From Bacteroidetes bacterium ADurb.Bin008 (GTDB lineage Bacteria > Bacteroidota > Bacteroidia > Bacteroidales > Tenuifilaceae): a stretch of DNA of 64,000 bases. Position 1 is the stretch's first letter, and every line of letters begins with the position of its first letter. The notes below the pieces were generated by a model. That model did no database searches. It was not told the origin of the DNA and saw nothing but the letters and a program-made list of their open reading frames with translations. Shown piece by piece: positions 1-64,000 of this stretch. The translations under genes and the position numbers were made by a program. Location of the stretch: contig MWFE01000041.1 of the NCBI GenBank assembly GCA_002071445.1, forward strand, positions 1 to 64,000. The letters run 5' to 3'.

Positions 1-235
1 GATGAAATTTTAACTCCTTATCTGTTTTTCAATATGCTGATATTGTTTAACTTAATAATTATTTACGGATGAAAACTATGCAACTATTTGATAAAAACCT
101 GTTTTATTTCCTCCAATTGCTCATCTTAATATTCGAACAGAAGAGCATTATCTTAACTATTTCTGATTTCTAAACGTTAATTATTTTAAAAACCTTTATA
201 TTGTCATACATTGCGATATAATATTTAATTAAGCA
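1..235. other. AT-rich region upstream of rtcB
   Basis: No open frame with plausible coding character is visible here. The stretch is very AT-rich and presumably holds the rtcB promoter. I found no convincing TAnnTTTG box at a good distance and no RNA-like structure. Confidence 0.5.
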
Positions 236-1696
236 GTGAAAAAGGCGAAATTATCCAATAAAGAGTTACGAACGTTAGGATTTTCGAATCCCGAAGCGCT
301 TTTGCTAATTAGCCGCGAAGCCAACAGGCTGCTTAAGAAAAGGCTTTTAAGTAAAATAGATTTGTTGCAAGCATTGCGTGAAATGCTCGATAATCCTCAA
401 TCGAATCAGTGGAAAGGTAGTCCTTTGTTGGAATTAAGCGAATTGGTAAAATCGGTATCCACAACCTTACTGCCCGAACCGTTGAGCATTGGGGATACGA
501 AACAGGTCTCTTTGAATCAACAGCCATTGCCCTATACGGTATTCGGCAAAGATAAAATAGAGGCTGGGGCCATTGGGCAAATGGACAGGGCTATGAGTCT
601 GCCCATTTCCATATCCGGAGCATTAATGCCCGATGCTCATGAGGGCTACGGGTTACCCATTGGCGGAGTACTGGCAACCCAAGAGAATGTGGTTATTCCA
701 TACGCCGTTGGCGTTGACATTGCCTGCAGGATGTGCATGTCAGTTTACAGTTTGCCTTCGGCTCAAATTGACAACAAAAGGAACAACCTCAGCGAGTTGC
801 TTGTCAGACACACCATCTTCGGCGTGGGAGCCAAGAATAAGGAGCACGTGGATCCCTCTCTTTTCGATAGGAAGGAGTGGAGCTCAACACGGTTTATCAA
901 AGCAAATCGTGATCTGGCTTTCAGCCAGTTGGGAACTTCGGGAGCGGGCAACCACTTTGTGGAGTGGGGAGAATTAAAGGTTTTGGTTGATGCTCCTGAC
1001 ATAAATCTTCCCGTTGGCGATTACCTTGCCTTGCTTTCCCATTCCGGTTCAAGGGGATTTGGGAACGAGGTGGCAAGCCATTATTCCAAGATAGCCATGA
1101 GCAGGATTGCTTTGCCGAAGGAGGCAAGGCATTTGGCATGGCTTGAATTGAATTCTGAGGAAGGTCAGGAGTATTGGATTGCCATGAATTTGGCAGGAGA
1201 ATACGCTGCGGCAAATCACAGGGAGATACATGCGAAGATAGCCCGTGGGATGGGTGTATCACCGATGAGTACCATTGAAAACCACCATAATTTTGCATGG
1301 AAAGAGAAATTGCCCAATGGCAAGATGGCCGTAATTCATAGGAAAGGGGCTACGCCCGCAGGGAAAGGCGATATAGGAATAATCCCTGGATCGATGACAC
1401 ACCCGGGATTTATTGTAAGGGGAAAGGGCAATCCAGAGTCGTTGAATTCAGCATCGCATGGAGCAGGGCGCAGTATGTCGCGGGCACAAGCATTGAGGCT
1501 TTTTACCTGGAACGATTTGGAGGATGTGCTGAAAAAGCACAGAGTTGAACTCCTTGGCGGCGATATTGATGAGATACCCATGGCATATAAGGATATAGAG
1601 ATGGTTATGGACCTTCAAAAAGATCTGGTTGAGGTTTTGGCCATTTTTCAACCTCGCATCGTGCGCATGGCCGATGCAGACAGAAGGAGACGTTAG
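236..1696 (+). CDS. rtcB: RtcB family RNA-splicing ligase
   Basis: GTP- and Mn-dependent RNA ligase that joins 2',3'-cyclic phosphate (or 3'-phosphate) ends to 5'-OH ends; cytoplasmic, with a role in tRNA splicing or RNA repair. Visible family motifs: DAHEGYGLPIGG (133-144), the metal-binding Asp/Cys pair in VGVDIAC (D161, C164), GNHF (239-242), HSGSRG (269-274), HNFAW (351-355) and HGAGR (408-412), whose His is the guanylylated residue in the family. At 486 aa it is longer than E. coli RtcB (about 408 aa), mostly through an N-terminal extension of roughly 80 residues. The start is GTG at 236; no Shine-Dalgarno is visible, which is normal for this phylum. It stands alone: no archease, RtcA or RtcR is nearby, and there is no clear link to the purine genes that follow. 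Confidence 0.93.
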   Translation: MKKAKLSNKELRTLGFSNPEALLLISREANRLLKKRLLSKIDLLQALREMLDNPQSNQWKGSPLLELSELVKSVSTTLLPEPLSIGDTKQVSLNQQPLPYTVFGKDKIEAGAIGQMDRAMSLPISISGALMPDAHEGYGLPIGGVLATQENVVIPYAVGVDIACRMCMSVYSLPSAQIDNKRNNLSELLVRHTIFGVGAKNKEHVDPSLFDRKEWSSTRFIKANRDLAFSQLGTSGAGNHFVEWGELKVLVDAPDINLPVGDYLALLSHSGSRGFGNEVASHYSKIAMSRIALPKEARHLAWLELNSEEGQEYWIAMNLAGEYAAANHREIHAKIARGMGVSPMSTIENHHNFAWKEKLPNGKMAVIHRKGATPAGKGDIGIIPGSMTHPGFIVRGKGNPESLNSASHGAGRSMSRAQALRLFTWNDLEDVLKKHRVELLGGDIDEIPMAYKDIEMVMDLQKDLVEVLAIFQPRIVRMADADRRRR

Positions 1697-1913
1697 GGTG
1701 CCGCAACGTTATCAACAGAATCGCTGAAGTGCGCACCGGACTCGCAACTGAACTTCAGTAATAAAACCGAACAGGAGTATTGCCCGACATCCTAGCGTGA
1801 GAGATTTTTCCAGCCGATAAGTGTATTTGAGGCATTGCTATAAAAACCTTTTTATAAATCATCCATCTTAGAGCTTATTTCCATATATTAGCACCTCGGC
1901 AAACTCATTTAAT

Positions 1914-4900
1914 ATGGATTCAGGCAAATTTTATCCGTTAACCCTAAGGCATTTGCTTAAACTAATCCTCAAGCAGTACGAGGAGTTTGATCATGTCTTC
2001 GGAATTCCAAAGAAATTTTTCTTCTCTCCCCGGCTGGGGGCACCATTGCAAATGAATAGGTTTGGACAAAGGCTACAAACGCCCATCGGCGTAGCGGCCG
2101 GACCCCATACACAATTGGCACAGAATATAGTTGCGGCTTGGTTGATGGGATCCAGTTTTATCGAACTTAAAACCGTTCAAACCTTAGATGAACTGCATAT
2201 ATCGAAACCCTGTATTGATATGCAGGACGAAGGGTATAACTGCGAGTGGTCGCAGGAGTTGAAAATACATGAGTCGTTCAATCAGTATCTGGATGCTTGG
2301 ATTTTGATTCATATTCTGAAAGATTTGATGCATATGGGCGATACGCCTGATTTGGGAGTGGTTTTCAATATGAGCGTTGGGTACAACATGGAAGGAATAC
2401 TCAGGGATAATATGCAGTGGTTTTTTAACAAGATGAACGATGCCTCTGCCGAAATAGCTCAAAGGCTTGATAGCATCAAAGATATTTACCCTCAGGCCTT
2501 TAATCTAAGTATAAACCCACAAATATCGGACAATGTCACTCTTTCCACCATGCACGGATGCCCACCGGATGAGATTGAAAAGATTGGGCATTACCTGATG
2601 AAAGAGAAAAGCCTTAATACGGTAATTAAGTTAAATCCAACGTTGATAGGCAGAGATAGGCTTTGGGAAATACTTAACCGATCAGGTTTCGCAACGCGGG
2701 TTCCTGAGAGTGCCTTTGACCATGATTTGAAATATGATGATGCTGTAGAGATCATTAAAAGGTTGAGTCAAACTGCCAATGAGTGTAATTTGAGGTTTGG
2801 GATAAAGTTGACCAATACCTTGGAATGTGAAAACCACAAGCAGGTATTCCCCCCCAACGAAACCATGATGTACATGAGTGGCAGGGCGTTGCATCCCATA
2901 TCAGTGAATCTTGCCGCAAAATTGCAGAACGATTTCGAGGGCACTCTGAATATCTCTTTTTGCGGCGGTGCCGATGCTTGCAATATTTCAGATCTGGTTT
3001 CGTGTGGATTTAGCCCTATTACCGTTTGCTCCGATATTTTGAAACCCGGGGGATATGGTCTTTTTGGTCAGTATGTGGAGGAATTAAGGCAAAGATTTGA
3101 TGATTGCGCTGCCCGAAATATTGATGATTTTATTATTAAAAGGAGTAAGGAAAGAACGGATGATGTACAAAAATGCGCTTTAATCAATCTGAACAGGTAT
3201 GCCGATAAGGTGCTGGACAACAAACGGTATCGAAAGAACCATATCCATGAGCCCAGCATAAAGACTTCTCGCCCCTTAGGTTTCTTCGACTGTATTCATG
3301 CCCCCTGTGTGGATACTTGCCCAACCAGCCAGGATATTCCCGGATATATATACTACACCTCGCAGGGCAATTTAAGTAAGGCCGGTGATATAATATTGCA
3401 AACCAATCCGTTTCCTTACACAATGGGTTTGATTTGCGACCACTTATGCCAAACAAAATGCACCCGGATTAACTACGATCAGCCCGTGATGATCAGGGAG
3501 ATTAAACGTTATGTTGCTGAAACTGCCATACTGAACGAAGTGTCGAAAATCCCCAAACCACAGCAGATGGAAAATCGCAAGGAGGTTGCCATTATTGGTG
3601 CCGGACCATCGGGACTATCGTGCGCTTACTTCCTGGCCATTGCCGGCTTTTCGGTGAGCATATACGAGGCCAAGCTCCGTTCCGGGGGGATGGCATCAAG
3701 CGTTATCCCGGTTTTCCGGCTGACCGACAGGGCATTACAAAATGATGTAAAAAGGTTGGAAGAATTGGGCGTTAAAGTGTATCATCAGTATGAGGTGAAT
3801 GAGTCAAACTTTCAACTTATTAAGAAGCAGAGTGACTATGTTTACATTGCTGTAGGTGCTCAAAGATCGGCCAAACTTAACATTGACGGGAGCAGAGCCA
3901 GAGGAGTAGTTGACCCGTTAGTTTTTTTGGAAGAAGTGAAGAGGGGTAGGGTTGAAGAATATGGCAACCGCATTGCCATTATTGGTGGCGGCAATACCGC
4001 CATGGATGCAGCCCGCACTGCCTACCGTATGGTGGGAAACATGGGCAAGGTTTACATTGTATATAGACGTACTATAAAACAAATGCCTGCCGATATTGAA
4101 GAAATACGTGCTGCGCAGGATGAGGGCATCGAGGTTATGGAGTTAACCGCTCCAGAGAGAATTAATACTCATAATAATAGGGTGGTTTCCATTACGTGCT
4201 CCCGCATGAGGCTGGGGGCAAAGGATGTTGACGGCAGGGAAAGGCCCGAAAAAATTCCGAATACTGAGTTCGAATTGGAGGTGGATGTCGTTATTCCCGC
4301 CATTGGGCAGGAATTTGCATTTGACATTGGCAATAATGAGGAATTAAAGAGCAGTGCAGGGGATTATGAAACTCAAATGCCCAACGTTTTCATTGGTGGG
4401 GATGCCTTGCGTGGCGCATCCACCGCCATCAATGCCATTGGTGATGGCCGCAAGGTGGCTCAAATAATTATTGATAGAGAAGGGGTAAACTATAACACTG
4501 TACCTGAGAATGTTCGGAAACCCATGAACTATAACTGGCATTACGGGAAACGGGTCAGGAAAGTGCAGGCTGTTAAATTACCTGAGCTATCACCATCGGC
4601 ACGGAAAAATTTTAACCTTGTAGTATCCACTTTATCAGAGGATGATGTTATCGAGGAGGCCAACCGTTGCCTTCTGTGCGATGAGTTTTGCAGTGTATGC
4701 ACCACGGTTTGCCCCAATATGGCAAACTACACCTATTTGGTTAATCCTGCGAGTTACACAATTCAGAATGCTGTGGCACGGGGTAATAACAAAGTAACTG
4801 TTGAGAAAGAGGGGGTCTTTGCAATAGCCCAAACGTACCAGATTCTGAATATTGGCAATTTCTGCAACGAATGTGGCAATTGCACCACTTTCTGCCCAAG

Positions 4901-5225
4901 TAGTGGTGATCCCTATAGGGATAAACCAAGAGTTTTTCTTACTCAATCTTCATTCGATGCAGTTAATGACGGGTATTTTATGATCAATGGCGAAAACGAG
5001 CCTCAAATTCTCTGTAAGAAATCCGGACAGCTAAGCAAATTGAGCAGAATAGGTGAGAATTATATTTTTAGCAACGAAGATGTGGAGGCTGAATTGTATG
5101 GCGATTCTCTCAAAATCAAAAATGTAAATTTTAAAAAAGAGAATGTGTCCGAATTTACCAATCGACAGGCTGTGGAAATGAGCATTTTTATGCAGGGCCT
5201 CCAACAGCTGGTCTTTGACGATTAG
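1914..5225 (+). CDS. ygfK: YgfK-type multidomain Fe-S flavoprotein oxidoreductase
   Basis: Large redox protein annotated in the family as a putative selenate reductase subunit and now tied to anaerobic urate/purine breakdown in gut bacteria. Order of parts: an N-terminal dihydroorotate-dehydrogenase-like barrel (about 1-400); a cysteine-rich segment like the glutamate synthase small subunit beginning with CIHAPCVDTC (from 460) and CDHLCQTKC; an FAD/NAD-binding pair with IIGAGPSGLSCA (560-571) and IIGGGNTAMDAA (689-700); and C-terminal ferredoxin-like cysteine clusters CLLCDEFCSVC (from 919) and CNECGNCTTFC (from 984). At 1103 aa it is somewhat longer than E. coli YgfK (about 1030). It lies opposite to the other purine genes and ends 3 bp from the hydA stop. 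A likely role, by inference, is shuttling electrons between NAD(P)H and the molybdenum hydroxylase or a dihydro-intermediate. Confidence 0.92.
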   Translation: MDSGKFYPLTLRHLLKLILKQYEEFDHVFGIPKKFFFSPRLGAPLQMNRFGQRLQTPIGVAAGPHTQLAQNIVAAWLMGSSFIELKTVQTLDELHISKPCIDMQDEGYNCEWSQELKIHESFNQYLDAWILIHILKDLMHMGDTPDLGVVFNMSVGYNMEGILRDNMQWFFNKMNDASAEIAQRLDSIKDIYPQAFNLSINPQISDNVTLSTMHGCPPDEIEKIGHYLMKEKSLNTVIKLNPTLIGRDRLWEILNRSGFATRVPESAFDHDLKYDDAVEIIKRLSQTANECNLRFGIKLTNTLECENHKQVFPPNETMMYMSGRALHPISVNLAAKLQNDFEGTLNISFCGGADACNISDLVSCGFSPITVCSDILKPGGYGLFGQYVEELRQRFDDCAARNIDDFIIKRSKERTDDVQKCALINLNRYADKVLDNKRYRKNHIHEPSIKTSRPLGFFDCIHAPCVDTCPTSQDIPGYIYYTSQGNLSKAGDIILQTNPFPYTMGLICDHLCQTKCTRINYDQPVMIREIKRYVAETAILNEVSKIPKPQQMENRKEVAIIGAGPSGLSCAYFLAIAGFSVSIYEAKLRSGGMASSVIPVFRLTDRALQNDVKRLEELGVKVYHQYEVNESNFQLIKKQSDYVYIAVGAQRSAKLNIDGSRARGVVDPLVFLEEVKRGRVEEYGNRIAIIGGGNTAMDAARTAYRMVGNMGKVYIVYRRTIKQMPADIEEIRAAQDEGIEVMELTAPERINTHNNRVVSITCSRMRLGAKDVDGRERPEKIPNTEFELEVDVVIPAIGQEFAFDIGNNEELKSSAGDYETQMPNVFIGGDALRGASTAINAIGDGRKVAQIIIDREGVNYNTVPENVRKPMNYNWHYGKRVRKVQAVKLPELSPSARKNFNLVVSTLSEDDVIEEANRCLLCDEFCSVCTTVCPNMANYTYLVNPASYTIQNAVARGNNKVTVEKEGVFAIAQTYQILNIGNFCNECGNCTTFCPSSGDPYRDKPRVFLTQSSFDAVNDGYFMINGENEPQILCKKSGQLSKLSRIGENYIFSNEDVEAELYGDSLKIKNVNFKKENVSEFTNRQAVEMSIFMQGLQQLVFDD

Positions 5226-5228
5226 AGG

Positions 5229-6590
5229 TTACCTATACCGTTTTAATAGTTGTCCTTGTCTATTTGTGATTAACCTGCCATTTTCCAGTGCTATCTCACC
5301 GTTGACTAACACAGTTTCAGGAATTCCAACGGTTTTAAAACCCTCATAAATATTGATGTCTGCATTGGAGTGGTGATGTGCTGCAAGTATTTTGCCCTTT
5401 ATGTCGGGATTCCAAATAACCAAATCGGCATCGGAGCCTACAGCAATCTCCCCTTTTTGAGGGTATAGTCCAAATAGTTTGGCCGGTTGGGTTGAGGTAA
5501 GATCAACCAATTGGGAAGGGGTAATTCGTTGCGCTATAACACCGTAGGTGTACAGTAATTCCAGCCGATGTTCTACTCCACCTGCGCCGCCGGGAATTTT
5601 TCTGAAATCATCCTGTCCATATTCTTTTTGCCTTTGGGTAAAAGGGCAGTGATCGGTGCCGACGGTTTGTACAATTCCGTGGTCTATGGCTCTCCAAAGC
5701 GCATCATTATCGTTTTGCTTGCGCAAAGGTGGGCTAAGCACGTATTTAGCTGTTGCTTCGAATGTGCCATTGTATGCGGTATCGTTCAAAAGTAGATACT
5801 GTGGACATGTTTCGGCATATACCCTTTGCCCCCTTTTCTGAGCCTTTTGAATATGTTCCAACGATTTAGCTGTTGATACGTGTACTATGTAAATTGGGCA
5901 TTTAGCCGTTTCGGACATTGCAATTATTTGCTCAACGGCATCGCTTTCCGTTTTCGGCGGACGTGAAAGGGCATGATACAACGGAGTTGTACAACCATAG
6001 TTGTACAATTGGTTGCGTAGAAACTCAATTTCGTCTCCCATTTCAGCATGTACTGTAGCCATTCCACCCGCTTTGGCCACTGCGTTCAGCACCTTTTTCA
6101 GGGCGTCATCGTTAAGCCCGATGGAAGATTTGTATGCCATGTAAACTTTGAAAGAGGTGAATCCCAGATTAACGCAATCATTTATCTCCTGTTCCGTGGT
6201 TGCATTCCACTCCACAGGGCTTACATGGAATGTATGGTCAATCAGCGAATTTTTAGACTCGTCAATTCTATGGTTTAAAGCTTCAACCAGCGATTGCCCC
6301 CGTTCTGGCGTAACAAAATCAATGAAAGTTGTGGTACCACCAAAAATTGCAGCTTTTGAACCGGTATAAAAATCGTCGGCCGAAAAGCCGGCCGGTGAGG
6401 GTAAATGAAAATGTACATGGGGATCGATACCTCCGGGAAAAATGAACCTGTTGCTTGCATCTATTATCCTGCGGGGGGTGGCATCAATATTTTTCTCAAT
6501 GGAAATAATTATCCCGTTACCGATGAGAATATCGGCTTTATGTGCGTGAGTTGATGTAACCACCGTTGCATTTTTAATGAGCAAGTCCAT
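5229..6590 (-). CDS. hydA: Dihydropyrimidinase / D-hydantoinase (HydA/HyuA)
   Basis: Cyclic amidohydrolase that opens hydantoin or dihydropyrimidine-type rings, one of the seven proteins of the anaerobic urate/purine breakdown set. The binuclear metal site is complete: HVH (H58, H60), the lysine expected to be carboxylated in FKVYM (K148), VHAE (H181), VHVS (H237) and GTDHCPF (D313). Length of 453 aa is normal (E. coli HyuA is 461). It is the last gene of a minus-strand run, 30 bp after the YgjV-GNAT gene and downstream of ssnA. Its stop lies 3 bp from the ygfK stop, so the two transcripts must overlap or terminate within each other. The start ATG at 6590 begins right at the metal-dependent hydrolase fold. 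Confidence 0.93.
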   Translation of the reverse strand: MDLLIKNATVVTSTHAHKADILIGNGIIISIEKNIDATPRRIIDASNRFIFPGGIDPHVHFHLPSPAGFSADDFYTGSKAAIFGGTTTFIDFVTPERGQSLVEALNHRIDESKNSLIDHTFHVSPVEWNATTEQEINDCVNLGFTSFKVYMAYKSSIGLNDDALKKVLNAVAKAGGMATVHAEMGDEIEFLRNQLYNYGCTTPLYHALSRPPKTESDAVEQIIAMSETAKCPIYIVHVSTAKSLEHIQKAQKRGQRVYAETCPQYLLLNDTAYNGTFEATAKYVLSPPLRKQNDNDALWRAIDHGIVQTVGTDHCPFTQRQKEYGQDDFRKIPGGAGGVEHRLELLYTYGVIAQRITPSQLVDLTSTQPAKLFGLYPQKGEIAVGSDADLVIWNPDIKGKILAAHHHSNADINIYEGFKTVGIPETVLVNGEIALENGRLITNRQGQLLKRYR

Positions 6591-6620
6591 TGGAAGCGTC
6601 GTTATTAAGTAGAAAAAGAG

Positions 6621-7247
6621 TTAAACGATTAAATTCTTTTGGAGCATCCCGTTTTCATTCTCGGTAAATCCAAGTTTTCTCAGATAGTTATCGTGCTTCT
6701 CGCTGCTTTTATGGGCAAGCGCCATGGTGAAACCACATTCTATAAATTTATGACTCAGGTAGTTGTAAACAAATTTTCCATTCTTAAAATCACGGTATTC
6801 GGGTATTACATAATCCAATCCCACTTTAAGGATATTGCCATCAACTCGATGGGCAAGGAAAACACCGGCTACAGCCATATTCCGCAGAATAAGGAAACTA
6901 ACGGTATTCAGTTCGGGCTTATAGTCAAAACCGGGAAAAAATTTTTGGATATCCCTGTGATGGAACGAGATGAAACGGATTAAATACCGATTGTCGTTTC
7001 GAACTTCCAGTATCTCGAAAACTTCTTTCTTTGAGAAGATGTCGTAGATGTAGTAAACATCGACACATACTATAAGGGAGTTAAGGATACCAACGGGAAA
7101 TGCCCCGATAATAAAACCGTAGGTTGCAAAAAGGCTGGCTCCCACCAGGTTGATTATCCTGAATTTAACAATTGAACTCATGGCCATGGAAATGGCTATG
7201 ATGACCGATGCGGTGTAGCCAATCCACTCAAGAACAGATATATTCAT
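6621..7247 (-). CDS. YgjV-like membrane domain fused to a GNAT-like domain
   Basis: The N-terminal 75 residues are strongly hydrophobic, with about three membrane segments (starting near 5, 30 and 50), and resemble the YgjV inner-membrane family. Residues 80-208 look like a GNAT acyltransferase fold: a central VDGNILKVGLDYVIPEYRD strand-helix region and a C-terminal YLRKLGFTENENGM, which is typical of the GNAT end (a Y-x-K-x-GF motif). The usual acetyl-CoA loop (Q/R-x-x-G-x-G/A) is degenerate here (RDFKNGK), so activity is uncertain. It sits between ssnA (65 bp upstream) and hydA (30 bp downstream) on the same strand, so it is probably co-transcribed with them. Its function is unknown; a role in purine use is only suggested by position. 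Confidence 0.7.
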   Translation of the reverse strand: MNISVLEWIGYTASVIIAISMAMSSIVKFRIINLVGASLFATYGFIIGAFPVGILNSLIVCVDVYYIYDIFSKKEVFEILEVRNDNRYLIRFISFHHRDIQKFFPGFDYKPELNTVSFLILRNMAVAGVFLAHRVDGNILKVGLDYVIPEYRDFKNGKFVYNYLSHKFIECGFTMALAHKSSEKHDNYLRKLGFTENENGMLQKNLIV

Positions 7248-7312
7248 ACAAATGGCAATTTTTATTATCTATAATTCCTTTACTTACAATGGAGTATAAA
7301 ACACACAATGGC

Positions 7313-8593
7313 CTATAATCTTTTCATCAAATTCCACAGGCGTTTAGCCTGTTCACGCGATTGTGACATGATTTCATCTTCGTCCACGGTAGTCATTTTT
7401 TGGTCTAAGACAATAGCCTTGCCATTGGAAATAACATGTTGAACATGGCTTGCATTTATGCCAAAGATGAAATGTCCGTAAAAGTTATCCCGATTGATTT
7501 CAGTGGGTGGGTTGTAGTTAAGCACTACCAGGTTATTGGCACCATCGCCTCGAAAGCCGTTGTCGGCAAGGTAATGATGGACATTTCTGAAACGCCTGTA
7601 GGCCGTAGCCGGGCTGATTGGATCAAATCGCTGCCCAACAAAGTAAGCCGCTTTGGCACTTTGCAGCATATCGCTGTGCATACCATCGGTTCCTAACATT
7701 ATGTTGTTTCCTAGGCTTTTCCCGCTGAAAAAGCCCACATTGTTATTCAGATTGCTTTCGGTATTCTGAACAATCCTGCAGGGGGAGCTGTGAAGTATTC
7801 TACGTTCTTCATCATCAAGGTGAAGGCAGTGTACCAGTATGGTTTTAGCAGAATTGGTAATACCCGCTTCAGAAAATCTATGTATAACACGCTTTTTATA
7901 CGTTGACTGGCAATGGTTTTGATCGTGCATATCCTCGGCTACATGCACATGGATACCGGAATTGAAACGTTGCATTAAATCCGTGGCCTGTTTCAACGTT
8001 TCATCACCAACGGTGAATGAGGCGTGAAGGCCAACCAATCCCTGATGGGTTTTCAGATATTCCTCGGTAGCCGTTAAGCCCTGACGGGCTTTGTCCATGC
8101 CATCGCGATCGGTTATCTCGTAGCACAGCAGGTGGCTAAGTCCAACCCTTTCGAAAGCCTTTGCCATTACCTCCAGCGACCAATGAATGAATGAGGGCGA
8201 TGCATGGTGGTCGATGATAAAAGTAGAACCAGCTTTGGCGCAACTTATGGCAGTGACCAGGGCGCTCAACTCCACAGTATCCCTATCGAGGCACTTATCC
8301 AGCGTCCACCATACATACTTTAAAATTTCGTAGAAATTTTCGGGCTGTTTCCGGGGGGCAGGCATTCCTCTGGCCATGGCCGAATAAGCGTGGTGGTGTC
8401 CAACGGCAAATGCTTTGGTAACCAATTTCCCATGGCAATCAATTTGTTGGTAATCAGCGATACTGCTTAATGTTTTCAAATCGTCCACCAGGTGGATGGA
8501 CTTATTGATTCCCTCATCAACAACGATGTTTGTATGGAAAAACTCCAGGGATTCCCAATCGACATATGTGGCATTACGTAGTAGAACAGGCAT
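7313..8593 (-). CDS. ssnA: SsnA-type amidohydrolase
   Basis: Member of the TRZ/ATZ (guanine deaminase / chlorohydrolase-like) amidohydrolases, named SsnA in the purine/selenium-linked clusters. It is expected to hydrolyse or deaminate a ring-derived amidine intermediate in the cytoplasm. Metal ligands are visible: HHH (66-68), HVHVAED (H215, H217), H255 in VHCLHLDDEE and D303 in LGTDGMHSD. At 426 aa it is close to E. coli SsnA (442). It is the first gene of the ssnA - YgjV/GNAT - hydA run; 156 bp upstream lies the end of the SpoIIE gene with its own terminator, so ssnA should have its own promoter. Assignment as SsnA rests on motif pattern plus neighbours. Confidence 0.9.
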   Translation of the reverse strand: MPVLLRNATYVDWESLEFFHTNIVVDEGINKSIHLVDDLKTLSSIADYQQIDCHGKLVTKAFAVGHHHAYSAMARGMPAPRKQPENFYEILKYVWWTLDKCLDRDTVELSALVTAISCAKAGSTFIIDHHASPSFIHWSLEVMAKAFERVGLSHLLCYEITDRDGMDKARQGLTATEEYLKTHQGLVGLHASFTVGDETLKQATDLMQRFNSGIHVHVAEDMHDQNHCQSTYKKRVIHRFSEAGITNSAKTILVHCLHLDDEERRILHSSPCRIVQNTESNLNNNVGFFSGKSLGNNIMLGTDGMHSDMLQSAKAAYFVGQRFDPISPATAYRRFRNVHHYLADNGFRGDGANNLVVLNYNPPTEINRDNFYGHFIFGINASHVQHVISNGKAIVLDQKMTTVDEDEIMSQSREQAKRLWNLMKRL

Positions 8594-8661
8594 CTCTATT
8601 TCTTATGGTTATCATTCAGCGTGGAACAATGATCTGTGTTTTTTGCAGAAGTAAAAGTAGG

Positions 8662-8692
8662 ATAAAAATGCCAATCCATGAATTTTGGCATT
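8662..8692 (-). terminator. Intrinsic terminator after the SpoIIE phosphatase gene
   Basis: An 8-bp perfect stem (AATGCCAA, 8667-8674, with TTGGCATT, 8685-8692) encloses a 10-nt loop. Read on the minus strand it is followed by a T-run (ATTTTTATCC). It sits between the SpoIIE stop at 8750 and ssnA, separating the two transcription units. Confidence 0.7.
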
Positions 8693-8749
8693 ATAAAACC
8701 TGACTAAAGTTATAATGCTTGCAACGTAGAAATATTTATCAGATTAAGT

Positions 8750-11110
8750 CTAAATGCGGATTCCCATTACCAGTACGTCGTCAACCTGAAAATGGTCTCC
8801 TTTCCACTCCTCAAAGGTGTTGGCAAGAATCTCGTGCTGTTTTTCGCCTTCCAAATGGTATATTGACGACAACAGGTTCCTGAAACGCGATATGTTGAAC
8901 TTGTTTCCATCGTGGCTGAATTGATCGGAGTACCCATCGGAGAACAGGTAAATCATATCGCCCGGTTCAACGGTAATGGAATGGTTGAAGAAGGGATCGG
9001 TTTTAATATGCTGAGAGACAGGCATTCTGTCTTCTCTAACCACAATGGGGTTGGGCGAGCCGTTGCCATTGTTTTTAAAGATATAAATAGGCAGATAAGC
9101 CCCGGAATACTGGAGTTCCATTGTTTTAGTGTTAAGCGCACACATGGCCATATCCATACCGTCGTAACTTTCAGAACACCCTTCCACTATTATATCGTTT
9201 TTGTATTGTCTCAGTGAATGGATGATTCTATCCCTCATTTCTTCAAGGACTGCGCTTGATTTTGTGATGTACTCCTTATTCAGAATATCGTTAAGGAATG
9301 CCATTCCCAGCATACTCATAATCCCTCCGGGAACCCCATGGCCTGTACAATCGGCAACGGCAAAAAGTTTGAATCCCCTGATTTCGTTTACCCAGTAAAA
9401 ATCGCCACTGATTATGTTTTTAGGCCTGTGGAATACAAATGCATCGCTAAAAATGTGTTTAATGTCCTCAATCGGGGGGAGTAATGCTCTTTGTATTCTT
9501 TCGGCGTAGATTATCGAGTCGGTTATCCCCTTTTTCTGGTGGAATAATTCATCCCTTTGCTTTTCAATGATCTCCGTTCGTTCCTGGAGTTCCCATGCCA
9601 GATTGGCAAGTGAGTTTCTATGCTTTTTAATTTCCTCAAGATTTCTTGAGATCACCTCATTTTTCTGTAATAGCTCTTCGTTGAGTAGAAAAAGATTCTC
9701 ACGTTGTGTCTCAATTTCTTCGTTTTGCGATTTAATCTCCTCATTCTGAGTTTTTATCTCTTCGTTCTGCTCTTGTAGCAGAAAGCTGTGTTTCCTCTTT
9801 TGATTGTACCCATACAGTGTAGCCATAAGGGTAAGAAAGATTAGTAATGAAGAAAAGATAAGGTATCGCCTGACCATGAGGTTTCGTTTACCCTGCTCTT
9901 CCATCAGTAAATCTTTCTTTTCCTGCTCAACCCGTTGTTTTTGAATTAGCTTTTCAACTTCGTAGCTATTCTCAAATTGTACTATTAAACGGGTATTATT
10001 TATACTAAAAATGCTATCGTGTACTTTTTTGCTCTTGTTAACCCATTGAAGTGCAGTGCGGTAATCGCCCTTTTGCTCGTATATGTTGGCAATAATATCT
10101 GCCGATTGGTACTGGAGGTAGAGCATATTGAATTGTTGGGCAAACTCCATTGATTTTGAGGCGTATAGCAACGCCTTGTCCAGAATATTCATGCACGAGA
10201 AGACCTTTGCCGCTCCGTAATACGATACCATTAAATCTTTTTGATAACCATTCCTGCTTTGGATACCTATGGACTTATGAAAATAGTCCAACGATTCCTT
10301 GTATCTTCCCTGTAGGCATGAAAGGCTTCCCATACCGGAGTATGTATTGGCAATCCCTATACTATCGTTATAGCTGGAAAATCTTTTAAGTGCTTGTTGG
10401 TACTCGAAAGTTGCTTCGCTATACTTCTCTTCCTGAGCAAGTATATCGCCCATCGCTTTATGTATTCGGGGTATTAAAAAGGTGTTCTGAATATTCCTTG
10501 CAAAGCCCTGAGCCTGATTGAGAAGATATTGTGAGTTGTCAAATTCTTCTTGAATAAGAAATACCTGGCTGATGGAATACAAAAGATTCGATTGATTGAG
10601 ACGATCGTTGTTTTGTTCGGCTATCTTTAATCCGTTGTATAAATTCTTCAGTCCATTTGAAAAATAGCCCATATCGGTATATACCGTCCCAATACTGTTG
10701 AGCAGCGATGCTTGCAGCATGGAATTACCACTTTGCTCTTCAATCTGTAGCGATGCCTGATAGCTGATTAGTGCGCAGTTTAGCTCCCCTTTAATATGGT
10801 ATATGGCTCCGTTGGTAGAATAGATATATGAAAGAAGGATCAAATCATTATGCTCGTGTGCATACTCTTCCAAAATCAATGATTTTTCGAGAGCTTTGTT
10901 CCATTCATTATGTAAAATAAGTAATTCAAGGGAATCAAGTGAGGTTTTGATGTAGGTCGAATCTGTTCCCTGTATGTGATAGTTCAGCTGAAAGGGGCGA
11001 TAAAAACCGTTTGCTGTACTTCCAGCAATTGCGCTAGTTATTGATAATATGAAAAAAAAGCAGAGGCTTACTTTTTTTATATTAAACATACAAATTCTAA
11101 AAAAAGGCAA
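8750..11110 (-). CDS. TPR repeat, membrane-anchored SpoIIE/PP2C-type phosphatase
   Basis: Predicted signalling Ser/Thr phosphatase of the Bacteroidota type. Parts in order: signal peptide (the better start is the internal ATG at residue 8, giving MFNIKKVSLCFFF); a periplasmic array of tetratricopeptide repeats (about 45-380); one transmembrane helix (about 415-435); a cytoplasmic coiled coil with a striking QNEEIK repeat (about 443-540); and a C-terminal SpoIIE domain (about 550-786). PP2C metal-site residues are seen in SGDFYW (D570), ADCTGHGVPGG (D587) and SDGYSDQF (D729). It lies between xdh and ssnA, 118 bp from xdh, and ends in its own terminator. Such proteins usually act in partner-switching circuits against SiaB-like kinases; two such proteins lie 4 kb away on the other strand. 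The pairing is an inference. Confidence 0.88.
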   Translation of the reverse strand: MPFFRICMFNIKKVSLCFFFILSITSAIAGSTANGFYRPFQLNYHIQGTDSTYIKTSLDSLELLILHNEWNKALEKSLILEEYAHEHNDLILLSYIYSTNGAIYHIKGELNCALISYQASLQIEEQSGNSMLQASLLNSIGTVYTDMGYFSNGLKNLYNGLKIAEQNNDRLNQSNLLYSISQVFLIQEEFDNSQYLLNQAQGFARNIQNTFLIPRIHKAMGDILAQEEKYSEATFEYQQALKRFSSYNDSIGIANTYSGMGSLSCLQGRYKESLDYFHKSIGIQSRNGYQKDLMVSYYGAAKVFSCMNILDKALLYASKSMEFAQQFNMLYLQYQSADIIANIYEQKGDYRTALQWVNKSKKVHDSIFSINNTRLIVQFENSYEVEKLIQKQRVEQEKKDLLMEEQGKRNLMVRRYLIFSSLLIFLTLMATLYGYNQKRKHSFLLQEQNEEIKTQNEEIKSQNEEIETQRENLFLLNEELLQKNEVISRNLEEIKKHRNSLANLAWELQERTEIIEKQRDELFHQKKGITDSIIYAERIQRALLPPIEDIKHIFSDAFVFHRPKNIISGDFYWVNEIRGFKLFAVADCTGHGVPGGIMSMLGMAFLNDILNKEYITKSSAVLEEMRDRIIHSLRQYKNDIIVEGCSESYDGMDMAMCALNTKTMELQYSGAYLPIYIFKNNGNGSPNPIVVREDRMPVSQHIKTDPFFNHSITVEPGDMIYLFSDGYSDQFSHDGNKFNISRFRNLLSSIYHLEGEKQHEILANTFEEWKGDHFQVDDVLVMGIRI

Positions 11111-11227
11111 TGGTTGAATTTGATTGCGGCAAACCTAATGCAATATTACTGGAAAAGCAATACTTTTTGTTAGAAAATTAACAACAATTTTTAAAAAAAA
11201 TGTTAGCATGATTTACCATGAACGCCT

Positions 11228-13801
11228 TCACTGCTTTGCCTCATTACGCATTTCGACAGGTTTGAGGGGTAATTGCCATCTTTTAATGCCATCGTAAGCG
11301 TAAAAAGCACAGGCCACAGCCGCGGCTGTGGGTACAAGTCCGATTTCGCCAATGCCTTTGGCTCCGTAAGGGCCAACCGGATCCGGTACTTCAACGCCAC
11401 GAACAATGATTTTCGGAGTTTGGTGAGCACGTAGAATACCAAGATCCTTCATTTTATCGCTAATTAGGTACCCATCATTCATGGGAAGGTTTTCCGAAAG
11501 GGCATAACCTAAGCCCATATGTACTCCCCCCTCGATCTGACCCTCGAATAGCATGGGGTTCATTATCTTGCCTGCGTCGTGTGCAGCGATTATCCTGTCA
11601 ATTTCCCCTTTGTCATTCAAAATGCACAGCTGAGTGGCGTAGCCGTATGAGTAATGGGTTTTTTGATCGGCGCTTGCATCTCCCGGTTTGGTGGTCCAGT
11701 CACAAACGTATTGCCCTCGATACGATTTGCCAGACAGTTGCTTGATGGTCTGTCGTTTTAAATCCTCTTTCAATGCCTTGCAGGCATTGATTATGGCCAG
11801 ACCTAGGAGTGCGGTGGCACGTGATGAGGTGGTCATTCCCGTATCGATATCTGCCTCAGTGTCCACAACCACTTTGACAATGGAGGGGGCAATTCCGGTT
11901 TCTTCACACAGCGTTTGTATGGCCATGTTGTGAATTCCCTGACCCATTTCGGTCCATCCGTGTTTTATAACCACCTCTTTTTCGGAAACTATATCGATTA
12001 TCACTTTCGACTCGTCGATCATCCCATTGCCCACTCCCGAGTTTTTGATGGCACAGGCCAATCCGGCATATTTGGCTTTGTAGAAGTCATCTTTCACTGC
12101 CTCTAAACAAGCGCGTATGCCTACACCATAGACTTTTTGCCCGGTGGAGGTGGAAAGTCCATCAACAAGTGCATTGTCGTAACGGAATTGCCATCTGTCA
12201 AATCCCCCCTGATGGCATATGTCGTCTATGCAACTTTCCATGGCGAATGCCACCTGATTTGCTCCAAAGCCTCGCATTGCCCCACAGGGCAAGTTGTTGG
12301 TATAAACCGTTTTGGCCTCAATATCCACATTGGGAACAAAGTAGCCTGCCGTTGCATGGCCGGCCACCCTTTCCATCACTTTGGTTCCCACTGAAGCGTA
12401 TGCGCCCGTATCGCCTACTGCCATTAGTTTCAACCCCATCAGTTTGCCATTGGCATCGGCTGCCAACTCCATATCCATATAAACGGGATGGCGCTTGGGA
12501 TGCATGCGTATGGATTCGCTACGTGTAAGGGTAATTTTGACGGGTTTGTCAAGAAGGAAGGCGAATAGGGCTGCATGTCCCTGAACGGTGAGATCTTCCT
12601 TGCCACCAAACCCCCCTCCGTTGGGGACTAAAATCACCCGCACTTTATGAATGGGAAGGTTCAGAATTGCAGCAATCTGCTTTCTATCAACGTAAATTCC
12701 CTGACCTTGACTATAAACCACAACACCTCCATCGCCATCGGGATGAGCAACGGCCGATTCCTTTTCGAGGAATGCATGTTCAATGCGTTGGGTTTCGTAA
12801 CGCCCTTTCGAAATGTACTTCGCTTCTGAGAATGCCTTGTGCACATTGCCAATGGCAAAACGGGTTGTGCTAAAATGGTTTGGTTTGTCGGGGTGAACCC
12901 TTTCACCATCAATGGCCTCAAAAACATCGGTAACGGGCTTGAGCACATCGTATTGTACTTCAATTAATTCTATTGCCTTGCGGGCAATGGCCTCGCTTTC
13001 GGCTACCACGCCGGCCACCACATCGCCTATATAGGTAGTAGTCTTTCCTTCGGCAATCATAACCGATTGATCGTTGTACACCAAACCGATAAGCCGTTCC
13101 CCGGGAATATCGGCAGCTGTGAATATTCTATGGACACCTTTCAACTCTTCAGCTTTCGATGTATCGATTTGCTTAACTATTGCACGTGGATATTGGCTGA
13201 ATTTTAGTGCTCCATAGAGCATGCCTTCCATAAAAATGTCATCGGTAAATTTTCTTTCACCAATAGCAGTGCCATAGGCATCGTATTTAAGGTGGTCAAC
13301 TCCAACTTTTCCGTTGGTCTGTCGTAGTTCCAAAGTTTTTTTTGCCTTGAGGGCTTCGGCAGATGAAAGAATGGATTCTTCAATTTTTTTATAACCCGTG
13401 CATCGGCAAATATGAGGTTTTATGGCCTGCCTAACCTCATCTATGGTGGGACTGGGATTATTTTCAAGTAATACCTTAGTTCTACTAATGAAACCCGGAA
13501 TACAAAAGCCACACTGCACTGCCCCGCCATTGACAAACGATTTGGCAATGGTATCCTTCACGTATTCGGGAAAACCTTCCATGGTGAAAACGTTGGCACC
13601 TTCCAGCTTACCCATTCGGGTGGTGCAGGCCAGCTTGGCCTGTCCATTGATCTCCACCGTGCAAGCACCGCATACTCCTTGCCCTGAGCATCCATCCTTA
13701 GTTGCAGTAAGATGTAGTTCGTTGCGCAGGTAGTCCAGCAGGGTGCGCTGCGGATCACCATCAAATGCGGTTTTTTGACCGTTTAGTAAAAAATTTATCA
13801 T
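11228..13801 (-). CDS. xdh: Molybdenum hydroxylase with N-terminal 2Fe-2S domains (XdhD/XdhAC-like)
   Basis: Xanthine dehydrogenase-family enzyme in which the small iron-sulfur subunit is fused to the molybdopterin subunit. Residues 1-150 carry both 2Fe-2S sites (C38, C44, C47, C59; then C97, C100, C132, C134). Residues about 165-857 form the molybdopterin-binding part, including GGGFGGKEDLT and, near the C-terminus, the GxGE signature KGIGEIGL with the expected catalytic Glu at 819. No FAD subunit (XdhB/YgfM type) is encoded in this window, so electrons must leave by another partner; YgfK is a candidate. It starts 12 bp after the ygeX stop, so ygeX-xdh is an operon. In related clusters this enzyme is called selenium-dependent; nothing in the protein sequence itself proves selenium use. 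Its exact purine substrate cannot be read from sequence. Confidence 0.9.
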   Translation of the reverse strand: MINFLLNGQKTAFDGDPQRTLLDYLRNELHLTATKDGCSGQGVCGACTVEINGQAKLACTTRMGKLEGANVFTMEGFPEYVKDTIAKSFVNGGAVQCGFCIPGFISRTKVLLENNPSPTIDEVRQAIKPHICRCTGYKKIEESILSSAEALKAKKTLELRQTNGKVGVDHLKYDAYGTAIGERKFTDDIFMEGMLYGALKFSQYPRAIVKQIDTSKAEELKGVHRIFTAADIPGERLIGLVYNDQSVMIAEGKTTTYIGDVVAGVVAESEAIARKAIELIEVQYDVLKPVTDVFEAIDGERVHPDKPNHFSTTRFAIGNVHKAFSEAKYISKGRYETQRIEHAFLEKESAVAHPDGDGGVVVYSQGQGIYVDRKQIAAILNLPIHKVRVILVPNGGGFGGKEDLTVQGHAALFAFLLDKPVKITLTRSESIRMHPKRHPVYMDMELAADANGKLMGLKLMAVGDTGAYASVGTKVMERVAGHATAGYFVPNVDIEAKTVYTNNLPCGAMRGFGANQVAFAMESCIDDICHQGGFDRWQFRYDNALVDGLSTSTGQKVYGVGIRACLEAVKDDFYKAKYAGLACAIKNSGVGNGMIDESKVIIDIVSEKEVVIKHGWTEMGQGIHNMAIQTLCEETGIAPSIVKVVVDTEADIDTGMTTSSRATALLGLAIINACKALKEDLKRQTIKQLSGKSYRGQYVCDWTTKPGDASADQKTHYSYGYATQLCILNDKGEIDRIIAAHDAGKIMNPMLFEGQIEGGVHMGLGYALSENLPMNDGYLISDKMKDLGILRAHQTPKIIVRGVEVPDPVGPYGAKGIGEIGLVPTAAAVACAFYAYDGIKRWQLPLKPVEMRNEAKQ

Positions 13802-13813
13802 GGCGAAATAGTT

Positions 13814-14938
13814 TTACTTATGCCGAATTCCGACTACTTCCTCAAATACTTTTTTATCCGTATCGCCCTCGGTGCTGATGAGCAGAATGTTGGTCTGATC
13901 GTTAATGTTTAATGCCTGCTTCACGGCTTCCAACTCTTTTTCCCTGACAATGGCCATCAACCCTGCCAGCCCTGCCGATCCCGATTCGCCCGATATAACC
14001 CTTTGATCGCCCTGTACCGGGTAGTACAATTCCCGCATGGCTTCACGGGCAAAGGCATCGTCGATTTTTAAAGAGACGTCAACGCCGCTTTTTAGCAAAT
14101 CCCATGCCCCCAGTGATGGGGTACCACAGTTCAATCCTGCCATGATGGTGGTAGCATTTCCTTTTGAGGTGGTAACTTTGCCCTCGACGAATGATGAGAA
14201 TATGGCATCGGCTTCCAAGGGTTCAACGATTACAATTTTTGGCCGCATACCTCCGTACCGGTTAAGGTAGTAAAATGCTGCAGCAGCAGCAAAACTTCCC
14301 ACGCCCGCCTGTACAAATACCACATCAATTTTTGCCTTGGGCAGAGTGTTGATGGTATCCTCCATCTCCACGAAAAGACTCATGTATCCGGCAACAATAT
14401 TGGCGGGTATTTCTTCATATCCCTGCCATGCCATATCCTGCACCAGTTGCCATCCGTTTGCATTGGACATACTTTCGGCGCGGGCACAGGCGTCGTCATA
14501 ATTTCCGTTAACCTTTTCCACGCGGGCGCCATATGCCTCAATGGCTTTCATGCGGTTTTCGGTGGTATCGTGGGGTACGTAGATAACCGATTTCTTCCCA
14601 AAGAGCGACGCCCCCCAGGCGACTGCCTTACCATGATTACCATCGGTTGCCGTACAAAAGGTTTGCAAGTGAGGATTCGTGGCTAAAAGTTGGTCGATGG
14701 CAAACACTGCTCCCAGAGCCTTGAATGCGTTGAGCCCAAAACGGTGCGATTCATCTTTCAGGTAAATATTACCCACACCATACTTCCTTGCCAGTCCCGG
14801 AAGAGAAACCAGGGGCGTTGATTTATACCCTTTGAGGGTTTTGTGAAATGCCAAAGCATTCTTCCTGCTCAATATTTCGGTAGTGGTATTCTGCACGATT
14901 TTGTTATCGGGAGAATTGATAAAATAGGATGCAATCAT
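13814..14938 (-). CDS. ygeX: Diaminopropionate ammonia-lyase (YgeX)
   Basis: PLP enzyme of fold type II that converts 2,3-diaminopropionate to pyruvate and two ammonia. In the anaerobic urate pathway this is the step that yields pyruvate. The Schiff-base lysine is K73 in HRFGLNAFKALG, followed by the TDGNHGKAVAWGA phosphate/substrate loop; a glycine-rich QAGVGSFAAAAAF loop follows. Length is 374 aa versus 398 for E. coli YgeX, with a slightly shorter C-terminus. It is the first gene of the ygeX-xdh operon; the start ATG at 14938 faces a 315-bp divergent control region. Confidence 0.93.
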   Translation of the reverse strand: MIASYFINSPDNKIVQNTTTEILSRKNALAFHKTLKGYKSTPLVSLPGLARKYGVGNIYLKDESHRFGLNAFKALGAVFAIDQLLATNPHLQTFCTATDGNHGKAVAWGASLFGKKSVIYVPHDTTENRMKAIEAYGARVEKVNGNYDDACARAESMSNANGWQLVQDMAWQGYEEIPANIVAGYMSLFVEMEDTINTLPKAKIDVVFVQAGVGSFAAAAAFYYLNRYGGMRPKIVIVEPLEADAIFSSFVEGKVTTSKGNATTIMAGLNCGTPSLGAWDLLKSGVDVSLKIDDAFAREAMRELYYPVQGDQRVISGESGSAGLAGLMAIVREKELEAVKQALNINDQTNILLISTEGDTDKKVFEEVVGIRHK

Positions 14939-15253
14939 GATATCATTTAAAATGAATTGGATGGTAATATGTAAGAAAATAAAAAAATGGCAATGATTAA
15001 AAATCGAAATATACTAAATCTTATTTAATGATTGTCCCGAACCGTTTGATTTGACTATTGTAGGCAGCAAAAGCGAAAAACGTAACTTGTTAAAATGTAA
15101 AAATATAATTCGATTTAGGAGAAAAAATGTTTCTCTGAATTTAATGATGAGGTTGAATAAATTTTGAATGTTATAGTTGATTTCTTTTTAAAAACAATAC
15201 TTTTATTGTATAGAAAATCTTTATATTTACTTTTCAGACCATTAGTATTCTCT
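14939..15253. promoter_or_regulatory. Divergent control region between ygeX and the first SiaB-like gene
   Basis: A 315-bp AT-rich region with no gene. On the minus strand TATATTTC (15006-15013) is one mismatch from the Bacteroidota TAnnTTTG box and could serve ygeX. On the plus strand TATATTTA (15222-15229) is also one mismatch away, about 25 bp before the chosen ATG of the SiaB-like gene. Both are weak calls. Confidence 0.35.
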
Positions 15254-16354
15254 ATGAATATCGACTTGTTAAATATTTTATTCAAAAAACTTGAACATGA
15301 TGATTTAAGCTATGCTTATACGGGTTCATTTACTGATGCTCTTGCCATTAGGATGATTGATATAGCCCGCCATAACATAGAATCGTGGGGAGAAGGTGCG
15401 GGATTAATGAACAGGGTAAGTTTTTTGATGGGCGAATGCTATCAAAATATCGTTAGGCACGGCATCTCGGCGAGCGATATAAAAAATCTGCATGAAAAGT
15501 CGGAGCTAATGTTTCTCAGGGTTATTGGCGATAGCTATTATATCACCTCAGCAAATCTTGTAGAAAACAGTTCGATAGATTTAATTACATCTAAACTGGA
15601 TAGGATTAACAGCCTATCGCAGGATGAGTTAAAAGAGTTGCAGCAGAGTATAATGCTTAATGGGCAACTTAATGCCAAGGGTGGTGCCGGTTTGGGGATT
15701 ATTTTGATGGCTAGAAAAACAAGGCAAAAAATTGCCTACAGGTTCGAAAAACTCAGCGATAACATATCGCTCTTTTACCTTCACACGCTGCTTAGGACAG
15801 ATGACAAAAGTCCCGATAGCAGCCTTATGAAAATCACCATAGATGACATTATTGCGTTTCATGACATCATAGCAAAAGAGGGATTACTGTTAATGCATAA
15901 GGGTGATTTTTCGCAGGAGACGTTTTTGCCTGTTATTAAAATGATAGAGGGGAACATGAAAGAAAAATTCGAACATACATTTATCAGCACGAAACTTTAC
16001 CACCTCATTGTCGAAATTTTACAAAATATTTCCAGGCATGGGAGTAAAGAACGTAACTTAGATCAAGGCATTTTCTTGATGGGCAGCAAGGATAACAATT
16101 TCATTATCGGGTCGTCCAATTATATTGAAAGAGGGGAGGCAGATTCGCTTCTAAGCCGATTGAATGAATTGAAAACATTATCGAAGAAAGAGTTGGATAT
16201 GCTTTACAGGGATAACCTTCGACTCGTGATAGAAAGGGAAGATCAAAACGTAGGACTGGGGTTAATAGATATTTTCAGATATTCTAAATCTGTTGATTAT
16301 AGGCTGGATAGAGAGTTGGATAAGTATTTGTTTTCTATGGTTGCCATTGTTTAG
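15254..16354 (+). CDS. Tandem double SiaB-like (DUF6272) GHKL-type protein, copy 1
   Basis: A 366-aa protein built of two copies of the SiaB/DUF6272 domain, a small histidine-kinase-like ATPase fold which in Pseudomonas SiaB is a protein kinase. The N-half has ECYQNIVRH (61-69, N-box-like) and AKGGAGLGIILMAR (141-154, G-box-like). The C-half repeats the plan with EILQNISRH (254-262) and QNVGLGLIDI. Each half carries a LDRINSLSQDEL or LNELKTLSKKEL type segment between the boxes. An upstream TTG at 15164 keeps the frame open, but ATG at 15254 is chosen because it aligns residue for residue with the start of the second copy. It is cytoplasmic, with no signal peptide. It is followed 215 bp later by a paralogue on the same strand. 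Target and partner are unknown; no SiaC-like (DUF1987) gene is in the window. Confidence 0.8.
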   Translation: MNIDLLNILFKKLEHDDLSYAYTGSFTDALAIRMIDIARHNIESWGEGAGLMNRVSFLMGECYQNIVRHGISASDIKNLHEKSELMFLRVIGDSYYITSANLVENSSIDLITSKLDRINSLSQDELKELQQSIMLNGQLNAKGGAGLGIILMARKTRQKIAYRFEKLSDNISLFYLHTLLRTDDKSPDSSLMKITIDDIIAFHDIIAKEGLLLMHKGDFSQETFLPVIKMIEGNMKEKFEHTFISTKLYHLIVEILQNISRHGSKERNLDQGIFLMGSKDNNFIIGSSNYIERGEADSLLSRLNELKTLSKKELDMLYRDNLRLVIEREDQNVGLGLIDIFRYSKSVDYRLDRELDKYLFSMVAIV

Positions 16355-16569
16355 TTTTTTTATTTTTCAATAAAAAATTTTAACAACCACGATGGAAATA
16401 TTGGTATAGTAAGGCATATGTAAACCCGAATTAACCTTGAATGTATAGGAATCGTGTAGGCGAAGCAAGTTAATGGGTCATTAGTAAAGTGATAAAATTG
16501 ACATTACAATAAATGCTTGGTACAGTATTTTATGTTAACTTGCACTACAAATAAAAATTTTTGTTAGTA

Positions 16570-17667
16570 ATGGACATTGGCACTTCAGTTCAACTTTTCG
16601 AAGAACTTCAGGGTGACGAACTTAGTTTTGCCTACGCAGGATCTTTTTCTGATTCTATTACCCATAGAATAGTCGAATTAACGCAGCATAATATTGATTC
16701 AACCGGAAGCTTCAGCAAATTGAAGAATAAAATAAGCTTCTTAATGGTTGAATGCTATCAAAATGTGGTGCGGCATACAGATGCAAAACGGGGTGAGCCT
16801 GAACCAAGAAGCCAGCTCAATGCATTTTTTGTGAGGAGCAACGGAAGTAACTTTTTTATTACCTCTGTCAACTATATCGATAATTACGAAATTCCAAACG
16901 TGAAGGAAAAGCTTGATAGGGTGAACAGCTTGTCGCCTGAAGAGCTTAGGCTATTGCAAAAACAGGTGTTGTCCAAAGGCCAGCTATCTGATAAGGGTGG
17001 TGCAGGCCTTGGAATCATTGAAATGGCCCGAAAATCGGGACAAAAAATAGACTACGCTTTTGATTTGCTTGACGATAAGTACTCTCTTTTCTACATGCAT
17101 CTAAAGCTTAAGCTCGAAGATGAGGCAGGTATTGTTCCTTCTCAGGATATTACCATTGACAAAATGAAAGAACTTTATACTAAGCTTCATTCAAACAGAA
17201 TCCTGATCATGCACAAGGGCGATTTTTCGGAGCAAACCACCCTTCCAATTATTCAGATGATTGACAACTTTAAAAAACACGCCGATTTACAGGTAACAAA
17301 AAAAAGGTTGTTCCACATCTCAGTTGAAATGTTGCAGAATATTTCACAGCATGCCTACAAGAGAAAAGGCATAAACGAGGCTATTTTTATCCTAGGGAAA
17401 ACAAACGATGACTATATAATTAGTACTTCAAATTTTGTTGAAAAGACGAAAATAGATAAGCTTGAGAACCAACTGCGGGAGTTAAAGGGCTTGTCCAATA
17501 CAGATTTGAACCTACTTTTTAAATCAAAGTTCAGGTCGTTAAATGAGGAAAATGTCCATGGAATAGGCATTGGATTGATTGATATCTCCCGAAAGAGCCA
17601 GTTTTTTGACTATTCTGTCAGCAACTCATCTGATACGCCTATGTTTTCGTTTTTCGTTGTAGTATAA
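16570..17667 (+). CDS. Tandem double SiaB-like (DUF6272) GHKL-type protein, copy 2
   Basis: A 365-aa paralogue of the preceding gene, collinear with it from the first residue. N-half motifs: ECYQNVVRH (61-69) and DKGGAGLGIIEMAR (141-154), the latter nearly the family consensus. C-half motifs: EMLQNISQH (253-261) and HGIGIGLIDI (330-339). Both halves share a central MHKGDFS segment (214-220) at the junction, seen in both copies. The ATG at 16570 is preferred over the upstream TTG at 16561. About 200 bp separate it from copy 1, so it may have its own promoter. The pair resembles the kinase side of a SiaA/SiaB-type partner switch, with the TPR-SpoIIE phosphatase at 8.7-11.1 kb as a possible opponent; that link is inference. 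Confidence 0.8.
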   Translation: MDIGTSVQLFEELQGDELSFAYAGSFSDSITHRIVELTQHNIDSTGSFSKLKNKISFLMVECYQNVVRHTDAKRGEPEPRSQLNAFFVRSNGSNFFITSVNYIDNYEIPNVKEKLDRVNSLSPEELRLLQKQVLSKGQLSDKGGAGLGIIEMARKSGQKIDYAFDLLDDKYSLFYMHLKLKLEDEAGIVPSQDITIDKMKELYTKLHSNRILIMHKGDFSEQTTLPIIQMIDNFKKHADLQVTKKRLFHISVEMLQNISQHAYKRKGINEAIFILGKTNDDYIISTSNFVEKTKIDKLENQLRELKGLSNTDLNLLFKSKFRSLNEENVHGIGIGLIDISRKSQFFDYSVSNSSDTPMFSFFVVV

Positions 17668-17723
17668 CGGAGCGGGGAAAGTTATGTGTAGGAGTTTGGC
17701 ATTGCCGTTCCGATAAAAGAACT

Positions 17724-17749
17724 TTCGGAATCGCAATCCCGATTCCGAA
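17724..17749. terminator. Hairpin between convergent genes
   Basis: A perfect 10-bp inverted repeat (TTCGGAATCG / CGATTCCGAA) with a 6-nt loop lies between the end of the second SiaB-like gene and the end of the barrel gene on the other strand. There is no clear T-run, so it is only a possible bidirectional terminator. Confidence 0.45.
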
Positions 17750-17826
17750 GTCTCGGAGTTCGGGAACGCTCGGTTGAAACGATTCATTTTCCCATGATCC
17801 CAAACTACGAAAAGCAAGAAATTTTC

Positions 17827-18678
17827 CTAATAGTTTGTAAGTCTGTGTTTTATTAGCCCTTTAGTTTGGACAGTTCCTATTTTGCTTTCCTTTTTTTTAA
17901 GATTTACCGAAAACAGTAAACCAATGTAGTTCCCTGATAGTTTGTAGTACCCTCTGGAATCGGGAGATGAGAGTAGGTTGGCAAACTGGTACTCCCCCTC
18001 AAAGGTATTCTGAAAGTTGACAACGTAAATTACATTGACTTTCAGTAAACTCCATCCAGTCATATGTGAAACACCAAAACCAGCAGTATAACTACCATAA
18101 AAAAAGAAATCCTGACTATTAAGTTTTAAACCAAATATTTCACGAGATTCGTTATGTTCTTCGTTGAAGATTCTAGTAACCATATCTGCACTCCCATAAG
18201 GGAAAAACATAGCTTTTAGACCTGTTGAAAGGATTAAGTTTGTTTTTTTTCTTAAATGCACGTTGTATTCCAACCATAGAGGGAAAGAGAAAGTATATAT
18301 AGCATACATCCACTCCTCACTTTCATAGTCTTCTCTATAGTGCGGGTACAAATCTGACTTTTTGATCTTAATAGAAATCCTATATACAGGTTCGTTGTTT
18401 ACAAGCAGCCCGGTGGAAAACGACCACTTTTGTTCCGGGTGGAAGGTGTACATAACCCCAAAGCAGTAGCTGGGGATAGGCTTGTTCGTAAAGGTGTAAT
18501 CGCCGTAACGTGGGCTAATGGTAGCGCGGTTGTAAAGCGATGGCCCCGCCACAAAGGCCCATGGGCTGTATTCTTTAGCTTGCGGAAGTTCTTCCGTCCC
18601 TTTTGCCAGAAGCGGCGAACTTAGGGTGGCATTAATAAGCATGCCCACTGTTAATGAAATTAATATTCGTTTTAACAT
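17827..18678 (-). CDS. Putative outer-membrane beta-barrel protein, function unknown
   Basis: About 283 aa from the ATG at 18678 (an earlier in-frame ATG at 18699 adds seven residues; the later one gives a proper signal peptide, MLKRILISLTVGMLINATLSS). The mature protein is rich in alternating aromatic/polar stretches (WSFSTGLLV, YIGLLFSVNLKKKESK) typical of small Bacteroidota outer-membrane barrels of the PorT or OmpW kind. No enzyme motif is visible. The adjacent upstream region on the same strand holds a decayed paralogue, so this seems to be the surviving copy of a tandem pair. Confidence 0.65.
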   Translation of the reverse strand: MLKRILISLTVGMLINATLSSPLLAKGTEELPQAKEYSPWAFVAGPSLYNRATISPRYGDYTFTNKPIPSYCFGVMYTFHPEQKWSFSTGLLVNNEPVYRISIKIKKSDLYPHYREDYESEEWMYAIYTFSFPLWLEYNVHLRKKTNLILSTGLKAMFFPYGSADMVTRIFNEEHNESREIFGLKLNSQDFFFYGSYTAGFGVSHMTGWSLLKVNVIYVVNFQNTFEGEYQFANLLSSPDSRGYYKLSGNYIGLLFSVNLKKKESKIGTVQTKGLIKHRLTNY

Positions 18679-18712
18679 GTTAGGGGTTAATATTTCCATT
18701 ATGTGCGATAAG

Positions 18713-19532
18713 TCATATTGATTTCTGCTTCTTCCTTATAAGCCCGTATGAAAACTCGAACCCAATATAGTTAATGCCCTGGCTTACCGACCCGTAACTC
18801 TCAAAAGGGAGATTCTCAAAAACGTACGACCCGCCAATGATATTTTTTGGTGAATAGTTAAAAACCAAATTGTACTGCATGATCTTATCTCCCCTTGATA
18901 TCCTGATGATGCCGCATTTAAAGAAATAGCTTTCCAATGATGTTCTCACGGGCTCGTGCCACTGTTGGAAAATAAGTACTCCTGAATCCTCAATAACATC
19001 AAGGTAACTTGTGATATATAAAGCATAATCCACAACGAAATTATATTTAAAGCCAAGCTCAAAAGAGGCGAACATCGGTCTGGGTGCATTTGACCTGATT
19101 GGGTATATCTTTTGGAACGAGATGGGAATTTCCCCCATAACAAGACCATAGTAACGATCGAAAATTTTGTAATGCCTTTCTTCCTCGTACGGGTCAGGCA
19201 ATGTACATAAAAAGTTGAAAAAAATGTTCTAAGGAACAATGCTTAGCCCCACACCTACATTTATAGCAGTGCTGGAAGTAACCCTTTGATGGTATGTTGC
19301 ATTTTCAACAAAACTTGGCAGGCCGATGGATTTCAGGTAGTCCTTTCCATTATGCTGAATCGTAAGGTTATTGTATAGAACAGCGGAAGTTGAAATATTT
19401 ATACCACTCCCGTTGATAAGATCCAGCGCAGAGTATGCTGCGGGTTCTTGCGCATCGATATGCCATGAAAAGCAGAGCAGTAACGCTATTACTGCCCTTG
19501 CTCTTTAGCAAAAAGCTATTGCTCATTACCAT
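18713..19532 (-). pseudogene. Decayed paralogue of the outer-membrane barrel gene
   Basis: An open frame of 162 codons (19201-18713) lacks a signal peptide but ends like its neighbour (INYIGFEFSYGLIRKKQK versus NYIGLLFSVNLKKKESK). Reading back in the same frame, a TAG at about 19228-19230 is the only break before a further 80-90 codons that include a signal-peptide-like VIALLLCFSWHIDAQ and IGLPSFVENATYH. The ATG that would start this signal peptide (19526 or 19532, MSNSFLLKSK) is in another frame, implying a frameshift near 19500. One stop and one frameshift together indicate a pseudogene rather than a short real protein. Confidence 0.65.
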
Positions 19533-19927
19533 GTTAATGTGGAGTTGTATTGGATACCGCCGACGATGGTGAAATATATACTTATGTTGCTTTAAATTTG
19601 CATGTATTAAACGCATACATTTAACAAATATAGCTAATAAAAAATCACTTTCCCATTATTTATGCTATACAAAATGTTCCATTGGTATGTATCGGCCAAA
19701 CAACCCTAGCCATAGCCCTCGTACGATGGCTTTTCGGGGGGGGGGTAATAGGGGTAAATACAATAACCACCACAAAGTCTCCAGTCTCCTTATTTTCCGC
19801 GTTTTTGGCAATATAGTATCATTCAGATAAATAAAGAAGGGCTGTCCATTTATTGCACAGCCCTTCTTTCATCACTACACCTAAAACAAACCTAAAATTT
19901 AAAAAAGACCATATTAATTAGCCTTAT
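19533..19927. other. Intergenic region downstream of susD
   Basis: No gene is seen. It contains the susD terminator (listed separately) and a run of ten G (19736-19745) in an otherwise AT-rich setting. The promoter of the decayed barrel gene may also have lain here. Confidence 0.5.
19833..19869 (-). terminator. Intrinsic terminator of the susCD operon
   Basis: A perfect 13-bp stem, AAAGAAGGGCTGT (19833-19845) with ACAGCCCTTCTTT (19857-19869), has an 11-nt loop. On the minus strand the stem ends in TTT and runs into ATTTATC. It lies about 60 bp beyond the susD stop and marks the end of the N-glycan locus. Confidence 0.85.
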
Positions 19928-21820
19928 TTATGGTTGTTTCTTTGCCCACCATAGGGGTGTTAGAATGGCATCTTCACCTCCCAAATGCCCTACAGCTTGT
20001 TCGTAGCCAACAGGGTTACTGTTTTGTAACCTTGAAGGATATTTTAACCTTTGTGGGAAGAACTTAACACTGCTCTCGAAACATGTTTCCTGTGTTAAAG
20101 CGGGCAGGTTGGGTAAAGGAAGTTCAACCGAGGGGTTCTCAAAAAATGGCAAGCCCAAGCGGCGCTGATCGCTCCATGCCTCCAGAGGTAACCATGGATT
20201 CTGGGCAATGTACTTCTGGGTGATTACCTTGGTGAGGTGATCGTTTTTGTTATCGCCATGCAAAGCGTTAGCAGGATATTTCATGACCCACGTGCCTGTT
20301 TCACCTGTATATCCGTTGATGTAGTTCATGCTAACTGTTTCAGGAGGTTCGGTAGTATGGTCCCATTTAACGGATGTACCAACGCGGTTGTAACTTTCAG
20401 AGGCAATGTAGTCGTTGTAAAACTGTCCCACACCCCAGTAGTTAAGGCTCGATAGGATACCTGCCTCGTAAGCAGTTTTAGCATCTACGGGTGTAGTCCA
20501 GCCCTTAATGGCCGCCTCGGCCAATAAGAAGTACGTTTCCCATGGTGCAAAGAATACACGCTCATTTGCGTTATTCCTGAATTGCTGACCTAGTCTTGGT
20601 TGTGCTCCATCAAATCCAATTAGCTGGTTTTTTGATGCTTTGGGGCCCCAGTTGCCCAAACAGGCTGCATTCCAAGTTATGGCGGCATCAACCACAAGAT
20701 CCGTTCCGTTTACACCCAGCAATTTACGTTTTGTTGTTGTGGCATTGCCATAGAAGCAAAAGTTGGGGTTGTCGAACCACCCGGGAATGATAAAGCATTT
20801 GTATGCTCTGGGATCAATGCTGTAGGGTAGTCCGTCGAGCCAAAAGCCGGCATAGGGGTCGTTGGTGAAAGCGCCCCAATGATCTTCGTACCTGATTCCC
20901 ATATAGTCGGCAGGTTTAATGGAGTCATGGAATTCTGCAGGAAGTTGATCGGCAGAAGGAATTCCGCCCAATCCTACAAAAAGATTGTTTATTGTGGCGG
21001 AAAGTGGCATTTGGTTCCATTCCCTTGTCATTACTCCTGAAAGGGGATCCCACCCCGGACGTTCGGCCACTTTGAAAGTTTCGTTCCATTCAAGAAGGAG
21101 GTCGCTGCTGGCGGCTGCTTCAAACTCTTGCTTAGCTTTAGCGGCATCCACTTCTGAAATTCTCATGGCAAGCCTTAACCGCATGGCGTTGCCATACTTT
21201 TTCCATTTCATGTAATCGAAACCGTAGGCTTTATCATACTTCTGTAGGTCAGGAGGATTGGTTACGGTAACATCCAGTTTGCCAACTGCATCCCTCAACT
21301 CATCGAGCATGAAGTAGTAAGCAGTTTTCACATCAACGAATTCAGGGTTGGTGCCCTGAAAACCATCGATGGGCATGGGGCCAAAGTTATCGGCAAATTC
21401 ACTCATCAGATACACTCTCCATATACGTGCTACCTGTTTCAGGTTCTCAGTGTATGGGTATGTGTTATTGTTTTGAATTTTATCATCGGCAACGGTTATG
21501 GCTGCATTGGCCGATTTGAGCCAATCCGACAGATATCCGTAGTAATCGCCGCTCCAGCTGTCATCATATCCACCGGTAGCCAGTGCGCCATTACCTCGCC
21601 ATTGACGGGCTGCAATCTTCCAGTACAACACGAATGCCCTTTCGGCAACGTGGGGGTCCATCTGAGCGCCAGTGATGGAATTATTGAGGAAATACTCCAC
21701 TTGAACTTGGTCAGAACTGGCCGCTTTGGGGTCTTTGTTTATATCCAGAAAATCTTCACACCCGACAAGAAAAAGCGAGCCAAAGATTATCAGATATATA
21801 TAATATGGTATTCTTTTCAT
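19928..21820 (-). CDS. susD: SusD/RagB-family outer-membrane glycan-binding lipoprotein
   Basis: Surface lipoprotein that caps the SusC channel and binds glycans. It has a type II signal peptide ending FLVGC (C21), followed by the SusD-typical EDFLDINKDPKAAS. The TPR-rich helical SusD-like fold of the SusD_2 type is suggested by YFLNNSITGAQ, YFLLAEAAIKGW and the C-terminal PQRLKYPSRL. At 630 aa it is in the upper part of the family range. It follows susC by 20 bp and is closed by a strong terminator. From its neighbours (PNGase F, GH92, GH33, GH20) the ligand is probably an N-glycan or a part of it. Confidence 0.93.
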   Translation of the reverse strand: MKRIPYYIYLIIFGSLFLVGCEDFLDINKDPKAASSDQVQVEYFLNNSITGAQMDPHVAERAFVLYWKIAARQWRGNGALATGGYDDSWSGDYYGYLSDWLKSANAAITVADDKIQNNNTYPYTENLKQVARIWRVYLMSEFADNFGPMPIDGFQGTNPEFVDVKTAYYFMLDELRDAVGKLDVTVTNPPDLQKYDKAYGFDYMKWKKYGNAMRLRLAMRISEVDAAKAKQEFEAAASSDLLLEWNETFKVAERPGWDPLSGVMTREWNQMPLSATINNLFVGLGGIPSADQLPAEFHDSIKPADYMGIRYEDHWGAFTNDPYAGFWLDGLPYSIDPRAYKCFIIPGWFDNPNFCFYGNATTTKRKLLGVNGTDLVVDAAITWNAACLGNWGPKASKNQLIGFDGAQPRLGQQFRNNANERVFFAPWETYFLLAEAAIKGWTTPVDAKTAYEAGILSSLNYWGVGQFYNDYIASESYNRVGTSVKWDHTTEPPETVSMNYINGYTGETGTWVMKYPANALHGDNKNDHLTKVITQKYIAQNPWLPLEAWSDQRRLGLPFFENPSVELPLPNLPALTQETCFESSVKFFPQRLKYPSRLQNSNPVGYEQAVGHLGGEDAILTPLWWAKKQP

Positions 21821-21840
21821 AGCTATACTAGTTATTGGTT

Positions 21841-24800
21841 TTAGAATGATAAGTTAAGGTTAAATAGCACAGTCCTGGTAGTAGGTGGTGCTGAGTTTTC
21901 AAAGCCAAGGGCGTTTGTTCCGGTAGCGTAAACCGATTCAGGGTCAACCCCATTCAGATAACTTTTCAACATCCAAACGTTATTGACAGTGATTCCGAAG
22001 GATGCCTTTTGGAAAGGACTATTCTGCAGAAGTTTCTTTGGAAAATCGTAGGTCAGGTTAATATACCTTAATCTGACGTTAGTTGCATCGTACAGGTTGG
22101 CTTCAATAACACCAAGGTTGCCGCTGATTGCGGTAATGGTTTGCCAGTAATCCTGCGCTTCGAGAGGAGTGGTATTAACAGTATATGTACCATCGCCGTT
22201 ATCAATAACACCATCCACAATAATATCTTCGCGCTTTCCACCGGGAGCTGTGATATCGGCAGTTCCGGCAAGTTGTAGGTTCCTGTTGGTAGTGGAGAAC
22301 ATCTTACCACCAAATCTTCCATCGATCATAAAGCCCAACGACAATCCTTTAAACGCAAAGGTGTTGGTAATTCCCATTAAGGCGTTGGCTTGCTGGCTAC
22401 CCATAATCTTGCGATCGGGGTTAGCTTGCGGATATCCGTTAGCATTGAGCAGCAGTTTCCCATAATGTTCACTCTCCTCATCCTCCACGCGTAGGTAGGT
22501 GGTGCCATAGATTTGTCCAAATAGACCGCCGGCCTCAGCAAGAATCTGCAAATTATCAAATCCTCCTAATTGGTAAAGCTTTACATCTTCGGTCAGCTCC
22601 TCAACAGTGTTCTTATTGGTTGAATAGTTCAATTGAGCAAGCCAAGAGAAGCCATCCTTGTTGTCAAGAATACGGGCGTTGAGCATCAATTCAATACCCT
22701 TATTCTGTATATCACCTGCATTGATCTTTCTGAAGCTGTAACCGCTGAGTGGGTCCATGGGCAGGTTGATCAGCTGACGTGTTGCGTTTGATTTGTACCA
22801 GGTAAAATCAATGCCAATCCGGTTATCAAAAAATCTGATATCGGCACCCAATTCGCGTGAAGTAATCAACTCACTCCGTACGCTGGGATCATAAAGTATG
22901 TTCCCGGGATATGCTGTGGTATTTCCAAGGGGGTCGTTCCCTATGTTGTACGTATTGTAAAGTTGATATGCTCCCAAAGAGTTACCTACCTGAGCTACCG
23001 ATGCTCTAACTTTTCCAAAGGTAAACCATGTTGGTAACTCTATATTCATTTCTTTTAGCATATCGGAGAAAACCAAAGAAGTACTGATGGATGGGTAAAA
23101 ATAGGATTGGTTTTCTTTGCTAAGAGTAGATGACCAATCGTTACGGAAAGTTCCATCGATAAAGAAATACTCGTTCCAACTCAATTGGAGAGTTCCGTAT
23201 AGGGAAACAATTCTCATTTGGCTAAACCAATCTGACACCGATGGATGCGAAACGCTGTTGTTAAGAGAAAACAGATTAGGAACAACCATTTCGCCTGAGC
23301 TTCCGCTAATTCCGGAATTTTCGCGCATCATGATATTTCCGCCCAGGGTTGCTGCAGCTCCCAGCTTGCTGAATATGTCCTTTTTCTTTGCGCTGATCAA
23401 TGTGCTATAGTTGTTTTCGAAGAATGTATCCTTACTTAAACTATATCTTCCATTGGTTGAAATAGGGCTCCCTTTGTAAAGTTTACCTTCGCCGTTGGTT
23501 GTATATAGGTCTGATCCAAAGTTAACCTCGGCGTTGAGCCAATCGGTGAACGCATAATTTAAAGCTCCGTACAGCAGGAACCTGTCGCGTATGTCCGAGT
23601 TATTGTTGTATTTGGTTATCCAGTAGGGATTTAGTTCGCCGGATGTGTTGTACCAAGTCATATTGCCAAATTCATCCACAGGATTTTTGAAATCCCTGAT
23701 GTCGAGGCTGCGAGGAAGCATGTACATGGTATAGTACGCATTGGAAGAGTTTGTACCCAGCAACGGCCTGTTTTTGGCAACAGCATTCAGGTACTGTACC
23801 TTGGCATCCACCGACCATCTTTCATCTTTTCCAAATCTTGACACAGCGCGTGTTAGGACACTGGTACGGGTAAGATTGGTATTGGGTATCATGCTTCGAT
23901 CGTCCTTGCGGGTAAAAGATGTATAGATGGACGATTTTTTGAATTGTTGCTGAAAAGAAAGGTTGTAATTCTGGTTGAAACCCAGATTAAAAAAGTTAGT
24001 TACGTTGTCGTAGGCAGTAAGAGGTACCTGATCACCGTTCCAATTTTCAACGGAACTGCCATCAATCTCGGGACCCCAGCTTGCTCCTGAAAGGTTGTCA
24101 TATATCCCATGATTCCCTTGCCCGAATGAATTCTGCAATTTGGGATGGGTAAATACAGATTCAACACCAACAGATGAAGAGAACGTGATGCCCAATCCGG
24201 GTTGGCTGGCACCTTTTTTTGTGGTGATAAGGATTACTCCGTTTCCTGCACGGGAACCGTAAAGTGCAGCAGCAGAGGCACCTTTTAGTACAGAAATACT
24301 TTCAATATCATCGGGGTTCAGGTCGGCAATACCGCTACCCATATCCAGTGAAGGATTCCAGTAATCGTTGTTCTGTGCACCTGTAAAGTTGTGCAGCGGC
24401 ATACCATCCACTACAATGAGCGGCTGATTATCGCCAGTGAGCGAACTATGGCCCCTGATAACGATTTTTGATGATCCTGCAGGTCCGGTACTGGATCGAA
24501 CCACCTGCAATCCGGAAATTTTACCGGTTAAGGAGTTGGCGATATTAGTCTCTTTTGCCTCAAGAAGTGCATCGCCTGATACTTCCTGAATAGCATAACC
24601 CAGTGATTTTTTCTCACGCTTAATGCCCAATGCAGTAACAACAACTTCCTGCATAACGATTAAATCGGGCATAAGTTCAACATTGTGAACTCCGGAGGCG
24701 CTAATGGTAATTTCCTCCGAAACCATTCCAACGAATGAGAAAAGTAGTACAGCACCTTGTGGCACATCAATGCTGTAGTTCCCATCAATGTCGGACGTAG

Positions 24801-24957
24801 TACCGATGGCCGTACCCTTTACCGTAATGGACACTCCCGGTAGGGTTGCCCCATCTGCCTGGCTTGTTACCTTTCCGGTAACTTTGAGGTTCTGAGCAAA
24901 TAAACTGCTAACAAAGAACCCCGAGCACATGAGTAACAGTAAAAATTTTCTTCGCAT
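21841..24957 (-). CDS. susC: SusC/RagA-family TonB-dependent outer-membrane transporter
   Basis: Outer-membrane importer that works with SusD and TonB/ExbBD energy. Parts: signal peptide (1-21); a carboxypeptidase-regulatory-like domain (about 24-105, VTGKVTSQADGATLPGVSI); the TonB-dependent plug with the SusC signature LGIKREKKSLGYAIQEV and the GSRAGNGVILITTKKG segment (to about 250); then the 22-stranded barrel ending in a terminal aromatic, FNLNLSF. At 1038 aa it is normal for SusC. A TATATTTG promoter box and a LacI-type operator lie 65-95 bp before the ATG. Spacing to susD is 20 bp. Confidence 0.95.
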   Translation of the reverse strand: MRRKFLLLLMCSGFFVSSLFAQNLKVTGKVTSQADGATLPGVSITVKGTAIGTTSDIDGNYSIDVPQGAVLLFSFVGMVSEEITISASGVHNVELMPDLIVMQEVVVTALGIKREKKSLGYAIQEVSGDALLEAKETNIANSLTGKISGLQVVRSSTGPAGSSKIVIRGHSSLTGDNQPLIVVDGMPLHNFTGAQNNDYWNPSLDMGSGIADLNPDDIESISVLKGASAAALYGSRAGNGVILITTKKGASQPGLGITFSSSVGVESVFTHPKLQNSFGQGNHGIYDNLSGASWGPEIDGSSVENWNGDQVPLTAYDNVTNFFNLGFNQNYNLSFQQQFKKSSIYTSFTRKDDRSMIPNTNLTRTSVLTRAVSRFGKDERWSVDAKVQYLNAVAKNRPLLGTNSSNAYYTMYMLPRSLDIRDFKNPVDEFGNMTWYNTSGELNPYWITKYNNNSDIRDRFLLYGALNYAFTDWLNAEVNFGSDLYTTNGEGKLYKGSPISTNGRYSLSKDTFFENNYSTLISAKKKDIFSKLGAAATLGGNIMMRENSGISGSSGEMVVPNLFSLNNSVSHPSVSDWFSQMRIVSLYGTLQLSWNEYFFIDGTFRNDWSSTLSKENQSYFYPSISTSLVFSDMLKEMNIELPTWFTFGKVRASVAQVGNSLGAYQLYNTYNIGNDPLGNTTAYPGNILYDPSVRSELITSRELGADIRFFDNRIGIDFTWYKSNATRQLINLPMDPLSGYSFRKINAGDIQNKGIELMLNARILDNKDGFSWLAQLNYSTNKNTVEELTEDVKLYQLGGFDNLQILAEAGGLFGQIYGTTYLRVEDEESEHYGKLLLNANGYPQANPDRKIMGSQQANALMGITNTFAFKGLSLGFMIDGRFGGKMFSTTNRNLQLAGTADITAPGGKREDIIVDGVIDNGDGTYTVNTTPLEAQDYWQTITAISGNLGVIEANLYDATNVRLRYINLTYDFPKKLLQNSPFQKASFGITVNNVWMLKSYLNGVDPESVYATGTNALGFENSAPPTTRTVLFNLNLSF

Positions 24958-25021
24958 TTCTTTAGGGTTTGATTAGTATTAGTTTAATTAATTATAAAGG
25001 CATTAAAACGAACATTGGTTG

Positions 25022-25029
25022 CAAATATA
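25022..25029 (-). promoter_or_regulatory. Predicted susC promoter -7 box
   Basis: On the minus strand this reads TATATTTG, an exact match to the Bacteroidota TAnnTTTG element, 65 bp before the susC ATG. The same eight bases occur before lacI at 38633-38640. Confidence 0.6.
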
Positions 25030-25037
25030 CAAAATAA

Positions 25038-25051
25038 CTAAAACGATTTAG
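25038..25051. promoter_or_regulatory. Candidate LacI-family operator upstream of susC
   Basis: CTAAAACGATTTAG, a 14-bp near palindrome with the central CG typical of LacI-family sites, differs by one base from the perfect palindrome before lacI. It begins 8 bp upstream of the -7 box, overlapping the expected upstream promoter element. Confidence 0.6.
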
Positions 25052-25311
25052 TAATTTATCGATTTTTTTTCTAATTTATTTCTAAGAAAAAAATATATAC
25101 TTGAAATACAATGAAATGCCGTTGGAAGAAAAAATTAAAACCGCTTTAAAAGATCAAGCATTTGTTCATATGTATATAGTTAGGAATGTATTTGCATAAA
25201 GAAAAGCCAACTATATTTTAACCAACTTGTTAAAAGAATATATATTGTTTTGACATATTCTATTAAAAGTTTTTAATGAAATGTCTTAACCATAATGGAA
25301 ATATAGTTTAA

Positions 25312-25325
25312 TTAAATCGGTTTAG
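25312..25325. promoter_or_regulatory. Weaker operator-like site upstream of susC
   Basis: TTAAATCGGTTTAG matches the CTAAAWCGWTTTAG pattern at 12 of 14 positions. It lies about 260 bp upstream of the main susC site, a distance compatible with looping, but it may be chance in AT-rich DNA. Confidence 0.3.
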
Positions 25326-25359
25326 GGTTTTAAAAACGTGATATTTAAGAATCATTGCA

Positions 25360-26406
25360 TTATTCAACCAATGGCTTATCCATGGGGCTGTTACTTTTTG
25401 TCACAATAAAACTCGAAATGGCGTAGTATGCGTGCTTGTTATCAGCAGTGGTTTGAAAATTATTGGCCCACTCTTCGAACTCATAGGAATATTTAAATGA
25501 AACTCCTGCCATTGACTTGTCAAAAACATCGGTTCTCACTGGAACTTCCATGCCGGGGCACCAACCGGCCCTATCGGGCGCCCAGTTCCCGTACTGTGGC
25601 TGTACCGGATTATTGTTACAATTGTTCGGGCCCATATAATGGTAAAATTTCGGAATGTCGTTGATGTTTATTGCATGGGTTCTAAAGCACCACTCGGCAC
25701 ATGGACGTCCATCGGGGTCTAATGGGGTGGCATGCCCCCAGCCCGAAATAATAGTCCTTATACTTGTTTGCTGAACATTGGCTCCAAGGGTTACGTTTTT
25801 ATCCAGTTTAAAGTCATGGGATTCTCCGTAGGGCACACCCCCAAGCGACCAGTTGGCGTAGTCAAGCAAGGGACTGATGGCATAGTATTTATAGTCGGGC
25901 TCTCCCTCAGTAACCTCAAAATCCACAGATACAAGCCATCCGTCGCTCCCCCACACTTCAATAAATGAACGGAGGTTGACTTCACCGGTGAGCAGGGATT
26001 TAAAATCAGTTACATCTACCATAAAACCCTTTCCAGCTTTGGAATTGTCAACGCCGTATGGCGTAATATACCTACCCATTTCAAGCCATTGCTCAGTTTC
26101 AGGGTCTTGTACTCTGACGTTTGCAAACATATCCCAGGCGTTACAACCCCCATCGGGGCAACGGAGTTTAACAAACATCTTAATGCGTTTTACTTTCGTT
26201 GGATCTGTTTGGAAGCTGAATATCCCGAAAGCTTCCTGTGACAAACCCTCTCCAAAGGCATGCCTTGCGTTGTCAAATGTTTTGATAGTAAATGTTTTTG
26301 TTTTTGAGTTTAAAGGTTCCTTATTACAACCAACTATAAATGATACGCTCAGAAATGCCGTGGCTATTAGGATGGTGATCAAGGTAGTTTTCTTTTTCAT
26401 GGTCAT
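25360..26406 (-). CDS. Peptide-N-glycosidase F (PNGase F) homologue, lipoprotein
   Basis: Amidase that cuts whole N-glycans from asparagine. It looks like a full-length homologue of Elizabethkingia PNGase F, with long matching stretches such as GNWAPDRAGWCPGMEVP, ISGWGHATP, CAEWCFRTH, DVTDFKSLL and AISSFIVTKSN. The three active-site acids known from that enzyme (D60, E118, E206 of the mature protein) fall at D92, E150 and E238 here, with a constant offset of 32. Unlike the secreted classic enzyme, it has a lipoprotein signal ending FIVGC (C27), so it is likely membrane- or surface-anchored. It follows the endonuclease/phosphatase-like lipoprotein gene by 11 bp and precedes susC by 402 bp. This gene is the strongest pointer that the locus targets N-glycoproteins. 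Confidence 0.95.
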   Translation of the reverse strand: MTMKKKTTLITILIATAFLSVSFIVGCNKEPLNSKTKTFTIKTFDNARHAFGEGLSQEAFGIFSFQTDPTKVKRIKMFVKLRCPDGGCNAWDMFANVRVQDPETEQWLEMGRYITPYGVDNSKAGKGFMVDVTDFKSLLTGEVNLRSFIEVWGSDGWLVSVDFEVTEGEPDYKYYAISPLLDYANWSLGGVPYGESHDFKLDKNVTLGANVQQTSIRTIISGWGHATPLDPDGRPCAEWCFRTHAININDIPKFYHYMGPNNCNNNPVQPQYGNWAPDRAGWCPGMEVPVRTDVFDKSMAGVSFKYSYEFEEWANNFQTTADNKHAYYAISSFIVTKSNSPMDKPLVE

Positions 26407-26417
26407 TTTTTAATCAT

Positions 26418-27278
26418 TTACTCAATTAAAATTTTAGCGTACACAGGAAGATGGTCGGAGGGGAATCTGCCATCTTCGGAATCGGTTAGCACTCCATATT
26501 TTAGAACCCTAACAGATTCATTTACAAAAAGGTAATCAATTCTCTCGTCTAGCGGGCTGTTGTAGTCAAAATCGTTCCAGGTACCTATGGGACCGTATGG
26601 TGGTTGCTCCGAAACCAGATACGAGTCAGCGTATTCTTGTGTCATGGCTTTAACATGAGCGTCATTGGGTGTACCGTTGAAGTCGCCGGCGATAATCGTG
26701 GGGTAGCCGTGGGCTATCTCCTGTATTTTGGCCATAATCAGCCGCGAGGATTCTATGCGTGCCACTTCGCCCACATGGTCGAAATGGGTATTGAAAACAA
26801 AGAGTTCGCGTTCATTGGCCAAATGCTTTATATGTACCCAGGTAACCACCCGTTTGCAGGCAGCATCCCACCCAAGCGAGGGGGAGTCGGGGGTTTCGGA
26901 AAGCCAAAACCAGCCCGAGTTTATTAGTTTGAATATTTGATTATTGTACAGAATAGGTACAAACTCGCCTTCGCGATGCCCGTCATCACGGCCGATGCCA
27001 ACCCAGCTCATGTGTGGGAGCCTTTGTTCTAAATCGATTAACTGGCTATAGAGAACCTCCTGGAGACAGGCAATTTCCACATCATAAAATCCAATCAGGG
27101 CAGCAACTTTATCCTTGCGGTTCAACCATGCATTGACCCCGTCGTGTGGATTTTCAAAACGGATATTATATGTTAAGAAATGGATTGGCTCTTGCTTTTT
27201 TTCTGTATGACAGCCACTAAGAGTAGCCATCAAGGTGATGAATGCTATTGCTGAAACTTTAATGCTTTTTGAAAACAT
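26418..27278 (-). CDS. Endonuclease/exonuclease/phosphatase-superfamily lipoprotein
   Basis: Metal-dependent phosphoesterase fold with lipoprotein signal TLSGC (C23), so exported. Family motifs are intact: TYNIRFEN (N38), CLQEV (E74), NTHFDH, AGDFNGTPND and the terminal SDHLPVY (D275, H276). At 286 aa it is a single-domain protein. It lies 44 bp after the NagB/PIG-L gene and 11 bp before PNGase F, so it belongs to the N-glycan operon. The substrate is unknown; export and context make a glycan- or lipid-linked phosphate more likely than DNA, but that is inference. Confidence 0.85.
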   Translation of the reverse strand: MFSKSIKVSAIAFITLMATLSGCHTEKKQEPIHFLTYNIRFENPHDGVNAWLNRKDKVAALIGFYDVEIACLQEVLYSQLIDLEQRLPHMSWVGIGRDDGHREGEFVPILYNNQIFKLINSGWFWLSETPDSPSLGWDAACKRVVTWVHIKHLANERELFVFNTHFDHVGEVARIESSRLIMAKIQEIAHGYPTIIAGDFNGTPNDAHVKAMTQEYADSYLVSEQPPYGPIGTWNDFDYNSPLDERIDYLFVNESVRVLKYGVLTDSEDGRFPSDHLPVYAKILIE

Positions 27279-27322
27279 GAACTTTATATTTTAGCAGTAT
27301 GAACATATTTCAAAATAAATAC

Positions 27323-29683
27323 CTATGATACCATGCCTTCCATGGTCTTTTTCAGTTCCCTTGCGTGGATAAGCAGCTCATCAACGCTCATCTCTTTGAG
27401 ATACAGTAACCCATGGGCTCGCCTGAAAGCGGGTAATTCGTTCTGGTAGAAGTAGTCCTTTCCCAATAGCAGTTGGATATCTTTAAGCTGTTCCACCCAT
27501 ATTTGCGTTGCCAAATCGCTGAACTTCCCATTGAGTTCGTGGCTGGGGAACGAAGCATCAACCTGGCTTATGTAGCAATGGCTGAAAGCATCGCGCATGG
27601 CCGACATGGCGTTGAGCGAAACGGGAAATATTACATTGGCATCGGCTGCATGGAAGCGATACCACACGTTGCGATAGCCCCATATTCTCAGCCCCGAAAT
27701 ATCGGCCTCATCTTTCCACCTCCTCAGGGCTTCGGCAGTAGCCTGCAACACCTTGTAGTGCGTATCGGGGCCGCTCCCCTCGGGGTCGAATGCCAGGCTG
27801 ATAACCGTTGGCTTTATTTTACGGAACAACTCCAGGATGGGGGTGACATCGCGCTCTTGCTCGGGCTGGTCGGTGAAGATATCGCCTTTGTAAAATCCCA
27901 GGCGTAGATGGCTCACATTCTTTACCTGAATGCCGTAATGCGCCCATACCAACTCCTCTTCAAACTCTCGAATCATCCCTTTCAGCATCTGTATCTTGGG
28001 AGGATTTTTCTCACCGTCATAACTCCTTCGGAGTATGGAAAGTACTTCATTGATGGAATCCCTGAGTTGGTCTTTGTCCCTTACTTTGTAAATTTCGGTA
28101 AGCGCCCGTACAACCCTGTGACACACACCTCTTCTCCGCTCATGCTCCTCTCCGGCAGCCACTTTATTGAGATAGTGATAAACATCCTTATCATGCTTGT
28201 ACTTATAGCCGCTTTCAAAGAAATCGGGATATTCAACCATCTGTATCAATCCCGCATCCAGCAACTTTTTAGTATCCTGTAGCAATTCGATGACAAAATC
28301 ATTGGTAACGGCGTTGAAACCCGAGGTGAGCACAGCGAAATGAAAATCGTTGGATAGCTCCCGGATATGCTTTGCAATGTAGGGTAGGATGGCTAGCATG
28401 ATATCATCGTGGTGTGGCCCTGTATGCAGAAAAACCTGATTTTCTTCTTTCCGCATACCCCGCTGCAGCTTTTCAATAATGCTTTTGGATACCGACTCCA
28501 CCACCTCTTCCTTGTTGGGAATATATTTGCAAAACCTGTGGTTTTTGAAATCGTCAACCAAAAGACGGTTGCCATATTTATCCAATTCCTTGCATACATC
28601 AACAATGGCGTGGTCGCTCTTTTCCTGTGTCCATTCGCCCGTGGTGTAGTAGCTGTCCATGCACTGTGTGAGTCTGGAAGCCGCCCCTGCGGTAAGGTAA
28701 AACTTGCTATGCTTCAACCGTTGCAAAACGGTGGCAGGGTAAACGTTTACCATATCGCTCTCAATGGAATCCTTCACTATTTGCGCCTTCGACTCTCCGG
28801 CCACGAAGATGATGGCCACGGCCTCGGGATTGTAGGTAATGGTTTCAAGCCCGATGGTTATGGTGAGCCGATTACTCGATACCTCTATTCCGCCCAGGTC
28901 GGTGGCTGCCACGGCCTGCGTTTCGAAGTTGGTTTGGGTTAAGCGGGTGGTGCTGTATAAATCACTCCCCCTGGTGTTGAAAGCTATGTGCCCGTCGGGG
29001 CCCAACCCGCCCAGGAAGAAGCCTATGCCGCCCTTGTCGCGAATCTTTTGCTCGTAATCGCTGCACCACTGGTCGATGAGGAAGATGGAGTCGCGCTGCA
29101 TTTGCTCCACAGAGGAGCGGCATTCGCGGTAGCGAAGCGACAGGTCAACATGGTAATCGGGGAAAACCTCGCTGAAATGCTTCCCACCCGACAGGCGAAT
29201 CTCATCACAGTTTATCAAAAGAGCTTTGCTCTTGTCCAATCCCAAATTTTTGATGTAGTAATTCATCACATAGTCATAAAAGCTATTGTGCTGTGATGAG
29301 TTGATGGGGTAGAACTCATCGATTTGGACAAACTGCAATCCGTCCAGCGCAGGTTTTCGTTGCGCCGTAAGGCCATACTGCTTTCGTAAATTTTTTCCAT
29401 TCTCGTTGTCCCAGTTGGCCAGTATGTACTGTGTCCATTTTATGAAAAACTCGGGTGTTTTACCCGTGGGCAGGCTGATTACCCCATTGGGGTTTTCCGA
29501 TACCCATTCGAGAAACCTAAGGGCTGTGAGCAGCCCCAGTTTAGGAAAATTCTCCACAATGATGTAAGGGATTTTTGATTGTCCCCACTGAAATTGTGAT
29601 TGCTTCAAAAAAACCTTTTCAACCTCCGATAGGATTGGTTTTGAGTTTGTTCCCTTATTGGAATTGCCTCTGATCATTTTCAT
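27323..29683 (-). CDS. NagB-like deaminase/isomerase domain fused to a PIG-L-type deacetylase domain
   Basis: Bifunctional-looking cytoplasmic protein for amino-sugar metabolism. Residues about 20-370 are NagB-like (glucosamine-6-phosphate deaminase/isomerase): LPTGKTPE (71-78), QIDEFYP (D122), GGLGPDGHIAFN (D230, H232). Residues about 415-780 are like PIG-L / LmbE N-acetylglucosaminyl deacetylases, with GPHHDD (422-427) replacing the usual AHPDD and LAFDPEGSGPDTHYK further on. The Glu that follows FN in E. coli NagB (E148) is Thr here (T237), so deaminase activity should not be assumed. The fusion could deacetylate GlcNAc-type sugars and then process the amine. It is 786 aa and starts 14 bp after GH92. 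Confidence 0.85.
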   Translation of the reverse strand: MKMIRGNSNKGTNSKPILSEVEKVFLKQSQFQWGQSKIPYIIVENFPKLGLLTALRFLEWVSENPNGVISLPTGKTPEFFIKWTQYILANWDNENGKNLRKQYGLTAQRKPALDGLQFVQIDEFYPINSSQHNSFYDYVMNYYIKNLGLDKSKALLINCDEIRLSGGKHFSEVFPDYHVDLSLRYRECRSSVEQMQRDSIFLIDQWCSDYEQKIRDKGGIGFFLGGLGPDGHIAFNTRGSDLYSTTRLTQTNFETQAVAATDLGGIEVSSNRLTITIGLETITYNPEAVAIIFVAGESKAQIVKDSIESDMVNVYPATVLQRLKHSKFYLTAGAASRLTQCMDSYYTTGEWTQEKSDHAIVDVCKELDKYGNRLLVDDFKNHRFCKYIPNKEEVVESVSKSIIEKLQRGMRKEENQVFLHTGPHHDDIMLAILPYIAKHIRELSNDFHFAVLTSGFNAVTNDFVIELLQDTKKLLDAGLIQMVEYPDFFESGYKYKHDKDVYHYLNKVAAGEEHERRRGVCHRVVRALTEIYKVRDKDQLRDSINEVLSILRRSYDGEKNPPKIQMLKGMIREFEEELVWAHYGIQVKNVSHLRLGFYKGDIFTDQPEQERDVTPILELFRKIKPTVISLAFDPEGSGPDTHYKVLQATAEALRRWKDEADISGLRIWGYRNVWYRFHAADANVIFPVSLNAMSAMRDAFSHCYISQVDASFPSHELNGKFSDLATQIWVEQLKDIQLLLGKDYFYQNELPAFRRAHGLLYLKEMSVDELLIHARELKKTMEGMVS

Positions 29684-29696
29684 GGCAGTACAATTT

Positions 29697-32639
29697 TTAT
29701 TCTACGATAATCTCATCGATGAAAAGAAATGCTTTGCCTCCGGCTCCCAGGTGCCATTGGGGAGCAACAGCGAGATTTGTGGCTTTCACCTTTACGAATC
29801 TGCCCGATGCATTCACCTTGCCTCCAATGTCCTCAAAAGTAATGGCAGGTTCGGTTTCGGGTGTTTTTGTTTTTTTGTAGAGAATCTGCTTGTAGCTATT
29901 CCCGTCATCCGATACCCAGAACGTGACATCTTTTGGCATCCAGATCCAAGAACGGGTATCCTGAATGAATCCGGCTGCCACGTATTTGATGGGTTTGACG
30001 CTACCTAAGTCAACAATGGCTTCAAAATCATCTACTTCGTATCCTTGCCAGCCGCCCAGCCTCCAGTTGGGATTCCCGCGAATGCCATCGATAAGCGATT
30101 CGGCTCCTCCGCCATGGTAGTTTGGATGGCAGGTACTGAGAATTTCCACCTTCCTATTCAGGTCGATTTTTATAAATCGTGCCTCCACAGGGAAACTGTA
30201 CCCCAGCTCATCGCTATAAGCCCTTGCGGTTATGGTGGCGGCTTTGGTAAGGGTTATGGGTTGTCGGTATAGCAACGATTCTTTGGTTGGCATCGTTCCA
30301 TCGAGGGTGTAGTAAACCTCACAGTTGGGCACAATGGTTCCAAGGCTCACATCCATGGCATCGCGAATGCGATAGTCCTCTGCTTCGATGTATGGAACGG
30401 GCAGGATAAGGTGGTCAGTAATATGGGTTGAGGGGATATCCTCACCCCGGCTTCCCCATTGCTTGTTGGGGTATTTCCCCATTTCAAAGTGCAGATGTCC
30501 GCCATTCATGATATCGGCATGGTTCAGGTACGATTTGGTATAATTGGTACCGTTGAGCGTAGCCGATTGAATGTAAGGGCTTTGTGGCGATACGCCATTG
30601 GCGGTTATCTTAAAGATATTTCCATTCTCAAGCATGATATCCATTTCGGGGAACCAGGGGGTTCCTATGGTATATTGCGGATTGCCCGGCGTAACGGGAT
30701 AGAAACCCATGGCGCTCATGATAAGCCATGCCGACATCTGCCCGCAATCCTCGTTGCCACTGAGCCCATCGGGTTTGTGAGAGTACTGCTCGTCCATTAT
30801 CTGCCGAACCCTTTGCTGGGTTTGCCACGGGCGATTGACGAAGTTGTATAGGTATGCCATGTGGTGGCTGGGCTCGTTACCGTGGGCATATTGCCCTATT
30901 AGGCCGGAGATATCCTTTTGGTCTCTCCCCGTGATTACGTTTTTCGTCTCGAAAAGCTCATCAATGTGGGCAGCGAGTTTCTCTTTCCCCCCGTGAAGTT
31001 GGTACAGGCCTGTTATATCCTGTGGTACATAGAAGCTGTACTGCCATGAGTTGGCCTCGGTGAAATGCCAATCTACGGTGGTGGGGTCGAAAGGGGTGAG
31101 CCACCCCCCGTTGATGCGCGGGCGCATGAACCCCGTTGAGGGGTCGAATATGTTCTTGTAGTACTGCGCCCTTTGGATAAACTCTTCGTACAGCTCAAGT
31201 TGCCCCATTTCCCTTGCCAAGATGGCTATACACCAGTCATCATAGGCATACTCCAGTGTTTTGGAAACCGATTCGTGTTCTTTGTCCCCGGGAATATGGC
31301 CGTACCTGGCGTAGATATCGAGTCCGAAGTGATTTTGCTTAGCGCTGTGCATCATGGCTTTAAGTGCAAAGTCAGCATCAAAGTCATGGATTCCCTTCAT
31401 GTAGGCATCGGCTATTACCGATATGGAGTGATTCCCGATCATGCAGTAGGTTTCATTGGCAGCCAGTTCCCAAATGGGCAGCAGCCCGCCATGACGGTAC
31501 ATGTTGAGCATGGTTTTCACAAAATCCGCCGTTCGCTTTGTATCGATGATGGTCATTAGCGGATGCCAGGTGCGGTAGGTATCCCAAAGGGAGAAAACGG
31601 TGTAGTTGGTAAAATCGTCCGATTGGTGTATTGCCTTGTCCATACCGCGGTAGCGGTTGTCAACATCCATGAAGACGTTGGGCTGTATGAATGCATGGTA
31701 CAGGGCAGTGTAGAACACCGTTTTTTGTTGTTCTGTTCCGCCTTTAATCCGTATTTTGCTCAGCTCCTTATCCCATGCTTCATGGGCTTTTTGGCGGGTT
31801 GAGTCGAATCCCCACAGGGGCAATTCGGCTTTCAGATTGTTGAGCGCTCCCTCGGCATCAACGGCCGAGAGCCCAACTTTAACCTCAATGGCTTCATCGT
31901 TGGAGGTGCTAAAGCCGACAAACGCTTTGATGTTCTTCCCGCGGGTCTGCGTGATAGATGATTGCAGCTTGTTATCCACGGCTATGCCTTTGGATGTGAA
32001 TGGTTTTGAAAAAACCATGTGGAAGTACCAAACCATGTCCTTGGCCCAATTGGTGGAACGGCGCATGCCGCGTATTTCGGTATCGCTCACCAGCTCAATC
32101 CACGAGTCCACAACCTTATCCCGATGCTCAAGGTCGATGATGATATTGGCCTGTTCGGTTGCAGGAAACGTGTAGCGATGGTAGCCCACCCTGGGAGTTG
32201 CAGTTAGCTCGGCACGGACAGCGGGCTTGTCAAGGAAAACGCTGTAGTACCCTGCTTCAGCCTTCTCGTTCTCCTTTTGGAAAGGCGACGAGTATTCACT
32301 GTTGGAAAAAGTCGGCTCGCCCACCACAGGCATTAGCAGGATATCGCCATAATCGCCTACGCCAGTTCCATTCAGCGCCGTGTGCGTGAAACCGTATATC
32401 ACCCGGTCGGAATAGTGATACCCCGATGCCCCGTCCCATCCCTCAAGGCGGGTATTGGGATTTACTTGAACCATACCAAAGGGCATGGTTGCACCAGGAT
32501 ATGTGTGTCCGTGGGCATCGGTGCCAATGAACGGATTGACGTATTGGGCAGGGTTTTCCACCCATTGGTCCGTTTTGCACGAAACGGCCATAATGGCAAG
32601 TAGTCCTGCTATTGTAAGGCGTAAGGTATTAGTTCTCAT
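29697..32639 (-). CDS. GH92 alpha-mannosidase lipoprotein with C-terminal carbohydrate-binding modules
   Basis: Calcium-dependent exo-alpha-mannosidase family that trims mannose from N-glycans. Lipoprotein signal ends MAVSC (C21). GH92 hallmarks: HTYPGATMPFGMVQ (45-58), GWDGASGYHY (67-76), GFTHTALNGTG and GNEDCGQMSAW (628-638). Beyond the catalytic part (to about 740) are a chitobiase/hexosaminidase C-terminal-like module (YYTLDGTMPT) and a discoidin/F5-8C-like module (about 850-980, ending FLFIDEIIVE). The same FLF/LFVDEIIVE ending closes the GH20 at 45.96 kb, so the modules are related. It lies 16 bp after GH2 in the operon. Which linkage it cuts (1,2, 1,3 or 1,6) cannot be told from sequence here. 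Confidence 0.93.
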   Translation of the reverse strand: MRTNTLRLTIAGLLAIMAVSCKTDQWVENPAQYVNPFIGTDAHGHTYPGATMPFGMVQVNPNTRLEGWDGASGYHYSDRVIYGFTHTALNGTGVGDYGDILLMPVVGEPTFSNSEYSSPFQKENEKAEAGYYSVFLDKPAVRAELTATPRVGYHRYTFPATEQANIIIDLEHRDKVVDSWIELVSDTEIRGMRRSTNWAKDMVWYFHMVFSKPFTSKGIAVDNKLQSSITQTRGKNIKAFVGFSTSNDEAIEVKVGLSAVDAEGALNNLKAELPLWGFDSTRQKAHEAWDKELSKIRIKGGTEQQKTVFYTALYHAFIQPNVFMDVDNRYRGMDKAIHQSDDFTNYTVFSLWDTYRTWHPLMTIIDTKRTADFVKTMLNMYRHGGLLPIWELAANETYCMIGNHSISVIADAYMKGIHDFDADFALKAMMHSAKQNHFGLDIYARYGHIPGDKEHESVSKTLEYAYDDWCIAILAREMGQLELYEEFIQRAQYYKNIFDPSTGFMRPRINGGWLTPFDPTTVDWHFTEANSWQYSFYVPQDITGLYQLHGGKEKLAAHIDELFETKNVITGRDQKDISGLIGQYAHGNEPSHHMAYLYNFVNRPWQTQQRVRQIMDEQYSHKPDGLSGNEDCGQMSAWLIMSAMGFYPVTPGNPQYTIGTPWFPEMDIMLENGNIFKITANGVSPQSPYIQSATLNGTNYTKSYLNHADIMNGGHLHFEMGKYPNKQWGSRGEDIPSTHITDHLILPVPYIEAEDYRIRDAMDVSLGTIVPNCEVYYTLDGTMPTKESLLYRQPITLTKAATITARAYSDELGYSFPVEARFIKIDLNRKVEILSTCHPNYHGGGAESLIDGIRGNPNWRLGGWQGYEVDDFEAIVDLGSVKPIKYVAAGFIQDTRSWIWMPKDVTFWVSDDGNSYKQILYKKTKTPETEPAITFEDIGGKVNASGRFVKVKATNLAVAPQWHLGAGGKAFLFIDEIIVE

Positions 32640-32654
32640 GGCTATATCTTTTTA

Positions 32655-35195
32655 TTAATCTTTTAGTGCAAGATGATGTATTCTTAGCTGTTGGTTGAAT
32701 TCATGGAGAGGTAAATCCGAACGGCAGAATATTGCGTATTCGCGATTTGGAAACAGGTTAATAAAGTTGTCGCTGAACCAAGCATGGCTTTTCGTAAGGT
32801 AAAGCTGAGCATATGCCGTAAAGGCATTGGAGGTGAGGTAAATATTGTATCCATGTTCTGCGGGTTCAACTCTGGTTGATATTTCAGGCACGGGAAGATT
32901 GATTTCCCCGTAGGGAACAATGAATTTTTGGTTTGAATACTCCTTTTCGGGCGTTTTGAAAATACATTCAATCAGTGTGGTGGCTGTGTCAATTCCCATA
33001 AATATTTCACGCGATTGCTTCACAAGCACTTGCCTCGAAGCGTTGGAAGCAACCGTTAGGTTTTCTGTGAAAACGTTGGTCTCTTGCCCGTTAAAATCAA
33101 CCAGATTAACCTCAACGGTTCCTTTGGTTTCGGTGAGGCGGTCGGATACAACGTAGATTTCCACATTGTCCTTGTGGTCAATCACAGATACCATGATATC
33201 GTCGTAAAGTTCCCTGAGCCTGTATTGCAGAGCCTTCCAGTTGCCAAAGGCATCAATGCTCGACCAGCTTACCACAGGCCAGCAATCGTTTATCTGCCAC
33301 AGAAGCGACCCCATGCAGTAGGGTTTGGCCCTTCGGTGCGCCTCGATGGCCATGCCAATTCCCTTGGCCTGAATAAGTTGACTCTGATAGATGAAATCTT
33401 CCAAAGTGTTGGGTTTAAGCCCCTCTCTCTCAAGGTAAATATTGATGGTTTCGTAGCCTGTAAGGTGTTTCTGGTGGCATCGTAGGGTGGGGGAGAATAG
33501 GTAGTCGTCATCCTCCTCCTGGAACTCCCGAATGGTGACCAATGTAGGCATGGCCTGAAAACCGTACTCGCTCATAAACCGGGGTACTTTTTCCAGGTAC
33601 ATTTCAAAGGGCAGGGCTCCCCACCACACGCCCCAGTAGTGTGCGCTACCTTCGCGCATGCTCTCTTCATGTCCCCAACCGTGCATAGGCGATGATGGCA
33701 TGTAAAACTTTTGGGGGTCGTAGGTACTCACCACTTCAGGCAATACCTTATGGAATATCCTTTTGTATCCCTCCCAAATGGTAGCCGAATCCTTTTTTGA
33801 AATAGCGTGTGCCTTTTGCCATCCCCAGTTGTGCCATCCCTCGTCGCTCTCGTTGTTACCGCACCAGAGGGCCACGTTGGAGTGATTGCGAATCCGTTTT
33901 ACCTGCTCAATGGCCTCGTGCCTCACGTTGTCCACGAAGTCGTCGGTGCCGGGGTACATGGCGCAGGCAAACATGAAATCCTGCCAAACCAGAATGCCGT
34001 GCCGGTTGCACAGCTCAAAAAACGCATCGTTGGGATAAACCCCGCCACCCCATACCCGCAGCATATTCATGTTCGATTCGGCTGCCATGCTGATGATATT
34101 GCGGTAGTCCTCATCCGTCACTTCGGAAACAAAGGGGTGCTGCGGTATGTAATCGGCACCCTTCATGAAAACGCGCTCCCCGTTAAGTTCAACGTAAAGC
34201 GATTTGCCATGCTCATCATCCTCCAACACTGTTTGTAGGGTTCGAATACCAAGGGGTATTTCCTTGGTGTATGAATACCCCTTTGCAGTGGTCAGCTCAA
34301 TGGCAATATCGTAAATATGCGGTTCGCCCAGCCCGTTGCACCACCACAATTTGGGGTTGTTAATGGCAAAGTCCATGGAGTAGGTATTATCCCCGCTATT
34401 GATATTTATCTCCTGTTTTAAGAGGGTTTTACCGCTGTTTTTATCCGTTACTTTGAGTGTAGCCTCTTCCTCGCTATCAGCCCAAATTTGTGCATTTAGT
34501 GAAAGGGTAGCCTTATTATTAGCAATATCTTTTGTAAACAAATAAAAATCAACTTCTTGTATATTATTCCTTATTTCCAGATATACGGGTTTATGAATCC
34601 CTGCGGTGATGTACCTCGGTCCCCAATCCCAGCCAAAGTGGTATGCAGCCTTGCGGGCAAAAACCCATTGTCCGCCGGGTATGGGATAGCCCAAAGCGGT
34701 TGAATCGCTCAGGAATTTGTTTAGTGCTGATTGGAAAGTAACTTCTAAAATGTTGTCGCCGTCATGAAGAGACTCTCTGCATTCAACTTCCCACTTTCTG
34801 TGCATATTGTTGGTTGATAGTACTTTGGTTCCATTGAGCGTAATGTGAGCATAGGTATCGAGCCCCTCAAAAACGAGGAAAATTTTGTTTTTCTGTAAAA
34901 TGGAGGAATCAACGCTGAAAGATGTTTTGTAAATCCAATCCTTTTCACCTATCCACTGCAGGTTCTTTTCGTTACATCCGTAAAAAGGATGGGGGATAGT
35001 GCCATTTTTATATAGATCGGTGTGTACCGTGCCGGGTACAACAGCCGGTTGCCATTCCATGGTGCCTGCCTCGGAGAATGCCCAGTTGGCCGAAAGGTCA
35101 ATCCGTTGAAACAGGGGCTCGGCTTTTCGGTTGCACGATGAAAAGAGAATGGTAAAAATTAGTACCAATACTATTTGAGTGGCTGTTTTTTTCAT
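32655..35195 (-). CDS. GH2 beta-mannosidase, lipoprotein
   Basis: Exo-beta-mannosidase expected to split the Man-beta-1,4-GlcNAc bond of the N-glycan core. Layout: lipoprotein signal with FSSC (C21); jelly-roll sugar-binding domain (to about 220, FYGCNEKNLQWIGEKDW is beta-mannosidase-typical); Ig-like domain; TIM barrel from about 330. Acid/base E449 lies in WCGNNESDE and nucleophile E543 in FMSEYGFQAMP, both in the beta-mannosidase form of the GH2 motifs. Its 846 aa is normal. It lies between the ROK kinase (77 bp) and GH92 (16 bp). Confidence 0.92.
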   Translation of the reverse strand: MKKTATQIVLVLIFTILFSSCNRKAEPLFQRIDLSANWAFSEAGTMEWQPAVVPGTVHTDLYKNGTIPHPFYGCNEKNLQWIGEKDWIYKTSFSVDSSILQKNKIFLVFEGLDTYAHITLNGTKVLSTNNMHRKWEVECRESLHDGDNILEVTFQSALNKFLSDSTALGYPIPGGQWVFARKAAYHFGWDWGPRYITAGIHKPVYLEIRNNIQEVDFYLFTKDIANNKATLSLNAQIWADSEEEATLKVTDKNSGKTLLKQEININSGDNTYSMDFAINNPKLWWCNGLGEPHIYDIAIELTTAKGYSYTKEIPLGIRTLQTVLEDDEHGKSLYVELNGERVFMKGADYIPQHPFVSEVTDEDYRNIISMAAESNMNMLRVWGGGVYPNDAFFELCNRHGILVWQDFMFACAMYPGTDDFVDNVRHEAIEQVKRIRNHSNVALWCGNNESDEGWHNWGWQKAHAISKKDSATIWEGYKRIFHKVLPEVVSTYDPQKFYMPSSPMHGWGHEESMREGSAHYWGVWWGALPFEMYLEKVPRFMSEYGFQAMPTLVTIREFQEEDDDYLFSPTLRCHQKHLTGYETINIYLEREGLKPNTLEDFIYQSQLIQAKGIGMAIEAHRRAKPYCMGSLLWQINDCWPVVSWSSIDAFGNWKALQYRLRELYDDIMVSVIDHKDNVEIYVVSDRLTETKGTVEVNLVDFNGQETNVFTENLTVASNASRQVLVKQSREIFMGIDTATTLIECIFKTPEKEYSNQKFIVPYGEINLPVPEISTRVEPAEHGYNIYLTSNAFTAYAQLYLTKSHAWFSDNFINLFPNREYAIFCRSDLPLHEFNQQLRIHHLALKD

Positions 35196-35272
35196 GGTTA
35201 ATGAACTATTGGTTTTGCTTTTTCAGCACTCACTATAAAAATCAGCAACTGCAATGTGCAGTGCCGAAATGG

Positions 35273-36373
35273 TTACGCAATCTTATTCAGCGCAAAAGCG
35301 TATGCTCCAATGGCCACGGCCTTGCTGGTACCCAGTTTGCTGAGCCCCACGCCAATCTGTTTTTGCCAGTTATACAGTACTTTCCTATTGCTGTTGGGCA
35401 CTGTTACCAGTTTGGGATTACGACTGAAAAAGTTGGCTTTGCTTTCCTCATTTTCCAGGTCGAATGCCTTTATTTCCAGCCGGTCAACCGAACTGTTGTT
35501 AAAAGTTGATATTTTCCCGTTAAGCTGTTCCAGCATGGCGGGTGCAAAAAACGGATAGGCGTTTGAGAGCCCACCTCCAATCACCACGTTGCAGTCGAGC
35601 AGGGTAATGGCATTGGCCAAAACGTCGCCTAGCACTTTTCCCATCTCGTTGAAACTCCAACGTGCTGCTTCCATGTTACCCGGGAAAAGTCCCTGTGCGA
35701 TGAGGTATATGTCCTTGGGCGAAAGCCCATTGTCCTGTTTAATCCCCGCCTTTAGGGCATACATGCGCTGCACAGCCCTGATGCTAATATTCTCCTCGGC
35801 AAAAACCTCGGGGTAGTATCCGCTTCGCGATACCCATATTTCGGCTCCTGCCGAGTTGTCGCCCAGGTATAGCTGCCCGTTGTGCACTATGCCCGCCCCG
35901 AATCCTGTGCCCAGAGTGACCCCCAGCAAATTGTTGTACTTCCTGGAGATGCCAAGTCTTTCCAGATCCTGATTTATGGCCGGAAGGAAACCCATGATGG
36001 CTTCGCCATAGGCAAACAGGTCGCCGTCGTTGTTGATGAACACGGGGATTTTAAACTCATCCTCCAGCATGGGGGCAAGGGCTATTCCACCCCTGAATGC
36101 CGTGAGGTTTCCGCAATCGCCAATTATCCCGTTGGGGTAATCGGCGGGTCCGGGAAAGGCAAAGCTGATGGCCACAGGCTCATCGCTTAGCTGTTTCTTC
36201 ACCTCGTTGAAACCCTTAATGATGTTTTCAAGGCTTATGGTTAGGTTATTGCCATTGGCCGGAAGCGACACCGGTTTCACAATCTCCTCGGCAGCCCTTA
36301 TTGCCGAAAAAACAAAGTTGGTGCCGCCTGCATCCAGGGTTAAAACTATATCTGTCCGTTTGTTTAATTCCAT
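35273..36373 (-). CDS. ROK-family sugar kinase
   Basis: Predicted cytoplasmic kinase for a hexose released by the locus. ATP-binding DAGGTNFVFSA (15-25), catalytic-type INNDGDLFAYGEA and TLGTGFGAGIV are present. The zinc-binding CxCGxxGCxE motif common in ROK proteins is missing: the corresponding stretch reads SAGAEIWVSRSGYYPE. It lacks the N-terminal helix-turn-helix of ROK repressors, so it is a kinase rather than a regulator. The substrate (glucose, mannose, GlcNAc or ManNAc) cannot be fixed from sequence. It sits 22 bp after the MFS transporter gene. Confidence 0.85.
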   Translation of the reverse strand: MELNKRTDIVLTLDAGGTNFVFSAIRAAEEIVKPVSLPANGNNLTISLENIIKGFNEVKKQLSDEPVAISFAFPGPADYPNGIIGDCGNLTAFRGGIALAPMLEDEFKIPVFINNDGDLFAYGEAIMGFLPAINQDLERLGISRKYNNLLGVTLGTGFGAGIVHNGQLYLGDNSAGAEIWVSRSGYYPEVFAEENISIRAVQRMYALKAGIKQDNGLSPKDIYLIAQGLFPGNMEAARWSFNEMGKVLGDVLANAITLLDCNVVIGGGLSNAYPFFAPAMLEQLNGKISTFNNSSVDRLEIKAFDLENEESKANFFSRNPKLVTVPNSNRKVLYNWQKQIGVGLSKLGTSKAVAIGAYAFALNKIA

Positions 36374-36395
36374 TGATAGAAGTACTGAGAATGAA

Positions 36396-37574
36396 CTACT
36401 TGTTAGAATGCTTTAGAGAAATAATCAGAATGTAAAGGATACATGCTGCCGGTACGATGAACCCGAGATGAACAGCAATATCGGCAACTGCACCGGTAAT
36501 GGGGGGAATGAGCGCACCGCCAACAATGGCGGTAACCATCAATCCCGATAGTTCGTTGGTACGCTCGGGCATGGCATCAACCGTAATGGAGAAAATCAAG
36601 GGGAAGATATTGGCAAAGCCCAACCCTATCATTATGATTCCGGTAAATGCGGTGTACTGATTCCCGAAGAATAGCATGGCCATGCCCAATGCCGACAGCA
36701 GAACGCTGTAAACCAAAAATCTTCCTGCCTTTAGCTTTCGGAGTATGAAAGCACCCGTCAATCGCCCGATAAAAATGGGCAGAAAGAATAGCCCCCATGC
36801 CATCCACAGTCCGAATCCCTTGATGCCGTACACCTTATCCATCAAAATGGGAATCTGTGCGCTCATGGAAACCTCGGCACCCACGTAGAGGAAAATACCC
36901 AGTACCATGGCCAGTACAAAGGGATTGCCTAGCAATTTAAGGCTCGAACCCAGGGTTGCCTGTGCAACTTCTTTTCCCTTTTGCTCCTCAATTCTGATGG
37001 CATTGACCCATAAAAGTGTGATTAACAGTATCAGAGCGTACATGGGGAAGAGTATGGTCCAGTCAAGGCCAAACCACAGGGCCACGGCCGGAGGAACAAG
37101 GAAGCCCAGGGACGACCCTATGGCCTTAATGGACTGCGCCAACGAAAGGTTGCTGGAATATTTGCCTTCGGCAGAAACGTCGCGCATTATGGGGTTGCCC
37201 GCAACCTGCAGGGTGGTGGCTCCTGCCCCCAGGAGGAATATGGAGCCAAACAGGGCGTACAGCTTGGTGAACGATTGTCCTTGTGTAACCACTTGACCGC
37301 CATACATCCCAAAAAGTATGGGTATGATAAGTCCAATGAGGGCAATGGTAAGCCCCATGGAAAGCACATACTTTTTCCCCCTTTTATCCTGAAATACGCC
37401 CAGGGGTATTGAAAGGATGCCAAACATGATGAAACCGCTTGTGGTCATCAGCGAGGCAACGAAATTGGATACCTCAAAGGATTCCTTTACCAGCGATACC
37501 AGCGGACCTACGACATCACCGAAGCCCATGGCCAGGAATGTGAGGAAGATGGGTAGAGTTTTATTCCGTGACAT
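36396..37574 (-). CDS. MFS sugar transporter (FucP/NagP/GlcP-like)
   Basis: Inner-membrane importer of about 392 aa with 12 hydrophobic segments. The frame is open upstream to 37775, but that part runs inside lacI in another frame; the ATG at 37574 (MSRNKTLPIFLTFLAMGFGD) is the real start and overlaps the lacI stop by 14 bp, which implies translational coupling. The motifs PLGVFQDKRGKK between TM2 and TM3 and GVFLYVGAEVSM-like GIFLYVGAEVSM are typical of the sugar:proton symporter group that includes FucP and NagP. The probable cargo is a monosaccharide made by the periplasmic glycosidases. Confidence 0.88.
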   Translation of the reverse strand: MSRNKTLPIFLTFLAMGFGDVVGPLVSLVKESFEVSNFVASLMTTSGFIMFGILSIPLGVFQDKRGKKYVLSMGLTIALIGLIIPILFGMYGGQVVTQGQSFTKLYALFGSIFLLGAGATTLQVAGNPIMRDVSAEGKYSSNLSLAQSIKAIGSSLGFLVPPAVALWFGLDWTILFPMYALILLITLLWVNAIRIEEQKGKEVAQATLGSSLKLLGNPFVLAMVLGIFLYVGAEVSMSAQIPILMDKVYGIKGFGLWMAWGLFFLPIFIGRLTGAFILRKLKAGRFLVYSVLLSALGMAMLFFGNQYTAFTGIIMIGLGFANIFPLIFSITVDAMPERTNELSGLMVTAIVGGALIPPITGAVADIAVHLGFIVPAACILYILIISLKHSNK

Positions 37575-38622
37575 AGTTATTGGGTTTAATGGATGATTCT
37601 CTGATGATAATATCAACGGGAAGGTAAACCGAACGCTCGTGAGGGAGCAGTTCATTCTTTTCAATTTGTCGTAAAAGCAGGTCGAAAGCTTTTTCGCCAA
37701 TCCGCTCAACAGGTTGGTCAATGGCCGATATGGATGGCTGGGTGAAGCTGAAGTAGAGCACATCATCGAAGCCAATGAGGGCCACGTCGTTGGGTACTTT
37801 AACCGACAGCTTGCGGAGGTTCATAAGGCACACCGATGTGAGATTGTTGTTCAGCGTAAATATTGCCTGGGGCATATCGCCCGACTGGTATAGCTTAAGC
37901 AAGCTCTCTTTTATGGCCTGCTCGATATTGTTAAAGGGTATGGCAATATGCCATTCGGGTGGAATGGTTATTTTGGCTTCGTTCAAGGCCGAGAGAAATC
38001 CTTTCTTCCTGTCACTGATGGTGGAAATGTGCTCGGGGGTAATGGTTACAAGGGCAATTTTTTTTATGCCCTGCGTAATGAGATGGCGGGCAGCCATGCG
38101 GGCACCGCCAAAATTATCCACCGAAACATTCACCGATTTCATCCCGTCGAAAGTACGGTCGATTAGCACATGTGGCATTTCGGCATCCACCAACTTGTTG
38201 AATATTTCGCAATCCTTTTGAGAGGAGGAGATTATTAACCCATCCACCTTTCTGTCGCGTAGCAAACGGATTTGCTGAATTTCCTTTTCCTCGTTCTCAT
38301 CGGTGCTGCAAATAACCACACTGTAGCCATGAATCCATGCGTAATCCTCAACGCGGCGGGCAATACGCGAGTAGAAACGGTTTGAAATGTCGGAAACGAT
38401 TAGCCCTATGGTATTGGTACGGCCAGTTCGGAAACCGCGTGCCAGCACATTGGGGCGGTAATTCAACTCCTTTATCTTATCCAAAACCCGTTTTTGGGTT
38501 TCGGCACTGATGCCATGCTCATCACCCTTATTATTAATAACCAGCGAAACCAGTGTTTTAGAAACGCCAAGGCTTTTGGCAATATCGGATAGAGAAGTTT
38601 TTTTTGTCATGGAATCATTCAA
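37561..38622 (-). CDS. LacI-family transcriptional regulator
   Basis: Sugar-responsive DNA-binding protein of 353 aa. The N-terminal helix-turn-helix (SLSDIAKSLGVSKTLVSLVI, 6-25) and hinge (LNYRPNVLARGF, 53-64) are intact, followed by a periplasmic-binding-protein-like effector domain (about 70-340) with TNTIGLIVSDISNRFY and ALIGFDD. It heads the lacI-MFS-ROK-GH2-GH92-NagB-EEP-PNGase run. The perfect palindrome at 38652-38665 lies 30 bp before its ATG, so it very probably controls itself; matching sites before susC and in the GH20/hydrolase divergent region suggest it controls the entire N-glycan locus. Such use of LacI rather than a hybrid two-component system or ECF sigma pair is less common for Bacteroidota PULs. 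Confidence 0.93.
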   Translation of the reverse strand: MNDSMTKKTSLSDIAKSLGVSKTLVSLVINNKGDEHGISAETQKRVLDKIKELNYRPNVLARGFRTGRTNTIGLIVSDISNRFYSRIARRVEDYAWIHGYSVVICSTDENEEKEIQQIRLLRDRKVDGLIISSSQKDCEIFNKLVDAEMPHVLIDRTFDGMKSVNVSVDNFGGARMAARHLITQGIKKIALVTITPEHISTISDRKKGFLSALNEAKITIPPEWHIAIPFNNIEQAIKESLLKLYQSGDMPQAIFTLNNNLTSVCLMNLRKLSVKVPNDVALIGFDDVLYFSFTQPSISAIDQPVERIGEKAFDLLLRQIEKNELLPHERSVYLPVDIIIRESSIKPNNYVTE

Positions 38623-38632
38623 TAATTGATTG

Positions 38633-38640
38633 CAAATATA
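38633..38640 (-). promoter_or_regulatory. Predicted lacI promoter -7 box
   Basis: On the minus strand this reads TATATTTG, matching TAnnTTTG exactly, about 11 bp before the lacI ATG. The nearness to the ATG implies a very short leader. The operator lies 11 bp upstream, across the expected -33 element. Confidence 0.55.
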
Positions 38641-38651
38641 AATAAAAAAAA

Positions 38652-38665
38652 CTAAAACGTTTTAG
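38652..38665. promoter_or_regulatory. Candidate LacI-family operator upstream of lacI
   Basis: CTAAAACGTTTTAG is a perfect 14-bp palindrome with central CG, the classic shape of a LacI-family site. It lies 30 bp before the lacI ATG and overlaps the expected upstream promoter element, consistent with autoregulation. Confidence 0.7.
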
Positions 38666-38760
38666 GTCGAGAGAATAATATAAAACATGGGTTGGATTTT
38701 TCATTTGAACTAAAATTTTTTACACGTACCGTAAATAATAAAAATCTTTCCGATGAAAAG

Positions 38761-41115
38761 CTATTTTTCGGCAATCACCGTCACTCTTCCCGAGGGAGGA
38801 ATGGTGAAAGGATAAACTTCCGACCCTATCCTGTATTCCCCTTTGCTTTCCGGAGTGCCCTTAATGGTTCCGTGGGTTAGCTTCCGGTTATTCCAGTTAA
38901 AATTAACCTCAAAATTTCCTCTGGTTTTCAATCCTTTCACACTACCCTTTTCCCAGTTTGCAGGGATTGCAGGCAGAAAATGGATTACCCCCTTGTTCGA
39001 CTGAATGAGCATTTCGGCCATCGCAGCAGTTCCACCCATATTCCCATCGAGTTGGAAAGGGGGGTGTGCGCACAGCAGGTTGAAATACGACCCGCCATTG
39101 ACCAGGTCAATGGATGTGGTCTCAACGGGGCGTAGCAGACGGCGAATCAGCAGGTAGGCCTCGTCGCCTTTGTGCAAGCGGGCATAGAAATTGGCTTTCC
39201 ATGCCAATGACCAGCCCGTACCTCCGTCGCCCCTCGCCTTAAGGCTGGTGAGAGCAGCTTCTGCCAGCAGTGGCGTATTTATGGGGTCAATTTGCCTACC
39301 CGGGTGCAAGGCGAACAGATGGGAAATATGGCGGTGTTTATCGTCCGGATTATCAATATCATCAATCCATTCCTGTAGTTGACCCCATTTCCCGATGCAA
39401 TCCGGTGCAATTCGATTACTGAAGTCATCATATTGCAGGGCAACCGAACTATCCGGTTGCAATGCCTTTGCCGCCAGAGCGCAGCTGCTGAACAGGTCCC
39501 GGGCAATTTGGTGGTCCATTGCAGCCCCCGATGATATCCCCCCGTGTTCGGGAGAAAACGAGGGCATGGAAACCAGGTAACCCTCTTCATTTTCAATCAG
39601 GTAGTCCATCCAAAATTGGGCTGCTGATTGCATTAGGGGAAACGCTGTTTCTTTGAGAAACGCTGTATCGTGCGTAAATTCGAAATGCTCCCAGGCGTGG
39701 TGGCAGAGCCATGCGGCACCTGCCGGAAAAAATCCCCACGGTAGGTCCCATCCCGGCGCAAGGTACCCATAGGCATTGCACATGGTGTTTGCAACCCAAC
39801 CGCGCGCACCGAAAAACTCAGAGGCAACCCTTTGCCCCGGCTCCATCAGGGAGTGCATAAAATCCATGAGTGGCAGGTGGCATTCAGGGAGATTGCAAAC
39901 CTCGGCAGGCCAGTAGAGCATTTGAAGATTTATGTTGGTATGGTAGTCGCATGCCCAGGGCGGGTTGGTGCTGTTGTTCCACTTGCCCTGTAGGTTCAGG
40001 GGAAGTGTCCCGGGACGGGAGCCTGAAATCATTAAGTACCTTCCAAACTGGAAGTAGAGCTCTTCGAGCCCCGCATCCTGCTCTCCGTTTGCATACCTTG
40101 CCAGCCGTTTATCCAGAGGCATGTTGTGAGGCGATGGCCCACATATATTTAATTCAACCCTGTTGAAAAGAGCCGTATAATCGGCCAAATGTATATTTGT
40201 CAGCTGCTGTAGGGTTAATGACCTGACACGCTCTATGGCATCCAGAGCCTGTGGGTGCCATTGCGGATTATGGTACTCGGGATAGCAGGATGCATAATCG
40301 GTAAATGCCAAGTGCTTGATGGTGAGGTTAGAGGCTTGCCCTATGCGCAGCTTATTGTCCTCAAATTGCACGCTACCATCGGTTTCGATGATGAAAGCGG
40401 TGACGAATGCCTGATTATTATCGGCAAGATGGCCATAACAGTTCAACGTGGAATTTCGATAAAATATACTGTCAACCACATGGGGTGTTTGGAGTTCCAC
40501 AAGGTAATCGCAACCTGTTGAAGATGAGTTTGTAAAGTTGTACACCATGGTTCTGTATGGGTAACAACCAAAGAATGAACGCCGATGCGTAACCATTCCA
40601 TGCCGAAAAGTTACTGAACCCATACCTGTGGTTAAATCCAACTCCCTTCGGTAGTCGTGTATGGTATCAGACATTTCCGTTGATACAAACAGGTCGCCCA
40701 TGGTTTGGTGTGCCCCATAATCACCGAAATCCAAATTCTCCCGTGGGTGTATAATGCCTGTCATCCATTTTTCTGTCAGGGCGTAGGCCCCTTGGGTATC
40801 TCCCATCCGCAACAACTCCCTTATCCTTGGCAGGTGGTCGGACGCCCCCTTTTTTATGCCAAAATCGTACTGTGTACCTGAGTTGGGACCCCCAGCCCAC
40901 AGCGACTCTTCGGCAAATTGTATGTGCTCAATGGCGGGATCGCCCATGAACATGACCCCCATATAGCCATTCCCAACGGGAAGCCCTTCCGTCATCCAGC
41001 TTTGGGCAGGTCGGTCGAACCAGAGTATGAGCCGGTTGTCATCCGACTCCTTGTGGGAAGTGCAGCTGCCCAGCCCAAAGGCAATGCTTAGGAGTATGAC
41101 AAGTTTTAATCTCAT
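38761..41115 (-). CDS. GH95 alpha-L-fucosidase (alpha-1,2-fucosidase type), lipoprotein
   Basis: Inverting fucosidase family that removes terminal alpha-1,2-fucose (or related L-galactose), here from complex N-glycan antennae. Lipoprotein signal ends GLGSC (C18). The N-terminal domain has WMTEGLPVGNGYMGVMF and FAEESLWAGGP; the (alpha/alpha)6 barrel carries HTNINLQMLYWPAEVCNL with the two catalytic-site Asn, acid E523 in SPEHGG and D690 in QLDGNMGG. Its 784 aa is typical. The start overlaps the GH33 stop by 4 bp (ATGA), indicating coupling. It is the last gene of the 52.7-38.8 kb operon. Confidence 0.93.
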   Translation of the reverse strand: MRLKLVILLSIAFGLGSCTSHKESDDNRLILWFDRPAQSWMTEGLPVGNGYMGVMFMGDPAIEHIQFAEESLWAGGPNSGTQYDFGIKKGASDHLPRIRELLRMGDTQGAYALTEKWMTGIIHPRENLDFGDYGAHQTMGDLFVSTEMSDTIHDYRRELDLTTGMGSVTFRHGMVTHRRSFFGCYPYRTMVYNFTNSSSTGCDYLVELQTPHVVDSIFYRNSTLNCYGHLADNNQAFVTAFIIETDGSVQFEDNKLRIGQASNLTIKHLAFTDYASCYPEYHNPQWHPQALDAIERVRSLTLQQLTNIHLADYTALFNRVELNICGPSPHNMPLDKRLARYANGEQDAGLEELYFQFGRYLMISGSRPGTLPLNLQGKWNNSTNPPWACDYHTNINLQMLYWPAEVCNLPECHLPLMDFMHSLMEPGQRVASEFFGARGWVANTMCNAYGYLAPGWDLPWGFFPAGAAWLCHHAWEHFEFTHDTAFLKETAFPLMQSAAQFWMDYLIENEEGYLVSMPSFSPEHGGISSGAAMDHQIARDLFSSCALAAKALQPDSSVALQYDDFSNRIAPDCIGKWGQLQEWIDDIDNPDDKHRHISHLFALHPGRQIDPINTPLLAEAALTSLKARGDGGTGWSLAWKANFYARLHKGDEAYLLIRRLLRPVETTSIDLVNGGSYFNLLCAHPPFQLDGNMGGTAAMAEMLIQSNKGVIHFLPAIPANWEKGSVKGLKTRGNFEVNFNWNNRKLTHGTIKGTPESKGEYRIGSEVYPFTIPPSGRVTVIAEK

Positions 41116-42782
41116 TCAGTCAATGGCAGTTTGAAGTCGTCAATGGAAATTTTTTGAAAGTATAGTTCTCTAACACCCTCGTAAACAATGCCGATTATAG
41201 CCGAATCCACCATTGTCATGCAAGAGTACCCAAATCCCTCTTTTTCGTTGAGTAGTATGCGATTGCCCATGGGCCAGGTATTGCCCCCATCGGTACTAGC
41301 CTGAATGGTCATATGGGAGCGATGAGTTTTATTGTTGGGATTTGAAAAGAAAAGAATTTGAGTAGGCTTACTGCCCATGTGCACTGTGTGGGCAATCAGA
41401 CCGGCCATACAGTTTGGTTCCGGCAAGGCCCTGTTGGACGAGGGGTGTAACTCCCACGATTTTCCCATATCATGGGTGGTTGCCACGGCACGGCCATTGC
41501 CTTCGCCCTTGTTGATGCGGTTCAAATCATCACGCATGTTTAGCATAAGGCTGCCGTCGGCAAGTTGCACCACCTGCGATTCGGTGGTATTTGGTTTGGC
41601 TCCGTTGGCAATGTGCCATTGGTTGCCTCCATCACGGCTGTAAACAATGGTTGAGTGGCAGGTGTATTGCCCTCCATCAATGGCTTTAACGCCAATATCC
41701 TGTTTGAACTGGGCAGGGAAAATCAACGTTCCGTCATCAAGCGCAAGGCCTCTTCCCGGGCCGGCAAGCAGCAGTTGCCATTTGGGGTCTTTTATCTGCG
41801 AGGTGATGTTCATGGGCTCCGACCACGATAGGCCATCGTCGGTGCTCTTTACGATTAAAAACTGACCGGTTTCGTGGGGCGACATCCCCAGCTGCGATGC
41901 CCACCAAAGCATGTCGCGCTCCGATAAACCGCTCATCCAAAGGGCAGCCACCAGGATGGTGTGGGTGGTGTGGTCATACAGAATACACGGATCGCCTGTG
42001 CCATTGAGCTGTTGCGGATTGCCACCCCACTGACCCATGTCCATGATAACCCTCATGGGTTCCCATGTTTTCCCGCCATCGGTACTGCGGCTCATGCCGA
42101 TATCAATATCCTCCTGAAGGTCTTTGCTGTTGTTGTAGCGATTATCGTAAACGGCAATCAGTGTCCCCTTGTTGGTGGTGATAATTCCCGGAATACGGTA
42201 TGTATGGCAGTTGTCCTCCCCGGCAGAACGAAGAACCAAGGCGGGACGATAGGCAAAGGTGCTATTTGCCGTGAGAGTATGCATGGTATTGCCCCGAAAA
42301 TAGAGCCGAACCTCTTTTAGGAATACTTTGCTTTCCAGGGGGATGTCGGGCTTTGCAGAGAAATCAACAGTTAGGCTTACTTTCCCTCTTTCCACCTTCT
42401 GCAAGCCCTTTATGATAAATTTTGATTTTTTAAGCGATGATCTGCCAAACTCAACGGATTGATACAAAGTGTCATTGATGGCTGTGTGGCAGGTTATGGT
42501 GGCATGCTGAAGCCATTGGGCTTGCTGTGGGTCACTGAGTACGATTTCAACCCTCTTCAATGAAACTGACGATAGTGAGTCGTTGTTCTGCAATTCAATT
42601 TGCGCAATCACATTACCCGATCTGCCAAAAAAAACAGGAACGAATTGTTGATGCAGGCTACAGGTAAACAACTCCCCATCAGCAGTTTTCTGCTGAGCAT
42701 TTTTTTCTGAATGCTTATCACCTCTGCACGAGGTTAACAGGGTGATTAATATGAAAATGGCAATATTTATAAAAAATCTCAT
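41112..42782 (-). CDS. GH33 exo-alpha-sialidase, lipoprotein
   Basis: Neuraminidase that removes terminal sialic acid. Lipoprotein signal ends LTSC (C19). Residues about 35-175 form the beta-sandwich N-terminal domain seen in Bacteroidota sialidases. The propeller starts with TYRIPGI (RIP motif, 196-198) and has four Asp-boxes: SRSTDGGKTW (231-240), KSTDDGLSW, YSRDGGNQW and ASTDGGNTW. Its 556 aa is normal. It overlaps both neighbours by 4 bp (ATGA at each end). No sialic-acid catabolic genes (nanA, nanE, nanT) are in the window, so the released sugar is handled elsewhere or left to others. Confidence 0.94.
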   Translation of the reverse strand: MRFFINIAIFILITLLTSCRGDKHSEKNAQQKTADGELFTCSLHQQFVPVFFGRSGNVIAQIELQNNDSLSSVSLKRVEIVLSDPQQAQWLQHATITCHTAINDTLYQSVEFGRSSLKKSKFIIKGLQKVERGKVSLTVDFSAKPDIPLESKVFLKEVRLYFRGNTMHTLTANSTFAYRPALVLRSAGEDNCHTYRIPGIITTNKGTLIAVYDNRYNNSKDLQEDIDIGMSRSTDGGKTWEPMRVIMDMGQWGGNPQQLNGTGDPCILYDHTTHTILVAALWMSGLSERDMLWWASQLGMSPHETGQFLIVKSTDDGLSWSEPMNITSQIKDPKWQLLLAGPGRGLALDDGTLIFPAQFKQDIGVKAIDGGQYTCHSTIVYSRDGGNQWHIANGAKPNTTESQVVQLADGSLMLNMRDDLNRINKGEGNGRAVATTHDMGKSWELHPSSNRALPEPNCMAGLIAHTVHMGSKPTQILFFSNPNNKTHRSHMTIQASTDGGNTWPMGNRILLNEKEGFGYSCMTMVDSAIIGIVYEGVRELYFQKISIDDFKLPLTE

Positions 42783-44659
42783 TGATACTCAATTTGTTGA
42801 ACTGAGGTTGGCCCCACGAACATCTCCTCATTCAGCTGGTCTAAAATGGGATAGTTTATGGCCTGCAACTCATACTGCCATGTTTTCAGCATTTCGAAAA
42901 CCACCACCTCGTTTTTCCCCTTTTTAAGCCACGGAGCAGGGATATAAAGGGTTTGCTGAGGCCCTATTTGCCAGTAACGGCCTATGTGATGCCCGTTAAC
43001 CCATACGCTTCCCTTCCCAAATTCACGCATATCCAAATAGGTATCAGCCACTTCGCTTAGGTCAAACTCCCCCCTGCGTAGAATGGGCCATTCCGTAGAG
43101 AGTTCCTCATCTGCAACCGGCACAAAGTTGAAATCTTTAATGTTGTCGAAAGGATACCCATACATCTCCCAACCGTTTACCTCTTTGTCGTTGAAATAAA
43201 CCGTTTCGGTAATTCCCTTCCTATTATCGGCCAGATAGGTACCGAAGTTTATCCGTCCCAAGTTCTCGATAAAAAGTGAAAGCCTTGCGCCATTGGCCGG
43301 CACGGTGAGGTAGATGGAGTCGAGGTTAGTCCTACGGTCTATAATCCCTATCCTTTGGTTGTTGAGGAGTACAATGCCGTAATCGCGTAGTTCCTTCACT
43401 TTCAGCCATCCTTGCCCGGCGGGCAAGTTTGTTTCGTACAGCACGTAGCCATATCCCTGATTGATATCCTCAAAGCTCAATGGATGTTCGGATTTGGATG
43501 GAGTGGGTTTGTGGTTTTCAATCATTGCCACTTGGTTCAGTTTGAACGGCTCAATGGCCAAGGTCAACTTGGGCTCGGGAACGTCGGGAATATGGTACCC
43601 TTCGGGAGCGTACTTCTGAACCAGCTGACGATAGGCCCAATACTTTGGCGTGGGATTTCCCGCTTCGTTAATGGGAGCATCGTAGTCATAGCTCTGGGTT
43701 TGAGATTGGTAGGGCATATAGGTATCGTAGTTTGCGCCATTCATAAACCCAAAGTTTGAGCCCCCGTGCGACATGTACATGTTCAGGGAGATGCCGTAGT
43801 GGAAGATGGAATCCAGGTAGTTGGTGAAGTTCTCCACGGGTGATGTGTGGTGCCGCTTACCCCAAACATCGAACCAAGCCGGATACCACTCCGACACGAA
43901 GTAAGGTCCCCCACCGTTGACGCGGTCTTGGGTGGCAATGACATCCTGAGGCCTTACACCGCCATTAATGGCGGCATATATGCCCGGCAAATAACCTGCA
44001 TCGATGGTTGAGGGGGGATCGCAGGTGAATAGATCGCAAGTGAAACCCGCTTCGCGGAAAATATCACGGTTTAAAGCCAGATACTCCTTGTCGTTGCCAT
44101 AAAATCCGTACTCGTTCTCAATTTGTACCATGATAATGGGTCCGCCGTGCTGTATCTGTAGCGGTGCCAGTTGTTTTCCCAACTCCAGAACGTAGTTGCG
44201 GTAGGCTTCGATAAACCTGGTATCCTTGCTGCGGACTTTAAGGTCTTTTTCCTTCAGCAGCCACCAGGGGTAGCCCCCGAATTCCCACTCGGCACATACG
44301 TAAGGGCTGGGGCGCAGCATTACCCAAAGCCCCTCCTTTTGGGCCAGCCGTATAAACTCCGCAATATCGGCATTGCCCGAGAAATTGTACTCTCCGGGGT
44401 ATGGCTCATGGACGTTCCAGAACATGTAAATGCTGATGGAGTTCATGCCCATGGCTCGTATCATCCTTAGCCTGTCCTGCCAGTATTCGCGCGGGATACG
44501 CGATGGATGGATTTCACCCGAAAAGAACATGGTGGGTTTGCCATCAATCATGAAATGCCCTTCGGCGATGCTGAATTCATGACGACTGTGGGTGCAGGAC
44601 GATAGCAGGATGATTACTGTAATTAATAATATCCATATGGATGTTGATAATCTTTTCAT
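42779..44659 (-). CDS. GH35 beta-galactosidase, lipoprotein
   Basis: Retaining exo-beta-galactosidase expected to remove galactose from LacNAc or galacto-N-biose units after sialic acid is gone. Lipoprotein signal LLSSC (C22). GH35 signatures: FSGEIHPSRIPREYW (46-60), acid/base E183 in QIENEYG and nucleophile E257 in FVSEWYP. C-terminal jelly-roll domains (about 380-626) include GKGSVWVNGHHIGRYW, typical of GH35. Its 626 aa is within range. It starts 15 bp after the GH27 stop and overlaps GH33 by 4 bp. Confidence 0.94.
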   Translation of the reverse strand: MKRLSTSIWILLITVIILLSSCTHSRHEFSIAEGHFMIDGKPTMFFSGEIHPSRIPREYWQDRLRMIRAMGMNSISIYMFWNVHEPYPGEYNFSGNADIAEFIRLAQKEGLWVMLRPSPYVCAEWEFGGYPWWLLKEKDLKVRSKDTRFIEAYRNYVLELGKQLAPLQIQHGGPIIMVQIENEYGFYGNDKEYLALNRDIFREAGFTCDLFTCDPPSTIDAGYLPGIYAAINGGVRPQDVIATQDRVNGGGPYFVSEWYPAWFDVWGKRHHTSPVENFTNYLDSIFHYGISLNMYMSHGGSNFGFMNGANYDTYMPYQSQTQSYDYDAPINEAGNPTPKYWAYRQLVQKYAPEGYHIPDVPEPKLTLAIEPFKLNQVAMIENHKPTPSKSEHPLSFEDINQGYGYVLYETNLPAGQGWLKVKELRDYGIVLLNNQRIGIIDRRTNLDSIYLTVPANGARLSLFIENLGRINFGTYLADNRKGITETVYFNDKEVNGWEMYGYPFDNIKDFNFVPVADEELSTEWPILRRGEFDLSEVADTYLDMREFGKGSVWVNGHHIGRYWQIGPQQTLYIPAPWLKKGKNEVVVFEMLKTWQYELQAINYPILDQLNEEMFVGPTSVQQIEYQ

Positions 44660-44674
44660 ATTCAGTTAGATTAA

Positions 44675-45955
44675 CTAATTAAATCCTCTTGTTTTAGTTT
44701 GAAATATATTGTAGGGGATATTCTCTCCCTTAATACGCAAGGCAACAATACCATGCGATGGCACCTCGTAGGTAAGTTCAGGTTTAGTGATATCTTCTTC
44801 GTTGGTTTTCTCCCACAAATCGTGAACATGATAACCCTTTTCGGCATCAATGCCCACCTCTTTGAGGTTGAGCCCGATTTTTGCACTTCGCTCAGTTCGA
44901 TTGAAGAGCGCAACGGCCACCTCACCGCTTGTCACGTGGATAAGCGGACGGGCCCATATCTCCAGCCCGTTTTCACTTTTCAGCCTACGTGCCTGATACC
45001 CCATGGGGTCCTGATTTATTGCAATCAATTCCCTGTTGGTGAGGATGGAAAGGGTTTGTTGGCTCATGTTGGTTAAATCGTTGCCGGCAATGAGGGGCGA
45101 ATTCATAAAGCACCACATGGTGAAGTGCGCCTTATCCTCATCGTAGGACATACCCCTGCCAACCTGCAACATATCCATGTCGTTCACATGGCCGGGAGAG
45201 GAGTACTCCCACAGGTCAGCATTGAGATCGATGATATAGAGAATGGACTCAAAGTTGTTCTTTATGTCGTATGAAATACGCCACGAGTCGGCAGTATTCA
45301 CAACCCAGGTTCCCGGAAAACCCCACGAGCAGATGTTGAACACAGCATCAGGTCGAATTTCCCTGATGGTGTTGGAAATCTGGGTGTAACGCCAACTTTG
45401 CTCCAACTCCATCCACTCAGCTCCGCACCAGTCAACCTTGATAAAGTCGTAGCCCCAATCCACTAAGTATTGCGTGATATCGTTGCGGTCGTGGCCCCAT
45501 AATCCCACACCCATTCCCAGCGTATCCCTGCTCCAGCACGAAGCGCAGGTGTTGATGCCTGCATCGGTGTATATGCCGGCCTTTAGCCCTTTGGATTTGA
45601 TATAGGCTGCCAGGGCTGCCATTCCGTCGGGAAACTTTTGCGGGTTGGATTGAACCTTGCCGTTTTCATCTCTCCCGTAGAAATAGCCGTCATCAATATT
45701 GATGTAGGTGTATCCGGCATCCTTCATCCCCGTCGATACCATGGCATCGGCCTGAGTCATGATTATCTCCTCTGAAATATTGGTGTTGAATTCATTCCAA
45801 CTCGACCAACCCATAATGGGTGTGGTTGGCCTCAGTGGCAACGATTGATTTTGCCCGGGCTCCGGGTTGTTGTTGCACCCAATGAAAACGACTATAAAAA
45901 ATGGCATCAATAAGCATGGCAGTTTTCGTATCATGGTTTTGATTATTAAGTACAT
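44675..45955 (-). CDS. GH27 alpha-galactosidase (or alpha-N-acetylgalactosaminidase), lipoprotein
   Basis: Retaining alpha-galactosidase that would remove terminal alpha-galactose, such as the alpha-Gal cap on animal N-glycans. Lipoprotein signal FIGC (C27 from the upstream ATG; the in-frame ATG at residue 8 is an equally good start). Motifs: MGWSSWNEF (48-56), INIDDGYF (86-93) and nucleophile D175 in FIKVDWCG; the acid-base region reads PGHVNDMDML, close to the usual GxWNDPDML. A C-terminal beta-sandwich completes the 426 aa. It starts 4 bp after the GH20 stop. Specificity for Gal versus GalNAc is not settled by these motifs. Confidence 0.9.
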   Translation of the reverse strand: MYLIIKTMIRKLPCLLMPFFIVVFIGCNNNPEPGQNQSLPLRPTTPIMGWSSWNEFNTNISEEIIMTQADAMVSTGMKDAGYTYINIDDGYFYGRDENGKVQSNPQKFPDGMAALAAYIKSKGLKAGIYTDAGINTCASCWSRDTLGMGVGLWGHDRNDITQYLVDWGYDFIKVDWCGAEWMELEQSWRYTQISNTIREIRPDAVFNICSWGFPGTWVVNTADSWRISYDIKNNFESILYIIDLNADLWEYSSPGHVNDMDMLQVGRGMSYDEDKAHFTMWCFMNSPLIAGNDLTNMSQQTLSILTNRELIAINQDPMGYQARRLKSENGLEIWARPLIHVTSGEVAVALFNRTERSAKIGLNLKEVGIDAEKGYHVHDLWEKTNEEDITKPELTYEVPSHGIVALRIKGENIPYNIFQTKTRGFN

Positions 45956-45959
45956 ATAT

Positions 45960-48290
45960 TTATTCCACTATGATTTCATCCACAAATAGCCATGCATCTT
46001 CCCCTTCGCCCGAATGCCCGGGGGGACACTTGCCCAAGTTGCGCAGATGGACTTTTACGAAGCGTACATCTACCAAATCCTTTTCAATGGCAAAGGTTTG
46101 TATCAACTTTCCGCCCTCGTAGGGCGATACGGTATTGGCAACACTGCCTGCAATGTGAAACTCCTTGTCATTGCCTGCGGTGTAAAATAGGGCCTCGGTG
46201 GGGTAGAATATCCACGAGGCGTAGGTTTGCAACGCATTAACTTTGATGGTTTTTATGGAAGTTGTCTCTCCCAAGTCGATGGTGGCAATCATGTCGTCGC
46301 CCAGAAACCCTTTCCAGTTCCCGTCGGCATAGTCGATGGTCCCAAGAAAGCCGTTTACAAGGCTGTATTGCCCATGCCCGTCGTATCGTGGGCTGTTGGG
46401 AAATTCCAGCTCTATCTCCTTGGCAAATGCCTTGTGTATGTTGAAATGGCGCGACGAAACCTGACCGCTGGATACCCCATTCGTGAAAACGGCTGCCTTC
46501 ACCTCGGTGCTTTTGAATATTTCGATGGGTCCGGAGTATTTGGCCGAACCGGCGTTCGGTTCGGTTCCATCCAGGGTATAGCGTATTTCGGGTTTGTACA
46601 CTTCGGTGGTCAGCTCCACCAGCAGGCTTTTGTGCGCAACGTTTATATTCGGTTTGATGGATACCTGAAAGGCGCTCCGGGAGTAGTTTATCCCCAACTT
46701 ATCATAGCGCTTGTACTGGTCTTCCATCCTTTTTGAGAAGTTGCCCCAGTCCCTGTGCTTTTTGGGAGACCAGAGCACTTCCGAAAGTGCTGCCAACCGT
46801 GGGAATGCCATGTATTCCACATGTTCGGGCGTGAGGATGAACTCGGCCCAGTGGTTTCCCTGAGCGCCCATAATCAGCTTTTCCTGTTCATCGGTAAGCC
46901 CTGCCGGGATGGGATCGTAGCCATACACCTTTTTCAACGAAGTGTAACCGCCCATGGCACGTGGCTCAACAGCCGGATCACCCTGATAGAAGTTGAAGTA
47001 GCAATAATCCCCCGGCGTCATGATGGCCCGGTTTCCATGCCTTGCCGCTTCAATTCCGCCCTCTTCGCCACGCCACGACATGACCACCGCATGGGGTGCC
47101 AGCCCGCCTTCCAGTATCTCGTCCCAGCCAATGATCGTGCGGTTGTGGCTGTTTAGGAATTTCTCAATGCGTTTAATGAAATAGCTTTGTAGCTCATCCA
47201 CATCTTTCAACTCTTCGTCGGCAATCCTTTTTTGGCATTTGGGGCACTTTGCCCACTCGCTTTTATCCGCCTCATCGCCACCAATATGAATGTAAGGGGA
47301 GGGGAAGAGTTCCATCACTTCGGAGAGTACATCTTCCAGGAATTGGAAAGTTTCATCGTTGCCGGCACAGTAGATTTGGGTAATGGGCCAAACCCCTCCC
47401 GATGGCACCCCAAGGTCGATACCGTTGCAGGAGTACTCGGGGTATGCCGACAGTGCCGACATTACATGGGCAGGCATCTCTATCTCAGGCACTATGGTGA
47501 TATTACGCTCGGCCGCATAGGTCACAACAGCGCGCACTTCATCCTGGGTGTAGAACCCACCATACAGTTTATCGCCTTTTTGGGGTTTTCTTGTGGGGCG
47601 GGCATCCCAGTCCAGATCTTCCATATCTACCCGCCATGCCCCAATTTCGGTGAGTTTGGGGTACTTTTTAATCTCCAATCGCCAACCCTGATCATCCACC
47701 AGGTGCCAGTGGAATATGTTCATCTTATGCATGGCCAGATAGTCCATCAACTTGTAAATTAATTCAATGGGCATGAAGTGCCGCGATACGTCTAAGTGCA
47801 TGCCCCTGTGACCAAAGCGGGGGTAGTCCTCCATGCTCAGACATGGCAGATTTCCATCGGGATTTGTGCTGAGCAGTTGATTGATGGTTTGTATTCCGTA
47901 AAGAATGCCGCCGTATGTATTGGCCGATAGAACCACTTGGTTTTGGTTGATGTTCAACCTGTATCCCTCATCACCAATGGTTGAATCAAATTCTTCGTTG
48001 ATTTCCAGTACTATGGTATTGTCCGAACTCTCTTTGCCTACGGCAAAGGGATAACCAAGGTATTGTTGCCACAGGGTTGAGGCATATTGAGCCGGGAAAT
48101 CAAGTTGTGAGTCCTCATGGACAATGGTTGTCTCCTGCGTGATTTGAAAATCGCCCTTGTGGCTTCTCACGCTCACAGGTTTAGGGATGATGCTGATACG
48201 TTGGTCATCAATACCCTCTTTGCACCCCATGGTGCTTGCAATCAGCACTATCAGGGCTAAAATTAGATTTAATCTATTCATAGTTCTCAA
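45960..48290 (-). CDS. GH20 beta-N-acetylhexosaminidase, lipoprotein with C-terminal modules
   Basis: Substrate-assisted exo-hexosaminidase removing GlcNAc or GalNAc. Lipoprotein signal TMGC (C23; a second ATG at residue 4 is possible). GH20b-like domain to about 150, then the barrel with HIGGDEADKSEW (D339, E340 catalytic pair) and a CPKCQKR insertion common in Bacteroidota GH20s. C-terminal chitobiase-like module (RYTLDGTEPN, about 550) and a discoidin-like module ending LFVDEIIVE. The start overlaps the GH29 stop by 17 bp. It is distinct from the second GH20 at 50.1 kb, which has an extra N-terminal domain; the two probably cut different linkages. Confidence 0.93.
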   Translation of the reverse strand: MRTMNRLNLILALIVLIASTMGCKEGIDDQRISIIPKPVSVRSHKGDFQITQETTIVHEDSQLDFPAQYASTLWQQYLGYPFAVGKESSDNTIVLEINEEFDSTIGDEGYRLNINQNQVVLSANTYGGILYGIQTINQLLSTNPDGNLPCLSMEDYPRFGHRGMHLDVSRHFMPIELIYKLMDYLAMHKMNIFHWHLVDDQGWRLEIKKYPKLTEIGAWRVDMEDLDWDARPTRKPQKGDKLYGGFYTQDEVRAVVTYAAERNITIVPEIEMPAHVMSALSAYPEYSCNGIDLGVPSGGVWPITQIYCAGNDETFQFLEDVLSEVMELFPSPYIHIGGDEADKSEWAKCPKCQKRIADEELKDVDELQSYFIKRIEKFLNSHNRTIIGWDEILEGGLAPHAVVMSWRGEEGGIEAARHGNRAIMTPGDYCYFNFYQGDPAVEPRAMGGYTSLKKVYGYDPIPAGLTDEQEKLIMGAQGNHWAEFILTPEHVEYMAFPRLAALSEVLWSPKKHRDWGNFSKRMEDQYKRYDKLGINYSRSAFQVSIKPNINVAHKSLLVELTTEVYKPEIRYTLDGTEPNAGSAKYSGPIEIFKSTEVKAAVFTNGVSSGQVSSRHFNIHKAFAKEIELEFPNSPRYDGHGQYSLVNGFLGTIDYADGNWKGFLGDDMIATIDLGETTSIKTIKVNALQTYASWIFYPTEALFYTAGNDKEFHIAGSVANTVSPYEGGKLIQTFAIEKDLVDVRFVKVHLRNLGKCPPGHSGEGEDAWLFVDEIIVE

Positions 48291-50115
48291 TTTTAAATGT
48301 CCAAGCGTAATGATTTGGTAACTCGTTGTATTCTATTTTATTAAGATCGATAATCAATGTGTCCTTTTCATATACCCACGGTAAATCGCCTTCGCGACCC
48401 AGCATGCTGATCCTGGTGCCCTCTTTGGGTTTCGATATGGGGATGTGCAGTTTATGGCCGGGCCAATCGAAGCAGATTGCGTACAGGTTGCCATTGTTGT
48501 GGGTGTAGGCCATGTGCTGACGCATGGATTTATATACCCCTATGAGCCCATCACCTTTTTCCAACTGCTTGTGAGTAAATAGGTTCGATTGTGGTATAAC
48601 CTCTTTGGGGGTGGATTTGCTCTCCCAGAAAAGTGAGATGGCAGCGTTCTGTAAATGCTCCCTGTACTCAACTTTGATGGGATACTTTTTCCCTTTTTCC
48701 AGCCTAATCTGCCCCTGTGTTCCTTTCCCTGCCTCACTCCTCATGGCCTCGGAGTCGCTGCCCTGGGCATTTTGCTCCCACATGTCCAGCACAAGTTTCC
48801 CGTCGATGTAAAGGCGCATGCCATCATCGGCCACAGCCGAAAAGGTGTGGGTTTCAGTTTCGTTGGGCTCTATGAAGCCTGTCCACACGGCGGTGAAGTT
48901 GTCCTCTGCGATGGGATAGCCCGGGGAGTTCCTAACCCAGTTGAAATCTATTTGTGCATCAGTTCGTTGCAGGGACACCTCCTTTTCTTCGCCGCTTCGC
49001 TTCCATTTTGTTGCCCCGTAAATGGCCTCCTTGTTGGTTTCTATCCATTTTCCCAGCTCTTCAATCCTCTCCTGCTGAAGCAGGGGGATTTTCCCATCGG
49101 CGGCAGGCCCTACGTTGATAATTAGCCCGCCTCCATAGGCTACGGCGCGGGCAAACAGGTGAACCAAGTCGCGCGAAGTGATGTAAGCGCTCAGCTTCTC
49201 GTTGCGGTTCAGCCCAAATGAACGGCCAAGACCGCGAACTTCAGCCCAGGGTCTGTCGATTTGTAACCCGCCTGAGCTGTATTCGGGGGTAACAAAGCCT
49301 ATGTTGCTCCCGTGTCCCCAACGGTCGTTGACAATGGCATCGTCGCCAACCAGATTGTAGTACCACGAGATGAGTTGGCGGGCGTTCCACGTTTCGGCAT
49401 CGTTAAACCATTCGCCGTCGGCGAATACAAGGTGGGGTTTGTATGTGCCCACCACCTCTTTAAACTGAGGTATCATATGCTCTTTCACGTACCGCCCTAT
49501 TGAGTCGTGGGGGTCGATGTACCACCTGTGCAGGGGGTTGTTCCATTCTGGCAGCGAGTAGTATAACCCAAACCTGATACCCTTGCTGCGCACGGCGTTG
49601 GCCAGTTCTCCCACAATATCCCTTATGGGGCCCACATCAACGCTGTTCCAACCCTTGGCATATTGGCTCGGCCACAGGCAAAACCCATCGTGGTGCTTGG
49701 AGACCAGAACGATATAGCGTGCACCCGATTTTTGAAAAATCTCGGCCCACTCCATGGCATCGAATAGTTCCGCCTTCCAGAGCGGTGCAAAGTCGTTGTA
49801 GGTGAAGTTCTCGCCCCAGTATTTCTTCATAAAGTCAATACGACTTTCTGCCCCCGCCTGTAATCCCCGCAGGTACCATTCGGCATACGATTCAGCACCT
49901 CCATACGATGGCACGGAGTAAACGCCCCAGTGGATGAAGATACCCAGCTTGGCATCCTTAAACCACTGCGGGTAAGGGCGATTTCGCAGTGTTTCCCACG
50001 AATCGTCCAGTTGGCCTGTGTCCTGCTGTGCCATGGATGGGTTAATAAGGGCAATGGAAAGCAAAAGGCTGAAATATAGCAACTTAAATCCTTTCCCTAT
50101 TGAATGAGTTTTCAT
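48274..50115 (-). CDS. GH29 alpha-L-fucosidase with PA14 domain
   Basis: Retaining fucosidase with a standard signal peptide (cleavage near PSMAQ, residue 30), so periplasmic rather than lipid-anchored. Motifs: KLGIFIHWGVYSVPSYGG (55-72), VSKHHDGFCLW and nucleophile D233 in VFADGEWF. Residues about 390-520 are a PA14 glycan-binding domain (VWTGFIEPNETETHTF, DDGMRLYIDGK), an insertion between barrel and C-terminal sandwich. The likely targets are core or antennary fucose of N-glycans; GH95 in the same operon covers alpha-1,2-fucose. It starts 1 bp after the upstream GH20 stop. Confidence 0.93.
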   Translation of the reverse strand: MKTHSIGKGFKLLYFSLLLSIALINPSMAQQDTGQLDDSWETLRNRPYPQWFKDAKLGIFIHWGVYSVPSYGGAESYAEWYLRGLQAGAESRIDFMKKYWGENFTYNDFAPLWKAELFDAMEWAEIFQKSGARYIVLVSKHHDGFCLWPSQYAKGWNSVDVGPIRDIVGELANAVRSKGIRFGLYYSLPEWNNPLHRWYIDPHDSIGRYVKEHMIPQFKEVVGTYKPHLVFADGEWFNDAETWNARQLISWYYNLVGDDAIVNDRWGHGSNIGFVTPEYSSGGLQIDRPWAEVRGLGRSFGLNRNEKLSAYITSRDLVHLFARAVAYGGGLIINVGPAADGKIPLLQQERIEELGKWIETNKEAIYGATKWKRSGEEKEVSLQRTDAQIDFNWVRNSPGYPIAEDNFTAVWTGFIEPNETETHTFSAVADDGMRLYIDGKLVLDMWEQNAQGSDSEAMRSEAGKGTQGQIRLEKGKKYPIKVEYREHLQNAAISLFWESKSTPKEVIPQSNLFTHKQLEKGDGLIGVYKSMRQHMAYTHNNGNLYAICFDWPGHKLHIPISKPKEGTRISMLGREGDLPWVYEKDTLIIDLNKIEYNELPNHYAWTFKIENYE

Positions 50116-50116
50116 A

Positions 50117-52705
50117 TCAATCTTTTTTTAGTTCGATGGTTCTTCCGGGTTTTCCGGCCAAATCAAATGCCTTTAATTTGATACTTCCCTCAATTTCAAA
50201 GGGATTTGTGTATAATGGCGAATGGGCTGTGGGTTCACTCCCGTCAAGGCTATACCTGATTTGAAGCCCGGGAAACTCGATGTTGGCATGTACTTCACCA
50301 TCAATAATCTCAGCCCCCGGAGTTGGCACCCGATAGTTGAACCCACCAAAAAGGTAGGACAAACGTGGAAGTTCCACTTGCGCCAGGGTGTTGGCAAACA
50401 CATTCCAATCCTCGGCCACCTGCGCAGCCCGCTCATCATCGTCGGCAATATTTTCCCATCGGCGTGGGGGTCCCCATGCACTTTCGGACAACCCGGTGAG
50501 TTTGGGAAGCAAGCGGTACTCTAACATTTCCTGCCCACGGGTGGTTTCGGCCCACAGCTGTGCCTGAAGCCCAAGGATGTTTTTTTGGGCTTCGGGGCGT
50601 AAATGTTCCATGTTCTTATATTCCACCTTGGTATCTATGGGACGGCCCATATTATCCCTGAGGGTGGATTTGAATAAATCCATAGGGTTAAACCGCCAGG
50701 CATCGTAGGTTTTAACAAACCCCGCCCAGTACAACCCCGACTCCTGCGGGTGATTGTTGTAGGCAAGGTCGAAGTAGAAATTTGTGGCGTGGCACATCAC
50801 CACGGGGTAGCCCATGTTGGCCAGCCTGTAGGCCAAATCTTGCGAACCCCATAGGTTGTTCCATGTGTAAGCCACAAGCTTGCCGGTGGCAAAGTCGGGA
50901 TTAGGTGTTGGAGTACCGTTCTTCTTATACAGCGCAATCTCTTCCCATCCGCCCCCTTTAATGCCCTTGTTGTCAAGTATTTTAAGTGCCCTTTGGGTGA
51001 AGTAGGCATGCATGTTCTCGTGATACTCAATGGCGGGATTGGCCTTCATCAGCGCATCAACCATGGGAGCATTGCTCCATGCACCTTTGGCCACTTCATC
51101 GCCGCCCAGGTGTATAATTTCCAGAGGGGCATCCGCCCGGGCATACATGTCAACCAGTGCATTCACTACCGTTTCGAAGAAACGATAAACTGCCTCCCCG
51201 GCCACGTTCACCACATTGTCATCGTAGAGCTGTGCCGACAGGTACTCCGATTTATCGTTGGGGTCGATGAGCCTGAACTCGTTGGCCTCATCCTCTTTGC
51301 CCATCTCCATTAGCTGTAAATATCTCGTCTCCATTGCCTTAATGGCAGCACGTGAGTGGCCGGGCATGTTGATTTCGGGAATCACACGAATGTGCCTTTG
51401 CTGTGCATATTTCAAAATTTCGATGAACTCATGGCGGGTATAAAAACCGCTTCCGGTTTTTCCCCTGCCGTAGGGTAGGGGCCCTGATCCGTAGGCGGGA
51501 TGCAATGCCGGCGAATCCTTGGTTGTGTGCCCTCTTTGTCCGCCCACTTGGGTTAGCTCGGGCAGTTGGGCAATCTCTATTCGCCACCCCTCGTCATCGG
51601 TGAGGTGCAGATGTAGCGTGTTTATCTTGTAAAACGATAGGATGTCCAAGGCCTTACAAATGGCCTCCGGGGACAAAAAGTTGCGAGCAACGTCGATGTG
51701 TACACCTCTGTGGGCAAAACGGGGCTGGTCATTTATGGTTAATATTGGTAATTCCACGCTCTTTGCCTTTGCCATTATGCTTTCAACGGGAATTAGGGCG
51801 ATGAGGCTCTGAATACCGTAAAATACCCCGCGCTTGCCACCCTCAATGCTGATAGTTCCGTTGTCGCCGATTGTAAGGTCATAGGCTTCGTCGAAATCCG
51901 CGGAGGATTCCCGTTTTTGCAGATAAATGGAGTTGTCATGGGCTGCATCCCCCTTTTCCATCTTTACATTCCAGTTCAGCAGATTGGCAAGATGATTTTT
52001 AAGGAGTGTTGCTTCCCACAGAATTTCATCATCGTTGTAAATGATGCTAATGCCATGGGAGAGGGTTGAGGTTTCCTCTTCAACCCTCATGTTTTTGGGA
52101 GTTGGCACTATCCTTTGCAGTTCATGGCGAGGTAGCAGGCTGAGCCCCTTGTTGGCTTCAAAGGTATTTTCGGGCGAGGGCAGTGGCAGGTGGTCTGCTA
52201 TATGGCGGCGCATCTGTTCGGGGCGTACAAAGGGGCTGATGGTGTAATGTTCAACCTCAACAATTTGTTCATCCTCGCCACCTTCGTTAAAAACGAAGTA
52301 TAGTCCCACGGGTGCATCCGATTCCTTGGTGAGCCAATGGCTGGTTTCGTAGCCAATGGTTACCTCCTCGCCGGGTTTCAGCACAAATGTGCCGGAGGGC
52401 TTAACCCTGTACCAATCGCCGCTGATACGCTCAACCCGTGCCATAAGGGCACTATCCTCAGGGTTGTGCAAAATCCGTCGTGCCGACTGGTTGAAGTAGA
52501 GCGCCCACCCGTCGCCTTCAAGGGCTTTGGTTCCCTTGTTGGTAAGGGTGAATGCTGCCTTGGCAGCAGGAAAATCCCTGTGCATGTTGCTTATTACCTC
52601 CCACCTGACGGCAATATCCGGACTTTTGGTTTTGATTCCGTTGCCACAGGCCAAAAGAAAGATCATGGAGACAGCGGCTGTGTAAAACGATATTTTATAC
52701 CCCAT
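50117..52705 (-). CDS. GH20 beta-N-acetylhexosaminidase with CHB_HEX N-terminal domain, lipoprotein
   Basis: First gene of the large minus-strand glycosidase operon. Lipoprotein signal FLLAC (C20). An N-terminal putative carbohydrate-binding (CHB_HEX) domain (about 30-170: LEGDGWALYFNQSARRI), a GH20b domain, and the barrel with HLGGDEVAKGAW (D536, E537) and WRIEIAQLPELT, then a short C-terminal chitobiase-like module (RYSLDGSEPTAHSPLY). This is the architecture of chitobiases, so it is a good candidate for cleaving the GlcNAc-GlcNAc core left after PNGase F release. It is 862 aa. It is divergent from the serine hydrolase gene, with the shared operator 58-71 bp upstream. Confidence 0.93.
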   Translation of the reverse strand: MGYKISFYTAAVSMIFLLACGNGIKTKSPDIAVRWEVISNMHRDFPAAKAAFTLTNKGTKALEGDGWALYFNQSARRILHNPEDSALMARVERISGDWYRVKPSGTFVLKPGEEVTIGYETSHWLTKESDAPVGLYFVFNEGGEDEQIVEVEHYTISPFVRPEQMRRHIADHLPLPSPENTFEANKGLSLLPRHELQRIVPTPKNMRVEEETSTLSHGISIIYNDDEILWEATLLKNHLANLLNWNVKMEKGDAAHDNSIYLQKRESSADFDEAYDLTIGDNGTISIEGGKRGVFYGIQSLIALIPVESIMAKAKSVELPILTINDQPRFAHRGVHIDVARNFLSPEAICKALDILSFYKINTLHLHLTDDEGWRIEIAQLPELTQVGGQRGHTTKDSPALHPAYGSGPLPYGRGKTGSGFYTRHEFIEILKYAQQRHIRVIPEINMPGHSRAAIKAMETRYLQLMEMGKEDEANEFRLIDPNDKSEYLSAQLYDDNVVNVAGEAVYRFFETVVNALVDMYARADAPLEIIHLGGDEVAKGAWSNAPMVDALMKANPAIEYHENMHAYFTQRALKILDNKGIKGGGWEEIALYKKNGTPTPNPDFATGKLVAYTWNNLWGSQDLAYRLANMGYPVVMCHATNFYFDLAYNNHPQESGLYWAGFVKTYDAWRFNPMDLFKSTLRDNMGRPIDTKVEYKNMEHLRPEAQKNILGLQAQLWAETTRGQEMLEYRLLPKLTGLSESAWGPPRRWENIADDDERAAQVAEDWNVFANTLAQVELPRLSYLFGGFNYRVPTPGAEIIDGEVHANIEFPGLQIRYSLDGSEPTAHSPLYTNPFEIEGSIKLKAFDLAGKPGRTIELKKD

Positions 52706-52824
52706 TTCTGATAATTATTCTGAATTAATTTCAATAATAAAAAGTAATCTCTACATTTGTACCTAAATCGATTTACCTCGCAAGATAACAATAAGTTTTG
52801 TTATGAGTAAATATTTGTAAAAAA
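52706..52824. promoter_or_regulatory. Divergent promoter between GH20 operon and serine hydrolase, with LacI-type operator
   Basis: The 119-bp region holds CTAAATCGATTTAC (52763-52776), whose inner TAAATCGATTTA is a perfect palindrome and which matches the lacI and susC sites. A plus-strand TACATTTG (52752-52759) fits the TAnnTTTG box for the hydrolase gene and lies just before the site; a weaker TATTATTG box on the minus strand (52731-52738) may serve GH20. One site could therefore control both directions. Confidence 0.55.
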
Positions 52825-55344
52825 ATGAAAAAAAATAGTTTTAGCTTACTCCTGTCAATGGCATTATTTGTGGCCATGCCATTTGTTTCCAAAAGTCAAA
52901 AGACAGGGAATATTGTCGAAATTTTTGGTCGCGATAGGGTGGAGACTACCGATGAGGGTGTGGTAGCCCACGATTTTACAAAAGGATTGGCGCTAAGGTA
53001 TGCCATTCGGCCCGGAATGCTGAGCGGTTATCAGGATATCCTGTTTTGGCAAATTGCCACTGACAGATTCCGCCGGCCCGTTGCAGGGGAGTATCTGGAC
53101 GATATGTATGGCCCACCCAACCTAAAGGCAAAGCTGCAGTGGGAGAGCGTAGAGGTGGATACAAGCGGATACTTTACGGGCGACCTCAACAGGGCTTACG
53201 TTTATACCGAGTTTGACTCACCCGAAGAAAAAATTGCCCTGCTGGATGCTTCGGGGCATACACGTGTGTATATCAATGGCTTGCCCCATGAGGGGGACCA
53301 CTACGACTACAGGCATACGCTGATACCCTTTAAGTTGAAGAAAGGGCTGAATACCTTTATATATACCTATGGCCGTTTTGGCAGGGTGTGCTCAAAGATC
53401 GTGATACCCCACAAGGAGGTGATGTTTTCCGGGAGAGACCTTACCCTGCCATCGCTGATCAAGGGCGAAACCGATGCCAAGTGGGGCGCGGTGAGGATTA
53501 TCAATGCGGGTGAGGCATACCAAAGGGGATTGAGTATTGAGTGCATTTTGGAAACGGGCGAGAAGCAAACCCACAGCACCGATTTTATCATGCCAATGAC
53601 GGTGCGCAAGGTGAAATTCAAAATCCCGGCAATGAAAGCGGGGTACACAAAGGAAACTACGGTGGCTACCCTTGTCCTGAGAGATGCTGACGGCGTAGAG
53701 ATTGACCGAATGGATATCAGCCTGAACGTCAGGGAGGCGGGAAAGCATCACGAGCGAACCTTTATCAGCAGTATTGATGGCAGTGTGCAGTATTTCAGCG
53801 TTGTGCCTTCCACATCCCCGTCGCCTAAGCAGGCATTCGTGCTCTCGGTACATGGTGCCTCGGTGGAGGCAACCAATCAGGCAAGGGCATACAAGCAGAA
53901 GGATTGGGCACATATTGTGGCGCCCACCAATCGCCGGCCCTTTGGCTTCAACTGGGAGGAGTGGGGAAGGGTGGATGCCCTGGAGGTGCTGAAGCAAGGG
54001 CTTGCCCTGTTCGATACCGACCCGCAACGCACATACCTCACCGGTCATTCCATGGGCGGGCACGGTACATGGTATCTGGGGGCCACCTATCCCGACAAGT
54101 GGGCGGCCATTGCTCCGGCAGCAGGATATCCCGATATCATCGGCTACCGACGCACCGGAACCGACTCGGCCATGATTGCCAATCCCCATTTTGCCATGAT
54201 TGAGCGGGGTGCAATGGCCGGCAGGGTGCTGAACATTATGCGAAACTACCTGCAGTCGGGGGTGTATGTTCTTCATGGTAGTGCCGATGAGGTGGTGCCC
54301 GTTGAGCAGGCACGGATGATGCGGGAGAACCTGGGAAAATTCCACGACAATTTTAGCTACTACGAGTACCCCGGTGGCACGCACTGGTACGGCGACCACA
54401 GCATGGACTGGCCACCACTATTCGATTTTCTGAAGCAGAACACCATTCCGCCGGCAAAGGATGTTTCCAATCTGGAATTTCACACCGCATCGCCGGGCGT
54501 GTCGGCTTCCAATTATTGGATTACCGTTAATCAGCAGGAGAAGCATAACCTCAATTCATCGGCCAATCTGCGATTGGTAAACGATACCATTGATATCCAA
54601 CTGCTTAATGTAGAGAGCATCACCCTGCACCTTTCCATGCTCGAACTGAAAAAACCGCCTGTGCTGCGAATTGGAGACCAAACTCTAAGCCCCGGGAGCA
54701 CCGATGATATCATCCTTAAAAAGGCAGGAGATGTATGGCAAACGGTGCCATCAATAAGCTATGCCGAAAAGTATCCACAGCGTTATGGCGGTTTTAAGCC
54801 GGCATTCCTCAACAATGTGGTTTTGGTTTATGCCACCCGTGGCACCGAGGAGGAGAACCAATGGTATGAGAACAGGGCGCGCTACGATGCCGAGACATTC
54901 CTATACCTTGGCAACGGCTCGTTAGACGTGATCCCCGATGTGGAATTTTCGCCTGAGAATTATGCCGACAGGAATGTTATTATCTATGGCAATGCGGCCA
55001 ACAACAGGGTTTGGGACATGCTTCTCAACCATTGCCCCATTCGGGTGAACAATGGCAGCATCAATTTTGGTGGTATGGAACTGAAAGGCAACGATTTGGG
55101 AGCGTTGTTTGTCTATCCGCGAGCTGACAGCAATACTGCGAGCGTTGGGGTTGTGTCGGGCACCGGTACGCAGGGAATGAAAGCAACTTATACCAACGAT
55201 TACTTCTCAGGTATCACCGGATATCCCGATTTGCTTATTTTTAACGTGGATATGGTAAGGGATGGATTGAAAGCAATGAAAATTTCCGGATTCTTTGGCA
55301 ACGATTGGAGTATAGATAGAGGAGATTTTGTGATTGGTCAGTAA
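52825..55344 (+). CDS. Secreted multidomain alpha/beta-hydrolase (serine esterase or peptidase-like)
   Basis: Exported 839-aa protein with signal peptide ending near VSKSQ (residue 25). Residues about 25-320 are beta-rich and include sugar-binding-like jelly-roll features. Residues about 325-545 form an alpha/beta-hydrolase of the PHB-depolymerase/prolyl-oligopeptidase type with a complete triad: nucleophile S409 in GHSMGG, D488 in GSADEVVP and H520 in GGTHWYG. Residues 550-839 form a further beta-rich region ending without known motif. It is divergent from the GH20 operon over a shared operator and followed by the CBM9-like gene, so it probably acts on decorated glycans (for example O-acetyl removal) or on glycopeptides; substrate unknown. 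Promoter box and operator at 52752-52776. Confidence 0.82.
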   Translation: MKKNSFSLLLSMALFVAMPFVSKSQKTGNIVEIFGRDRVETTDEGVVAHDFTKGLALRYAIRPGMLSGYQDILFWQIATDRFRRPVAGEYLDDMYGPPNLKAKLQWESVEVDTSGYFTGDLNRAYVYTEFDSPEEKIALLDASGHTRVYINGLPHEGDHYDYRHTLIPFKLKKGLNTFIYTYGRFGRVCSKIVIPHKEVMFSGRDLTLPSLIKGETDAKWGAVRIINAGEAYQRGLSIECILETGEKQTHSTDFIMPMTVRKVKFKIPAMKAGYTKETTVATLVLRDADGVEIDRMDISLNVREAGKHHERTFISSIDGSVQYFSVVPSTSPSPKQAFVLSVHGASVEATNQARAYKQKDWAHIVAPTNRRPFGFNWEEWGRVDALEVLKQGLALFDTDPQRTYLTGHSMGGHGTWYLGATYPDKWAAIAPAAGYPDIIGYRRTGTDSAMIANPHFAMIERGAMAGRVLNIMRNYLQSGVYVLHGSADEVVPVEQARMMRENLGKFHDNFSYYEYPGGTHWYGDHSMDWPPLFDFLKQNTIPPAKDVSNLEFHTASPGVSASNYWITVNQQEKHNLNSSANLRLVNDTIDIQLLNVESITLHLSMLELKKPPVLRIGDQTLSPGSTDDIILKKAGDVWQTVPSISYAEKYPQRYGGFKPAFLNNVVLVYATRGTEEENQWYENRARYDAETFLYLGNGSLDVIPDVEFSPENYADRNVIIYGNAANNRVWDMLLNHCPIRVNNGSINFGGMELKGNDLGALFVYPRADSNTASVGVVSGTGTQGMKATYTNDYFSGITGYPDLLIFNVDMVRDGLKAMKISGFFGNDWSIDRGDFVIGQ

Positions 55345-55352
55345 TACCGTAT

Positions 55353-55368
55353 GGCAAACCGGTTTGCC
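55353..55368. repeat. Perfect 16-bp palindrome with third half-copy
   Basis: GGCAAACCGGTTTGCC lies in the 51-bp gap between the hydrolase stop and the CBM9-like start, followed by a further TTGGCAAACG (55371-55380). It could be a protein-binding site or a weak RNA hairpin that tunes read-through; there is no T-run. Confidence 0.4.
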
Positions 55369-55395
55369 TGTTGGCAAACGCAATTTTAAAAACCT

Positions 55396-56475
55396 ATGAA
55401 AACCAGATTTTTTCTAACCATTGCACTTTTGTTTTGTTGGGCCCTTTCCTTCGGGCAGGCTAAACTTTTAGAGGTTTACCCCAAGCATTACGTTTGTTAT
55501 AGAACCGATGAGCCCATCAACCTCGACGGGTTGATGTCGGAGACTGCGTGGGAGAATGCTCCCTGGACCAATTATTTCATGGATATTGAGGGGCCACATA
55601 TGCCCGAACCTTACTATAAAACACGGGTAAAAATGCTTTGGGATGATGAGTACTTTTACATCGTTGCCGAGCTGGAGGAGCCCCACCTGTGGGGCACCTA
55701 CACTCAACGCGAAGCGGTGATATTCCACGAGAATGACTTTGAGGTTTTTATCGATGCCAATGGCGATACGCACACATATTACGAACTGGAACTCAATGCG
55801 CTGGGTACGGTTTGGGACTTGTTCCTCACCAAGCCCTACCTGAACGATGGCATCCCCATGAATGCATGGGATATTGCGGGATTTAAGTATGGGATAAAGC
55901 TGAGAGGAACCATAAATAATCCATCGGATAGGGATACGTCGTGGACTGTGGAGATGGCTTTCCCCTGGAATATACTGAAAGAGTGCGCATTCGAAAAGCG
56001 CAGGCCCAACCCGGGAGAGCAGTGGCGGGTAAACTTTTCGCGTGTTCAGTGGCGCCTGGATATTGAGGATGGTCAGTACACCAAGACCATAAACCCCGAA
56101 ACGGGGCAGTCGTACCCCGAGCACAACTGGGTGTGGTCGCCACAGTGGACTATCAACATGCACCGCCCCGAGTACTGGGGGTATGTCCAGTTTTCAGGAT
56201 TAACGTCAGGGAGCGGTACGGAGGAGTTTGTTCCCAATCCCGAGGAGCCCATCAAGTTTAAACTTAGAGAGCTGTATTACAGCCAATTGGCTTTCCGTGA
56301 ACAGCACAACAGGTACGCCACCGGTGCCCATGAGCTGGACCTACCTCCCGATTTTTTAAAGGGCATGATTGTTGACTTTGAGGTGAGCAAAACAAGGTTT
56401 AAACTATCCGCTCCTGCAGCCGATAGCAAGTCAATTTGGTACATCACCGATGACAGTCGGATTTGGAAAGAGTAA
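55396..56475 (+). CDS. Secreted CBM9-like carbohydrate-binding protein
   Basis: A 359-aa exported protein; the signal peptide ends near LSFGQ (residue 21). It matches the CBM9-like family of Bacteroidota: INLDGLMSETAWENAPWTN (42-60), VKMLWDDEYFYIVAELEEP and NDFEVFIDANGDTHTYYELE, then WTVEMAFPW and the WRVNFSRVQWR segment. No catalytic residues are apparent, so it probably binds sugars at the surface or in the periplasm. It follows the serine hydrolase by 51 bp on the same strand and should be part of the LacI-controlled set. Confidence 0.82.
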   Translation: MKTRFFLTIALLFCWALSFGQAKLLEVYPKHYVCYRTDEPINLDGLMSETAWENAPWTNYFMDIEGPHMPEPYYKTRVKMLWDDEYFYIVAELEEPHLWGTYTQREAVIFHENDFEVFIDANGDTHTYYELELNALGTVWDLFLTKPYLNDGIPMNAWDIAGFKYGIKLRGTINNPSDRDTSWTVEMAFPWNILKECAFEKRRPNPGEQWRVNFSRVQWRLDIEDGQYTKTINPETGQSYPEHNWVWSPQWTINMHRPEYWGYVQFSGLTSGSGTEEFVPNPEEPIKFKLRELYYSQLAFREQHNRYATGAHELDLPPDFLKGMIVDFEVSKTRFKLSAPAADSKSIWYITDDSRIWKE

Positions 56476-56489
56476 GGGGCAATGCCAAC

Positions 56490-56504
56490 AAAGCCAAAGG
56501 CTTT
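56490..56504 (+). terminator. Possible short terminator after the CBM9-like gene
   Basis: AAAGCC-AAA-GGCTTT is a 6-bp stem with 3-nt loop followed by TTG, 14 bp past the stop codon. A second hairpin, TCGGCC-CTT-GGCCGA (56564-56578), faces ygeW. Both are weak but lie between convergent genes where terminators are expected. Confidence 0.4.
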
Positions 56505-56608
56505 TGATGCCGATTTACAACGCAATTCCCGCAGTTTGCTTAAACCCTACGGGTAGATTTTATTCGGCCCTTGGCCGATGGTGCATTGTGCTTACCTATG
56601 TATAAACC

Positions 56609-57799
56609 CTATTCAAAAGCTACACGCGGGTAGGGCTCTTTCAGCATGGCCTTAAGCACTTTGGCCGGATTGTCGTACCTGTAGGTAAGCATCATGGCGG
56701 CTATGATATAGGGCTTGTAGCCTGCCTCGCGGTATGTCATCAGGCGGTACTTGTCGAAAACGTCTGCAGCAACCTCGCCATTTTTGCACGATACACCCGA
56801 AATATCGGCAGGCAGGCAGTGCATATACAGGGCATCCTTTTTCCGCGTTAGTTTCATCATCTCCTTGTTATACTCCCAATCCTTATGCTTTGCGTTGTGA
56901 TTGAGGCAGGTCTTTTCCAACTCCACCAGCCCCTGCTTGTCGCCCTTTTTGAGCAGCTCGGTACGCTGCTCCATCACTTTGTATGGAGCCCAACTCTTGG
57001 GATATACAATGTCGGCATTGCGCATGGCTTCGCTCATGGAGTTGGATACCTTGAACGACCCCCCGCTTTTCTTGGCATTCTTACCGGCAATGTCAACAAT
57101 CTCGGGTATCAACTCGTAGCCCTCGGGGTATGCCAGTTCCACGTTCATCCCAAAGCGGGTCATCAGGGCTATGATGCCCTGTGGCACCGATAGCGGCTTG
57201 CCGTAGCTGGGCGAGTAGGCCCAGCTCATCACAATCTTTTTGCCTTTCAACGCCTCCAGGCTCCCGTAATGATTTCTAAGATGCAGGAGGTCGCTCATGG
57301 ATTGGGTGGGATGGTCCATGTCGCACTGCAGGTTAACAATGCCGGGCCTATGGGGTAGCACGCCATTGGCGTAGCCCTCGTCCAGCGAAGCGGCAACCTC
57401 GCGCATGTAGCGGTTTCCCTCGCCCAAAAAGATGTCATCGCGAATGCCGATGAAATCGGAAAGGAACGAAATCATCTGGGCTGTTTCTCTCACCGTTTCG
57501 CCGTGTGCAATCTGCGATTTCTCCTCGTCCATATCCTGCACAGCCAGTCCCAGCAGGTTGCAGGCCGAGGCGAACGAAAAGCGGGTGCGGGTGGAGTTGT
57601 CGCGGAAAATGGAAACTCCCAGGCCCGAGTCGAATACCCGCGGCGAGATGTTCATGCTGCGAAAGGTTTTCAGGATATCGGCAACCTCAAGGATTGCCAT
57701 TAGGTCGCTTTCGCTTTTTTCCCACGTAAGCAGGAAGTCTTTGCCATGCAGCTTGGCATCAAGGTTGCCGAGCCTTTTAATGCGTTTTTTAAGGTTCAT
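56609..57799 (-). CDS. ygeW: YgeW-type knotted carbamoyltransferase
   Basis: Member of the ornithine/aspartate carbamoyltransferase family in the YgeW subgroup; in the anaerobic urate/purine pathway it is expected to cleave a carbamoyl group by phosphorolysis, linking breakdown to carbamoyl phosphate and ATP. Carbamoyl-phosphate loop STRTR (69-73), HPTQ (163-166) and HCLP (327-330) are all present. Its length of 396 aa equals that of E. coli YgeW. It lies 42 kb from the other purine block, on the same strand as ygeY but separated from it by the small nucleotidyltransferase gene. Confidence 0.93.
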   Translation of the reverse strand: MNLKKRIKRLGNLDAKLHGKDFLLTWEKSESDLMAILEVADILKTFRSMNISPRVFDSGLGVSIFRDNSTRTRFSFASACNLLGLAVQDMDEEKSQIAHGETVRETAQMISFLSDFIGIRDDIFLGEGNRYMREVAASLDEGYANGVLPHRPGIVNLQCDMDHPTQSMSDLLHLRNHYGSLEALKGKKIVMSWAYSPSYGKPLSVPQGIIALMTRFGMNVELAYPEGYELIPEIVDIAGKNAKKSGGSFKVSNSMSEAMRNADIVYPKSWAPYKVMEQRTELLKKGDKQGLVELEKTCLNHNAKHKDWEYNKEMMKLTRKKDALYMHCLPADISGVSCKNGEVAADVFDKYRLMTYREAGYKPYIIAAMMLTYRYDNPAKVLKAMLKEPYPRVAFE

Positions 57800-57879
57800 A
57801 CCGGTTTGGTTTTGTAGCCCTGAGGCTATGATGGTTGATTGGTTGTTGTGTTTTGATCAGTATCAGTCCGCGCGTTTGT

Positions 57880-57987
57880 TTAGTTTGATAGTTTGCAGTT
57901 GTAGCCCTCAATATATTCAGCGATACGGCTCATCCCTGATAGAATATCCTCCAAATACATGGTGTATGTACGATTTTCTTTTTTCAT
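57880..57987 (-). pseudogene. Truncated HepT-like (HEPN/DUF86) remnant
   Basis: A 35-codon frame starts at the base after the stop of the nucleotidyltransferase gene, the usual place for hepT. It begins MKKENRTYTMYLEDILSGMS and IAEYIEG, matching the first helix of DUF86 toxins (YLEDI-x-x-S/G-x-x-K/R-I-x-x-Y), then stops. No downstream continuation in any frame up to ygeW contains the R-x4-6-H RNase motif, so the toxin is lost. Confidence 0.55.
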
Positions 57988-58278
57988 TTAAGCGTACTTC
58001 ACTTGATTTAGTATTCTATCCTTAATCTGTTCCCTGAGCGCATTTTTGGTTACTAGGTCAACCTTTCTGCCAAAGGTAGTTTCCAGGAACATTTCCAGTG
58101 TAAAAAACTTCCAGCCTATGGGCTTCTCTAATTCTACAATTATGTCGATATCGCTTTTTTCAGTAAAGGTATTATCAGTAAACGACCCGAAAAGACCAAT
58201 TTCTTTAACTGCATAGTCTTCCCTAAGAACCGGCTTTAATTCTCTCAATTTATCCAATATGTCATTTCCTGTAAGCAT
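57988..58278 (-). CDS. mntA: MntA-like minimal nucleotidyltransferase (antitoxin type)
   Basis: A 96-aa member of the minimal nucleotidyltransferases. The catalytic site is intact: GLFGSF (28-33), SDIDI with D43 and D45, and third acid D74 in RKVDLV. In HepT/MntA modules this protein AMPylates and neutralises the HEPN RNase HepT. Here hepT is only a stump, directly downstream, so mntA is an orphan. It sits between ygeY and ygeW, breaking what is probably an original gene neighbourhood. Confidence 0.85.
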   Translation of the reverse strand: MLTGNDILDKLRELKPVLREDYAVKEIGLFGSFTDNTFTEKSDIDIIVELEKPIGWKFFTLEMFLETTFGRKVDLVTKNALREQIKDRILNQVKYA

Positions 58279-58368
58279 GTTTCAAATTTAGGGAATATTC
58301 TTGTATGTTCAGTACATCCCTTTGCAATAGCCTTGTGCCAAACTATCGCCAGTTAATTCTTCGGCTAT

Positions 58369-59556
58369 CTAAATTTCATACGCAAATGCAGCGTAGAAAG
58401 CCGAAGCGGCCACTAGGTCGCTGATGGGTATCTTTTCGTTGGGGGCATGGGCAAGCACCTCGTTGCCCGGCCCGAAGCCGATAATGGGCACCTTGTGGTA
58501 GCCGTTTATGGTTACTCCGTTGGTGGAGAATGTCCACTTGTCAATCTTGGGCTGCCTGCCGAAAACACCCTGAAAAGCCTTCACTCCGGTCTGCACAATG
58601 TAGTCCTTCTCGTCAATTTTCCAGGTGGGGTAATACTTCTCCATGCCATACTTTAGCCCGGTGTACGATGTTTCCATATACTCCAGTACCTCTACCTTGG
58701 CGTTCATTCCCTTTATCAGCTCCTCAATTTCCTTCACTGCCGACTCCTTGGTTTCGCCCCAGGTGAGCCTCCTGTCCAGGTGGAAACGGGCATAGTCTGA
58801 TACAGCGCACAGCGACGGACTCCCCGAGATAATTTCGGAGATGGTTATGCTCCCCTTGCCAAGGAACTCGTCGAATTTGAGGCGTTCGTTGAGCTTTTCC
58901 ACCTCCAGGGCCACCCGGGATGCCATGTAAATGGCATTCTTGCCCCGTTCGGGTGCCGATCCGTGCGAAGAGACACCGTAGAAGTGTACATGCATCTCCA
59001 TTCTCCCTCTATGCCCCCTGTAAATGTTGAGGTTGGTGGGCTCGGTGCTGATGGCAAAATCGGGCTTGATGCCCTCCTCTTCGATGATGTACTTCCAGCA
59101 CAACCCGTCGCAATCCTCCTCAATCACGCTGCCCACAAAGTAAACCGTAACGTCCCTGTCGAAATTCAGCTCCTTCAGTATCTTCCCCGATGTTACAAAG
59201 GCGGCCACGCCTCCTTTTTGATCAACGGTACCGCGACCATGAACGTAGCCATCCTTGATCTCGCCCCCAAGGGGTTCGAAATCCCAGTTTTCGGGCAGCC
59301 CCACATCCACGGTATCCATGTGGCCGTCAATGGCCAATATCTTTTTCCCGTTGCCAACCCTGCCAATCACATTGCCCAGCCCGTCAATGCGCACTTCATC
59401 AAACCCGGCCTCTTCCATCTGCCGTTTCAACTCCTGCTGAACCTCTTTCTCGCCAAGGCTGAGGGATTTGATTTTCACCAACTTCGATAGGTTTTCGGCA
59501 GTATAGCTGCTATACTTCTCGGCAAGGCTGTTAATCTGCCTATAAATGTTTTCCAT
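58369..59556 (-). CDS. ygeY: YgeY-type M20 metallohydrolase
   Basis: Zinc-dependent M20/ArgE/DapE family hydrolase, the YgeY subgroup linked to selenium/purine clusters. Metal ligands: H79 and D81 in AIDGHMDTVDVG, D112 in GRGTVDQKGG, catalytic/bridging Glu in IEEDCDG (146-147), plus a late His in VLAHAPNEKI. In the urate pathway it is expected to hydrolyse an open-chain amide to give 2,3-diaminopropionate for YgeX. Its 395 aa compares with 403 in E. coli. It is followed by mntA and ygeW on the same strand; mltG ends 80 bp upstream. Confidence 0.92.
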   Translation of the reverse strand: MENIYRQINSLAEKYSSYTAENLSKLVKIKSLSLGEKEVQQELKRQMEEAGFDEVRIDGLGNVIGRVGNGKKILAIDGHMDTVDVGLPENWDFEPLGGEIKDGYVHGRGTVDQKGGVAAFVTSGKILKELNFDRDVTVYFVGSVIEEDCDGLCWKYIIEEEGIKPDFAISTEPTNLNIYRGHRGRMEMHVHFYGVSSHGSAPERGKNAIYMASRVALEVEKLNERLKFDEFLGKGSITISEIISGSPSLCAVSDYARFHLDRRLTWGETKESAVKEIEELIKGMNAKVEVLEYMETSYTGLKYGMEKYYPTWKIDEKDYIVQTGVKAFQGVFGRQPKIDKWTFSTNGVTINGYHKVPIIGFGPGNEVLAHAPNEKIPISDLVAASAFYAAFAYEI

Positions 59557-59636
59557 ATTCTCGCTTGTTTTATGTGGATTTGTATTTTGCGGATTATTGT
59601 GTGGTGATCAACGATGCGTAGCAAATATAGTAATAT

Positions 59637-60680
59637 TTATCGATAAATCCTCTCCTTGTTGAGCGCCTTCTGGTATTCCAGTGCATTGCGGTTGTGCTCG
59701 GTGAGGGTTTTGGCAAATACGTGGTAGCCCGAGAAGTCGGACTTGGCGCAGAAATATAGGTACTGATGCTTCTCGTAGTTGAGCACCGCATCTATGGATG
59801 ATATGCCGGGGGCATTGATGGGGCCCGGAGGCAACCCGCGATGTTTGTACGTGTTGTAGGGCGAGTCGATGTTGAGATGGCGGGTGAGTACGCGCCGCAT
59901 GGCAAAATCGCCCATGGCGAACTTAATGGTGGGGTCGGCCTGGAGGGCAATCCCCCTGTTGAGCCTGTTGATGTAAACCCCTGCCACCCTTGCGCGCTCG
60001 TCAGCCTTGGTGGTCTCCTCCTCCACGATGGAGGCCAGCGTGGATACCTCGATCCTGTCCATTCCCATGTCGGCGGCCTTTTTGCTCCTGGTCTCGTTCC
60101 AAAAGGCATCGTACTCCCGCTTCATCCTGTCGAAAAAGCCCTTGGCGCCGGTGTTCCAGAAAAATTCATAGGTATTGGGGATAAACATGGCTATAAAGGT
60201 TTCGGTGGTGAAGCCATACTCCGCAACCAGCTCCTTATTGGCAAATGCCGCAACCAGATCGGCCGAATCGGCCTCCAACTGCGCTGATATGCGCCCGGCC
60301 AGCTGCTGGGGAGTTCTGAAACCCGTAAAGGTTATGCGGGTTGGGGTTTGCAACCCTGCCCGCAGGATGGTTATCAGTTTCTTATTGCTCATGCCCTTCA
60401 CGATTTTGTACCTCCCGGGCTTAATGCTGTAGGGGTAGCCCATGCGCGAGCCGACCCATTTGAACCATTCCATGTTCACCAGCAGCCCCGAACTATCCAC
60501 AATGGCAACCACATCCTCGTAGGTGGCGTGGGAGGGGATGTGGATAAAGGCGTACTCCTTGCCGTGCAGATCAACGTTGGGGGAGTATATCCTGATGTAG
60601 TATTTATACCCGATGGTCAGGCCAACGGATAGAAGCACCAGCAATGCAAGGGCTGTGAGCAGCAAAAGTTTTCTTTTCAT
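59637..60680 (-). CDS. mltG: Endolytic murein transglycosylase MltG
   Basis: Inner-membrane enzyme that cuts nascent peptidoglycan strands. One N-terminal membrane helix (about 5-27), a LysM-like domain (about 35-115, YSIKPGRYKIVKGMS) and the catalytic domain with IVEEETTKADERARVAGVY (catalytic Glu at 220-222) and LQADPTIKFAMGD. Its 347 aa is normal. This is housekeeping and is not part of the pathways to its left. It is followed by ygeY on the same strand with an 80-bp gap. Confidence 0.94.
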   Translation of the reverse strand: MKRKLLLLTALALLVLLSVGLTIGYKYYIRIYSPNVDLHGKEYAFIHIPSHATYEDVVAIVDSSGLLVNMEWFKWVGSRMGYPYSIKPGRYKIVKGMSNKKLITILRAGLQTPTRITFTGFRTPQQLAGRISAQLEADSADLVAAFANKELVAEYGFTTETFIAMFIPNTYEFFWNTGAKGFFDRMKREYDAFWNETRSKKAADMGMDRIEVSTLASIVEEETTKADERARVAGVYINRLNRGIALQADPTIKFAMGDFAMRRVLTRHLNIDSPYNTYKHRGLPPGPINAPGISSIDAVLNYEKHQYLYFCAKSDFSGYHVFAKTLTEHNRNALEYQKALNKERIYR

Positions 60681-60709
60681 CGTTTTCCTCTTTGGCGTGC
60701 AAAGTTAGG

Positions 60710-60736
60710 AAAACCCGTAAACGAAAATTTACGGGC
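60710..60736 (-). terminator. Intrinsic terminator after the aminotransferase gene
   Basis: A perfect 8-bp stem (CCCGTAAA, 60714-60721, with TTTACGGG, 60728-60735) has a 6-nt loop. On the minus strand it is followed by TTTTCC. It lies 22 bp after the aminotransferase stop and just before mltG. Confidence 0.8.
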
Positions 60737-60756
60737 TTCCTTGGATTTTGACAATT

Positions 60757-61959
60757 CTATTTTAGCTCGGCAACGGCCTTCTCAATCCTGTCCAGGGCCT
60801 CAATCAGCTGACTTTCTGATGCAGCGTATGAGAGGCGGATGTAGTTGGGCGCACCGAATGCTCCTCCCGGAACCATGGCCACATGGGCGGTATTCAACAG
60901 GTACATGGCCAGGTCGGCCGCGTTGTTGATAACCCCGTCGCCATGCTTTTTGCCAAAGAGTGCCGATATCTCGGGGAATGCGTAGAATGCGCCCTGAGGG
61001 ACGTTGATCTTGAACCCGGGGATCCTGCGCAATCTCTCAATCACCAGGTCGCGCCTTTTGATAAAGGCCTCGCACATCATCCTGGGGTACGAGAGGTCGG
61101 AGTTTATGGCTGCCGTCGATGCCTTTTGCGCTATGGAGCTGGCACCCGAGGTAACCTGCCCCTGCAGTTTGGAGCATGCCTTGGCCAGCCAGAGGGGTGT
61201 TGCGCTGTAGCCTATGCGCCAGCCAGTCATGGCATACCCCTTGGAAACACCGTTGATGATGATTACCCTGTCGCGGATGGCTTCAAATTGGGCAATGCTC
61301 TCGTGCTTGCCCACAAAATTGATATGCTCGTAGATCTCGTCGGAGATAACGTACAGGTTGGGATGCCCGGCCACCACCTCGGCAAGGGCCGCCAGCTCGT
61401 TGCGCGTGTACACGCTGCCCGTAGGGTTTGATGGCGAGCAGAGGAGCAGCGCCTTGGTGCGCGGTGTGATGGCATCGGCAAGCTGCTTGGGGGTAATCTT
61501 GAAATCGCTCTCGATGGAGGTTTCGATGACCACGTTCTTCCCCTCGGCCAGTTTCACCAGCTCCACGTAGCTAACCCAGTAGGGGGCGGGGACAATCACC
61601 TCATCGTCCCTGTCGATAAGGGCCAGCAGCACGTTGGCCAGCGCATGCTTGGCACCGTTGGAAACCACAATCTGTTCGGGCGCATAGGTGAGACCGTTCT
61701 CCCTCAGAAGCTTCTTCGATACGGCCTCCAAAAGGTCGGGGAAGCCGGGTACGGGCGAGTAGAAAGTGATGTTGTCGTCAATGGCTTTCTTGGCAGCCTC
61801 TTTCACAAAGTCGGGCGTGTGGAAGTCGGGCTCCCCAACGCTAAGGTTAATGACATTAATCCCCTTGCTCCTTAAATCCCTGCTCTTTTGCGACATTGCA
61901 AGAGTCTCGGAAACGGCAAGCTTGTTAATTCTCTCTGATAGTTTCTCCATGTCGAGCAT
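60757..61959 (-). CDS. Class I pyridoxal-phosphate aminotransferase, aspartate type
   Basis: Aspartate aminotransferase of subgroup Ib: SVGEPDFHTPDF, NGAKHA, PYWVSY, CSPSNPTGSVY, DEIYEHI and the PLP lysine K240 in NGVSKGYAMTGWRIGY, then RLSYAAS near the C-terminus. Its 400 aa is normal. It interconverts aspartate/oxaloacetate with glutamate/2-oxoglutarate in the cytoplasm. It stands alone with its own terminator; divergent to the next gene across 100 bp. The start could be residue 1 (ATG at 61959) or M4. Confidence 0.92.
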   Translation of the reverse strand: MLDMEKLSERINKLAVSETLAMSQKSRDLRSKGINVINLSVGEPDFHTPDFVKEAAKKAIDDNITFYSPVPGFPDLLEAVSKKLLRENGLTYAPEQIVVSNGAKHALANVLLALIDRDDEVIVPAPYWVSYVELVKLAEGKNVVIETSIESDFKITPKQLADAITPRTKALLLCSPSNPTGSVYTRNELAALAEVVAGHPNLYVISDEIYEHINFVGKHESIAQFEAIRDRVIIINGVSKGYAMTGWRIGYSATPLWLAKACSKLQGQVTSGASSIAQKASTAAINSDLSYPRMMCEAFIKRRDLVIERLRRIPGFKINVPQGAFYAFPEISALFGKKHGDGVINNAADLAMYLLNTAHVAMVPGGAFGAPNYIRLSYAASESQLIEALDRIEKAVAELK

Positions 61960-62059
61960 TTTAATTAAAAAAAACGATACCTTTATGTTTTAAAAAAGGA
62001 TAAAGTTATACTATTTTTAGGGTATTCCGAACGCATTGTCAAATATTAAATAACAGGTT

Positions 62060-62575
62060 ATGGCCATCGAGATTTTGAAGCTTGTCCTCCCCTCGTTTTT
62101 TGTGTTTTTGGCGGGGTTCCTAGCCATTGAACGGCTGCTGAGGGCCGAGTCGAACCGACGGAAAGCGGAGCTCTCTGCCGACAGGCAGAAGATATCAACG
62201 CCCATCCGGCTGCAGGCCTACGAGAGAATTGTCCTTTTCCTGGAGAGGATTTCGCCCGAGTCGTCGCTGGTGAGGGTAAACCAGCCCAACCTCACGGCCA
62301 AGAAGCTGCAGACCAACCTGCTCACCGGCATTCGCACCGAGTGGGAGCACAACCTCTCGCAGCAGCTCTACATGAGCAACAAGGCGTGGAGCATTGTGAA
62401 GAATGCCAAGGAGAACGTGATAAAGCTGATCAACACCTGCTCCGAGAAGGTGGAGCCCAACCAGCCGGCCATACTGCTCAGCAAGCTGATACTGGAGACC
62501 CTGGTTGAGCTGGAGGAGCACCCCACCAATAAGGCCATTGAGTTTCTGAAAAAGGAGGTGAATGAGCTGTTTTAG
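62060..62575 (+). CDS. Conserved membrane-anchored protein of unknown function
   Basis: A 171-aa protein with one N-terminal membrane helix (about 5-25, ILKLVLPSFFVFLAGFLAIE) followed by a basic, helical cytoplasmic region. Stretches such as LQAYERIVLFLERISPESSL and LTGIRTEWEHNLSQQLYMS look conserved; I recall similar proteins in other Bacteroidales but cannot name a function. Its GC-rich codon use fits mltG and the aminotransferase, so it is a native housekeeping-region gene. Confidence 0.7.
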   Translation: MAIEILKLVLPSFFVFLAGFLAIERLLRAESNRRKAELSADRQKISTPIRLQAYERIVLFLERISPESSLVRVNQPNLTAKKLQTNLLTGIRTEWEHNLSQQLYMSNKAWSIVKNAKENVIKLINTCSEKVEPNQPAILLSKLILETLVELEEHPTNKAIEFLKKEVNELF

Positions 62576-62730
62576 GGGGGAAGGGGGGATTAAAAGGTAA
62601 CGGCTGGGGGTGTGGCAAGTGTAAGAGTGCAAGCAACTTCTAAACCCCTACGAAAACGACCGAACGGGCGAAAAAACTCCAAAATTACAGTATCAACCAT
62701 AATGGCTAAACCCTTTGTTAGGTGCAGTTA

Positions 62731-63636
62731 TTAATTTTCAGCAAAGGATTTCAAATCGGTTATTCTATTGTCAAGTTTTTCTAGGTAATGATTACATTCT
62801 TGTGCAAAATTTTCAAAATGATTCAAAGCATTAGTTGATTCATTGTTAATATCATAAATTGTTATTATTGCTTTTCTTGAAAGTTTGAGAATTTCTTCTC
62901 TTTTATAAAAAGCCTTATATTTTTCAATACTTATTTTTATAACCTCTTCAAGAATATTTAAGTATTTTTCAAAATTATTATTTAAATCATCTTTTGCTCT
63001 TAAATTGTCTTCATCTTTAAGTTCATTGAGTTTAGTCAGAATACTCTTGAAAAAGAGGGATAATTGCAATTCATTTTGTGCTTCTGAACCTTGAATTTTG
63101 TCCAAAAATAGTAAGACTTCAACAATAATATCTTCAAGGTATGGTTTTAATTGTTTTTTGTAATTTGTTATTGTGACTTGATAGTTATTCTGCATTTCTA
63201 AAAGTGATTTTCTCTGCTCTTCAAGAAAATCCACAATTGAAAAAATATTTTTATAATTAATCAAATCATTCGGAGTGTTAAAAAAATGCTTATAAGAGTT
63301 GAAAAGTTCTTTGCTTTCTAGGTTCTGGATTCTTCTGATGTCATCAAGTATCACAAAAACAGGACTATGATATGCGTATTTGTTTAATTTAATCGATTCT
63401 ATTTGATTTTCAATTAGAGAGATTTGCTTTCTAAAATTCATTATTGAGTTTTTTAATAATGTATTCAGGTAAATCAGATTTGATTTATGATTGTTTAAAA
63501 TCTCAATTTTTTCTTTTTTTTCTTGATTCTTTTTTTGATTTATATAAATGCAAATAGCACCTAGGATACCTAAAAAAGCACCAATTCCATTTGATATTAT
63601 GTTGGATAAGAAATCATTGAGTGTTATACAGTCCAT
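62731..63636 (-). CDS. Hypothetical membrane-anchored coiled-coil protein
   Basis: A 301-aa protein with one N-terminal membrane helix (about 10-33, FLSNIISNGIGAFLGILGAICIY) followed by a long, lysine/glutamate/asparagine-rich helical region with predicted coiled coils. No recognised domain. It is markedly more AT-rich than the genes before 62.6 kb, which suggests recent transfer. Just before its ATG is GTTAGAT (minus strand, 63656-63662) and just after its stop ACCTAAC, both matching integron attC core patterns. Possible role in phage defence or as a cassette gene is speculation. Confidence 0.65.
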   Translation of the reverse strand: MDCITLNDFLSNIISNGIGAFLGILGAICIYINQKKNQEKKEKIEILNNHKSNLIYLNTLLKNSIMNFRKQISLIENQIESIKLNKYAYHSPVFVILDDIRRIQNLESKELFNSYKHFFNTPNDLINYKNIFSIVDFLEEQRKSLLEMQNNYQVTITNYKKQLKPYLEDIIVEVLLFLDKIQGSEAQNELQLSLFFKSILTKLNELKDEDNLRAKDDLNNNFEKYLNILEEVIKISIEKYKAFYKREEILKLSRKAIITIYDINNESTNALNHFENFAQECNHYLEKLDNRITDLKSFAEN

Positions 63637-63655
63637 TTTCCAGTAATTTAATTAC

Positions 63656-63789
63656 ATCTAACGTTTTGGCGGTATGTTCTTGTTGCTGATTTCGGGGCCC
63701 TTCACTGTTAAACCACGATGAAGTTTGAAGCGAGTCTCAATGCTTGATTTCAGAAGTATCTGCCCAATTTTTGAAATACCGTGTTATGG
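63656..63789 (-). repeat. attC-like recombination site candidate
   Basis: On the minus strand the region starts at CCATAAC, overlapping the stop of the next gene, and ends in GTTAGAT, which fits the attC R' core GTTRRRY, 20 bp before the following ATG. Inner arms CGGTAT and ATACCG (63776-63781 and 63670-63675) are a perfect 6-bp inverted repeat. The overall span of 134 bp is in the range of long attC sites. The R'' half is imperfect and the spacers are unequal, so this is tentative. Confidence 0.3.
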
Positions 63790-63993
63790 GCTTTCAATTC
63801 TACATCCAATTCGTTTTATTACTTCCGAAAATTTATCATGGAATTTTTGTTGATTTCCACATGAAGGAAAGTCAATGCGTTTGTCTATCACGTTATATTT
63901 TCTTTTTAATGGAACAAATGCTGTATCATACACATTAGCCTTAATTAAAACAATTGGTGCTTCTTGTATTCCAAGTCCGTCAATTTTAATCAT
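63784..63993 (-). CDS. Small or truncated protein of unknown function at the window edge
   Basis: The reading frame is open to the edge of the window. From the ATG at 63993 it encodes 69 aa beginning MIKIDGLGIQEAPIVLIKA and containing DKRIDFPSC. Amino-acid composition looks natural rather than shadow-like, and AT-richness matches the neighbouring cassette-like gene. The frame may continue beyond the window, so this could be the C-terminal end of a larger gene. No family recognised. Confidence 0.4.
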   Translation of the reverse strand: MIKIDGLGIQEAPIVLIKANVYDTAFVPLKRKYNVIDKRIDFPSCGNQQKFHDKFSEVIKRIGCRIESP

Positions 63994-64000
63994 CAATTTA

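Follow-up and report, generated by a model that had tools for sequence, protein, structure and literature searches.

Tandem SiaB-family proteins with unequal halves, widespread in the Bacteroidales, and a candidate SiaC partner coupled to a histidine kinase

In the window, that is the whole stretch of 64,000 nucleotides that was analysed, two adjacent and intact open reading frames on the + strand encode proteins, P0001 and P0002, each of which is made of two GHKL/SiaB domains in one chain, as shown by sequence and by a structure model of P0002. This double-SiaB architecture is old and widespread and, apparently, undescribed. We consider P0001 and P0002 to be, rather probably, SiaB-type GHKL protein kinases with domains in tandem that belong to a partner-switching system, in which the N-half would phosphorylate SiaC and the C-half would serve mainly for dimerization, docking or regulation. 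Sia designates a module of the phosphatase SiaA, the kinase SiaB, SiaC and the diguanylate cyclase SiaD (PMC7278518, PMC7647112); the name "Siderophore-independent SiaABCD", given in a sequence-only reading of this DNA, was a misnomer. What is new here is an old, order-wide class of tandem SiaB proteins with unequal halves, together with a concrete partner hypothesis. The features of the window are as follows.

8750 to 11110, - strand: TPR-SpoIIE phosphatase with a SiaA-like C-terminus; SpoIIE PF07228; NF038263 (SiaA) 151.5 bits over residues 487-786
15254 to 16354, + strand: P0001, double-SiaB protein of 366 aa; NF038262 matches twice (191 bits in all), PF19788 twice
15254 to 15820, + strand: P0001 N-half, SiaB domain with ECYQN and the full KGGAGLG lid; NF038262 98.9 bits
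15821 to 16354, + strand: P0001 C-half, SiaB domain with EILQN and a lid reduced to QNVGLG; NF038262 101.2 bits
16570 to 17667, + strand: P0002, double-SiaB protein of 365 aa; NF038262 matches twice (216.6 bits in all); AlphaFold2 model
16570 to 17130, + strand: P0002 N-half, SiaB domain with ECYQN and the full KGGAGLG lid; NF038262 119.3 bits
17131 to 17667, + strand: P0002 C-half, SiaB domain with EMLQN and an HGIGIG lid; NF038262 105.8 bits; Z 15.6, rmsd 2.2 to SiaB 6kko_A

P0001 starts with ATG, and an alternative TTG start at 15164 would give a protein of 396 aa. When each half was scored separately, all four exceeded both the gathering score of DUF6272 (PF19788; 93.3, 82.0, 108.3 and 93.1 bits against 26.6) and the cut-off of 85 bits of the SiaB_fam_kinase model NF038262 (98.9, 101.2, 119.3 and 105.8 bits). 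None of them reached the cut-off of 225 bits of the SiaB equivalog NF038264 (biofilm regulation), for which we obtained 75.5 and 85.0 bits. By these scores, therefore, the halves are members of the SiaB family and not SiaB itself. All four are under purifying selection, with dN/dS values of 0.04-0.15 in comparison to a genome of the same genus (0.04-0.11 for the two N-halves).

The AlphaFold2 model of P0002, built from an alignment of 85 rows, shows GHKL folds in both halves (pLDDT 89.6, pTM 0.89), and its high scores over both halves point to a defined arrangement of the two. The structure that it resembles most is P. aeruginosa SiaB from the complex with SiaC (6kko): the C-half superimposes on 6kko_A with a Z-score of 15.6 and an rmsd of 2.2 over 163 residues (TM-score 0.85 by target length), and structure comparison of the N-half with GHKL kinases gave Z-scores of 4-5.7. 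The next matches after SiaB are the anti-sigma factor kinases SpoIIAB and RsbW (Z 7.5-9.4), which share the GHKL kinase fold and the partner-switch logic with a STAS-like target; however, these are single-domain proteins with a sequence identity of 5-15%, and we found no sigma factor evidence here. Chance or misannotation as the source of the double-domain reading is ruled out by the domain scores and the structure model. Indeed, the claim of two fused SiaB-like domains had been staked on the C-terminal halves; both of them score as DUF6272 and that of P0002 has the GHKL fold in the model, and the claim survived.

Compared with SiaB of P. aeruginosa (PDB 6kko; NF038264, NF038262), P0001 and P0002 are of the same family and share the GHKL fold, the Glu-x-x-Gln-Asn N-box, the G1 Asn, the GxGxG lid in the N-half and an architecture that is linked to SiaC. 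The P. aeruginosa protein acts on T68 of SiaC and forms a dimer (PMC7278518, PMC7647112), whereas P0001 and P0002 carry two domains per chain with unequal lids, have no siaA, siaC or siaD gene directly beside them and belong to a genome in which no GGDEF protein was found.

The distribution of such genes was assessed by a single-protein search for full-length double open reading frames over 295 genomes of the order (Bacteroidales), followed by the fetching of these and others. The rarity that had been supposed for the architecture did not hold: 124 distinct double-SiaB genes were gathered, from at least 69 of the 295 genomes and 30 families, plus genomes G001 and G362. Of 395 genomes sampled from the whole phylum, G362, which belongs to the same class, is the sole one besides the source genome to have a full double; both draws are samples and not a census. 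Within the family (Tenuifilaceae), 8 of 27 genomes carry doubles. The double-SiaB architecture is thus widespread in the order and scarce outside it. The statement that no double-domain SiaB had been characterised agrees with the literature that we searched, in which we found none; searches on double GHKL proteins or on SiaC in Bacteroidota returned nothing relevant. We also observed expansions of the SiaB family in single genomes, with 13 matches in G036 and 17 in G042.

In a tree of the halves, the N-halves form one clade (support 0.995) and all C-halves lie apart from them, the only singles inside being halves of the window pair itself that locus ends had truncated. It follows that the fusion, judged from this tree, is ancient and predates the spread across the order. 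A more careful tree of 83 rows again recovered the N-halves as one clade (100/99) and the C-halves as one or two lineages, so that a single old origin can be read firmly for the N-half clade only. The proposal that the fusion came before the gene duplication is supported, and the fusion is in fact far older, as the single N-half clade spans 30 families. Against an origin by internal duplication alone stands the grouping of the N-halves nearer to ordinary single SiaB than to the C-halves, although the support is moderate (90/86). The P0001/P0002 pair itself is, as its sequence shows, a later duplication inside the family. The motif MHKGDFS is not the junction of the two domains for which it was previously taken but belongs to the early part of the C-domain, and the HKGDFS within it is a common feature of double-SiaB proteins.

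We then considered the genes that accompany the doubles. In the SiaABCD module, siaC lies beside the kinase gene; it is absent at the window pair but present for most doubles. Indeed, 78 of the 124 lie directly upstream of SiaC, 11 are C-terminally fused to it, 33 are without it and 2 are truncated; SiaC is therefore downstream or fused in 89 of the 122 scorable cases. The gap between the stop of the double and the start of the SiaC match is usually about 20-30 bases. By Pfam, the fusion at L124 comprises two DUF6272 domains and one SiaC domain (PF09345), and its predicted structure has a pLDDT of 86.6 and a pTM of 0.72. Of 33 single SiaB genes, 31 directly precede SiaC; among 105 linked SiaC domains, 104 carry T or S as acceptor residue. 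The gene linkage, which single SiaB genes share, and the fusions are good evidence for an action of the doubles on SiaC like that of single SiaB. In a few cases, two to five SiaC genes lie downstream of one double; at L112 (7938-10195), a double-SiaB gene precedes a row of five SiaC genes, which suggests that one kinase has several substrates.

The window's contig (C41) contains no SiaC, hence none beside P0001 and P0002. A candidate is found on contig C11 of the source genome (L249, 142-531), with Ser as acceptor residue; its gene overlaps by 4 bases that of a TPR-HisKA-HATPase histidine kinase (the two spanning 142-2279). The same operonic SiaC-histidine kinase cassette is present in G000 (the source genome), G001 and G008, and in all 8 of the family genomes with doubles. 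In four genomes of genus g7, the SiaC and TPR histidine kinase genes lie right beside the double-SiaB gene. Although the TPR histidine kinase occurs widely in the family, SiaC adjoins it only in genomes with a double SiaB: for 16 kinase orthologues from genomes without doubles, we detected no SiaC within the fetched flanks, some of which are cut by contig ends. Since the 8 cassette kinases group together in a midpoint-rooted tree, as an apparent single clade, the 8/8 match of doubles and cassette may reflect one evolutionary event followed by joint retention. From this co-occurrence, the SiaC of contig C11 would be the likeliest substrate of the window pair. The SiaC family (DUF1987, PF09345) is the substrate family, adjoins or is fused to most doubles and conserves the Ser/Thr acceptor; here, it has 16 copies in the genome, and the candidate partner is coupled to a TPR histidine kinase and not to a diguanylate cyclase. 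To our knowledge, a histidine kinase as target of a DUF1987/SiaC protein would be new. It has been proposed that DUF1987 proteins modulate adjacent proteins (PMC8457831).

The source genome contains 5 single SiaB, 2 double SiaB, 16 SiaC and 21 SpoIIE proteins. In contrast to the SiaABCD module, whose output is the GGDEF protein SiaD, no GGDEF protein was matched in this genome (97.5% complete), the control search being positive in 8 genomes. Therefore SiaD cannot be the output of its Sia-type proteins, and the output must be something else; this hints at a phosphorylation switch independent of c-di-GMP. One of the 21 SpoIIE proteins, encoded at 8750-11110, scores below the SiaA equivalog cut-off (151.5 bits against 700 for NF038263) and is a possible opposing phosphatase, its sole link to the pair being the distance of 4 kb. 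It lies in the midst of a purine/selenium-type catabolic cluster (5229-14938, - strand), with genes for a dihydropyrimidinase, an SsnA-like aminohydrolase (below cut-off), a selenium-dependent xanthine dehydrogenase (over cut-off) and a diaminopropionate ammonia-lyase; in G008, the double pair is also near a selenium-dependent xanthine dehydrogenase gene. Elsewhere in the source genome (contig C20, L118, 2884-10429), a GAF/PAS-SpoIIE phosphatase, a single SiaB, a SiaC and a TerB-ABC transporter protein are encoded in a row, which by gene content is a SiaABC-like module with an adjoining transporter.

The two halves of the doubles differ in their ATP lids. Each half had been said to keep an N-box and a glycine-rich G-box; the N-box is indeed present in all four halves of the window pair and the KGGAGLG lid is complete in both N-halves, but the C-half lids are eroded, with the first glycine lost in P0001 and GxGxG kept in P0002. 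Over all doubles, the three lid glycines occur together in 120/124 N-halves, as in 54/59 single SiaB proteins, and in only 25/124 C-halves. Moreover, the C-half diverges faster than the N-half in 1850 of 2000 pairs. The N-box Glu corresponds by alignment to E61 of SiaB, which is predicted to be catalytic (PMC7647112). A division of labour between N-half and C-half would be the simplest reading of the lid asymmetry. Loss of lid glycines does not prove that the C-half is inactive, the N-box Glu being kept in 123 of 124.

We weighed whether both halves could be active kinases, that is, a covalent SiaB dimer with two working sites, in which the lid change of the C-half only tunes nucleotide affinity. 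The N-box Glu, its Asn and the G1 Asn are retained together in 123/124 C-halves, which are under purifying selection in the window pair, and the P0002 C-half keeps GxGxG and matches SiaB with a Z-score of 15.6. However, 99/124 C-halves are without the full lid glycines, unlike N-halves and single SiaB, and the lid is altered in all 11 SiaC-fused doubles, which makes two working sites rather unlikely. The earlier suggestion of a heteromeric switch, in which P0001 and P0002 would each regulate the other's activity, is improbable in our opinion. G008 has an orthologue of each of the two proteins (that of P0001 at L086, 8861-9961), the tandem pair is retained in the same order in G000, G001 and G008, and doubles also came to lie in tandem, independently, in two further lineages (L095; L157/L161/L175); yet five g7 genomes have a P0002-type double only. 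The majority of doubles in other genomes occur singly; a partner double is thus not required, and the plausibility of such a switch is modest. There is equally little chance that the doubles are catalytically weak proteins that bind or sequester SiaC, the window pair having lost its own. The 33 doubles without an adjoining SiaC, including the window pair, are consistent with such a role, but the ATP-site motifs are kept in 120/124 N-halves and the low dN/dS of the window's N-halves also argues against it.

According to the tandem-kinase reading that we prefer, the two halves would together replace, in a single chain, the homodimer that SiaB forms. The N-half, which has the complete ATP lid, would phosphorylate the conserved Ser/Thr of a SiaC protein, which for the window pair would be that of contig C11, and the C-half would serve mainly as a fixed partner in the dimer, or for docking or regulation. 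In its unphosphorylated form, SiaC would bind the TPR histidine kinase and tune it; the double-SiaB protein would turn this action off, and a phosphatase of the SpoIIE group would restore it. More tentatively, the doubles may form a class, found across the order, of asymmetric tandem Ser/Thr kinases of the GHKL type, with a catalytic half and a lid-degenerate regulatory half; in this family, their SiaC substrate possibly controls the TPR sensor histidine kinase and so connects partner switching with two-component signalling in bacteria without c-di-GMP.

The system from which Sia partner switching is known has c-di-GMP as its end point, and here an expansion of its kinase and substrate families is seen in a GGDEF-free genome. 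The SiaC-histidine kinase cassette names a specific and testable output. In addition, the double-SiaB protein, as a natural covalent dimer with unequal halves, would be useful for asking what role each subunit plays in a GHKL kinase dimer.
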